Source of the DNA: Clavelina lepadiformis
Lineage: Eukaryota; Chordata; Ascidiacea; Aplousobranchia; Clavelinidae
Length of the DNA: 64,000 nt
Assembly (NCBI RefSeq): GCF_947623445.1
Contig: NC_135240.1
Coordinates: 5,580,001 to 5,644,000, forward strand
Direction of reading: 5' to 3'
Positions within the stretch are counted from its first letter, which is position 1; the number at the start of each line of letters is the position of its first letter. Shown in pieces: positions 1-64,000 of this stretch. Below the pieces are notes generated by a model. It did no database searches and was not told the origin of the DNA. It saw only the letters and a program-made list of their open reading frames with translations. Both the position numbers and the translations under genes were made by a program.

Positions 1-1546
1 TGGGTGTTGATGTTGCAAGCCCCATGGTAAGTCTTACACCCAGCCAACTTGAACACTGAGTACTTTTTTTTTGTTGGGAACAATAAGCATGGGCTGAAGG
101 TTGCGTAATGTAATCTTGCCTCCATGAAATATGCATTGAAACTGTCTTAAGTTCAGTTAAAATTTGAAAGTTTATAAGCCAGATAATTTGTTCAGTCATT
201 TATGGTCCTTGCCGGCTCTGCGATCATTGAATCGATTTCTCTGGTTGTCGCGATAAACGAAACAAGAAGCAACGCAAAGAAAAATGGAATCTCATTTACA
301 GATTACGGTATATAATGCTCAACAAAATTCTTAACTACCTGTAACCGTTTGCATTATCATATTGGTTTTAATTCATTTAAACACTTAAGCTTATGTTTAA
401 TTATTTATTTATTTTATACACTGCCATCAATGCAATGAAGCAAGCGTACAAGTAAATAAGCAAATTGAATATTTATGCCAATGTCACATGAGGTTCTTAG
501 GTAATTACAAATGATATATTTTTTTTGTCAAAGTAAATGAGTCTCGTGATCCGAGCACGAATGTGGTGCTTCTAGAAGATTCCGCCGCTGTGCTTGGTGT
601 TGGGATTGCTGGAGCTGCCCTTGCCATGACCCACTATGCAGGTTGACTTGTGTTGTTTCACCATAGCAGCTTAACTGCTGTCTATTACCCATGCAAGACC
701 AAATAAGTGGTTGAGACGGAATTTGGTAGACGTCTGTGTAAATACATCAATGTCTAATTGATATATTAAAATGTATGCTTTAGTGACAGGTTTCGCCACA
801 GGTGTGAGCTTGATTATGTTTTTACAGCTAACCCTGTTTATGATGCTATTGGGTCCATCGCGATCGGGGGATTGTTGGGGGCAGTTGCTAGTTTCTTGGT
901 GACCACCAACGTCAATGCTTTGATTGGTCGATCTATCCCGCAAAGCCAGCTCCAATCTTTGCAAGAAACTTTGGAAGACGATGCAGTTGTAAGGTTGGTG
1001 GTTTTCAGTTTTTTCAAAACTTGTCAAACAACTTTTGATAGTTATTTAAGTGTTATTAGTTTGTTTTTTATCATTAAAAATTCGTTGACTTTGTTTGTGA
1101 AGAAAGACATAGTTTGGTTCGCTCACACAGTCACACTCATCAAAAAACTCTGACTTCATAGGAGTCGCCAGTCAGTGAGCAATCTTCATTAGAGGCGTTA
1201 TTTCCATCCATTATTTTATTTTGCAATTCTTTTATGACGTATTAAACTATGTTTCAGGGGCGTTTATGACGTCAAAGCGACCCAGATCAACGCGGACGAG
1301 TTTAAGTTCAAAGCAGAGATCGATTTTGACGGAAGGGAAATAACCCGGGCCTACCTGGCCTCGGTGGACATGGAGAAGGTACTCCGAGAGATCCACGGGG
1401 TGCGGACTCTTGAGGAGCTGGAGCAAGTCATCTTGAGATATGGGGAGCACGTGATTGACACCCTGGGAGTCCAGGTGGACAGGATCGAGCTGGAGCTGAA
1501 GAAGAAACATCCTCATCTGAGGCACATTGATCTTGAAGTCCTATGA
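1..1546 (+). CDS. SLC30A9: SLC30A9 (ZnT9-like zinc transporter), 3' half
   Basis: Member of the cation diffusion facilitator family, linked in vertebrates to mitochondrial zinc export. The 5' part lies left of the window. Exons with agreeing phases: 1-26 (probable, ends ..DVASPM), 196-307, 534-641, 828-993, 1258-1546 (stop TGA). The spliced protein carries the family stretches YVNESRDPSTNVVLLEDSA, then a transmembrane segment (GSIAIGGLLGAVASFLV), NALIGRSI and the C-terminal cytoplasmic domain FKAEIDFDGREITRAYL with GEHVIDTLGVQVDRIELEL, ending HLRHIDLEVL. These match vertebrate SLC30A9 from memory almost position for position. Every junction has GT/AG and the reading frame closes across all introns. 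Exon 1-26 is the least certain because only eight codons are visible. Identity of the gene is near certain. Confidence 0.95.
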
Positions 1547-1735
1547 ACCGAGGTGGACTTGGGAAAAGATTACATGACATGTAGTTATTAGGTTTGCTTT
1601 CAAGTTACCATGAGCTGTCTAGAAAGCATGGGCTTCGTTTGTTTGCAAAACAACGTAAAGCACTTTTCTACTGCTGTGATTTGACCAAACTTTGTTTAAG
1701 TCTGCAAAGCTTGGACAAAAGATAAACTGCATACT

Positions 1736-1741
1736 AATAAA
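1736..1741 (+). terminator. Polyadenylation signal of SLC30A9
   Basis: AATAAA lies 190 bp after the SLC30A9 stop codon, on the coding strand and with no ORF between. It is the first canonical hexamer downstream, so it is the likely 3' end signal. Confidence 0.6.
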
Positions 1742-2490
1742 CTGGTACTCTCGCTTTACTGGTTACAATAGTTCTAGCAGTTTGTGGTGATGACCGAGCT
1801 ACCTTTTTCAACATCTCCTATTTCTGTACTTTATTTAGTGCATGAATGTTTATTCTGATGTCCATTTACATATACAAATTATTATTTAAGATTACTTGGT
1901 ATGTCGATGTTTTATGCTGTTTATTGTTCGAGTACTTTGTGTTTTAATTCCTGGTGATTCTGACTTGCTTCCACCCAAGTACATGATTTAAATCAGTTTG
2001 TGTTTTGTGTGAATTGCTCTTGTGAGCGGGGAAAAGTACAGAATGATTTTAATTTTTATCAATGTCGTCAATGTTTACAGTTTTTTTTAAATATTTTGTC
2101 CAAATCAAGCATATGTGTCACGTTCAGGCAGATTCGTGCTCAAATCTTTTGCGTCTAAAAGCGTAAAACCCAAGCAGAAAACATTTACGTCTAATCCTTT
2201 GTACACTAAAATAAAGATGACTATTGAAACAATTACAATACAGAAAATCTACGGTATGGCAAGACGTTGGAAAACATTGTGTACGACGAACAAGAAAATT
2301 AGCAGTGGCCGTCACACTGCGACTGTGTGTAACTTGCGAGTTATCAAACAAACTTTACTTTCTATGGATAAAACGTTTACACGAAGATTGGTTCTGTACT
2401 TTAATGGGCCGGCCGCTAAAAAACAAACCACCACTGGGTGGGCAACACTAGCTTCATCCTACACATGCTTCAGACTGATGATGCTTAACT
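1742..2490. other. Intergenic stretch between SLC30A9 and the MULE
   Basis: AT-rich sequence with T-runs. Short ORFs at 2115-2528 and in the overlapping frames show no recognisable domain and no clear splice structure. I see nothing else here except the left target duplication at 2491-2499. Confidence 0.5.
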
Positions 2491-2508
2491 GTAGGCGATG
2501 GTGGTCGG

Positions 2509-2630
2509 ACGATTCAACCCGCGGATGATTAAACCCAGGAACATTCAACCCACGGACGATTCAACCCCTGGACGATTCAACTCCCGGACGATTCAACCCG
2601 CGGACCTTTCAACCCACGGACCTTTCACGT
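2509..2630. repeat. Minisatellite array, left arm (GATTCAACCC units)
   Basis: About seven tandem units of 15-17 bp built on GGACGATTCAACCC with variable spacers (CGCGG, ACGG, CTGG). The same unit appears reverse-complemented at about 4730-4800 in the right arm. Confidence 0.85.
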
Positions 2631-2699
2631 ACTTATGGCTTAGGTTATCACCAAGTTACTTTGTAGCCAATTGTAAGCTTAATATTGGACAGTCTAGAC

Positions 2700-2997
2700 C
2701 AGGGATGTCCAACCTTTTATTGTAGTGGGCCGCATTGTCACTTGAAATAATTCAGTGGGCCGCAGAAACTATTAAATTTCAAGAAAAATGGATACATCTT
2801 CGAGTCTTATAGTTATATATAACCCTGTTGTTACCATACTATACTATTACTGCACCCCTAAAAGCTGACTGGTACATTTTAATTAGGGTAAGATTGAAAG
2901 TTCAAAATACTACTTGGAGTGAAAATGACTAGCGGGCCGCACAAAAATCTCAGGCGGGCCGCAATGTGGCCCGCGGGCCGCAGGTTGGACATCCCTG
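2700..2997. mobile_element. hAT MITE (298 bp), family A, nested in the MULE
   Basis: Terminal inverted repeats CAGGGATGTCCAACC at the left and GGTTGGACATCCCTG at the right. It is flanked by a perfect 8-bp target duplication GTCTAGAC (2692-2699 and 2998-3005). The 8-bp duplication and CAGGG ends are diagnostic of hAT elements. The interior is non-coding and contains several GGGCCGC words. A second copy of the same family is at 35740-36038. Confidence 0.93.
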
Positions 2998-3411
2998 GTC
3001 TAGACCTAGATTCTAGAGTTAGGCCATCCTGAATAGGCCTGTACGTCGTGGTTAACGGTTATGATACCATTACAATCGTACCGTATTTTCTTCAGGTACA
3101 AACTTAAACTATAACCACAACGAAATAAGCAGAATTATAGCACACAGAATCCCTCTTTCTGCTGTAGAAAAGGTTACTCGTTTATTTTCAAAATAATAAA
3201 TTAACTGGAGACAAGCGACTTATACAACTCTCAAAATGTTTGATCTCCCGATTCAAACTTCTTTGCGGGAAATCTTCATTCCCATCAACAAACAGTTGTT
3301 TCTAAGGCTTGACTTTTAATCGACGTGTAGGCTTTGTTTATTTTTCGCTGAGCAGGCCTACTAGTTACAGCACGGTACATAAACTTGTTTTCATTTCAAA
3401 ACAAGATGTGT

Positions 3412-3491
3412 ATTGGTATAGTGGTAAAAGCGGCATCCTTGCCTGATAACGAACTGCGTATAGACGTTTTTGTAAATGGGTTGAATCGTCG
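3412..3491 (+). other. tRNA-like (Gly-like) degenerate sequence
   Basis: The stretch has a good polymerase III A-box (TGGTATAGTGG, about 3413-3424) followed by a GCATCCTTGCC segment reminiscent of tRNA-Gly, and 50 bp later GGGTTGAATC, which resembles a B-box. No full cloverleaf can be drawn and the 3' half is degenerate, so it is at best a tRNA pseudogene or a SINE head. The B-box-like word is also the repeat unit of the neighbouring minisatellite, so the resemblance may be chance. Confidence 0.3.
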
Positions 3492-3690
3492 GTGTACCGA
3501 CACTTAATCACGCGACACATAATCACGCGACATTTAATCACCGACACATAATCACTAGGACATTTAATCACGCGACACATAATCACTAGGACATTTAATC
3601 ACGCGATACATAATCACTAGGACATTTAATCATGCGACTTCGATACGTAATCACGCGACATTTAATCACGCGACACATAATCACTTGGAT
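3480..3690. repeat. Minisatellite array, inner left arm (TTAATCACGCGAC units)
   Basis: About fourteen tandem units of 15 bp alternating ACATTTAATCACGCG, ACACATAATCACGCG and ACATTTAATCACTAGG. The array reappears as its reverse complement at 4550-4715. Confidence 0.85.
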
Positions 3691-4318
3691 GCGACTCCCC
3701 GACAATTGTTTTGACTCCGTTGCGCCAGCTTTCTCTATAATGTTTCTTTAAATCAACACCAGCTTCATAAAGTCTAATTGTTATATTGTCCGAAAGTATA
3801 ACCTATGTAATATCTAACATTATTCTACTGTATTGTCACCGAAGCTCTTGACCAAAGTACCATCAAAACGTTACACCGTAAAATACAATGCTACTTGTTT
3901 TGTGTCGGTTTTGGAACTCTGGAACAATGCCAATGAATAAATTATTACAATTTACTATCACGACCGCCACATCTCTTTGTATCTATAACGACTAGTCCAG
4001 TCTACAGACAATCTCGTTCCGGATACGGCCCGCGGGCCCTAGGTTGCGGACCCTTGGTCTATACTCTATAGCTTGCCGCTGTCTTACCGTTGTAACTCGT
4101 GGTTATTTCAATTCAGGGGACATTACTATGACTAGACAGTTAATCACACGACATTTATACAGTGTCTTTGTCTATACTATAGCCTGCCGCTGTCTTACCG
4201 TTGTAAATCGTGATTATTTTAATTTAACGGACATTACTATGACTAATAAAAACGGAACGATTCAGTGGCGTGGCAAACTCTACCAGAAATGTCGGGGCGA
4301 ACGGACATTAGGGCTACT

Positions 4319-4549
4319 ATGACTAATAAGACAGTGCAGTTTAGCTTAACATCGAAAGGGAATCAATCGGTGCTGCACAAACAGTACGAGTTTGTCAAAC
4401 ACCGTGAGTACGCAAACGGAACGATTCAGTGGCGTTGCAAACTCTACCAGAAAAGTCGGTGCCAGGCTCGTATAACAACCGAAGTGCAGTTGCTTACATT
4501 TCCTATGCATAACATTGCTGTAAATTGTAAATGTAAAAAAATATTGTAA
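4319..4549 (+). pseudogene. FLYWCH zinc-finger remnant of a MULE transposase
   Basis: A 76-codon ORF reads MTNKTVQFSLTSKGNQSV, then KQYEFVK, then IQWRCKLYQKSRCQARITT. The order F-x-x-S-x-K-G, Y-x-F, W-R-C, C-x-A-R-I is the FLYWCH zinc-finger pattern. This DNA-binding domain is often found at the N-terminus of animal Mutator-like transposases. A shortened duplicate of the same region, joining the start to the WRGKLYQK end, lies just upstream at 4230-4300. The rest of the transposase is missing. It sits in the core of the element between the minisatellite arms. Confidence 0.65.
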
Positions 4550-4800
4550 ATGTGTGATTAAATGTCGCGTGATTAAATGTCCTAGTGATTATGTGTCGCG
4601 TGATTAAATGTCCTAGTGATTATGTGTCGCGTGATTAAATGTCGCGTGATTAAATGTCCTAGTGATTATGTGTCGGTGATTATGTGTCGCGTGATTAAGT
4701 GTCGCGTGATTAACTGTCACCAAACCGAATCGTCCTAGATTGAATCGTCCGTGGGTTGAATCGTTCGCGGGTTGAATCGTCCGTGGGTTGAATCGTCCTA
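4550..4800. repeat. Right-arm minisatellites (reverse complement of left arms)
   Basis: 4550-4715 holds GTCGCGTGATTAAAT/CCTAGTGATTATGTG units; 4730-4800 holds GGGTTGAATCGTCC units. They are inverted relative to the left-arm arrays, so the element can fold back on itself. Confidence 0.85.
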
Positions 4801-4814
4801 GAACCGTAGGCGAT

Positions 4815-5830
4815 ACATATTTCCGTTTTACTTTCAATAAAATCAACCCTGGTTTTCTTTCATTGGTTTTTTGCAACCTGGTTTTCCAATATCTGTGCGT
4901 TTTAGCAACTGTCAATACGGTGGGACAAATCATGATTTTACGTGACATTCGCTGTGACGAAAAATGTTTAAGCTAATACCTTAGATAAATTTGGACACTG
5001 TTCTGTCTTGGTGTAAATCGCGATTACTTAAGGAAAACTCGTGTTAACCTATGATGTATTGTATTGTTTGTCTTGCGCCATTAACTGTGCGAAGCGAAAG
5101 TTAGGTAGCTAACCTATGTAGTTATAAACTTATAGCACAATAAAACACATGCTCACGAACAATCAAAGAGCAGGAAAAAGTGGCAAAGCCCAAGGGCTTA
5201 AAACATGCAAGATAGCGATAATAGAATTGTGCGAAAAGATGGTAGGTTAACATGGCCACTAAACCCACAACTTTGATGAGTAAACTGCGTGTTAGTGCTT
5301 TGACAATTACCGATTGAAAATTATTTTGCGATTGGTCAAAAAAAAGAAAAGCTTTTCCCTGCATTTTGTCTGTCCTCCTAACATGGGAATAATTTTAGGC
5401 AAGGTTTTATAATTTACTGATAAGCGAATAACAATCAATAGTTAACTTGATTGGATTGTAAACCTAGGTCTACGTGGCTCTCCTTGTCGGGTAACTTGGC
5501 ATTTTGCCAACCATTCTTACCAATTTTACTGTTGCTTTGTGCCAACAACGCCGGCACTGCACGGCACGGTGCAAAGCAAAACTCGAAGGTCCGGATCTTG
5601 GATTTAGTATACAAAAAGCACAACCAGATGACGTTAAAATTCAACAATTTGAGTAGCTGGGTCTAGCATTCAACGGCATCCTGTGGTTGTCTATGTGTAT
5701 ACTAGATCCTGACTTCCGTTGACTACAGCTAGAAGCAAGAATGTACGAGACTACGAGTGTACGGTATCGGCCCCAGCTATAGAATAGGGCACTTTTCAAA
5801 AAAACTCTTGCTTTCAAAGACGCTAGTTAT
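4815..5830. other. Intergenic stretch with one SINE-like repeat copy
   Basis: No gene recognised. A copy of the dispersed repeat described at 24545 and 29570 lies at about 5145-5270 (core AAGTGGCAAAGCCC then GGGCTTAA). Overlapping ORFs at 5435-5666 on both strands show no domain. Confidence 0.5.
5145..5270 (+). repeat. SINE-like dispersed repeat, copy 1
   Basis: Shares with copies at 24545-24657, 25171-25292 (reverse) and 29570-29690 the order GCTCAC..AACAAT, AAAAAGTGGCAAAGCCC, GGGCTTAA, then a GGTAGGTTAACATGGCC-like tail. No pol III boxes are clear. Confidence 0.55.
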
Positions 5831-6454
5831 GGCGTGATGGCATACACGGAAGCCTTTATTGTTTTTTTATTTATTATAAATTGGCATTTACACAACCAGT
5901 TTTTCTTTGTTTGCTTATTATCAATTGGCGTAAAGTTAAAAAAGTTTGTCGTCCATGTTAATTTAATGAACCTCGTGCGTGTAGCTGCCACACTTGCCTC
6001 TATGGCCGGTATGTAGCCTACTTACTTTAACAGAACAAACAGTCGACCACTAGACTAGACTGGCTTCACTCGGAGAAAAACAGAATCCACTGCAAAAAGT
6101 TACAATTATATAGGCCTTGGCCTACTTGTAAAATATTACCTAAACGTCGCAGTTTAAAAGTATGTTACGCAGGATAAAATTCTAGTTGTGATTGTTTTCA
6201 TTTTGTTGTCGTACGTTAAGTATATTTAGTTTTATTTAGGTTTGAATCAGCAGCATAGCATGTTTTTCTGTACATCGGCTACCTGACCCCATGGTCAATA
6301 GTGGAAAGTGTGGCAGCTGCACGCTTGAGATTTATCAATGTACATGCTGAATTCTTTTATCTTTATGCTGATGTATAATTAACAAACAAAGAAAAGCTTG
6401 AACGCCAATTTATAATAAACAAAGAACTAAGGATACGGTGCACGCCATCACGCC
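5831..6454. mobile_element. Inverted-repeat element (MITE-like, 624 bp)
   Basis: About 95 bp at 5831-5925 (starting GGCGTGATGGCATACACGG) match the reverse complement of 6360-6454, including the shared words TTATTATAAATTGGC and TTTTCTTTGTTTG. The two arms point inwards and enclose about 430 bp of non-coding sequence. No clear target duplication is visible, so the family is unknown. The interior at 6285-6350 contains a segment also found at about 49695-49760. Confidence 0.65.
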
Positions 6455-7553
6455 AAAATTTTCTGTGTTACACGAACAATTTCTCATCAAACATTGCAGT
6501 ACTTTGCAGTTGATACAAAATCTTTATCCTTAGACTGAAGAAAGTTTTTGGAAGCCTTAAACTCGACAATGATTCATCTTTGCTCAAATCTTGATTTGCT
6601 GTTGAGCCTTTGTTCAAGTTTAAATACAAACACATATTCCATTTTGTTTTTTGACCTTTGTTAAGTTTATGTTGTTACCTAAATTTGTCTTCCATTCTTC
6701 TCTTAAAACATAAAAGATCCAGATGTCTCGTTTTCTAGAGATTATACATTTACCATCGAAAAAGAGAAACCAGCAATGTATATAGTCATAAACTTTGCCG
6801 TCTAGTTGTTCTTCATTATGTTGATTATGGTTTTGGTATCGATTGAAATGTTTGATTGATAAGTTTTTTTTCACTGTGTTGGCTCTTGTGTTCGTTTGGT
6901 GTATATACCGGTAAGTTGTAACTCCCACCACATTGCTTCTACAGTATGTATACCTACATTGTACTTTTTGTCCAATTGTTAAACAGAATTAGTCTATATC
7001 TTCTTCGCGCAAAGTTGTTAGTTTTACTTTGTTGTATCTCATTAAACTTTTTAAGCACCTTGTCCATGTAGCATTGAAGGAATACAACATTCAGACATTT
7101 TGCGCCAGACAACAGAATATGCCATACCCACCCCAAAGTTTTTTATGGAGCTAAGCGTTTGCACACCTGCACATTAAATGGTTGTCTCGCCATGAAATAC
7201 GCGATGCTTACTAGTTGCATTACTTGGATCCCATAGTGGAGAGTACTCTTGAGACTTTTCAAAACTGCTCTTGTTGCTCCCGAATGTCAACTTAAGGGGA
7301 ACCTGTGATCTCTAAAAGGAGCAATATTATACTTTCGTTTTTATTTTTCTTTAGACAGGAAAGAGCACAATGTCTCTTTTTTGGCAATTATCATGTGTGT
7401 CTAACTTTAAATGAAGGTTTAGCTCAGAAATATCGACTCACAGTAGTTTGTTTCTGTAATGAATTTAGCCCAACAATTAGTATTTTATTTACTTTGCAGT
7501 GCGCACAAGAAAATCTAACTAAACAATTAGTGGGTGATAAAGTTTTCCACAAA
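6455..7553. other. Region upstream of PICALM, including 5' UTR acceptor
   Basis: No gene recognised to about 7490. A good 3' splice site (TTTACTTTGCAG) ends at about 7499, 55 bp before the PICALM start codon. The ORF can be read open upstream to 7305, but that part is low-complexity intron sequence. This suggests a 5' UTR intron. Confidence 0.5.
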
Positions 7554-9275
7554 ATGGCGGGACAAAGTATTGGTGATAGAATTGTTGCCGCCCAACATAC
7601 TATAATTGGCTCGGATATGTCAAAAAGTGTTTGCAAGGCTACGACTAGCGAAGCAATGGGACCAAAAAAGAAGCATTTGGATTACCTGAATGCTCTGACC
7701 AGCGAAGCAAATGTGAGCATCCCTGAGCTCACTGATATTCTTGTGGAGAGGAGCAAGCAAATGAAATGGGTGATTGTTTTTAAATCCCTGATCACCACTC
7801 ACCACTTGATGTGTTATGGAAATGAGAAATTTTTGCAGCATGTGGCCTCTCGAAATTCTTTCTTTGCTTTGGGACATTTTCTTGATAAAACAGGAGTCCA
7901 GGGTTATGATATGTCAAACTACATACGAAGATATTCCGCTTACTTGAATGAGAAAGCCATTTCTTACCGAACAGTGGCGTATGATTTCACGCGAGTGAAA
8001 AGAGGAAAAGGTGGCATGCTTCGTTCATTGGACGGAGAAAAGCTTTTGAAAGCTTTACCTGTTGTACAGAAACAGTTGGATGCTCTGCTTGAGTTCGATG
8101 CAATTCCCAATGAATTAACAAACGGTGTGGTCAATTCAGCATTTCTGCTTCTCTTTAAGGATCTCATCAGGCTCTTTGCTTGTTACAACGATGGTATAAT
8201 AAACCTTCTGGAGAAATATTTTACTATGAAGAAGGCTCAATGTAAGGAAGGTCTAGAAATTTACAAAAAGTTTCTAACGAGAATGTCGAAAGTTTCTGAT
8301 CTGCTCAAAGTAGCTGAGCAGGTTGGAATAGACAAAGGGGAAATCCCTGATTTGACTAGAGCACCGAGCAGTCTATTGGATGCCCTAGAACAGCATCTGG
8401 ATTCCATGGAAGGAAAGAAGTCTGAAGTGAAGATTGACGATGTGAAGTTGTCTTTCCAGAAGACAGATGAAAGCTTACAAAAGTTAGCGTTAGATGAGGA
8501 GGAATTGCGTTTAAGTGCTTTCAAGAAGGAGAGAGAAAACCAGGAGCATTTTCATCCAGCTCCAGATATGGTTGCAACTGTGCCAGCAAACGCAGCTCCA
8601 ACTACCAGCAGTGCACCAGTTACTTCGGTGCCCAGTAACATGACGGATATGCTCGATATATTTAGCAGCAATGCACCAGGCACTTCTGCAAATACTACGG
8701 CAACTGATTTTACATTTTTCCCGCCAGCAACAAACGCTCAACAACCAGCTCAAGACTTAGCAGCTGGATTGCTTCAGCCAACTGTTCTTGGACAGCAGCA
8801 GCTGAGCATGTCACAACAGGCAGCAGGTCAGACTGGGTTGAATAAGGATTATGAATCATCTCTTGCTGATGTAATGGCTAACCTTACGACTGGAGGCCAG
8901 AAAGGTAATCGTGAGTTTGAACCAAAGACAGAGAAAAGGTTGACCGGCGGTGCCAATTTCAATCCCACGATGCCGCCTGCTGCGATGACAATGCAATCAA
9001 GTCCGATGCATAATATAGCACAACCAATGGCAGCTCAACCACAATTCGGGTATCAAGCCATGCCAGCAATGGGCATGACGCGGCCCGCATTCGCACAGCC
9101 GGTTTATGGAATGCAAGTGAATTATCAGCAACCTATGATGGCCAACCCCAATGCTGTGTCTATGGGTTATCAACAAGTGCCAATGGCCAACTATAATGCA
9201 TCCAATATGTCTATGGGCTTTCAGCAGGGACCTGCACGTCCATTGAATCCTAACAATCCTTTTGGATCAATGTAG
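7554..9275 (+). CDS. PICALM: PICALM/AP180 clathrin assembly protein, single coding exon
   Basis: A 573-aa endocytic adaptor that binds PI(4,5)P2, clathrin and AP-2 at the plasma membrane. I chose the ATG at 7554 (MAGQSIGDRI) because it aligns with the usual ANTH start; the open frame upstream to 7305 looks like intron. Residues 1-290 form the ANTH domain. The phosphoinositide-binding motif K-A-T-x6-P-K-K-K-H lies at residues 28-41. DMSNYIRRYSAYLNEKA and the following helices are typical. The C-terminal half is low-complexity, rich in Q, A, M and P, with DMLDIF (clathrin/AP-2-type) and a terminal NPF (NPNNPFGSM). Vertebrate PICALM and SNAP91 have many coding introns; this copy has none. It could stand for both vertebrate paralogues. 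Confidence 0.95.
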   Translation: MAGQSIGDRIVAAQHTIIGSDMSKSVCKATTSEAMGPKKKHLDYLNALTSEANVSIPELTDILVERSKQMKWVIVFKSLITTHHLMCYGNEKFLQHVASRNSFFALGHFLDKTGVQGYDMSNYIRRYSAYLNEKAISYRTVAYDFTRVKRGKGGMLRSLDGEKLLKALPVVQKQLDALLEFDAIPNELTNGVVNSAFLLLFKDLIRLFACYNDGIINLLEKYFTMKKAQCKEGLEIYKKFLTRMSKVSDLLKVAEQVGIDKGEIPDLTRAPSSLLDALEQHLDSMEGKKSEVKIDDVKLSFQKTDESLQKLALDEEELRLSAFKKERENQEHFHPAPDMVATVPANAAPTTSSAPVTSVPSNMTDMLDIFSSNAPGTSANTTATDFTFFPPATNAQQPAQDLAAGLLQPTVLGQQQLSMSQQAAGQTGLNKDYESSLADVMANLTTGGQKGNREFEPKTEKRLTGGANFNPTMPPAAMTMQSSPMHNIAQPMAAQPQFGYQAMPAMGMTRPAFAQPVYGMQVNYQQPMMANPNAVSMGYQQVPMANYNASNMSMGFQQGPARPLNPNNPFGSM

Positions 9276-9458
9276 TCTCTGCCACTATGCTTTTGCAAAC
9301 AGATTCATTTGGTGGGAAATTTACTTTACGCAATTGATGAAAGATGGAACAATGTAGCCTATGTTTATATATAAAATGAAAATTTAAGCCGTTCCGATTT
9401 TAAAACAATAAGTTTCATTTTTTTGTGTATTGCTAAAAAGGTCAGTTTACTGCTGAGT

Positions 9459-9464
9459 AATAAA
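9459..9464 (+). terminator. Polyadenylation signal of PICALM
   Basis: AATAAA 184 bp after the stop. Further hexamers at about 9762, 10741 and 11836 would allow longer 3' UTR forms. Confidence 0.55.
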
Positions 9465-12400
9465 ACCTTTGTTTTGGATGATCTGAAAGCAAGTTTTGTT
9501 TCCTTTATTCAAACTGATCCATTCGGCATTCGCCTGATTTAAAATTCATTCATTCAAGTTCATTCAGTTGTGGAACACACGAACAAAGGAGACACGACTG
9601 TTGCATTCATTGGAACACATCGTTAAAATTGAAAGTATCTTTGCATACCTTTCATGAGATAGTAATGCTCTGATTGGATTTTATATAAACATGTGTTAGT
9701 TTAATCTCAGCTTACAAGTGCTCTTTGGACTCTGCGGAAACTTCATTTATCTTCGCTTTGTTTAAATAAAAACTCTTGCTTTGAATGATTTGTTTGTGGT
9801 TTCAACTAAACTTTGCCTGACATTGTGAACATTGCTACATTCCCTGCCATGGAAAGAGCTTTTTCTTCTGTGAATCTGAGAACTTACTGGAAAGAGTGTT
9901 TGAATTTGTTTTTGAAACTTTCAAGGAACAATTTGGTCAAGTATATATGTACAACTGTAAATGCATGGGAGCTATAGCATACTTTGTACTGATAAAGTAG
10001 GAATGTATACATTTTTGCATGCTAATGGAAACAGTTCTTAGAAACATGCGATTTACATGCTACAGAGTTTTTGGGTACTGTTCACATGGAAGCACTTGTG
10101 TTGCTTTTGTCAGGCGGTCTAATTGCTCAGCATTTCCAATTTGGTTTCAGGGCATATAAGCTAAATTGTCCTAATCCACATTGTCATTATGTAATGTTAT
10201 GTCTTACTTTATATCTCTTCTGTATGATATCTATTTAAAACATTTTTCTGTATATACCTGTACAGTTATACGTATTAACTTGTATATCATTGTGCTTTCC
10301 GTTTAATTATTTAGATATATTCATTCCAATATGTGCTATGTGATGTGTCAACTGCTGCAAGATAGGTAAAATTTTTTGAATTCTAAAACATTCAAGCTTT
10401 AAAATTGATTGTTCTCAAACGTTTTAGATTAACTTTCTGTGTTGGCTTGATACATAACAGGTGGTTTTGGAGGCTTGCAGACTGTCTAATTTACTATACT
10501 TTTCCCATTTTTTGTCTTTCTTGTATTGTAACGCAGCCTGATTGATAAGATTTTGCAGAAAAGTAGCTTTTCATTTTGCTGTTTGCCACATCTTATTCGT
10601 CTACATATTGCACCCACGTCCAGATGTTCCTCTACATTTCAAGTCATAAACTGTTGCATGTAACTAAACTTTGAATTTCACTTTGCTCATGAAATGCATT
10701 GCTTCTGCAATATATGCCACATGTATATGCCCTCTATGTCAATAAAGTCTTAGCGATGAGTAAAACAACAATCACCAACATCATTGGCCTATGGCTACAT
10801 AATGGAAATTTTTCCACCTCACTGCTTTTTATGCCATGATTCCATTGGTGTGTTTTTGTTACAGGTAGTTTTCAAATGTCTTGCAATGTCCAGATACCAT
10901 AAGTCATAAGTAACACATTTACGTGTCTTTTTCGCTGGACTAAGATGGATGCGTCTATCCACTTTAAAGACCCCAGCTAAAGATTCCAGCTGCGTTGTAT
11001 TAAAATTTTATTGGTTTGACATTATTGACAATTTTTTAAGTTGAATTAGCATACTTATTACCATACATTAAAATTTTAAGAAATTCTTGTAGATTTTGTG
11101 TGCAAGGTAGTTCATCACCAACTTCAATTGTATGATATTCTATTTAATGCAATCGACACAATAACCGACAACTTTTTAAAATTATGCTACATTTACCTGA
11201 TGTGTGTTTACATGTGTATTTATATAATCTTTGTGATTTTTTTCGTGATAGTTACGCCCATAGCATATATATAGTACTAGAACTGTTACTAGTTTGATTC
11301 CTAATTTTGACGCTGCATAGATTTGGCAGTTGCCATATAAAATGGAAATTTTCTTTTGACGTTTGGGCCTAGTTTAGTTACGTGGCTTACTTTGATCAGT
11401 ATTTCTACATTTTTGTGGCATAGTTAGGCTTATTGATCTGTTTTCTTTCTGGTTCTGACACTTTTTTGTTGATAATACTCGAATGATTTTTTTTGTGATT
11501 TCGTGGTTAAACTGTTAACTTGTGGTCTATGGATGCTTTTTGTTGTATTAGCATTGTTGTTTAGCAGAAAAAATATGGCTTTGATTTGCTATGCCCAAAT
11601 CATACCCTACATATCCAATATTTGTTATTTTAAAGTATGTTTCATTTGCTGTGTATTTTATTGAAATCTATATGAAATGTATAAAATTGTTTCATTCCAT
11701 GTAATTTCAGCCCATTTTGTTGTAGGTCTGCGGCTGCATTAATTTCTATTCCAAACAATTGATTTAAATATTTCTTGAACCGTTATACAACTTGGATTTC
11801 GGTGGAAAATTGTCTCTGGATCTCCTCAGCCATGAATAAAGCTTCACATTCTGGTTGTCTTTAGATGCCTGAACAACATATGCAAGTACCATGGTTAACA
11901 GCAGCAGAACTTCAGGTTTAATAGGCTATTTGGAGCTTTTGACATTGCTACATGACTGTATATTGAAAAAGTTCTAAACGAAAATACAGTACTTCGAGGC
12001 ATGAGAGACTGATATATATATATATTATAAATTATATATCTCCAAACAACTTAGTCAAGTTTTGTGATATCACGATATGAGAAAGCTTTCATGTATACGT
12101 ACACTAAATTACTTTGGTTAAACTTAAGTTTTTAATTATATGTTCATTATGTTGAACAGTCGCAGCGAGCACAAAGTTGAGTATTTACAGCTTCTGTGAA
12201 GCTCAATAGCCAACTTCTGAATAATATGCTTCAAATTGATTTCTGTTTATAAAGGTTCAAAGGGTTAATATTGATTTATATCCCTCCAATTAAAATCGGC
12301 AAAACGGTATCAGAGAAGGCAAGTTGTTAAGCTTATTAATAGAGATCAACTTGACTGATGCCCACAAACTCAATCTAAGACCTTCTGCAGCTTGTATATT

Positions 12401-12616
12401 CTCCTGGAGTAGCAAATATTTGCAATTAAGAGGAACTTTTAAACCACTGCTTCCCATGGGGGAGCAGTAAAGCTTTATTTGCTGAAATCATTCAATCAAA
12501 ACATGGGTGCGAGGTCAACTTTGTCGCTATCTCCGGGTCACTTGGTGAAAAGAGTCCAGGAGGCATTACTTTGAATTTGTATATATACCATTACAATTTT
12601 GTATGCTTAGCTGGTA
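9465..12616. other. Long non-coding stretch, possible extended 3' UTR
   Basis: No gene seen in about 3.1 kb. It is AT-rich with several AATAAA hexamers and an AT microsatellite at about 12012-12045. At 9869-9897 is a 30-bp segment (CTGTGAATCTGAGAACTTAC..) that recurs with few differences at about 14750-14779 in UBE2K intron 2. Confidence 0.5.
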
Positions 12617-13309
12617 GTGACTCATCATAGCTGTAGGTGTGTTGATGAAACTATTATGTTCAACTCGTTTAAACATAATGAATGCACTGATTGTACTTAC
12701 ATGGATTGGAGATTCCTGCCAAATCCAAGTGACTTGACCAGTGAAGAAGTGAGGGTTTTTAAGAAGTACATGTCCAATATGGATCAAATTTACAGGAATG
12801 TTATTCATGACACAAGTCAAACCCTTGGAGATAGGAAGGAAAAGTTGAACCAGAATTTCCATGAAGGCGTTCGTTTTGACATGATTGACAAAATGGAGCG
12901 AATTTCAGCTGAAAAAGAGAGCGTTGAAGATTTGTCGACCAGTGGCTCGGACTCGTTCCTTTCTGCGAGTTTTTCGTGTTATCCAGAACCGGTAACGACA
13001 GGTAATTCAAAAGGCAACGTTTCACCAGATATTGGCACCACAGCACAAAAGTCCTCCGAAAAATCAATCGCTCCATGTAACGCGAGCATCACTTCGCATA
13101 GCTCTGGATCAGACTTGCTCGAATCAGCAGACACAGTGCCGGACCGCCCTGTATCAGAAGACTGGGACAGAACAATTGATCATTTAAGTGAAGATGACAA
13201 TGGACATAAGAACTTAAAGTCACCTCTAACAAATGTTGCTCAACATATAGATTGGCTTTCAAGAACATATTCCATCAATAATCTAATATCGGGAAGATAC
13301 AATAAATAG
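12617..13309 (+). CDS. Unrecognised 230-aa protein, single exon
   Basis: The longest ORF between PICALM and UBE2K. I do not recognise a family. The N-terminal part is mixed and moderately charged (MDWRFLPNPSDLTSEEVRVF, then KKYMSNMDQIYRNVI). The C-terminal half is Ser/Asp/Glu-rich and looks disordered (SEDWDRTIDHLSEDDN), ending INNLISGRYNK. A splice-acceptor-like sequence (TTGTATGCTTAG) ends at about 12610, so the exon may have an upstream 5' UTR partner. Alternative starts are Met at 12656 or the Met of MDWRF. It lies 350 bp upstream of UBE2K in the same orientation, which in a tunicate could mean co-transcription. Length and acidic composition favour a real gene, but this is not proven. Confidence 0.5.
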   Translation: MTHHSCRCVDETIMFNSFKHNECTDCTYMDWRFLPNPSDLTSEEVRVFKKYMSNMDQIYRNVIHDTSQTLGDRKEKLNQNFHEGVRFDMIDKMERISAEKESVEDLSTSGSDSFLSASFSCYPEPVTTGNSKGNVSPDIGTTAQKSSEKSIAPCNASITSHSSGSDLLESADTVPDRPVSEDWDRTIDHLSEDDNGHKNLKSPLTNVAQHIDWLSRTYSINNLISGRYNK

Positions 13310-13661
13310 CTTAATTTAGATTTTTTTTGCAGCATGCGTACTTTTTTTTCTAAAATTAGCTATTCACTAATATAAGATAATGCTATATTTCATAGTAAAA
13401 TCACAAATATATTTTATATATCATTTTTTCGTATTGCAACGTCTATACCAATACTGCCATGTTACTTGAAGTTTCAATACGTTTTTATTGTTTTCCAGTT
13501 ATTTGTTTTTTGATTTGATTAAGCAGAGTCTTACATCCTGTTTATCTGTTTTTGCCTCTTAATTTAGGCGTAATTCTTAGACATCAAGTACTTGTTACTT
13601 CGCTGTCTTATGTTAATGTTGAAACAAATCGAACCCTTGTAGCTTGGATGTCTTTTAGACA

Positions 13662-16430
<2,769 letters not shown>

Positions 16431-16975
16431 CTGCAACACAAGCAAGCATTAATGTTGTTTTCACGACCTTCGTGAGCAATGAACACATGTGGCTTTTCAT
16501 AGGATCCTGATTGTTTGAAATTTTTAAAAGTTCCTCTTTTTGTTACAATACTGGTGAATTGCTTTACGTATTGTATTCCCAAACAATTATTGCAATTCGA
16601 TCAACTGGCGTTTTACTCCCATATACTAAAGGTGGTCACTGAAAACAGAATAAATAAGTCACTGATGTGTCTATTTTATAATTCTCAGCAAAAGCAGTCA
16701 TTGATGGTGCAATTTTAAAGTAAACTACTGAATTTTGCAGCGTTGTGTATCTACCTAGTTCATAAGGTTACAACTAAATCCCTTGCATCTTATTTATGCT
16801 AACGATTGCTATTAGTGGTTTTAAAATGATTCTTTGTTCGCTATGTTAAATGCATGCCTAAGGTTAAAAGTGCTAGTTTGAAAATGAAATAACTTTTGTT
16901 TATAATTTTGTGGTTTCGAGACCAGAAGTAAAAAAAATTAATAACATAACTTTAATACCATCCATAGCTTGTTCA

Positions 16976-16981
16976 AATAAA
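16976..16981 (+). terminator. Polyadenylation signal of UBE2K
   Basis: AATAAA about 550 bp after the UBE2K stop, on the coding strand. The intervening sequence has no gene on either strand, only short chance ORFs. Confidence 0.5.
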
Positions 16982-17373
16982 ATGACTTTGCCAGTGTTTC
17001 TGTTCTTGCTCATTATAACACAACTTTAATTTAGTGATTCAATCTTTAAAGACCGCATCGAGCAGTTACATGAGCCAATTTTTACACCTGCAGTCTGGGC
17101 TCTGACATCATTCCATATCGTTCTGTTGCTTGCAGCTTGTTTTCTTTCCTTGTCATGGCATTGTAGTTTATATATTCACCACAGAAAATAGTAAAGGCAT
17201 CTTCCATGGTGAAACAGCATTCAGTGACTCTCGTTAACTTCAGCATACACAGAAATTTATTTGGAAAATTTCCCGAGACATAAATTGATTTCAGTCAGAC
17301 GACAGAAGCGGCTGCCATAATAAGCACAAGATGTATTTTTGACAAATATAAATTATCTACATAAAATCATCAT

Positions 17374-17680
17374 TTATTCTTTGGCCTTCAATTCATTTGG
17401 CGTGATGTCCATTGGCATTCCAATACTTCTTGGTGATCTGATGCCCATTCCTGGCACTCTCGGGATGAGATAACCGGATTGTTGTACCTGTGTAGAAAAA
17501 TTAGGGACTTATCTTCTTGTCAAAGTAAATACTACAATGATAATGGAGCATTACAGTATGTATACTTACAACAAAAATTGTTACTGCAAGAGTAGCTAGA
17601 CCCACAGTCATCAGCATGTTGCCACTCATTCCAAACGGCCTCACCTTCAAGACAGGGTACTTGTTGAAGCCAGAGCTCAT
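17374..17680 (-). CDS. 74-aa single-pass membrane protein, unknown family
   Basis: Two exons on the minus strand, too short to stand out as ORFs: 17680-17570 (37 codons, MSSGFNKYPVLKVRPFG then hydrophobic NMLMTVGLATLAVTIFV) and 17487-17374 (37 codons plus TAA, VQQSGYLIPRVPGMG .. DITPNELKAKE). The donor is GTAAGTAT and the acceptor TTTTCTACACAG, both strong, and the phase is 0 on both sides. The one transmembrane helix is followed by a Pro/Gly/Arg-rich tail. That layout fits small integral membrane proteins of mitochondria or ER, but I do not recognise the family. It lies tail to tail with UBE2K. An additional 5' exon may exist, since the sequence upstream of the Met stays open for a few codons. 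Confidence 0.65.
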
Positions 17681-20276
17681 TCGAACTTGACTTCTTTGAA
17701 CTTGAACATAAAATTTGTTGTGAGTCCTATATTTTTAGCAGGACGGATAGCATAACTTAACTTAGGTAGTTTAAGCAGAATTTATTTTGCCAGAAAAATA
17801 GCTTTTTAAGGTTTAACTAAACAGTAGCGTCTACTTTTACAACCTAAAATGTACAGTTACAGTGATATTACTTTTGACTAAAATGTTAGCCAACAAACCA
17901 ACCTTTTTGAGAACGCTTGAATAACCTGGTAAACATAATGATATTTAACAAATTCACTAAACCCAAAATGTGCTTCACTTGACCCTAAAAATGTATATAT
18001 ATTTGGTTATCTGATATATACATGTTACGTAATATGTACCTTTAATTCTTCATATTATGTATCCTATGCTTTATGGGTCAGCTAAAAGGCGCCACATTTT
18101 TTGTCACAAAACATGAAAGCCCAGAACAAACTTGCGCAATGAGCAGCAAGCTGAGAAGTTAATAACCATAGTTTACAAACTTAGTTATCAATCATTTTGC
18201 CCGAGCAGATTTCACTCTCGGCATTAAACAGCATCATCAAAGCCTGGATGGCTCTGAAGATCATGGCGATGCCAAATTTAAGCGATTGTTAAGTGAGGGC
18301 GGCGTTAAAAAAACTTAGGGATGCATTTTAGTCATATCTATATGGAGCCGAAAGTTTGACATCTTTCAACAAGTTCTGCGTTTGAAGGCATAATTTTGGT
18401 GTGACTATATAAAGTGGTGATGAATGAAGTTAAGCAAGACATAACTAATTTCATCTGATGCAAGTAAAATTGCAGAACATACAAATATATTATAATTTAT
18501 GAGTTCCATTTTTTCTTCTTTTATACGGGTAATCAGGAAAAATCATTTATCATTATCTGATTAAAAGAACTCAAATGCAATGCAGCCTATGTCATATCCA
18601 GCAGTGCAACTACCATGTTATGTTACCATGTTCATGTTATCATAAACTAAGTATCCGGCACACACCAACAGGTCAAAATCTGTGTTTAAATTCTCATCAT
18701 AAACTGCCATACGTTCAACCCTGGTGTGCTCCTGTGCTATACTTCCTTCTATACGCAAATATATGCCACTAGCTATAAACCTGAATTGATTTGTATTAAT
18801 TGAACCCTTGTTATTTGCCAAACTGCAGAGTATGGCAGTTTTCGCCGAAATTTGGGAGTGCAGAAGCAAAAGTGCTTTGTGCAAAGAAGCAGCCGGTAAG
18901 GCTACTGCAACTTGTGTCCCAAGCCTGTCTGGCGTTGGTGGTAGGCAAGGTTCGGAATTTTACAATAGAAAACGGAGAAAAAATTAGTCTCCTATTTTTC
19001 TCTCAGCAGAAAGATCACTTATCTACCTGTGTGCAATACGGTTTCCGTCAAAGAACCTCAAGTGTGCTCCAGCCATACTCTGCAGTCTGGGTTATTTGCA
19101 CAAACGTTTTGCAGCATAGCCAACCAGACGAATTGTACACATTGCCCTCAACTGCTTAAGCTACTTTGGAAACTAACCTTAACCAATAAACCTACAAAAT
19201 CATTTTAAAGTTAGTTAATAAAATGAACAAACCCAGCATTTTAACTATTTTTCAGTCTTTAGCCATCCTATAAATAGGCTAGGCTAGAAAGCTAGCCTAT
19301 AGCTTCCAAGATTTACTATAACGTTTAATTCAGTAGGCCCAGTTTTCATCTTTAACAAAAGAATGACATGGCTGGGTCGATTTTATATTTGCCAGTTTGC
19401 ACTCTTACATCATCGGGATGTAGGTTGGAATTTAGGGTCTTTTCATCAATAATTTAATCTACAGCGAAAAACCAAACGCAATTTTTACGCAGGCGGAGTT
19501 TGGCGTATGTTCATTATCGACATCCATACATAGTTTTTTAAGGTGGCATATCTTGAAAACAAACTGTTTTGATGTAATAGTCATGTTGGCGTAAACTTTT
19601 TTGACTGCTGGCGTAAATCTTCGGCGGACAAAGTTTCCACTGCGGATCAGGATCAAGTATTGTGAGATTAGCCTGTTACGTCACAAACTCATTTAGTTCA
19701 GCTGTTAACTCATGAATTTTTTCCATTCAGGCTTTTATGTGGAAATGCCGAAGCAAAAAACACTTAACACTCACAACAACTACAGAAACTCCCCTTAAAA
19801 TTGAAGAAGCGGCGCACAAATGCACTAAAGTCAGGCTAAATGCCAAAATTTCTGACGTTCAACGTTGATTCATGAAAATAAAAACACGGCTATTTTGGTG
19901 GTTTGATCATTCAAGCCAAAATTATTGTTTCTACATGCATAATACTTCATTAAAAACTGCTTCCATTCACCCTGGGTGCAACAACAAAAACCTCAACTTG
20001 CAAATGCAAATTCGTCTCGATTGACATCGGAGGTCAAAGCATAAAGATCATAAACACCTTTGTTATAGACATCTTCAACGTTGTAGCAGCAAAGAATCGA
20101 GTACTGTAAGTCATAATTATTTTTGATTGAAAAAAGAGCAAAACAAACCTAAACAGGAAACGTTTTTTTTACCACAATATAAGTATCGGTTCATTGAGCA
20201 TTCTTCATAGGATTATTAGTGAGGTAAATCGGCAATGAAAGTTTATATTCAATAATAATTTATTTACTTGTTTTCG
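17681..20276. other. Non-coding stretch between the 74-aa gene and the SLC49-like gene
   Basis: No gene recognised. At about 18890-19000 is a segment similar to about 49775-49870 (shared words GGCGTT.GTG, GGCAAGGT, ATAGAAA..GGAAAAAAT), an old dispersed repeat. Other ORFs here (18575-19656) show no domains. Confidence 0.5.
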
Positions 20277-21710
20277 TTAAGTAAGAAGTTCCGGGTAGGT
20301 CGGTTTAATAAGACAGCTTGCAATAAACGCTAAAAATACTACAAAACATTGAAAAGCCAAAACACCAATTCCACCAGTATAGATATAAAAGACCCGGCCT
20401 AGTTCGGCAAAAATTATTCCAAGGCCGGCTTGAATGCAAGTTCCCCATGCACTGACAAAAGACTCTTTCATAGAATAGGCTTGCAATGTTAAGATTTCAA
20501 ACAACGCCGTCATGCTTATGCGAGCGCTAAACCCAAAAATTGCATTGCAGATATAAAAACCGATAATATAGCGAAAGAAAAGTGCAAACAGTAAACCAAA
20601 GTTGCTAAACAAAACAACAAAAATTCCGATTCTTGCTTGCACTTCGTAACGTTTGTAGTTATCCATAATCTTTCCGGCAACAAAGCTACCAAATAACCCG
20701 CCTACTGAAAACAAAGACATGATGTAACCACTAGTATGGTTACTGTATTCAGTGGCTTGGTTATTTCGGTTCAGAATATTTGCAATTATTTCATTCAGCA
20801 TTGTAAACTCCAAAGAGTTGATGTGAAACACCACACCTAATACCAGAGCAGACAACACAAAGATGCGGTCGTTAAAAAGCATCGTAGTTTGCTTGAAAAA
20901 AGTCGTAATTGTCGGGTCTTCCTTTTTAGAACGTTCGTTTTGTCTCTTTACAAGTTGGGCTTGTGACGGAGGAAGAAGCGGCTCGTCTACGAAGAATGTG
21001 ACAACTAGAACCAGCGTCGACATGGATATAACCAGGAAAACGGCATACATCACTGTTAAAGAGAAATGGTCTTCTTCATACCATGCAGCGCTTGTATTCG
21101 AGTGGTTTTTTGAGTAAATCACGGGACGAATTGAGCCAAATGGAGGTGTAGCGAGAATATTCACTGGAAGTAGGAACCCAAGCAACAATCCGGCAGAAAT
21201 TCCAAATAAATTTCCCCCAATCGCCGTTCCAATTTCATGATCAGGAAACCATATATCCGCAAACACAGCAGGAGTGGAAACCAAAATCGATGCCGTAATC
21301 CCATTACATAGCTGGCCAAAAACCATAACTGGAAACACGAAATGCTTCTCAACTGCTACCGATATAACCGTGCAAAGGTAGGCAAAGCACATCAGCGTTG
21401 CAGCAGTAATAATCAGTTTTCTTAAACGTGTAATATCAGCATAACTCAGCCAAGCAAGCAAAGGTGAAAACAAACAAACACCTGCAAAGCTTGACAAGGT
21501 AAGCCAATCTATGGCAGGGTAGGGCACATGGAAGTATGCCTGATAGACACTACTGGCTTGCCCGAACCCGCTGAAATTGAAAGAGTTAATCGTTTGAAGA
21601 ACGGCCAACATCAACAGCAACGCCCAGCGACGGCGAAAGGTTTTTGTACCACTGGAAACCGATTCCAGAATTGGAGCATTTTCTTCGCAACTTGTAGGAT
21701 GGTCCGTCAT
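20277..21710 (-). CDS. SLC49/FLVCR-like major facilitator transporter, single exon
   Basis: A 477-aa protein with about twelve hydrophobic segments and a long central loop (about residues 245-270). The N-terminal segment reads RRRWALLLMLAVLQTINSFN, then YPAIDWLTLSSFAG and the pair VFGQLCNG / DIWFPDHEIGTAIG. In SLC49 (FLVCR1/2, MFSD7, DIRC2) the matching features are RRW, a helix with N-S-F, AIDWLS, and WFG..E..TA. N-glycosylation sequons occur in the loop between helices 5 and 6 (NHSNTSA). Vertebrate FLVCR proteins move choline, heme or related cations; the substrate here is unknown. There is no intron in the coding region. I am confident of the superfamily and moderately confident of SLC49. 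Confidence 0.8.
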   Translation of the reverse strand: MTDHPTSCEENAPILESVSSGTKTFRRRWALLLMLAVLQTINSFNFSGFGQASSVYQAYFHVPYPAIDWLTLSSFAGVCLFSPLLAWLSYADITRLRKLIITAATLMCFAYLCTVISVAVEKHFVFPVMVFGQLCNGITASILVSTPAVFADIWFPDHEIGTAIGGNLFGISAGLLLGFLLPVNILATPPFGSIRPVIYSKNHSNTSAAWYEEDHFSLTVMYAVFLVISMSTLVLVVTFFVDEPLLPPSQAQLVKRQNERSKKEDPTITTFFKQTTMLFNDRIFVLSALVLGVVFHINSLEFTMLNEIIANILNRNNQATEYSNHTSGYIMSLFSVGGLFGSFVAGKIMDNYKRYEVQARIGIFVVLFSNFGLLFALFFRYIIGFYICNAIFGFSARISMTALFEILTLQAYSMKESFVSAWGTCIQAGLGIIFAELGRVFYIYTGGIGVLAFQCFVVFLAFIASCLIKPTYPELLT

Positions 21711-22595
21711 GTTAACTACTTTACAGAAGAGGGCACTTGAAACTTACCATCAATTCGTTCTAACCAATCATCTAAATTTGTTCCTCACTCATCAATCTCG
21801 TTCTCAGTTTTAAATCTTGTCGAGTCGGTAGAAGCAACCCTACCAGGAATGATAGATTGGACAGGAAGGAATTACGGCGACAGGACGAAATCAGTCATGA
21901 AGTGTAAAGTGTCAGACGTCTCAGGCTAAGCCGAATATAATTTTAACTCATGCATTGTTGAACGTTGCCATGGTTTTTGCTTTAATTTCGGTACAGAATA
22001 TGAAAATAAGGTTGTTGTATTATTACTGTTGTGGAGATGGATATAGGCTACTGCATGTCAATGAGTACAGAGTTATACTGTGGCCATGCTTATAAACCAA
22101 TACAGGAGGTTGAAAAAATAAACTTTTAAAAATAAAATAAAAAATAAATGATATTTCACGTTAACCTAAGACCGTATGCAAAAAACATTTTTTCTGGATT
22201 CTTTTAAAAACACGAATCGTTCACGAAGTAGATTTTATTTGATAAAAAGTATACTCGTGTCTCTATAGCACTTTCTGAAACCAGAATTATGTTGGAATTG
22301 ACTTTGATTAGCTTTGATACATCCGTATATGGCGAAAAAAGAAATAAACCATCACATCAACTAGCTAGGTTGAAGCAGTTCAGCGCCTGTTTGTCCCTTC
22401 GTTACGCTTCCATTGTTTGTTGTCTCCTTCTCAGAGAACAATTGCGCATTCACCAAACTGTGTGAACACAAAAGGCTATGTCATTATTTCTACCTAATCC
22501 ATGTACCCGCTTCAACTACCAATCTATGTGCTTTTAATATCTTTTAAGCAACCTTTCACTTCATGTTGGCCAAACATGGTGAACGTTTCAGTAAT
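21711..22595. other. Intergenic stretch between the SLC49-like and ABCB genes
   Basis: No gene recognised in about 880 bp. It holds the SLC49-like gene's upstream region at the left and the ABCB 3' UTR at the right. Confidence 0.45.
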
Positions 22596-32144
<9,549 letters not shown>

Positions 32145-32501
32145 GCGTAACCGGTAGTCGGTACATGTTTAATTCTTAAAAGTTCAGGTTTTCTTAAGTT
32201 TTAAACAACAATTTCAAACTCTCTCTAATTTTATTTTAATAAGGTAAGTTGTATATAGGAATCATCATAGTTACAGTATATTCGTTGAGAAGCAGAACAT
32301 ATGGCCTAACATGATACAGCCGTATATCATACAAACAATAAATCGTGAAAATATAAATAACTTGATGGGATAAAAGCTACAGATATAGCTTTGTAAAAGA
32401 TGTTTACCAAAGCCGTTAATTGCTTATCCTGTTAACCTAATGCATATTCAGCAAAATGATCATCAATATCGATTTGTTAGTTCAAAAGCTGGCAGCCACA
32501 A

Positions 32502-32804
32502 CAGGGTTGTAAACGGGCCTTATATTGTTAACACGAACCCGAAACTACAAGCCCGAATTAAGCCCAAATTAGACCCGAAAATTAAGATTACTGAATAATT
32601 CAAAGCCATCTTTTGATGTTATTCTTTGACTGTTATCCTTCTTCTAAGTCGAGCTTTGCGCTCTTAGAGGGGTTTCAGCACGTACGAACATTCGTGCAAA
32701 GAAACTTAAATTACGACACAAATGTGGCTGAGAGTGAGTATGATTTCGAGCCGGGATTTTTTTTTGAAATAAAACTCGAACCCGGCCCGAAAAGTCCGGC
32801 CCTG
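32502..32804. mobile_element. Probable hAT MITE (303 bp), GGGCC-rich ends
   Basis: Left end CAGGGTTGTAAACGGGCC and right end GGCCCGAAAAGTCCGGCCCTG are imperfect inverted repeats. Flanks AGCCACAA and ACTGACAA agree at only five of eight positions. The interior repeats CCCGAA words. The hAT call rests on the CAGGG/CCCTG ends. Confidence 0.5.
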
Positions 32805-35739
32805 ACTGACAACTCTGAGTCAAAATGACCGTTAATGATGGACGCCGGAAAAGAAAAATTTCATAGTTCTTTTGGAAACGACAAAAATTACACGAGCTTA
32901 CGCTTGGACGTAACAAAAGTCATCCAGTCTGGCCATGTACGTACATGTTTTTATCGCTTGGGTACAGACAGAAAGCTGCGTAAGAATGCAACTCCAACTT
33001 TTTGTTAATAGTCTTTCAATAGCTTGTCACTAAACAAAAAAATAAAGTTTAGAATATGATCAAAAATTGCCAAACTACTCATATGCAGCATTTATTTTCC
33101 TGATGACTTCATACTGATACAATGTTGAGCTAAGTTCTGTATTTGCCTTTCACTCTGAGATCAGTGAAATCACCGAGTTTGTGATATTTAGATATGTTTC
33201 AAACCCACGCTGATTTGGTTTCACCTTTTCTGCTCTAGCAAAAATAGTATTCCTACGCCTTTAAACTTTCAAGATATATAGGGCCTATCAAATCTGGATA
33301 GGCCTAATTTCCAGGCTACAGCCTATAGCCCTGGTTTTTATTTGTTGAAGCCTACAACAAAGATGCTATAAACGGCATTTACCTTTTTACAGGCGAGCAA
33401 ACGGCAATTCTATTCGTGAATAATCTGCTCAATTTGTACTCCATTAGGTCAAGCGTAAACTTTTCTGGGCATTGCTAGCGAAGCGAAAAACGTGTAGCAA
33501 CTAGCAACTGCTAAACGTTTTACTAACTTAGTGAAAAAGGGGAAACAAAAAAATTGGTTTATATGCGGCATTTTTTTATCGCAGGCTACCTGTTGCCAAT
33601 GCATTAACCTTCTTTGATAAGTGGAAGTAATTTCATGTACAAATATTACAAGTTACTGGATTTATAAAAGCTAATTGTGTCTTTTAAACTTTTCCACTCT
33701 TGGGTAGTTACAGGTTTTACACGTCTATAAGTTTGAATAAAAGTGCAATGTGTGCCACCATTATTCTTTTAGTTTTCCACATTTTGACTGAGCGATTGTC
33801 AAACAACAAGCTATAAAAAGGTAAAGAAATTTAGAAGGCAACTTTAATATTAACGTATTATAAATTTCAACGTTTCTTATAAATTTCAAGAAAAAAGTAT
33901 ACAAATTTAAACAGGCTAAAACTATCAATAGCATAGATGCTATACTATAGACTTATAGAGTATAGACTATAGAGGTAGTGTGACCATGTAGTGTACCATG
34001 GCTGTCTACGTTCGCTATGTTTACGGCTACTATGTTTACAAAATATGTTCTTGCCTTCGAGGCCTTGTCACACCTGCCTGACTTATTTGTGGTAATTATC
34101 ATCGTCATTGCTATTTTGTTTGCGATCACCTGAGTCAGCACAATTTTTCGTTCACCACATTTAAGGCGAAAACAATAATTAATTGAGGGATGCGAACACG
34201 AAGTACGCTGTAGAAACAGCATAAGCAATGGCAAGCTTTGTCAAAACCAACAGAGCTCGGGCACCTACAACATTGGCACTGCACACCTGGTTATTAGGCA
34301 AGTGTAAGTTGCCACAAATATCAGAGTGTGCACACCGAACGATTGTGCGATAAGAAAAGCAGTTGAACATGGGATTGATAGCGATATCACTAAAATCAAA
34401 TATAGCCAGTGTGGTGAGATTTCTTACTGCTTATTTTCCTTCCTGCTTCGCGCATAATGACGCATAGTCGCGTATAGTTTATAGTAAGGTCTTGCGTAAC
34501 TAATTACATGTCTTATTTTAGGACTAGCGCAATTCAGTTTAATAAAGCCTTGGTTGCTTTTTGGATCTGTACTTTAGTTCCAAGGTTATGACAGCCAGGG
34601 TGGCCATTTACATTGCCAACACATTGTGCGCTAGTGAATTTTTTCATTTCGGGATGCCGTTTTTTGGGCTAGTTTTCATGATCTCAAATTTTAAACATCA
34701 AATTACTTTGAAACTGTTTTTTTTTTGATAAAACGGAAAAAATTGGCTCAAAATATACCATAATTGTTTCTTATACCTGACAGTAATACGTTGACTTTTT
34801 GTTTAGAGTAAACACCGACCCTTGCCACTTAAATTACTTTTTCCTTTGAGCAAGTTTTAAATTTTTTACATGGCAACTTTGGTTATGAAGAGGATTATCG
34901 AGTATCGACATGATAGGCTGTGCTGTGTCATGCAATGGATGGCAGGTTCGTATACGAGGTTCGTTTGCCGAAGGGCGGATTTGTTACGCAGAATTACGAA
35001 ATAATCTACTTTAGGCGTTTTAGTTATTAAAAATGCATTTAAACTGCAAAGTTTAACGTAAATTTAGGTTAGATAGGGGCTGTTCACAAAAATGACGAAA
35101 TTTTGTTGTCATCGGTTTTTGATCATAATTTAGGCCTATAGCCTAACAAATTTAAAATTAATCTACAAAATTCAATGGCTTGCACTTGCAAGAAACCAAA
35201 AATATATATTTTTTCAGTTTTTAAAAAATTTCGCTAGCCTAATTGTAACAGGGCTATCAATGGGTTACCGAAAGGTGTAAGTTTAGGGTCTGGTACAAAA
35301 GTGCACAACCACAGGATACATTTGTACTATAGGCCCCAGCTACTCAAATTGTGATGTCTTTTGGTTTATCTTACAGTATTAGGAATTATGATGACATGAT
35401 AGGTCTCATGATAGATAGCACTCGTGTCAGCGGTCTGCCAACCAGACTGCAAGGTTTGGCATAGGCGCACAATGCTATGAAGATATTTAGACGGTATATA
35501 GCTTAGCATTTTATGCCCACCAAACCCAAAGTAGCAATTTAAGAAAAAAACCACATAGTTTACTGTCGTACATAACAGGAATGTTTGACAACGCAGGCTA
35601 GCCTATAGTTTAATCGTTATTAGCACTTTCCAAACAGGGTATAAAGGTTGTTTTATTGATTTCTTTGTTGGAATGTATGACGATGATACGATTTATTTCT
35701 TTGTGCAATAACTAACTCTGTTCAGCTGTTTGCTTAAAC

Positions 35740-36038
35740 CAGGGATGTCCAGCCTTTTATTATAGTGGGCCGCATTGTCACTTGAAATAATTCAATGGGC
35801 CGCAGAACCTATTAAATTTCAAGAAAAATGGATACATAAAGAAACGCGTGCTTTAATTCTTCGAGTCTTATAGTTATATATAATCCTGTTGCTCCCATCC
35901 TATACTATTACTGCGCCCCTAAAACTGATGGTACATTTTAAATAGGCTAAGATTCAAAGTTCAAAATACTACTTTGGAGTGAAAATGACTAGCTGGCGGC
36001 ACAAAAATCTCAGGCGGGCCGCTGGTTGGACATCCCTG
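35740..36038. mobile_element. hAT MITE (299 bp), family A, second copy
   Basis: Ends CAGGGATGTCCAGCC and GGTTGGACATCCCTG, with 8-bp flanks GCTTAAAC (35732-35739) and GCTTAAAT (36039-36046). The interior is closely similar to 2700-2997 throughout. The two differ mainly by a short insertion here (CATAAAGAAACGCG) and a gap near the right end. Confidence 0.92.
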
Positions 36039-36328
36039 GCTTAAATGTATGATTGCTGACTTGGTTCTTTTCGACAGGAAAAGACTGACCCCGTACATTG
36101 AACTTCCTATTAGCCCACTGAAATATTTATAGGAGTCAGGATGGTCTTTTTGGTGAGGCCCTCACAATTTTCTCCTCTTTGGTTAATGCAATAAGTGCCA
36201 TACATTCTACTTAACATTGCAATAGCAGTGCTCGTAATGTAATATAAAAAAGCCGCTTAAGTTGCACAATTTTGGCTTGCAGACTGAAGTAGTAAAATTG
36301 TACTAACGTTTCTTACATAAAACTGAAA

Positions 36329-39300
36329 ATGCTGCGTCCTGAAAGATATCAGAGCAAGACATTTCCTTCTGAAAAGAGTGGAAATTATGGAGTTCAAAGT
36401 TCTTTGAGAATGGGGTAAGCATATACAGTAGGATGTTTCATTTTTTCACCATTTTGGAATTTAAAAAAGCTTGGGGTCTCCCTAGGCCGTATTTTGGGCA
36501 CAATGAAAGAATCTGAATTTTTTTTTTTATGACGTCATTTTGAGGTTGCACCCCCTTGTTGAAGTTTCGGTGGGGGTGCATTTGTGTGAATTGGCGATAT
36601 CTTGGTAACCGATTGAGCTAGAGCTATGATCAAGGTCTCAAAAGATGCAGAACAGCTGGTTTCCCATAACCACTCAATACATTTTAACTGTATTTTTGCT
36701 CTAGAAAAAAAGTTATTTGAGAAAAACCGAAATTTTGAAAAAAAACATAAGTTTTGACATATTTTGTATGCAAATCACAATGTAGTTCCCAACCGAACCT
36801 TTATTTTGCTTGGTGGTGATTGTAAACTTTTAGATTGGCATTCGCCATGAAAAGTAAGCAAAATATTTTATATGTAAGCTATACAAACATATATCTAAGA
36901 TAAACTTAAAATTACAGCAGTTTGTGTAAATAACTGCTACATCGGTAGTTCTGGAAAAATCGAGTAAACAATCATGTTAAACTGCGACTTTGATTTCTAC
37001 TTTAGCGTCACTCTACCGTGTAAGAACAGTTCCATAAGCCAAATAACAAATTGTATTTTTTATTCAAATTTATTTTTATTCTTTAAACTAACAACAAACA
37101 ACAGTTCATGTTAGCCCAAAAATTTACTGTCTTCACTAATTGTTATCCATATTGCACAGGTATGCTTGCAAACGAAAATCAGTACGCCACAAAGTAGATT
37201 TGTTTTCACGAATTTTCTCCTGCAGAATATTTTTCAACCATCCAATTTTCCTTTCATTGCACCTATTATTGTTTTCAATGGCTTTCCAAAATTCTGGATC
37301 AACATCATCTGAAGCAATGCCATGAGCTTGTTTTCTGTTCAATGTGAAAAATTGTTTTAAACCAGCATTACGATTCATAAGCAAGTTGTTTACATCGATG
37401 GATAGCGGCATGGAAGAGGATACTTTAACAGCCTCGATTGGGTAAGGTGGCACCTCAGAATAAACACTCAAAGCCACATTTTGGGGGTCAAGCCATTGTC
37501 CCGCATGATCCAAGTAATACTTCATTACCATATCAGCAACATCTGGCTGGATTTCTCTATAAGCAAAAAGAAGGTTGCGTTGGAAAAGAGTAAGAAAAGG
37601 ACCATCACAAGCTTTTGGATGCAAATGTATCATTACAAAAGAGGGTACATAGACTGAAACAATGTATGAAACAATTTTTTCTAATTTTCTTTTTTGATTT
37701 GTGGACATTTGTTGACTTCCAATGTTGAAAAGCAGAAGACGAAGGTAGCCGCTGGCAGTTGTTATCCATCGTGAGTGACTTATGCTCTCCTGTTTGTATG
37801 TTAAAAGGTTTTTTAGATTTTCCGGAACATTCATCAGCAAATGAGAAGCTAACACTAACAAGCACAATTCGTCACTGCGGAAACTGTTGTCTACCATTTT
37901 TTCCTTTTTTTATGTGCAGTGCTGCAATCTTTGTAATCAGAATAGTTACAGTGTCACATGGAATTAAATCGTTTAGAACGGGCTTCTGTATTGTTTTTAT
38001 AATATTCAGTAATGCACCATCTTCAAGTGCTCTGGGACCTTTTTTTCCACCTTCTATGAAACGAATAACATGGGACAGATATATTTCATTGACATGAAAT
38101 AAACATTCCAAGGTATGAATCCCATGACCAATGGTCAAACTAAAATAATCTGCTAAGCGTTTATTTACTCCTGACACCCTGCCTGTGTTAACAGCTGTAG
38201 TGTCCGCCATGACTGAGTACACCTTATTTAGAGTATCACCGCATACCTCATCAATAATTGTGGAGAAAAGTATTTCCCCTGTAACTGATGTTCCTTTGGG
38301 AAAGGTTTTGACACCAACAATTCTCTCACATTTTTTATTCTGGTCATCCAACAACTGACCAACAAAAACATACCGGTCAAGTGAGTTAATCACCCTACCA
38401 TCATAACACAGTTGCATTGCACTACACGACTTTATCTCTAATTGGCATCTTTCTAATGCTTTCATTCGTACTTTCTCTCTTCTGCGAAAAATAGTTGTTG
38501 GAGATGCTGCGATTTTTTCACGTGCCAAAGATCTCAGTTGGTCTGAGTGCTGGCGTATGGAAGTCATACGGCGGTCAGCTAGCATGCACATCTCCTGATT
38601 TACAGAAAACGTATGAATTTTTTTATAGAATTTTCCACCAATTACTTTCTTGATTTCAAAATCTGGGTCTGATTTATGATCTCCTGAATCTGATTCCGAA
38701 TCTGACATGACGTTGAAATTTTGGATTCCAGACTTTTTTCTTATTTTATCAGCAATAACATACTTTGAAGATAAGCTAGAAGACGAACAATTTTCAGTAG
38801 ACTGCTCAGGGTAATATTTTCGCTTATTACGGTAACTTTTACTCAAACAGTTGATCTGACATGTTGACTTGTAGGCAAAATATGTCAAAATTTTGGTTTT
38901 TCTCAAATAACTTTTTTTCTAGAGCGAAAATGCAATTAAAATGTATTGAGTGGTTATAGGAAACCAGCCATTCTGTTATAGGAAACCAGCCACAAGACAC
39001 CTTGATTATGGCTCTAGCTCAATCGGTTACCAAGATATCGCCAATTAGAAAAATGCACCCCCACTGAAACTTCAACAAGGGGGTGCAACCTCAAAATGAC
39101 GTCATAAATTTAAAAAAAATTCAGATTCTTTCATTGTGCCCAAAATACGGCCTAGGGAGACCCCAAGCTTTTTTAAATTCCAAAATGGTGAAAAAATGAA
39201 ACATCCTAATATACAGGTTGCATAGCTAACTTTCCACCACTGAAAAGTAACTACCTGTAATTTGTTGAAGAAGGATGCATTGTATCAGTATACTTGTGAG

Positions 39301-40048
39301 CAGCATACCTTCTTATCAGTATTTTCTCCTTCTGTAATTTGAAGTTTATAAATATAAAACAGCGTTCCTTTTTGTTAATAAAAAAAGAGGTGGAGATAGA
39401 TTTCCATGTGTTCTGAATACACGTAGCACTCGGTCCATGAATTTGACATATTTGGTACACCTGGTATAAAATTCATCTAAAAGTTGACGTAAAATTTAGA
39501 CTAAAGCAAAACCAAAGTGATTTGAATACTGCCCATCCCTTAGAAGATTCTGAAAAGAGCTACGATGTTAGAACAAAACAATCTAATCTTACAACTCTAC
39601 GAAATATACAGGTAGAGGAATATGCATGTCTTGTAGTGGTTTGTTGTACACCATTGACTTACAGATGGTATATATGCCTTATTTCTTTCTACACTTTGTC
39701 CTCTATGATCGTGTTACACAGGGTGTTCATGCCCCACTGAAGATTCAAATGGAGCTAAACGCTGTGAACAAAGCAGTAACCAGATTGCCGTCGTTACCTT
39801 CCTCAAATTTTGCAAAAGATATTTTGAATGGAACCGACGATTTAATTCTTCCCAGTGATGTGTTTGGAAGTAAGATAAAATTTGAGAGCCGTTTAAAAGC
39901 ACAACCCAAAGTTGCATGCTGCAGACATTTTGAACATATTCACTCTGTCGTTATACTAAAGTGTTTCTTTTTAGGTCGTCTCGACTCTGAAGTTATTGGA
40001 GACCCTCATCTCATGATGGAACACAAACTTGGCCTCAAGCCTCTATGA
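36329..40048 (+). CDS. POMP: POMP (proteasome maturation protein)
   Basis: Chaperone needed for assembly of the 20S proteasome core. Four exons with closing phases: 36329-36414, 39500-39611, 39722-39869, 39975-40048, giving 139 aa (human 141). The protein reads MLRPERYQSKTFPS .. SSLRMGLKQNQSDLNTAHPL, then EDSEKSYD, LTTLRNIQGVHAPLKIQME, LPSLPSSNFAKDIL, and ends VIGDPHLMMEHKLGLKPL. The segments HPLE.SEK, TLRNIQG..APLK.QME and GDPHLM.E.KLGL are diagnostic. Exon 1 to exon 2 spacing matches human POMP exactly. Intron 1 is enlarged from about 300 bp to 3.1 kb by a transposon inserted 14 bp after the donor. The gene is tail to tail with PAN3. Confidence 0.95.
36429..39208 (-). mobile_element. DNA transposon with long TIRs in POMP intron 1 (hAT-like?)
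   Basis: A 2780-bp element with a perfect 8-bp target duplication ATATACAG (36421-36428 and 39209-39216). Terminal inverted repeats are about 330 bp long (36429 to about 36765; about 38877 to 39208) and begin TAGGATGTTTCATTTTTTCA. They are highly similar, with one short internal duplication in the right copy. It encodes one transposase on the minus strand. The 8-bp duplication fits hAT or P-type elements, but hAT ends normally start CAG and are short, so the superfamily is uncertain. TIR agreement and open reading frames suggest a fairly recent insertion. Confidence 0.9.
37136..38906 (-). CDS. Transposase of the POMP-intron element, two overlapping frames
   Basis: ORF1 (38906-37872, 344 aa) and ORF2 (37897-37136, 253 aa) overlap by 26 bp and lie in different frames, ORF2 being +1 relative to ORF1. 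Together they look like one transposase. ORF1 has a Cys-containing N-terminal segment, then MADTTAVNTGRVSGVNKRL and HGIHTLECLFHVNEIYL. ORF2 has ISHSRWITTASGYLRLLL and ends LQAYLCNMDNN. The D, C-x2-H-x2-N and RW signals recall hAT-type cores. The same arrangement occurs in uncharacterised proteins of arthropods and cnidarians, as I remember them. The frame change falls in an A-rich run (ATAAAAAAAGGAAAAAATGG), so it may be a mutation, a sequencing error or programmed frameshifting. Confidence 0.75.
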
Positions 40049-40316
40049 AAATTCTGTTTTAAACCTGGTCGCAAAATCCTTGTCTCCTTTTCATAAAACC
40101 AGCTGCGTGTTCAGGCTGAAAACTTTGTCATGTCAAGTTTTGCTGGAATTATATTTTTATATTTCAGCTCACTTAGTTGGTATTTGTGTTAACTTGATCA
40201 GCTCAAATACAGCTGCTTTCAGTTGTCTTTAGTCTGCTCGATGCTTCTTAGTTAAGAATCTTTCGTTATTACAAAATCTGTGCAACCGAGTGAACTCCTG
40301 ACATGTACGGTTTGAC

Positions 40317-40322
40317 AATAAA
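40317..40322 (+). terminator. Polyadenylation signal of POMP
   Basis: AATAAA 269 bp after the POMP stop, on the coding strand. Confidence 0.55.
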
Positions 40323-42057
40323 TAGTTTAGCATAAATCAGTTTTTAATACAACAGTTGTCAGTATCAACACCAATCATCAATATTGTTATTGGTTACTAT
40401 GTTTGACATCATATTATTCGGAGGCTATTGTGCACAGAATCGACTCGTGTAGACAAGGTTGTGCTCGATTTTCAATAACATTTGCTAGAAATTTTATGTC
40501 ATTCAACATATTTTAGCTTGGTAACTGCTACAAATCCAGTGAAAATAAGCAAGTTAAGCTGGTGTGCTCTGCTTTGACAAGAATGGTTGCTAGTGTGAAA
40601 ATTGACTTGATAAAATATTTTTTCTAAGAAAAAAACACCATCAAGTTTTCTGCAAGAAATGAGCTTGTTTGCTACATCATGTTAGAGCTGTTTTCTGAAG
40701 TCAAACTTAATTTGGTGACATGCACTAACACAATTGTTAGGCTTGTTGGTTTCTTCAGCATTTGATAATGAATCGCTGTATATAAGACTATCCCCCTATA
40801 GAGATTTCGAAACTATGTTTGTGTTCGTATGGACCCAAATAATCTTCCACTCACTTACTGGTGGGCAACCTCAACAATCTATCCGCTATCTCTTCAACAA
40901 ACAAAACATGCTGGAGCAACTTATTTCAAGGTTTATAATTTCCAACAATGCAAACATTATGTAGTGCTTTGTGCAACACACATAACTTGTGTCAAACCCC
41001 CAGATATTTGAGGTCTCTTAGCGGTGTGGAAGACCAACAACAAGCAATCAACATATATTTTGGATACTGTCACTCGAAAACAACAAAATAAAAATGTAAT
41101 GCAAATATGTTGTACTATCCAATGTTAAATTTAAACTAAAATTGCGGAACTTAACACATTTTAGTTTTCCTATCAACAGAATTGTTTCAAGGACCTCGTC
41201 TGGATTCAAATACAAACATTAGTTTAAAAAATACCGGTCCACCACCATACAAGGCCTCGACTTTGATGCAGTTACATAAGTGCATAGTGGAACGATTCAA
41301 AACAATACCAAAATCAGCCAGAAAGTATTTTGAAAACCAGATCTATACAATTGGTTTTAAAACGGATGACCCTGTGTTCCAGTTACTATTCGTTTAACAT
41401 GATTGATTGACAACAGGCTTGTTGATCTATTAAACTTATCGGCACAAACATTTCTTTACCTCTATTGCACTCCGGCTGAAATTATTTTATAAAAAAATAC
41501 ATTTAGTTTTAAAAAGGTGCATAACGACAAAATACAAAAGGAAAACAGATGACATACTAAATTTTGTAAGATCAAGGCCCGTGATAGGGGAACTTGATAA
41601 ATGGCAGTATAATGTTGTAGCACAAAATGGTCATTGTGGTGCAGGTCCAAACATGAACGGACATCTGTTAAAATAAACAAATGAATGCCCCAGGCCTCAA
41701 GCAGCGGACAAAAGACGTCAAACAGAGAAGTATTTCATTTTGCATACTTCCAATCTGAAACAAACGTTTACGCAAAAGAACACGAACTAAGATACAGTTT
41801 TGGCATTGTAACATAAAGGCTGGGCAGGTAACAGCAAGAAGAAACTTCATAAATGTTCACGTTAAGTAAGAACACGAGAAACTTCCCATAACCACAAACA
41901 ATTCCTGCAAGTGTCAAGCAATGGCAGGAGGCGTATATTGCAATTTTGCAAAGTACTTCGAAAGGCACAATATCCCCATGATGAGTCACAGTTAACAGGG
42001 TAGCAGGTGGAATGACAGGTCTAATAGGGCAGGCGTTACTCGACCACTTCACGGCTT
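40323..42057. other. Stretch between POMP and PAN3
   Basis: The only candidate coding segment is at 41182-41397. The right part (about 41450-42057) probably belongs to the PAN3 3' UTR, which reads leftwards. ORFs elsewhere show nothing. Confidence 0.4.
41182..41397 (+). CDS. Possible exon of an unrecognised small gene
   Basis: An acceptor-like sequence (GAATTGTTTCAAG) precedes codons GPRLDSNTNISLKNTGPPPY, followed by a basic helical stretch (LHKCIVERFKTIPKSARKYF) and ENQIYTIGFKTDDPVFQ before the stop. The composition and helix look real, but I find no convincing first exon upstream and do not recognise the family. It may be the last exon of a short mitochondrial-type protein, or chance. Confidence 0.3.
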   Translation: MFQGPRLDSNTNISLKNTGPPPYKASTLMQLHKCIVERFKTIPKSARKYFENQIYTIGFKTDDPVFQLLFV

Positions 42058-45000
42058 TTAAACTCCGGTATTATTGACCAGTAGTTCATTAAAACACTTG
42101 GAAAATGCCTTCTTAAGTTCGGCGTAGGATACAACCAGCACATTTTGTTCATCTCGAGACATAAGACAAACTTTTTCCGGTACTCCTGCATCCAGCTGTG
42201 AATTTTAAGTAAAGAAATTTAAGTTAACATGAACAGAAGTTTTTTCAAACACCAAAATAACGAACTTACTTTGTTGAGGCATTGCACAATATGTGCCAGG
42301 TCTACCCACGGTGCCCCGGTCTCCGTGACCTGATGAAATAAATGGTCTCGGAAGAGTTTTAATAAATATCGATCACCAGTTTCAGACCATGCTGGCTCCA
42401 TGCCAAATTCTGGCCTCTCATTAATCACTCCCAGTTTACCCAGCATTCGAAATAAACGGCCATTTTCAACCTCCTGTTGAGAAAAGATAATACATTTAAT
42501 TATATTATAAGAGAAATTATATTTTACAGCAAGATAATCACAGGATGATGTATGTTTGTGTCATGCTTGAAAGTAAAGCACTAATACCGGTGCTTAAATG
42601 TTTATAATACATATTGTAAGCACTGTATCATGTGAAGCAGACAACCTACGCCAGGGGTCGGCAACCTACGGCCCGCCAAGCAAAATCATCCAGCCCGAAG
42701 CCCCTTTACAAATTGTAGTACTGTAACTTTATGACCCGCCTTGTGGTATTATATTTTATAAATATTCCCTTTTTATGCGATATCTGGCATTGCGTACTTA
42801 AAAGAAATTCCCTTATGAGAAATCGTACTTTATGATTCATCGTGCCGTGTTTGTTACATCACAATTCACGCTTGTAAATATGTTTTAATATTCCAAAGCT
42901 TTAGCTTGCATGAAATTTGCAGAAAGTTACTCAGCAGTTTCACCTTTGTTTCAGTATTTACTGTAATTACAGGAATTGAGGTATTATCAGTACATAAGCA
43001 CACATTTATCCGATTTTCTTGCAACCTGACAATGTCGAAGCAACGTAGAATAGTTGATGCCAAGCTTATGAAGAATGGGAGAACAAATACTTTTTCATTT
43101 ACCATTTTGGTAGGCGTACGTGTTTGATTTGGAACGTATCTGTTTCCGTGAACAAGGAGTTCCGCATAAAATTCCATTGTGACACGAAGCATACTAATTT
43201 TTCCAAGCTTATAGGTCAGACAATGAAAGACAAACTTAATCAGCTTAAAAAGTGAAGGGGATGAAATTAGTACGGCCCACCGGGACCTTGCACAATTTAG
43301 TTTTGGCGCACGGTTAGAAAAAGGTTGCCGACCCCTGGCCTACGCATTATAACAACAACCTAGACAATGTCACCTTAGCCAGCTCATTCTCAATAACATC
43401 TGCCCTCATCATGGCTGCATCGAGCTGCATATAGAATCTAGCCCCAATCATAGGCATGATGTCGTTAACATTGTGGGGCCGTTGTTGTGGCGTCAGCAGG
43501 TAGCTAAACACACGTTACTGAAGATAATTTTCATTGTCACCAATTTGAAATTTTTAGACTTACAGAATAAGATTCTTCAAGTCGCTTGAATAGTTCATGA
43601 CAACAAGCTCTATAGACCTTTGTAAAGTGTCAGGATTTAATGCACTCATGGAATTACAGGCCAGCGCTAACACAACCTGTGACACATTAACACATGTAAA
43701 TAATTATGTTTCGGTGATATATTATTAACACAACAACGTTAACGCCTATACATTGAGGATATTTATCGCAAAAACCATAACAAATATATATGTAGAATAG
43801 CAAATGGCTGATCGGCCACACAAACTCATTGGAAAGGCGACATTTAGCCTGAAGGCCAGACTTTTCCTGTTCAAGCCGAACTGCACAAATAATGTCATGA
43901 TGTTTCAGAAAGCAGATTATTTTTCAATAGAAATAGCGATAGTTTCAAATTGACTGCAACGCGACACCCTGATTCACTTAACATAAGGTACCTTTCCCAG
44001 AGACACCATGTCGTCCTGTTGATACTGTTGGATGTGGGCCCTGGGGTTGGCATGTGAGTTGTCATATGCAAGTACATCAAGTATCCCGACGCTGTTAATT
44101 CGAAGGCTGAGGAAAAGAAAACAAGATTTTGACTTGATGTTAGCTTCCACTCATAAATTACACATACTTGGGATCTGATTAAATATGTACTTAATGACGA
44201 CTTACATTAAAATTATGAATAAATATAACATAAATTTTATGTTTGATCATCAGAAATGCCAGTAAGTGTTGTAAACTGCTACAGGTAGTTCACATAACAT
44301 AATATTGCAAGCATTCCAACTATTATATACTTACTTTTGTAAAAAAACTTAACTTCAAAAATTGTATTCAAAACGCTTAGTCTCATGCAAAATCTTAAAA
44401 GTAGTGCCACCTACACTATTCCAAGAAGCTGTCTTTATCAGGACTAACCGTGACTTATCTGTGATTATAACCTTTGTTGGGTCCAAGACCCTACAAGCGA
44501 GTCCAGCCATGTGAATGCATCTCAACGCAGATGTAAGTTGAACGACGTATGTCCAAATCAAGCTCTCTGGTAGGAGGCCTACAATGTAAACAAGTTACAG
44601 TTGTGTGGATGCCAGGAAATAAAATCTAACTTCTCTACGAAAGTCAAATTTGAGTAAGAAAGCTTCTCATGAAGTCACAAGCTCCCTCAATATGAGGTGG
44701 AATATCTTAGTTTAGTGATTTTTTAGTATTGCGATGATGAGAATGTATTTGATGGGACCGACCTGCATTTTGCCTGGTTGTGCCACCATTCCATTTAGTT
44801 TTGGAAGCGTAATTGTTGTTTGGGTTTTGAAAGTGCCTAGCCATCAATGTTTCTGCCCCAGCGTAGTAATCGTGGGCAAAAATTAAAGCTACAAACAAGA
44901 ATAAACCTAAGGCAGTGCTTTTTATGGTTACTTTTTCCAAGTCTAGGATTTGAAATTATGCATATTTGATTATTAGTACGTTAGGTATCTTACAATGCTC

Positions 45001-48000
45001 TCCGAAAGCTTTTGAGGTAAAAACTTCACGTAATTGAACGACATTCGAGTGCTGCAGTTTCTTCCACATATCAACAAGAACCATACACTTCTCATTCACT
45101 TGGCGAAATCCTTTCCACACACAACAAAGTTAGAGCAGTAACACACTAAACCTCACTTCCCTGGGCAGAACAGAAACTAACTACTGGTTACTCTAGACTT
45201 ACCGTGAATTCGTCGAACGCAATACGGTAAGCCATCTTTGTACTTTATCGCTTTGTAACAAGTTGTGACATAACGAAACGTGCCCGATTTCTGCAGAGGT
45301 GCCTCTGGAGTGTACTCAAGAGGAAATAAACTGTGATAGTTGTCGACCTCTGCTGGCACACCTGGAAATAGACAGATTTGTGATTTTGTCATGAAAATAA
45401 TGTTTAAAAATATTAAACAAAATATGTTATAATAATGTAACATCACTGTCACAACGTCTCGAGTTATATAATATAATACTTGGGTCTTGTTCTGTGTCTA
45501 CGGTGAGCATGGTAAGGGAGTGTTTGTGCATTATTGCTTGTCGGAGTTCATTTGCCATGAAGAAAGATGGCGCATTTGCTTTGAGCGACATGTATTCAAT
45601 GCTTGGAGGGGAGCCCGGAAAAACGTGACAGGGAGGCATCACCTTATAAAATATGAAGTGATTTAAACCAGTTGTCAAATTATATTCGTTTTATCAGGGT
45701 ATAGGTTTTATATAGGTATCAGGTTTTATACAGTATAATAAGCAATGAGCTTTCAAAGATACAAGATTCATATTAAATTTAAAAGGCAAAACCAGAAACT
45801 GTCTTACCACAGACATTCCTTGCTGATTAGATTTCTGTGTGTAGAAATAGGTAGTTCCCCCATTTTCCTGGGCAACAGGTTGCTGAAGCATACCTGCATC
45901 ACCTGCAAAACAAGACAAGTCAATGATATCATCATTACATTTTCATGTTCTAACGTTGTCACATTTTCCATCTGAGGATGAAAATGAACTCCGTGATACA
46001 AAAAACATTTCCAACAATTCCTGTAAAGCAAGAAACAATTCCCAGCAACTCACTCATGTTCACGCCAACACCAGTTGACACTTGTGCTAATGACGGGGAG
46101 CCCCGATGGGTGCCTGCCAGCCGACGGCTCAAGAGCGGTGACGATCGATCAGGCGTGGTGTGGTTGGTTGACAAAGAGTCGACAGTTTGGCGCGAGTACG
46201 GGGAAGAGGTGCCGGGGGTGGTAAAACCTGAGTTTACAGAAATTGTTGGACTTATAAGATTTAAATAAATCTTCAGAAGCAAGAAACTGAAGATTATGTC
46301 ATAGTAAGTAGCATGAATAGCCATGGCTGCATTTTTAATTCAAAGCAACTCAAGCAAGTACCATTAAAATGTGTCTGTTTGCCGTCTTTAACGTCTTTTC
46401 TGTTGAGAAACTTTTGAACACACTCCTCAATAAACCTGAACCTCACTTTCAAGTCTTTAGTGCACGCTCTTCTTCTACCTGCTCGTATCTAACAACTGTT
46501 ATCAACTCGAAACATTCTACTAGGGATGTGCCAAGCTGAGCATAAACCTAATTATTACCATTACAACCATTTCTGTTATTCTCCCAAACATAACTGTTGC
46601 AGATTCAGACAGGATTCTTTATTTTAAACAACAGGGTTACAGAACAGGAAGAAACAAGAAAAGTATTTGTTTATAGGATTGGCCCTAAATATAAAAAAAT
46701 TATAAATATAAAAGATGCTTAATAATTTCATATGTAAATAATGCTCAAAAAAGGGTTGATTTCTACCGTTTATGAAGCTGGAGAGAGGTCTCAGTATTTC
46801 CTTCGTTGTCAGTGGCTTAGATCAATCAAGATAACCAAGTTAAAAAATGGAATTCAGATTTACACGGATATCAAAATCATTTACTCGTGCACCTATTATT
46901 CTTTATGATTCTGACATCTTTTCCTCTAGCATATTAACAGTTACATATACATTTTAACAGTTTGCTTAGGAAACTCTACTGGCAAGATCACAGCTCCTGT
47001 AGTATGCCTGTCTTAATGTGACTAAAAATTGGCATCGACTCAAGGCTTTTCCACAACATATCTCATGCCAAACCAAATAAACCCTGCAAATTTAACTTAA
47101 TCGTCTGTGCTGTGCTAACATAATGTTTTCAATAAAAATGCACAAACCTCCATGAGAACCGGCGGTGTGTGATGTGCTGCTATCAGCGGTGTAGTACGTT
47201 GAGGAATTATTCTGTGACGGAGGGGAGGCAAAACCAGATGAAGACGCAGAAAGTTTGGGTTCAAGAGCTGGACCGGGGACAGGGGAGGGCATATGATTTC
47301 CGCTCAACAAACTGGCCGCCCCTTTTATAAGCAAATGCAATTTACTGAAATATTGTTTTCCAGATAAAAAATTTATTAACATTTTTCACAACAGCCTTCT
47401 TTTGTTGAAACTGTGAAACATTGAACTTGCGTGGAAAAATTTTTTTTAATAGCTGGCAGGCCAGAAGAAAAAGACTCAGAAAGAATGTTATAAGGCAGTA
47501 TTACCTGGTATGTAGTCTACTATTGGTGAAGATGTGCTGCTTTGAACATGCTGAGGACGCATGTGTGCATCTGGTGCAGTTGCTATTGTTTGCTGCATCA
47601 AATATGAGGTCGGCTGCTGTGTTGTAGGAATAAATGATGGGGTTTGCTGAAAATTAAAAAATTACAAGCTCTCCATTTAGTTATAACAGCAACATTAAAC
47701 AGAGAATTAACCACCAGTTAACCAACTAGCAAATCTAAAAACCACCGTATCAAAAAGAATAAAGCCATTAAAATTTATTACACATATAAAATTTCTTGAC
47801 AACTTGTGCTATGTCTTGATAATACAAACACATGTACTGGTAATTATACCACGTATGTATAAAAAATCTAGCACAAATAAAGAAAACGATTCATATAAAA
47901 CTACACAATCAAAGTAAACGCACAGCCTGCGGTCCATTTGGTCTTGCCATTGGGTGATTCGGAATAAATTCTGGAATGCTGAAACCTCCATTGTGAGGAT

Positions 48001-48971
48001 TCAGTACAGGGGCGGACATATTACGCGGAATGAACTCATGGGCGGATGGATTGGGCTGACTTCCCATGGGTGGTCTTGCGGTCGGGCCACCTTCATAGAT
48101 TACAATGAAAAATCATTTACAAATCCAATTAGCTGAAGCTACAGCATGTTCAGGTACAGTCATCTCATACCTGAGCTCCCACTTATGTCCAAATTTGCAA
48201 AAGGAGGAAGAATACCGGGCATTGGTGCTTGCTGCGAAAACTGGTTACCTACAGCTGTAAAAGGAGGACTTAGTGTAGTAGCCTATTGGCACATATACTG
48301 TATATATAAAGCTGATTAGTTTGTAAGTAGAACTTTTTAAAAATTAAAACATAAAACTAATTTTTACTATGACATGAAACTACTGGAACAGAATCAGCTT
48401 ATGAGTGTTGGTTCACCTATTGAAGGCTGAAATGCTTTAGCTTCCACAGAGAGTGAGGTGTCATACTTATTGTAGTTTAACATCTCTGACTGGGAGGCAT
48501 GCAAAGGTTGTTGTGAGGCGTCGTAAGATTGATTTCGTTGCATCAGTTGTTGGAACTTAGATTCTTTGGCAATTCCAAAAGAAGGAAACTCACCAACAAG
48601 AACATTATTGACTGCAATACAAAAATAATTTATTTGTAAACCGACAATAACCGATGGAAAAAACACAAACTTTAAGTTCCCAAATATTAGTCTTCGTTAA
48701 CCTTAAAACTTGTTTGCGTAACCTAAAAATCCAGCACAAAGTTCCAATTATGCATCAAATAGCTTGAAGCACCAACATGTCCAAACATGAAGCGTTATTA
48801 TTTACAAGTTGATTCATTAAATGTTCATCTTGACAAATCTTAAACGTCCATATCATTTATACAACTGCTACATGCTAATGTATATAAATGTTCAATTCAT
48901 CCAATCTGTAACACTTTTACAGACTTACTATGATCAAATATTTTAGCATCATCATTGGTGTATTCAACCAT
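42058..48971 (-). CDS. PAN3: PAN3, poly(A) nuclease deadenylation complex subunit
   Basis: Pseudokinase adaptor that brings PAN2 deadenylase to poly(A)-binding protein. 18 exons, all phases closing, 822 aa: 48971-48929, 48611-48417, 48254-48171, 48090-47924, 47646-47505, 47321-47148, 46227-46054, 45902-45808, 45642-45480, 45361-45203, 45110-44994, 44888-44763, 44578-44449, 44106-43992, 43676-43564, 43503-43374, 42473-42270, 42195-42058. A PAM2 motif (NPSAHEFIPRN) lies in exon 4. GGTTYFYT, KANAPSFFMANELRQAI and VDNYHSLFPLEY precede the pseudokinase domain (LPYCVRRIHGFRQVNEKC, GLACRVLDPTKVIIT). The C-terminal knob is [20 protein letters not shown]. The N-terminal CCCH zinc finger of long isoforms is not seen, so either the short form is encoded or an upstream exon was missed. 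A hAT element lies in the intron between exons 16 and 17. Confidence 0.95.
42652..43337. mobile_element. hAT element (686 bp) in a PAN3 intron
   Basis: Ends CAGGGGTCGGCAACCTACGG and AAAAAGGTTGCCGACCCCTG, with 8-bp flanks ACCTACGC and GCCTACGC (one mismatch). Interior words GGCCCGCC and GGCCCACC face each other. ORFs on both strands (42866-43192) show no transposase domain. It has the same end family as 28338-28500, but is longer. Confidence 0.9.
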
Positions 48972-50016
48972 TGTTCTGTTATGATTGGTGAGCTTTCAAA
49001 TTCTGCAGCGTTCTACAGAAAACTAATGCTCAAAGAAACGTTAAGAAATTTCTTTTCTTGCAATCGTTGTCAACAGTTCCCCATGATCTTCATGATTTTA
49101 TTGTAACTTCATATAAATTAAACTTCTGTAGTTTAACTGTACAAAAAATAGTGGAACAAATATTAAAATTGTCCACATGCTAGGAAAATCTAGAATTTGG
49201 GTTAATTTAAGATATGGGCCTAATATTGAAAAAAGTAAGGAACCAGATTGAGAAGCATGGCACTTTTTAATGAGACCTTGGGGGTGCAAGACGGCCAAAA
49301 CCTGGGTGCCAGACAGCTAAAACTAAGGTGCACCAGATACAAAATATTGTACTCGGTGCAGTTTGCAATGAATACAAAGCCTGTGAGTGCTCTTTTTTGG
49401 CTCTCTTTGAACACTGAACAATTTAGATAAATTTAGGCAACACAACCAAGTAATGAAAAAATCAACTAAAAATAAGTCACAAGCAGAATTTGTACGAAGG
49501 TTAGTGCAGTAACCGGGGATTGAGCAATGAGAAATCATCGCCAGGCCCCTACTACCTATTGGAAAGTTTGTATGACGCACCGGATTTCTCTTGTGCGGAA
49601 TGTAGGCTAAAACGACATGTTGATGTGGCGCAAGTGTTGGAATTACATTTACTGGCACAATTATCTGGCGCGCTGAAAGAAAACTTTTCAATAGGGTGAC
49701 GGGCCATAGTGGAAAGTGTGGCACTTGCAAGCAAAAGATTTATCAACGTGCACGCCATACTCTGCAGTCCCGCACTGTGACCAGTGGCCCAAGGTTGCCC
49801 GGCGTTTGTGCAGGCAAGGTGCAGACCTATCCGATAGAAATCACGGAAAAAATCAGTGTACCAGACGCAAAAGGGCAAAGGCTACAGCAATACCGCTAAC
49901 TCATTCTCCAAATTAATACGGTAATTTTTACTTTTTCAACAGATGCAAAAAGCATGAATGAAAAGACATTACGACAGTATGAGGTAAAAGAAAAAGAATT
50001 GTAACGTAACATTTCC
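48972..50016. other. PAN3 upstream region with an old dispersed repeat
   Basis: No gene recognised. Sequence at about 49690-49900 (ORF SGKCGTCKQKIYQRARHT and following) resembles about 18890-19000 and 6285-6350, so it is repeat-derived. PAN3 5' exons could lie here, but I could not find one. Confidence 0.45.
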
Positions 50017-50020
50017 TTAA

Positions 50021-50622
50021 CCCTCCGTCGGGCGCAACTGATCTGTCAGGCACAAGGCTGACGTAATTTCGGATATCTTACGCTCTGATTGGCCGAGCGG
50101 AAACTGCTTCTGTACCACCCACACCGACCACCTGCTTGTAAACGTGGTCAAGCTTAGTTGGAGATTGGAGTTAGTGGAAGGCAGATATAGCGTCAGAGAT
50201 CTTTCAGGCACATTGCGCCCGAATACGCTCCAAATATGCGAATATGCTCTCCATGTACTACAGACAACGGTCGAAGAAGGATTTCAAGATACGAATGCAA
50301 GAAATGCCACATTGCACTTTGTTTGGAGCATGCGGTTTTGGTTTGTCAGTCCTGCTTTGAAAACGAGCCAAAGGAGTGAAACAATCTGCCAGATGCATAA
50401 CAGTTTGAAAATTATTCTCAGACACTTTTTCTTTCGTTAAAAACATAATAAAAGGATAAAACCACCTCAAACGATTTGTATTTTTAAAGCATAACAACTA
50501 ATTATCGGCATATATGAGCGCGCTCATTTCGAATCCTTATTTTAAACAATGATTTTTAACGTGTGTCTGACAGGCACATTGCGTCCGTACGTGTGACTAA
50601 TTACATTGCGCCTGACGGAGGG
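50021..50622 (+). mobile_element. piggyBac-derived element (602 bp)
   Basis: It is flanked by TTAA on both sides (50017-50020 and 50623-50626). The ends are inverted repeats: CCCTCCGTCGGGCGCAA at the left and TTGCGCCTGACGGAGGG at the right. TTAA targets and CCC ends are diagnostic of piggyBac. Most of the transposase is deleted and only its C-terminal zinc-binding domain remains. A second inner repeat (CTGTCAGGCACA / CTGACAGGCACATTGCG) lies near both ends. Confidence 0.9.
50191..50379 (+). pseudogene. piggyBac transposase C-terminal cysteine-rich domain
   Basis: In the frame starting at 50191 the sequence reads RQRSFRHIAPEYAPN, then MRICSPC, RRRISRYECKKCHIALCLEH and VLVCQSCFENEPKE before TGA. 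The spacing C-x2-C .. C-x2-C-x4-C-x2-H .. C-x2-C-F is the RING/PHD-like zinc-binding domain at the end of piggyBac transposases, which binds the terminal repeats. An in-frame TAG at 50188 closes the frame upstream. The catalytic DDD domain is absent, so this is a deletion derivative. Confidence 0.75.
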
Positions 50623-50626
50623 TTAA

Positions 50627-52180
50627 TACTCAATTCTGATAAAAATAAATGACACTCAAGATTGCATCCTTTCATCAGCCTCTGCACAACAAATTAACTT
50701 TACTGTCATGTTAAAACTTAAGCCTATACTTCCTAATCAACAATAGCCTAGGCTACTCAGATCCAAACATATTTTACAAACTTCTGAACCTGCATACCTT
50801 AACATTAAGCTCTGCAAACAAGCAATATTGCTGAAAAACACTGTACTTTCTTTGTATTATAGTTTAGGAAAACATCTCATTTAAAAAAGCATTAGCCCGA
50901 GCGTAAATCTGCCAGGTCAAGGGCCAGGTGCTCAACCTGATTTTCTGCAGAGTGCATTAGGCTACCATTAACTGCAATCTAAGAAGCGAACAACTTACTC
51001 AAGCAAACTACAAAAAATTTAGCTTTTGCAAGGTTGAGAATTGAGATGTATTTCCATAACAGGTGGTTGCAGTAAGAACCATAAAAGCAGATATGTGCAT
51101 TGTACTAATTTAAAAAGCTGACATGCTTTAAAAAATATTAGATTGCAAGCGACGGAAATTGTGAGACCTTTATTAATTGGAAATTGACTGTCCCTGCAAA
51201 TCTGCAATGCCTTTAATTTATACTTTGGTTATAAGCGAAAAAACAATGAATTAATAATAATTAATCAGCGCAAGACCAAAGAAATCAACTGGTTAAAGTA
51301 AGCCAAGCCATATTATTTTAGCGACTGTAATGTGTCATGTTTTCAAACAAAAATTTTTAAATTTCTTTTCAAATTTATTGGAAATCTGAACACATGAAGC
51401 TTTCTTTTACTGGATTACGATAAGTCGCCGAATACATCATAACCACATAAAGCACTACATTGACGTAATACGTAGAAAAAGGGCTGACTTTGAATCTTCA
51501 GCATCGTTTATCTAGTGTAGTCTGCTTGGCTTACAGATTTTAAAAAGCAAAAATGACTTAGCCTATAACTTAGAAAGAATCGAATTTGTTATACCATTTT
51601 AAACATTTGTATGCACCAAACTGCGCCTTTGACGAAAAATAAAACAATCGATTGATTGATTCAACGTGGTTAATGCAAAAAAAAACAAGAACAGCAACCT
51701 AAAGACGATTTTGAAATCTAACAATTTTACCGTAACAACTCAAAAAGTAAGATCCACAAAATCAATTTTAGGTTTTATAAATTTGAGTTAAATTTGGTTA
51801 ACTTTTGCACATTGAGGTGTCTACATGTGAGACCTCCCATAAACGTTATAGCCTATTTCATTTGACCCATATCTAAACGTTTAAAGTGTCAAGGGTGCGT
51901 ATATACATGACATGTCGGCAACAAACAGTGATGATGTCCAAGCGATAAGAGACCCGAAGAATGAAGCAGGATAAGTTTGGGCTAAAGCAAAAATTTCTTG
52001 CAAACGAATTTTTATTTTGCTTTTATTCAATAAAACAGTAGATAAGCTGTGTGGGGTAAAGTGGACCACCGTAAGTTTTGAGTAAACAAGGCAATTTTTT
52101 CCACATCACAATCAATTTATTTACAAATTGTCATCATAAGCGAAGTAGTTATGAAAGTAATCGCAGTTCACCATCAATTT
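50627..52180. other. Non-coding stretch
   Basis: No gene or clear repeat recognised in about 1.5 kb. Short ORFs at 51019-51207 and 51881-52069 have no domain. Confidence 0.45.
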
Positions 52181-52494
52181 TTAAAAACATAATTCACAAA
52201 TAAAGTTGTCATCCTCTTCATTACACCCAGAGCAGGCTTCATGCGTCCATCGCATGCATTTGGAGCACTGGATCCACCCATCATTCTCGGATGATTTGGA
52301 ATACAATTCGTTGCAGTAAAAGCATTCTGCATCTACGTTGTTATCACTTTCATCGACTGTGTCCTTCTGCTGCATTGATGACCTGGAAACCTTAGCTTTC
52401 TTCATAGAACGCTTTTTCGATGAACCTGTTTTACTGCTGTTGCCAGATACCGTGGATTGGCTACGATTCGTTGCAGCCAACTGCTTCTTCACCT
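52181..52494 (-). CDS. PHD-type zinc finger exon, probably transposon-derived
   Basis: A final exon (acceptor TTTTAACCAG) of about 104 codons. The N-terminal half is Ser/Lys-rich (SSKKRSMKKAKVSRSS). The C-terminus is a compact zinc finger: CFYC, then DGWIQCSKCMRWTHEACSG, then FICELCF at the very end. The C-x2-C .. C-x2-C .. H-x2-C .. C-x2-C order, with W-I-Q-C and W-T-H-E, is the form often found at the C-terminus of pogo/Tigger-like transposases and their domesticated relatives. I see no DDE catalytic exon nearby, so it is a fragment or the tail of a gene with distant exons. Confidence 0.5.
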
Positions 52495-52787
52495 GGTTAA
52501 AATAGCAGTTGCACCTCTCTTAGACTTGCAACTGAATCTTCATAACAGTTGGTGATATGAAAACACGCATCACGACCTTCTGCTATCGAACTTACTGCTT
52601 TACATCTGTGAAAATACTTTGTTCACAGCAGCATACCAAATACTGTGAATAAAAACACAACCGTAGATATACCCTATGCCCAGTGCCCAGCAGGTGAATA
52701 TTGGCTCAAACAGAAGCAACCGAATGTGATCGGTGCCTGCGAGCGTTACCACTTCGTTATAAAAAGACAAAACAATAATAATAAGTA

Positions 52788-53547
52788 GGGCAAGTTTTTG
52801 CAACTTTTGCAACTTTTTTTACAGCATCCGGCAGCTTCCTAAATACTCAGAATTTATGTAGTATGATGTTTTAAGCTGTTTATTGTAGGAATTTTATATT
52901 GCAACGTTTTACAACTTTTTTCTATTTTTCATGCAACTTTTTACTGCAACTTTTATCAAGTATTGGCCAAAATGTAAAGGAGTGATTTTAAAAAACATGC
53001 TATAAAACTTTTTCAGGCTATTGATTTTATTAAAGTCGCCAACACTGAATTTTTGCTGCAATACCTTGGATGAAGTTTGCAGACCTAGGGGGTTTGGGGT
53101 GTGGTATTTGACTTGTTTTGGGGAAGGGGAGGAGTGGGTTATCGCTTTGCTGTTTGGCTTTTTGCGGAAAATTAGTTTCGCAGTGCGTTATTTTCTTGCT
53201 GAGTAACGGCAAAAAATGTAATTTTCGGAGGTCTCGCCAGGCCGTCCGTGAAATGGGAAAGTACCAAATTTGACAGCTCTGCAGGAGCTGACATCGAAAT
53301 GCTGTCATGTAGGTTTCAAACCTAAAGAACATAAAAATGTATGCATGATCGATTGAATAGCGAAGAAAGAACCGGAACAAGCAGACACCCTGCAAATCTT
53401 AAACTGTTGGGTTATACAACGGAACCTTTCGAATATCTCATACCCTAATAATTTTAAAAAACTTGTGCATAAATGCAACTTTTTACTGCAACTTTTGTTA
53501 AAATTAATTGCAACTTTCTCACGATTTTAGTGCAACAAAAACTTGCC
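52788..53547. mobile_element. Candidate MITE with GCAACTTTT repeats (about 760 bp)
   Basis: Left end GGGCAAGTTTTTGCAAC and right end (reverse complement) GGCAAGTTTTTGTTGCAC are inverted. AT-rich flanks (AATAATAAG / AATAATAGG) could be a target duplication. Words GCAACTTTTTACTGCAACTT and GCAACTTTTGCAAC recur at both sides. ORFs inside have no domain. Confidence 0.4.
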
Positions 53548-54274
53548 TTAATAATAGGTCAACGTTTAACAATTTCTGACAAACGCTTCTTTACGAAGTT
53601 AGTCATTTGTTGTTTGATTTCCTGTGACGCAATGAATGACTTGAAGAAACCGGTTTGTCCAGAGACTAAGACAAGACAGCCTACTAGAAACTTTGAAATA
53701 TCGCGTTTTCGAAAACAAACTCTTTGGCTAATTTGTAGGCAACAAATTCAGACATTTTAGAAAGGTTAGGGTCATTTATTTTGTTTTATCATAACTTCAC
53801 AAGCAATCACCATAGCTTTTGCTATTATCAGGATATTGTGTTGATGGTCAGTCTATAATAACTTCGAACCGTTTCGTTTCAAGCTTATTATCAGTTGGAA
53901 GAAAATAAATATTCTTTAAGTTTCTCTTTTGCTAAAAAATGTTTACTACTTAAAAAAAAGTGGTAAAATAGCCATGTTGTAAAATATCGAATATAAATAA
54001 AGCTGCGACTATTTCATCAGAAAATATTATGCGTTCGAAGCTATTTTTCACAGTTTTTTGTATAAATCAATTCTTCTAACCTAATCGCCTATCTTTGTTA
54101 TTTTTGTATTCATTGATGTAAATTGGATTGTTGCATATCAGCTTAGAGTAGCCTGTAATTCTAGGCGGAGAGAATATTAAGGCCACGTACAGTCGTAATA
54201 TGCAAGAGCTGTAATTTTTCTACCACTTTTGAGAAAACGTTATTAAGGACGGCGGAATACTTTAATCGCTTCAT
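53548..54274. other. Upstream region of NAT copy A
   Basis: AT-rich, no gene recognised. TATCGCTTCATATG just before the start is shared with the sequence around NAT copy B and marks the conserved promoter-proximal end. Confidence 0.45.
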
Positions 54275-56055
54275 ATGATGCAACAACGTGATAAGGGGAG
54301 ACAAATGGATTTGCAAAAATATTTACAACGTATCAATTACGACGGACCAATTGACAACCAAGCAACTACTTTGTACGAATTGTGCGCTTGTCATTACAGT
54401 CATGTTCCCTTCGAGAACTTGGATATATTTGGCGGGCCTCGGAGAAGCATGGACCTGGATGAAATTGATAATCGTGTCGTGAACGAAAAGCGCGGTGGTC
54501 TCTGCTGCGAAATCAACTCTCTCTTTGCCTGGTTGCTACGAAAACTGAAATTCGAAGTCGAATTTATCCAAACGCAACTTTACAACAAAAAAAACGATTC
54601 GTACGATGGCGACCTTGAGCACATGGTCTTGCTGGTGAGGATACATATATCGAATAAAGCAACAATTTTGTTCCGGTAATGTTCAAAATGCTGATGTTTT
54701 AGCGAATTAATTTAACGAAGACCTTGTGTGTATGTAGCCTATATTTTAAGCCAAATTATAGTTGTGCATTTTCTGTAAGTTGCGACCAGCGCAAAACAGC
54801 TGTCTCTTGAATTCTGATGGATAAGTCTGAACCCAATTAAAATAGTTTTCGACGTGATTATTTCACCGTATGTAGGTCACGTATACTGTTGTTAAAGATA
54901 GATGGTTAGGTTGGGAGAATGGCCATGCAAAAAGTTGATTTTAGCTCTTTGAGGTTTTATTGGATTTAGAATTAACACAAAAGGTAGATTTAGGTTAGGT
55001 TTAGGTTAATATGTTATAATATTTAAGTTAAATTAACAAGAAACTGAATAAAATAGCTTCGAACACACGGTTTGTTTCCGGTGTATCAGTGGCAGCCAAT
55101 AGATTTCCTCAATTATCAGCAGTTTGTCACGTAATGTCTTTCTTTGATTATATCACAATTCAACTGTTTATGCTTGTTCTACGCGTTATTGTACTGTGTA
55201 TGATTCTACACATCTAATACAGTTGATACAGAGACCGGACGCCATCGTGATGTGAATAATATCAACGATATATACTGGATTATAATGGCTATCAAAGTGC
55301 TTGTCATTGACGAAAATATCCTTTCGTTCAGGTTACTTGCAAAAACGATGAAAAGTTTATTGCCAATATCTCTGGGTGTGCTTTTGTTCGTCCGCTTGCT
55401 TTGATTGACATGAAGACGCAAGTGCAAAGATGTGGGGCCTATCGACTAAGAAAAGAAACAGATGATGTTTATCTGGTAGAAAAGATGCAAAAAAAAGTCT
55501 TCAATCTTTCTGGTGATTGAAACTGTTGCATCAGATCTGTAAATCTGGTTTTAAAACAATCAAGATGTTTAAGTTAATTTAATTTTCACATTCACTTGCG
55601 CTAGTAAAATATTTTGTCATCTTAGTTGAAATACAAGACATGTTAACAACTATATGACATTAAAATTATGTCTTAAAGGGCGAGAAATCACGGGGTTTTC
55701 TTCAGATGAAGACTGCTGGCAGGTGATCCAGAAATTAGAAATTATCCCTCGATGTTGGTTGGATTTTAAACCGACGTTTTGGCACATTCTTGACAAAAAA
55801 CAATCATTTCTCAGCAGAAACACAATTTGTACGATAGAAAATGACTCTGGAATTCGCGTATTATGGGGAATGACTTTCTACAAGAAGGAATACATCGACC
55901 ACTGCACGGAGAAAATAATAAATGTGCAAACAGCACAAGATGAAGAAGAAATGAAATCTATACTTAAAAATTACTTCAATATTTCAATTGATTATGATCT
56001 TAAACCTTGTAGCCCAAACTTGAAAAAAGAGGAATTGGTTCGTATGAGCTCGTGA
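54275..56055 (+). CDS. NAT: Arylamine N-acetyltransferase, copy A
   Basis: Cytosolic enzyme family that moves acetyl from acetyl-CoA to arylamines or hydrazines. Three exons: 54275-54634, 55332-55512, 55679-56055; phases close, 305 aa (family about 290). MDLQKYLQRINYDGP is the typical N-terminal helix, then HVPFENLDIFGG and the active-site motif RGGLCCEINSLFAWLL (catalytic Cys in RGGLC). EHMVLLV carries the catalytic His. At the catalytic Asp position (family VDAGSG or VDVGFG) the sequence is FIANISGCAF, so Asp is replaced by Asn. The C-terminal domain (RNTICTIENDSGIRVLWGMT, then FYKKEYIDH) is conserved. The start could be Met1, Met2 or the Met of MDLQKYL. Its paralogue is at 61331-62676. Confidence 0.92.
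54893..55075 (+). repeat. Repeat in NAT intron 1, inverted copy at 63825-64000
   Basis: About 180 bp (GGTTAGGTTGGGAGAATGG .. CATGCAAAAAGTTGATTTTA .. AAATTAACAAGAAAC) match the reverse complement of the last 175 bases of the window at high similarity. NAT copy B intron 1 lacks it. Confidence 0.75.
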
Positions 56056-57322
56056 TTTTAGTAAAAAGCATTCAGAATTTAAATTGCTGTTATATAAACA
56101 ATAGTTTCAGTTACAAGACCTCCACGCACCTCAACGACCGTTAATAATTCAATAACAATATAGTTTATCACGGTTATTTAAAATGTTGTTGTATGGGCTA
56201 ATTGTCGAACTAAAAGCCCACACCTTAAACGCTTTATTCAGTTGATTACTTCAATACTGATTTTATATTTATTATCACGTCACAATAATATTTTGTTAAC
56301 GATTTATGTTATGCAGTTTGTTTGCGCCCTGCTGGCTGCACTTTCTGTGTAAGTTGCAACACGACTGTGCAAACCACTGAATTAAACGTATCTAGTAGCG
56401 TAGTAGCCTAGAGTAAGTTGACTTAGTGTCACGGGATTATTTTTATGCAATTGTTTTGTAGACACCACATTATACACCGTCTTTTCTTCGCATTGTGTTG
56501 TTTTTATGCATGTTCACGGTCTGCCGTGTTTTATTTGTTTACGTTCTTTTACTTGTTCTTGTACACATGTTTTTATCAAATTTCTTGTGACGTCTCACGT
56601 AGTTACCCCAAAGGCCTAATTAGTATCGTATTTTACGTTCCACGTTGATTCCTTCATCGCGTGGAATTTGTTTGGTGTAGTACTGTGCTCGGCTGGGCGA
56701 CGGTTGTCGGCAGTTACGTTTTGGTTTTAGAGTAAGATGGATGTTTTTATGAGAGAAAAAGCTATTAAAAGTTAACAAGGCAAAACCGGCTAAGTGGCTA
56801 GCCGTTAAAGCGGGAAGATTCCTGGCTAAGGAAAATCTTGGTTACATTAGCGCCGTCCAACTATTGGAAGGTGCAGTGTGGCCGCAATACCCTGACAGAG
56901 TTTTGTCGATATCGTGGTTCATATTTCGAATAAGCCAGCAAGGTACAACGAGCACACTTTTCGTACACTACTGGCAAGCTATAATTTAATAGGCCTTGTA
57001 CGAAGTCCTGCCGACCATCGCTCCGTGCAATCACCCTTTGACTACTAGTTTGAACCTTTCATGCGCTTTCTATGATTTTTGAGTGCACTGAGCGATGGTC
57101 AAGGAAAATGCATCGTGTTAAAGATGCTCGAATTGTTTAGCAAATGAAGAGATTACGTTTTCGATAAACTAATTGTAATTGAGTTAATAAACTTCACCAA
57201 AATCTATGTTTTTTGGAACTACTTGTATTGCATAATAGTTTTAGTGCCACAAAGTCATGCCACATGGCATTATCCCTTTAACTTTTCAGACTTCTCAAGG
57301 CATTCGTCACATATAATTATCA
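56056..57322. other. Non-coding stretch right of NAT copy A
   Basis: No gene recognised in about 1.3 kb. ORF 56445-56648 is hydrophobic and aromatic-rich (FFYLFLYTCFYQ) without a family and is probably chance. Confidence 0.45.
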
Positions 57323-59363
57323 CAGGCCAACAAAAAAATTTTGGCATGGAAGGTAAGACCGATTTTAGGGTATATCAGGGGCGCTGAGCTCGAAAATGCC
57401 ATTAGTTTTTGCAAATTGGCTCTAGTTTTTAAGATATTAGCGAGTTTTGATATTTTTGGTACCTTTTAATTTTGAACGTAGGTTGCATTTTATCTTAAGG
57501 AACATCCTATATTAAAATGTTGTTGTAAGTCTATCTGCACTAAAACCACAAGAATGAGCAAAAGCTAAAGACACAATGAGATTAGCTAAATGAAGAAGTG
57601 CTGCATAAGTCTATTCTTTTCAGTATATTCAACACAAAAAAATGCCCCATTTATTCGTCTTTTCAACAGATTCTCTTAACATATTGCAATGTGTGAGACT
57701 AAGCTTCCAATACCACATTAAAACTTGCTTGAAGTGAACAATAAATAGCAGTAATTTGGTAATAACAAACCAAGTATGCCTAAGCCAACACAAGAAAGAC
57801 GACAATTTGTAAAAACAGACGAAATAAACAAGCAATCAATTTTTTTATTTGCCACGGAGTATTCAAAACAAAACACCATACGAAAAAATATACCCATCTC
57901 AGGATGTGCATTAGTGAAGTTCTTAGATGCACTCTAGTTAATTACTCAAATTAGCTTAAAGTCATCTTCAGGAAAGTTCTCTTGTACGACTTTTGCCTGT
58001 AGTCTGGTTGTGGACAGCTTCGCATTAGGCCCCAGCAGTAATCTGCCATCATGTGAGTATCCCATCTACCTTGATAACTCTCTTCCATTAATTTGATATC
58101 TTGGTGAAACCTTTCACCTTGTTCCTCACTCATATTTCCGAGGTTTTCAGGCAAGCGATCCAAGTAACTGAATAGATAGTGAACTTTTATGCTCATCCTT
58201 GATCCAAGAGCTTGAAAGTTTGTAAGCTTTACTTCTATGAGATCCACATAGCTGCGTGCTTTTGTGTTTCCAAGAAATCCTTTTACAACTGCAACGAAAG
58301 AGTGCCTTCTCAACTTCAGTCATATATGATGGAAAAACTTTCGTATTTGTGGCCCATCAAAAATTCCTGCTTTCAGCGTTTCAATACTAAGACCAGGAAA
58401 TACTTTGCACAGGTAATCAAAACAAGCACCATCTTTATCTAATCTAAGGCCTTGACAAATTGTTTCATCAAACCCAATCTAATGTGCAATGTGGGTAAAA
58501 GGATGCGATCACAAATGACCAAAGGTTCATTTACAATGTTTTTATCTTCGTGCACAAGCTGTTCACGTATGGGCCATTCCTTTTTAATCCAGCGTTGATC
58601 AGTGGCCCGACTATCCCAGTAACAAATAAAGCAGGGATACTTGGTGTAGCCGCCTTGTTGTCCTAAGAGAAAGTTGAACATTTTCAAATAAACGCATATC
58701 TCCCAGTTATGCTCAGTATAAGAAAGTTTCTTCAAGATCATCTTTACACTTTGGTAGTGTTCCTTTAAAACGACTGAGTGGCCAATTGGAACACAGGCAA
58801 ACTTATTTTTGTTGTGAAGTAGCACACATTTCAAGCCTTTTTTGGAGCTGTCAATGAATGAACTCCATTCTTCTGGTTTATACTCAAGTAGACCCATAGA
58901 TGAAAGAAGTCCTTCGATGTTTTTACAGTACACAAAATTATCTTCTTGAGAGAAAAATTGCATTAACATTTCTTCTCTGTCCCTGTAAAACGTTATTTTT
59001 GTTGCTGAATCAAGAATGTTATGCTATGTGTTGATGTTAGGGCTTATGTTAGTGCTTGATGGGAGATGATATAAACTAATCTAAGGTCTTATTTACCTCC
59101 CAAGCGAGAAATTTGTGCCAGACAACTCAACATTTGGGCAAAACTAAATAGCTGCTTCACATGGCTTCAGTTTTTGTTAACCTACGTTACTCACTAGCAT
59201 ACATTTGTAACTTTTCATGGCGTATTTAGGAAAAAGCAATATCTCAAAAACTAGAGCCAATTCAGCAAAAGTAATGTCATTTTCGGACTCAGCGCCCCTG
59301 ATATACCCCTAAATCGATCTAACATATCATGCCTTTTGAAAAAAAAATTTTTTTGTTGGCCTG
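57323..59363 (-). mobile_element. Decayed transposon of an uncharacterised family (2.04 kb)
   Basis: Inverted ends about 130 bp long: left CAGGCCAACAAAAAAATTTT .. ATATCAGGGGCGCTGAGCTC .. TTGGCTCTAGTTTTTAAGAT, right the reverse complement with some divergence. Flanks AATTATCA and TGTTATCA agree at six of eight positions, so an 8-bp target duplication is likely. It encodes on the minus strand a protein of a family common in animal genomes and usually annotated as uncharacterised. The CAG start and 8-bp target would fit a hAT relative, but this is an inference. Confidence 0.75.
57951..58969 (-). pseudogene. Transposon protein with GQQGGYTKYPCF and SEEQGERFHQDI motifs
   Basis: Part 1 (58969-58439, 176 aa) reads MLMQFFSQEDNF .. 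GLLEYKPEEWSSFIDSS .. FNLLGQQGGYTKYPCFICYW-type sequence and ends LGLMKQFVKALD. A 5-bp duplication (TAGAT) just after this shifts the frame. The continuation, DKDGACFDYLCKVFPG .. DGPQIRKFFHHI, ends at a TGA near 58320. Part 2 (58313-57951, 120 aa) reads LGNTKARSYVDLIE .. NLGNMSEEQGERFHQDIKLM .. MMADYCWGLMRSCPQPDYR and ends with its own stop. So one protein is broken at two places. The CFIC pair and the HIRLGLMK and SEEQGERFHQD blocks are the conserved signatures I recall from aphid, cnidarian and other unnamed proteins. Function is unproven but is likely a transposase. Confidence 0.7.
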
Positions 59364-59593
59364 TGTTATCATTGGGCGTGCTACGTAAATGCTTGTCCTG
59401 ACAGAATGTGACGGAATGTCTCATGTTTCACGAGTTCTAATGAACGTTTTAGGTTGAGATTTTAACCTACGGATTGTCTGCAATTAATGCTGGCAGAGAA
59501 GGGAGCGTCGCTTTCATTGTAGTCACGTCAAGCGGAGTTTATCGAAGCACACACGTGATCTACCAACCAGAGATCGCTGAAAATCCTATACAA
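59364..59593. other. Short spacer between two mobile elements
   Basis: No gene seen; flanks of the 57.3-kb element and the next hAT MITE. Confidence 0.4.
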
Positions 59594-59835
59594 CAGAGGT
59601 TCCCAACTGGGGTACGAGATTGAACATCAAGGGGAACGAAGATCCTTGGGCCACAGAGTAGCTTTTCAAACACCGCTTTTGAAATACCGGTATAACGTTT
59701 AATTGAGCTATAAAAGCAATTTAATTTAGCAATATATACAGTATATGAAAATTTCCATCAGAATTTTTGGGGGGTACGAAGAATGCTCTGACCTGACAAA
59801 GGGGTACGAGCAGCAAAAAAGGTTGGGAACCCCTG
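59594..59835. mobile_element. hAT MITE (242 bp), CAGAGGTTCCCAAC family
   Basis: Ends CAGAGGTTCCCAACTGGGG and GGTTGGGAACCCCTG are inverted repeats. A perfect 8-bp target duplication CTATACAA is at 59586-59593 and 59836-59843. GGGGTACGA words face the ends; the interior is non-coding. Confidence 0.92.
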
Positions 59836-60002
59836 CTATACAACAATGGCTAGTTGCTGTCTAATTGTCGTGAAATCAATATGCATAACTGGACGCTTCG
59901 AGATCTTAATTATATTGTTTCTTTATTGGTTAAATATGGTAAAAACATAGCATAGTGTCGAGATAACCAAAATATTAACGTCTTCTCAACTATGGTTAGC
60001 CA

Positions 60003-60478
60003 GATGTGTCAGAATTCACAAATTACAACGCGTAAGTAAGACATTTGCCAGACCAAAAGGTTCGTAGTCACAATTTGCAAACGCGTAGGTTTGATTTTTT
60101 GCCTGACCGAAAAGGTCATAAAAACACGTTGGTAAATTACATACGCGTTCAATTGCATGCACTTTCAGTTATAGTGCAAAAAATCAGCCGTGTTGCCCAA
60201 ACAGGTCACTATAGTCTCACTTATACACGCTTGTAAATTGCAATAGTGTTGACTATTTGCGAACGCGTTTTTTTGTCAACGCCTACACGAGTTACGAACA
60301 CGTTTACAATTGCCTATAATCACGACCCGTTCGGCCAACAGAGCTATGTTTCTTACACGGTAGTTTAGCGTGCATTTAATTTACGAACACGTTGTTACGA
60401 ACCTTTCGGCAAGGTAAAATATTATACTAACGCGTTCGCAATTTACGTGCACGCTGAATAAAATTAATTCTGACACAT
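60003..60478. mobile_element. MITE with 13-bp TIRs and repeated ACGCGT words (476 bp)
   Basis: Left ATGTGTCAGAATT and right AATTCTGACACAT are exact inverted repeats. The flanks ATGGTTAGCCA (59992-60002) and ATGGATAACCA (60479-60489) agree at nine of eleven positions, a likely target duplication of 9-11 bp as in Mutator-like elements. The interior carries about ten words like AATTTACGAACACG, GCGAACGCG and AACGCGTTCGCAATT in both orientations. Short ORFs have no domain. Confidence 0.7.
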
Positions 60479-61330
60479 ATGGATAACCATACTCAACTGG
60501 ATCATTTCAAGACAATAATGAAAAATTCTGGTCGTTAACTAATAGTCTAGCGAATTGACGATATAAAACAGCTTTTTTGTGTGTAGCACAGAAAAACACA
60601 TAACAACGAAACACACATACGAGCGAGGAGAGCCGCTGCTGCTGAAAACGTTCAACAGGAAATTATTTGCAGTTCGCTGAAGGATTACGACTTATGTTCT
60701 GGGAAAATTATATCTTGCGAGTAATACAAACATAGTTACTAAAGTTACATAATTTTACTTGATATACCTCTATACGTCATAACATTACTATGATATATGT
60801 TGCATGTTATTATCAGTGACTTTATTTACAGTTGATGGTGACTGAACCGTGTAAACGCAGTATTTAGTTAAATAAAAAAACAAGGTATAAGTTGGCGGAA
60901 CTTTGAGGTTAACTTTATTTTGGATTCTTCTACGCGAGCTGTCGCAAGCATAAGCTTGCTTCTTCAGAAAAATTAAAAGAATGCAGCCAACCAGAAATGT
61001 TTAGGATTATTATCAAACAAATACTACATTTAATTTCACCATACTCGTTCGTAGACGAATAAAATCATTTTAAGTCATTGTTTGTTGTGTCTGGTTCTTC
61101 TTATTTGACGTAAAGTTATCAAAATCAACTGACTCGAGTCCTTTCAAATATTGAAACGAGTCAAGTCAACTTATTTAGGTATTTTCTTAGGAAGGGAGTC
61201 GAGTCAAGTCAAGTCTTTGAAAACTCTGAGTCATGTTTTTGTAAAGCTATTAACTAATGAAATGACTATACTGGCTATTTTCTACCACGTTTACCAATTG
61301 TCGTAACCGTAACAGATCGAAAACATTTCC
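60479..61330. other. Non-coding stretch with internal repeats
   Basis: No gene seen. A hairpin (GCAAGCATAAGCTTGC) lies near 60943-60960, and GAGTCAAGTCAA-type words repeat at 61130-61250. Confidence 0.45.
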
Positions 61331-62676
61331 TTAGCGCAATTCTTCCAAGTGTTCCTTCGTGAAGTCGAAACTGCAAGGTTCAATATCGTAATCTATGAGA
61401 ATTTTGAAAAAATTTTTCAGCAACATTTTCAATTCTTCTTGATCGTTTGCTGTTACCACACTGACAACTTTCTCTGTGCAGTGATCGACGTATTCTTTAC
61501 GATAAACAGTCATTCCCCATAAAAGAGTGAACCCCATCTCACGCTCGGCCCTGCAAACTGTGTTTCGATTCGTAAAGCAATTCCTCTGTGTAACAATATC
61601 GTCAAATATTGCTTGAAACTCGAATGCCTGTCGTGGTGTTGTATCGATTTTCTGAATTAGTTGCCAATCGTCTTCAGTGTGAGGCTTCGTGATTTCTTTT
61701 CCTTGAAATTAATGTCGGTTTTGTGTCATTAGATGTCAAAGCTGCTACAATACCGCCATAACACAAAACTGAAAGCTTGCACTTGTTGTGGTTTTCTAGG
61801 CCTATGTCCTACCCGCAAAGCTGAAACATTGTTTTTGTTTCTTTTCTAGCAAATAGACATCATTGTCCTGCTTCTTAAGACGTAATGCTCCGCTTTTACG
61901 AACTTGTTCCTTCATGTCCACAACAGCCAGTGGAAAGTTGTAATAAAATCCACTGAGGTTGACAAAGAACTTTTCACCATGGTTGCACGTTACCTGGCAA
62001 TAAATGGTGTAAGTTTTTCGCACATCTTTGAATCTTGTATAATTTCATAGCTGTATAAATAGATTAAAACTTGCTCATTGCGCTGAGATGTTTAGCCTCA
62101 AGTAGGCTACACCATAAGGAAATTATAAGCAGCTAAATATACTTCATCGTGTACAGACTATACGTAATTTTGGTAGAAAAAAAAACTGGAAACCTAAAAA
62201 ATCTCAAGTTTTAAATAAGGTGTAGGCTACTTGAAATATTTTGATATATCGTCTACAATTGACACCAACATTTATTTCATTTAGCATTCATAATACAACA
62301 ATCATGTAAAAATGCTTACCAACAAAGTCGAGTGCTCCAGCTTGCGGTCAAATGTCTTCGTTTTTTGTAAAAAAACTTGATTTTCAACAAGTTCAACTTG
62401 AAATCTTATTTCTTTTAACAGCCAAGCAAAAAGTATGTTTAGTTCACAGCAAATTCCTCCTCGATTTTCTTCGATTATTTTTTGGTAAATGTCATCCAGG
62501 TCCATGCTTCTCCGAGGCCCGCCAAATAAATCCAAGTTCTCGTAGGGAACATGGCTGTAATGACAAGCGATCAATTTATCCAAAGTAGTTGCTTGGTTTT
62601 CAATTGGCCCGTCGTAATTGATACGTTGTAAATATTTCTGCATATCCATTTGTCTCCCCTTATCACGTTGTGGCAT
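61331..62676 (-). CDS. NAT: Arylamine N-acetyltransferase, copy B
   Basis: Paralogue of copy A on the opposite strand. Exons 62676-62320, 61993-61813, 61701-61331; phases close, 302 aa. Exon 2 is 181 bp, as in copy A. MQKYLQRINYDGPIENQATT and HVPYENLDLFGGPRRS are nearly identical to copy A. The active-site block is NRGGICCELNILFAWLL, the His is in EHSTLLV, and the Asp position is again Asn (FFVNLSGFYY). The C-terminus (ITKPHTEDDWQLIQK, FTLLWGMTVYRKEYVDH) is intact. The ATG at 62676-62674 lies inside the target duplication of a hAT MITE, so the gene has lost its original adjacent 5' UTR. A second in-frame Met (MDMQKYL) nine codons later may serve as start. Whether it is still expressed is unknown. 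Confidence 0.9.
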
Positions 62677-62681
62677 ATATA

Positions 62682-63128
62682 CAGGGTTGCCATCAATCTA
62701 GACTCAAAAATAAGGACAACCAGGAAACAAGATAAGATTAAAAAGGAACAAAAGTTGCTGAACGGAACTATTGGCTGAACTATTCATATGATACGTCAAT
62801 TCAACGTAAAAAGCTATGGGAAAAAGTGAAGTGTCTAAGAACATGAGACGCCATCCACCACAGGTCTTGTCTAAGTGTACTTTTGTTTGCAGATTGTCCA
62901 TTTACTATTCCTATTCCTATTATATTATCATCTTGCTATTCCTATCTTTGTTTCTAGATGGCGCACTAAGGTATATCGAAATTCCCAATATGGAAAGCTC
63001 TGCTTTAAACAAAAGACAAAAATAAGGACGCAAATGAAAGTAAGTACATTTCTTAGACGTAAGGAAAAAATGATTTTCTAAGACACATCACGTAAGTACA
63101 AATCTTAGAAATAAGGACGGTAATCCTG
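62682..63128. mobile_element. hAT MITE (447 bp) at the start codon of NAT copy B
   Basis: Ends CAGGGTTGCCATC and GGTAATCCTG with a perfect 8-bp target duplication CATATATA (62674-62681 and 63129-63136). On the NAT strand the duplicated word is TATATATG, which contains the ATG. AATAAGGAC words occur near both ends. ORFs inside are not recognised. Confidence 0.85.
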
Positions 63129-63136
63129 CATATATA

Positions 63137-64000
63137 TGAAGCGACTGAAGTCTTCGAGCTTGGCACAAATTAAGAGAGAGTTGTAATTTCTATAAAACCT
63201 TGTTTTACACGAGTATAATACAATCATTCACTTTGCGTTCACTAATAAACAACGCCAACAGCACTCTTTGAGTTCCTGCATAAACCAGCTTAATCCCGCA
63301 CATACAAAAACTACGAGTTGGATAAGAACTGGATGAACAGCAACTTTGTTACAAATAAATCGATCCTTTTTACTTTGGTTCGTACCTTTAAAAATTAACA
63401 ATCCATCGACTAATAAGATATCATTATATACTAATAATATTAATCACTAATAATAATATAATATCATAATATAATATATATTAATAATATCGATACTATA
63501 CTAAAACAGAATCTTAAATTTATTCGAATAAAACAACAAAGTGCTAATGACGACAATCGATTACGAATGGCGATTACCCAAGCACTGGGGCTTATACAAT
63601 AATCTGCTGCTAATAGATTTTGAAATGTTGCAACTTGTTTGGTGAATTAACAATCTCTTAAATGACCAAGCATTGATGTGTGCAAGCAAAAACTTTACAT
63701 GAATAAGCTATAAAGTACGCAATCCGGGTCGTTACAACGCTTTTACATATTTACAGTTTAGAATTCTTATGACGTAATGCTTCGTTAATTGTGCAATTTC
63801 CGGTAACACAATGTAAGAGTTGAAAAAAGGCTGCCGGCTATTTTACTCCGTTTCTTGTTAACCTAACTTGAATGTTATAACATAGTAACCTAAACCTAAC
63901 CTTAAGCTACCTTTCAATCAAAATCTAACTCCAATAAAACCTCAAACAGCTAAAATCAACTTTTTGCATGCCCTTTCTCCTAACCTAACCGCATATCTTT
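63137..64000. other. Right edge: AT-rich spacer and inverted copy of the NAT intron repeat
   Basis: 63137-63200 is the displaced 5' flank of NAT copy B (TCAGTCGCTTCATATA on the minus strand, as upstream of copy A). 63410-63500 is a TAATAATAT-rich tract. 63825-64000 is the inverted copy of 54893-55075. No gene seen. Confidence 0.55.

Follow-up and report, generated by a model that had tools for sequence, protein, structure and literature searches.

We consider it very likely that the transposon in the first intron of the proteasome-assembly gene POMP in the sea squirt Clavelina lepadiformis belongs, as a non-autonomous copy, to a low-copy cut-and-paste family that resembles the hAT elements in how it works and most probably shares their descent, and that hATm is the closest kind described so far. 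The window analyzed here is a stretch of 64,000 nucleotides (chromosome 1:5,580,001-5,644,000). On the strength of its ends, its target-site duplications and comparisons of transposase profiles, the family would best be called a divergent hATm-like one. We write "hATm-like" rather than treating it as a member of hATm because the domain PF05699 was not detected in its transposase.

The insertion in POMP

36329..36414 (+), POMP coding exon 1, from the ATG; limits read from the sequence rather than from a transcript
36421..36428 (+), left target-site duplication, ATATACAG, from the sequence
36429..39208 (no strand), transposon copy, 2,780 bp, a non-autonomous internal-deletion derivative; boundaries from the terminal inverted repeats (TIRs), the duplication and comparison with the genome's 26 other copies that have both ends
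36429..36738 (+), left TIR, ~310 bp, starting TAGGATGTTTCA, from alignment of the arms
38885..39208 (-), right TIR, ~324 bp, from alignment of the arms
39209..39216 (+), right target-site duplication, ATATACAG, from the sequence
39500..39611 (+), POMP exon 2, from the PF05348 match and an in-frame join; limits read from the sequence rather than from a transcript

The identity of the host gene is supported by a Pfam search, in which frames downstream of the element matched UMP1 (PF05348) with E=2.3e-13; a second downstream POMP frame matched the same family at E=3.6e-4, short of Pfam's own cut-off. Exon 1 is followed by the splice donor GTAAGC from 36415, and exons 1 and 2, with limits as read from the sequence, are in frame when joined. 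The element begins 14 bp past the end of exon 1, inside intron 1, as the preliminary description had it, and the PF05348 matches and the donor GT at 36415 bear out that placement. Without the 2,780 bp of the element and a single copy of the 8-bp duplication, the intron would measure 297 bp. That description also supposed that splicing tolerates the insertion, and we agree that POMP probably does so, since the splice donor and the acceptor are both preserved and the ~297-bp intron has only become longer.

The boundaries are clear. A perfect 8-bp duplication and ends starting TAGGATG had been claimed, and both are found: ATATACAG stands at 36421-36428 and at 39209-39216, and the termini read TAGGATG...CATCCTA. 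The TIRs had been put at 330 bp; the arms are indeed long and nearly identical, but slightly shorter than that (~310-324 bp). The two arms of 310 and 324 bp are 89.5% identical by blastn, 291 of 312 aligned bases are identical in a mafft alignment that has 29 gap columns, and the outermost 97 bases are the same in both. Each TIR contains a perfect palindrome, TGACGTCA, and a hairpin-like TGCACCCCC...GGGGGTGCA (36530-36583 and its mirror in the right arm), both of which are possible protein-binding sites.

Transposase remnants and the deletions that made them

37136..37897 (-), transposase remnant ORF2, 253 aa, in another frame than ORF1, from the open reading frame and comparison with the full-length copy L015
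37872..38906 (-), transposase remnant ORF1, 344 aa, from the open reading frame and comparison with the L015 frame
37905..37911 (-), site of a 29-bp frameshifting deletion common to the window copy, L009, L013 and L016
38838..38840 (-), junction of a 742-bp internal deletion with TTT microhomology, common to eight copies, by which the transposase N-terminus is lost

The reference for these remnants is L015, a full-length copy of 3,544 bp on chromosome 7, whose single open frame runs for 765 codons, or 756 when counted from the first ATG. In ORF1 of the window copy the first 22 residues are foreign to the transposase frame, and the remainder matches the L015 frame from residue 189 on. ORF1 carries a first Asp (38400-38402), a second Asp (38202-38204) and a CxxH motif (38094-38105), whose roles are suggested by alignment to hAT transposases including Hermes. 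ORF2 carries RW at 37766-37771 and, tentatively, a candidate catalytic Glu in NERK (37253-37255). The 742-bp deletion spans positions 2446-3187 of the L015 element and has TTT at either edge; with it went the frame's first 188 residues, among them a Cys cluster (C130, C132, C134, C149 and C151). The copy had been described as "near-intact", which does not hold given the missing 742 bp and the 29-bp frameshifting deletion. Nor can the window copy alone be active, as had been suggested, for it cannot encode a whole transposase; its ends are intact, and it could move in trans.

The window copy has two open reading frames because of the 29-bp deletion. An alternative, that ORF1 and ORF2 form one gene read by programmed frameshifting and that the copy is intact and autonomous, draws on the overlap of the two frames at an A-rich stretch. 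We reject it as almost certainly wrong: L015 and L017 read straight through the ORF1/ORF2 junction in one frame, with 29 extra bases, and the window copy also lacks the N-terminus that divergent copies possess. The genome note reports a QV of 67.4 (PMC10884593), and the short indels are therefore likely to be real.

Copies of the family in the genome

The assembly searched comprised 95 contigs and 209.06 Mb, and the genome note gives 102 scaffolds and 210.1 Mb (PMC10884593). A search with the left TIR gave at least 46 matches, from 40 scored of 108 candidates. We examined 33 loci, namely 26 from these matches, six from protein searches (L044-L049) and the window copy; a short protein match, L050, was left out of the analysis of ends. 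Both ends are present at 27 of the 33.

By similarity to L015 and a junction search, the 742-bp deletion occurs in eight of the 33 sequences (the window copy, L009-L013, L017 and L018), which occupy separate sites. L028, in which a gap of comparable length has different edges, was excluded from this count. Divergent copies (L044-L048) retain the transposase N-terminus, and the long form is therefore ancestral. The 29-bp deletion is found in the window copy, L009, L013 and the one-ended L016. The fuzzy pattern used for its junction fires on undeleted copies too, and only copies without the undeleted sequence were counted. The window copy, L009 and L013 occupy three distinct sites, each flanked by its own duplication (ATATACAG, ATGTATAG and GTAAATAT). 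Thus, copies broken by the 742-bp deletion, and some by the 29-bp deletion as well, have been inserted at separate sites and were moved in trans, their lineage having gone on transposing after it could no longer produce a complete transposase. The window copy and L012 have the 8-mer ATATACAG in common, but the flanking bases beyond it differ. In six short foldback copies (635-674 bp) there is hardly anything besides the two arms.

The proposal of recent mobility is supported. Pairwise identity among nine copies of the window-copy size is 95.6-99.9%; the window copy is closest to L009 (98.9%), and L017 and L018 differ at 3 of 2,780 bases. An age estimate based on divergence between an element's own left and right TIRs was dropped, as arms from the same side of different copies mostly resemble each other more than the left and right arms of one copy do. 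When the window copy is compared with L009-L013, L017 and L018, left arms are 98.0-99.7% and right arms 94.1-97.6% identical, against 94.3-95.7% between the arms within those copies. L028 is exceptional, with 93.2% (left) and 94.6% (right) against the window copy and 99.0% between its own arms.

An exact duplication flanks 20 of the 27 two-ended copies. The preliminary description had looked to variable duplication length as counterevidence; none was seen, all 20 exact duplications being 8 bp long and the other seven copies inexact. Three of these (L014, L031 and L047) have one mismatch, and at the nominal position 3-6 mismatches are seen in L015, L021, L034 and L045, although by inspection L015 reaches 7/8 once its left end is granted two additional bases. 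The exact duplications follow the consensus nTnnnnAn (T2 in 19/20, A7 in 20/20), which is the target preference described for Hermes (PMC10368747).

Relationship of the transposase to hAT enzymes

The transposase had been placed in a family without a name, and Pfam bears this out in that no significant match was obtained for the window ORFs, L015 or L017. For the same proteins PF05699 was unlisted at E up to 10, a search in which HMMER filters discard most matches above E ~0.1. A BED finger was likewise undetected by Pfam. Matches to Asparaginase (ORF2, E=0.24) and to DOG1 (L035, E=0.11) were dismissed as short of the Pfam cut-off. Sequence searches of the PDB gave no convincing relative of the transposase, the matches judged unconvincing being levansucrase (E=1.5), enhancer of rudimentary (E=0.024 and 0.05) and Lin2960 (E=0.51). 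An AlphaFold2 model of window ORF1 residues 101-344, built from the single sequence without an alignment, had a pLDDT of 41.5 and is uninformative. A scan of viral contigs with three proteins found no relatives.

Direct profile comparison was equally negative: a first hhalign round with few hAT sequences gave no significance, and the element's own family profile matched none of eight hAT profiles directly (E 0.16-0.74). The link to hAT runs through a second, distant family in the Clavelina genome (family 2, L035-L043), whose ends are TAGGGTTATGAC (TAGGGTT) and which by inspection has the duplication ATATATAT with AT-rich flanks in two copies. Many diverged fragments of family 2 are clustered at the start of chromosome 1 (~0.99-2.62 Mb). 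The window element's family (family 1) and family 2 match by BLASTP with E=3e-7 and 23% identity over 538 alignment columns; in the reverse search of the genome with the family 2 protein, window-element copies were listed only at E 0.07-0.37. The two families have in common YDGR/FDGK, ADTT/CDTT(A/S)VNTG, CxxH and RW, with the motifs in register.

The family 2 profile in turn matches the profile of eight Clavelina hAT proteins at E=0.0013. This alignment extends across 256 columns and keeps D, D, CxxH and RW in register; no column shuffle out of 300 scored as high, and the reversed profile gave 0.63. Against seven other hAT profiles the E values were 0.021-0.36, and against an early hAT profile 0.051, with 3 of 200 shuffles as high. 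A joint two-family profile also matched hAT (E=0.011) and was discounted, since 41 of 300 shuffles scored as high. The eight hAT proteins were taken from PF05699 matches in the same genome, and the two that were sent to a PDB search both found Hermes. For scale, five hAT profiles of this genome were compared with one another, and the ten comparisons ranged from E 0.37 to 2.9e-56. The D-D spacing is 66 in L015, 59 in family 2 and 68 in Hermes. We take the catalytic residues of Hermes to be D180, D248 and E572, and we located these positions in the PDB alignments of the Clavelina hAT proteins. For the third acidic residue there are only candidates, E727 of L015 (in NERK) and the E of AERG in family 2.

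Could the family instead be a separate, unnamed transposase superfamily, with only an RNase H core and an 8-bp stagger in common with hAT and a target preference that became hAT-like by convergence? We think this unlikely. The lack of any significant Pfam or PDB match, the absence of PF05699 from the matches, an N-terminal CxCxC cluster where no BED finger was found, and the failure of hAT profiles to match the element's own profile all speak for it. Against it, family 2, homologous over 538 columns, matches hAT with all four motifs (D, D, CxxH, RW) in register, and the termini, duplications and target preference are all consistent with hAT/hATm. A further idea, which we offer as speculative and regard as unlikely, is that the two Clavelina families form a deep sister lineage of hAT in which the BED finger and the hATC dimerization domain were lost or replaced, the long-TIR family using its TIRs and Cys-rich N-terminus for the synaptic complex instead of an octamer of the Hermes type. 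If the dimerization domain is truly missing in structure, such an enzyme would show how a hAT-like transposase pairs its ends without it.

Comparison with described elements

Ac, another hAT element, has TAGGGATGAAA at its ends, a likeness to the element. Hermes and Ac resemble the element in their 8-bp duplications at nTnnnnAn, in CxxH and RW and, for Hermes, in a D-D spacing of 68 against 66 here. They differ in that a BED finger and an hATC dimerization domain are recognizable there but undetected in the element, and in that the TIRs of ordinary hATs, whose duplications are 8 bp, are given as 10-25 bp (PMC3942097) compared with ~310-324 bp here. Long arms are known from hATm, which has been proposed as the fourth family of hAT and counts more than 74 entries in Repbase, with TAGGGTG/CACCCTA ends, 8- or 9-bp duplications and two members with TIRs of 417 and 575 bp (PMC6004678); Hydra hATm-3 has the 8-bp duplication TATATATA (PMC8721813), to be set beside ATATATAT in two copies of Clavelina family 2, whose ends are TAGGGTT. 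The likeness extends to TAGG ends (TAGGATG/CATCCTA agrees with the hATm termini at six of seven bases), an 8-bp duplication length, TIRs of hundreds of base pairs and animal hosts (PMC6004678). It is a likeness to hATm as described there, and the hATm-6 transposase is reported to have PF05699, which was undetected in the element.

The combination of long TIRs, TAGG ends and 8-bp duplications has thus been described already, in hATm (PMC6004678). The suggestion of an undescribed superfamily gives way before the T2/A7 8-bp duplications, the TAGG termini and the D-D-CxxH-RW order, all of which point to hAT, and before the long TIRs of hATm. A clear assignment to a known superfamily, which the preliminary description had set against its own claim of novelty, is now largely in hand for hAT, and a candidate "new superfamily" is removed. 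For a branch of hAT that has been little studied, the genome offers a compact natural set of forms with the same ends: one full-length copy whose frame is open, deletion derivatives, and MITEs of the foldback type.

We rate as highly improbable that the element is of the Galileo type, within the P superfamily. Duplications of 7-8 bp occur in Galileo, but its target preference differs from that of the element, and the P-element target is GC-rich, unlike the consensus nTnnnnAn found here. The long foldback-like TIRs are a likeness to Galileo, whereas the Galileo transposase has THAP-type domains (PMC3688188), and no THAP or P-element transposase match was listed for the element by Pfam at E up to 10.

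In the hATm-like family, the transposase of L015 or another intact one would bind the long arms via its Cys-containing N-terminus. Cutting would be carried out by a D-D-E RNase H-like site, and insertion would follow with an 8-bp stagger. Copies with good ends that are deleted or form foldbacks of 635-674 bp may be carried along by the intact enzyme.

Other features of the window

Elsewhere in the window, positions 2506-4805 hold tandem arrays of 16-bp and 31-bp units, inverted around a core of ~0.9 kb and resembling a foldback element with repeat-filled arms. Two arylamine N-acetyltransferase-like genes lie in inverted orientation at 54266-56052 (+) and 61334-62697 (-), and PF00797 matches one tested frame in each (54266-54676 and 62305-62697). 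Between them are open reading frames at 57954-59023 (-), which resemble an uncharacterized mobile-element protein; the one frame tested, 58442-59023, had no Pfam match. By eye, ABC-transporter-like exons are seen at 23592-30320 (-). An MFS transporter frame (PF07690) lies at 20280-21743 (-), and an ANTH-domain frame of 659 codons at 7296-9272 (+).
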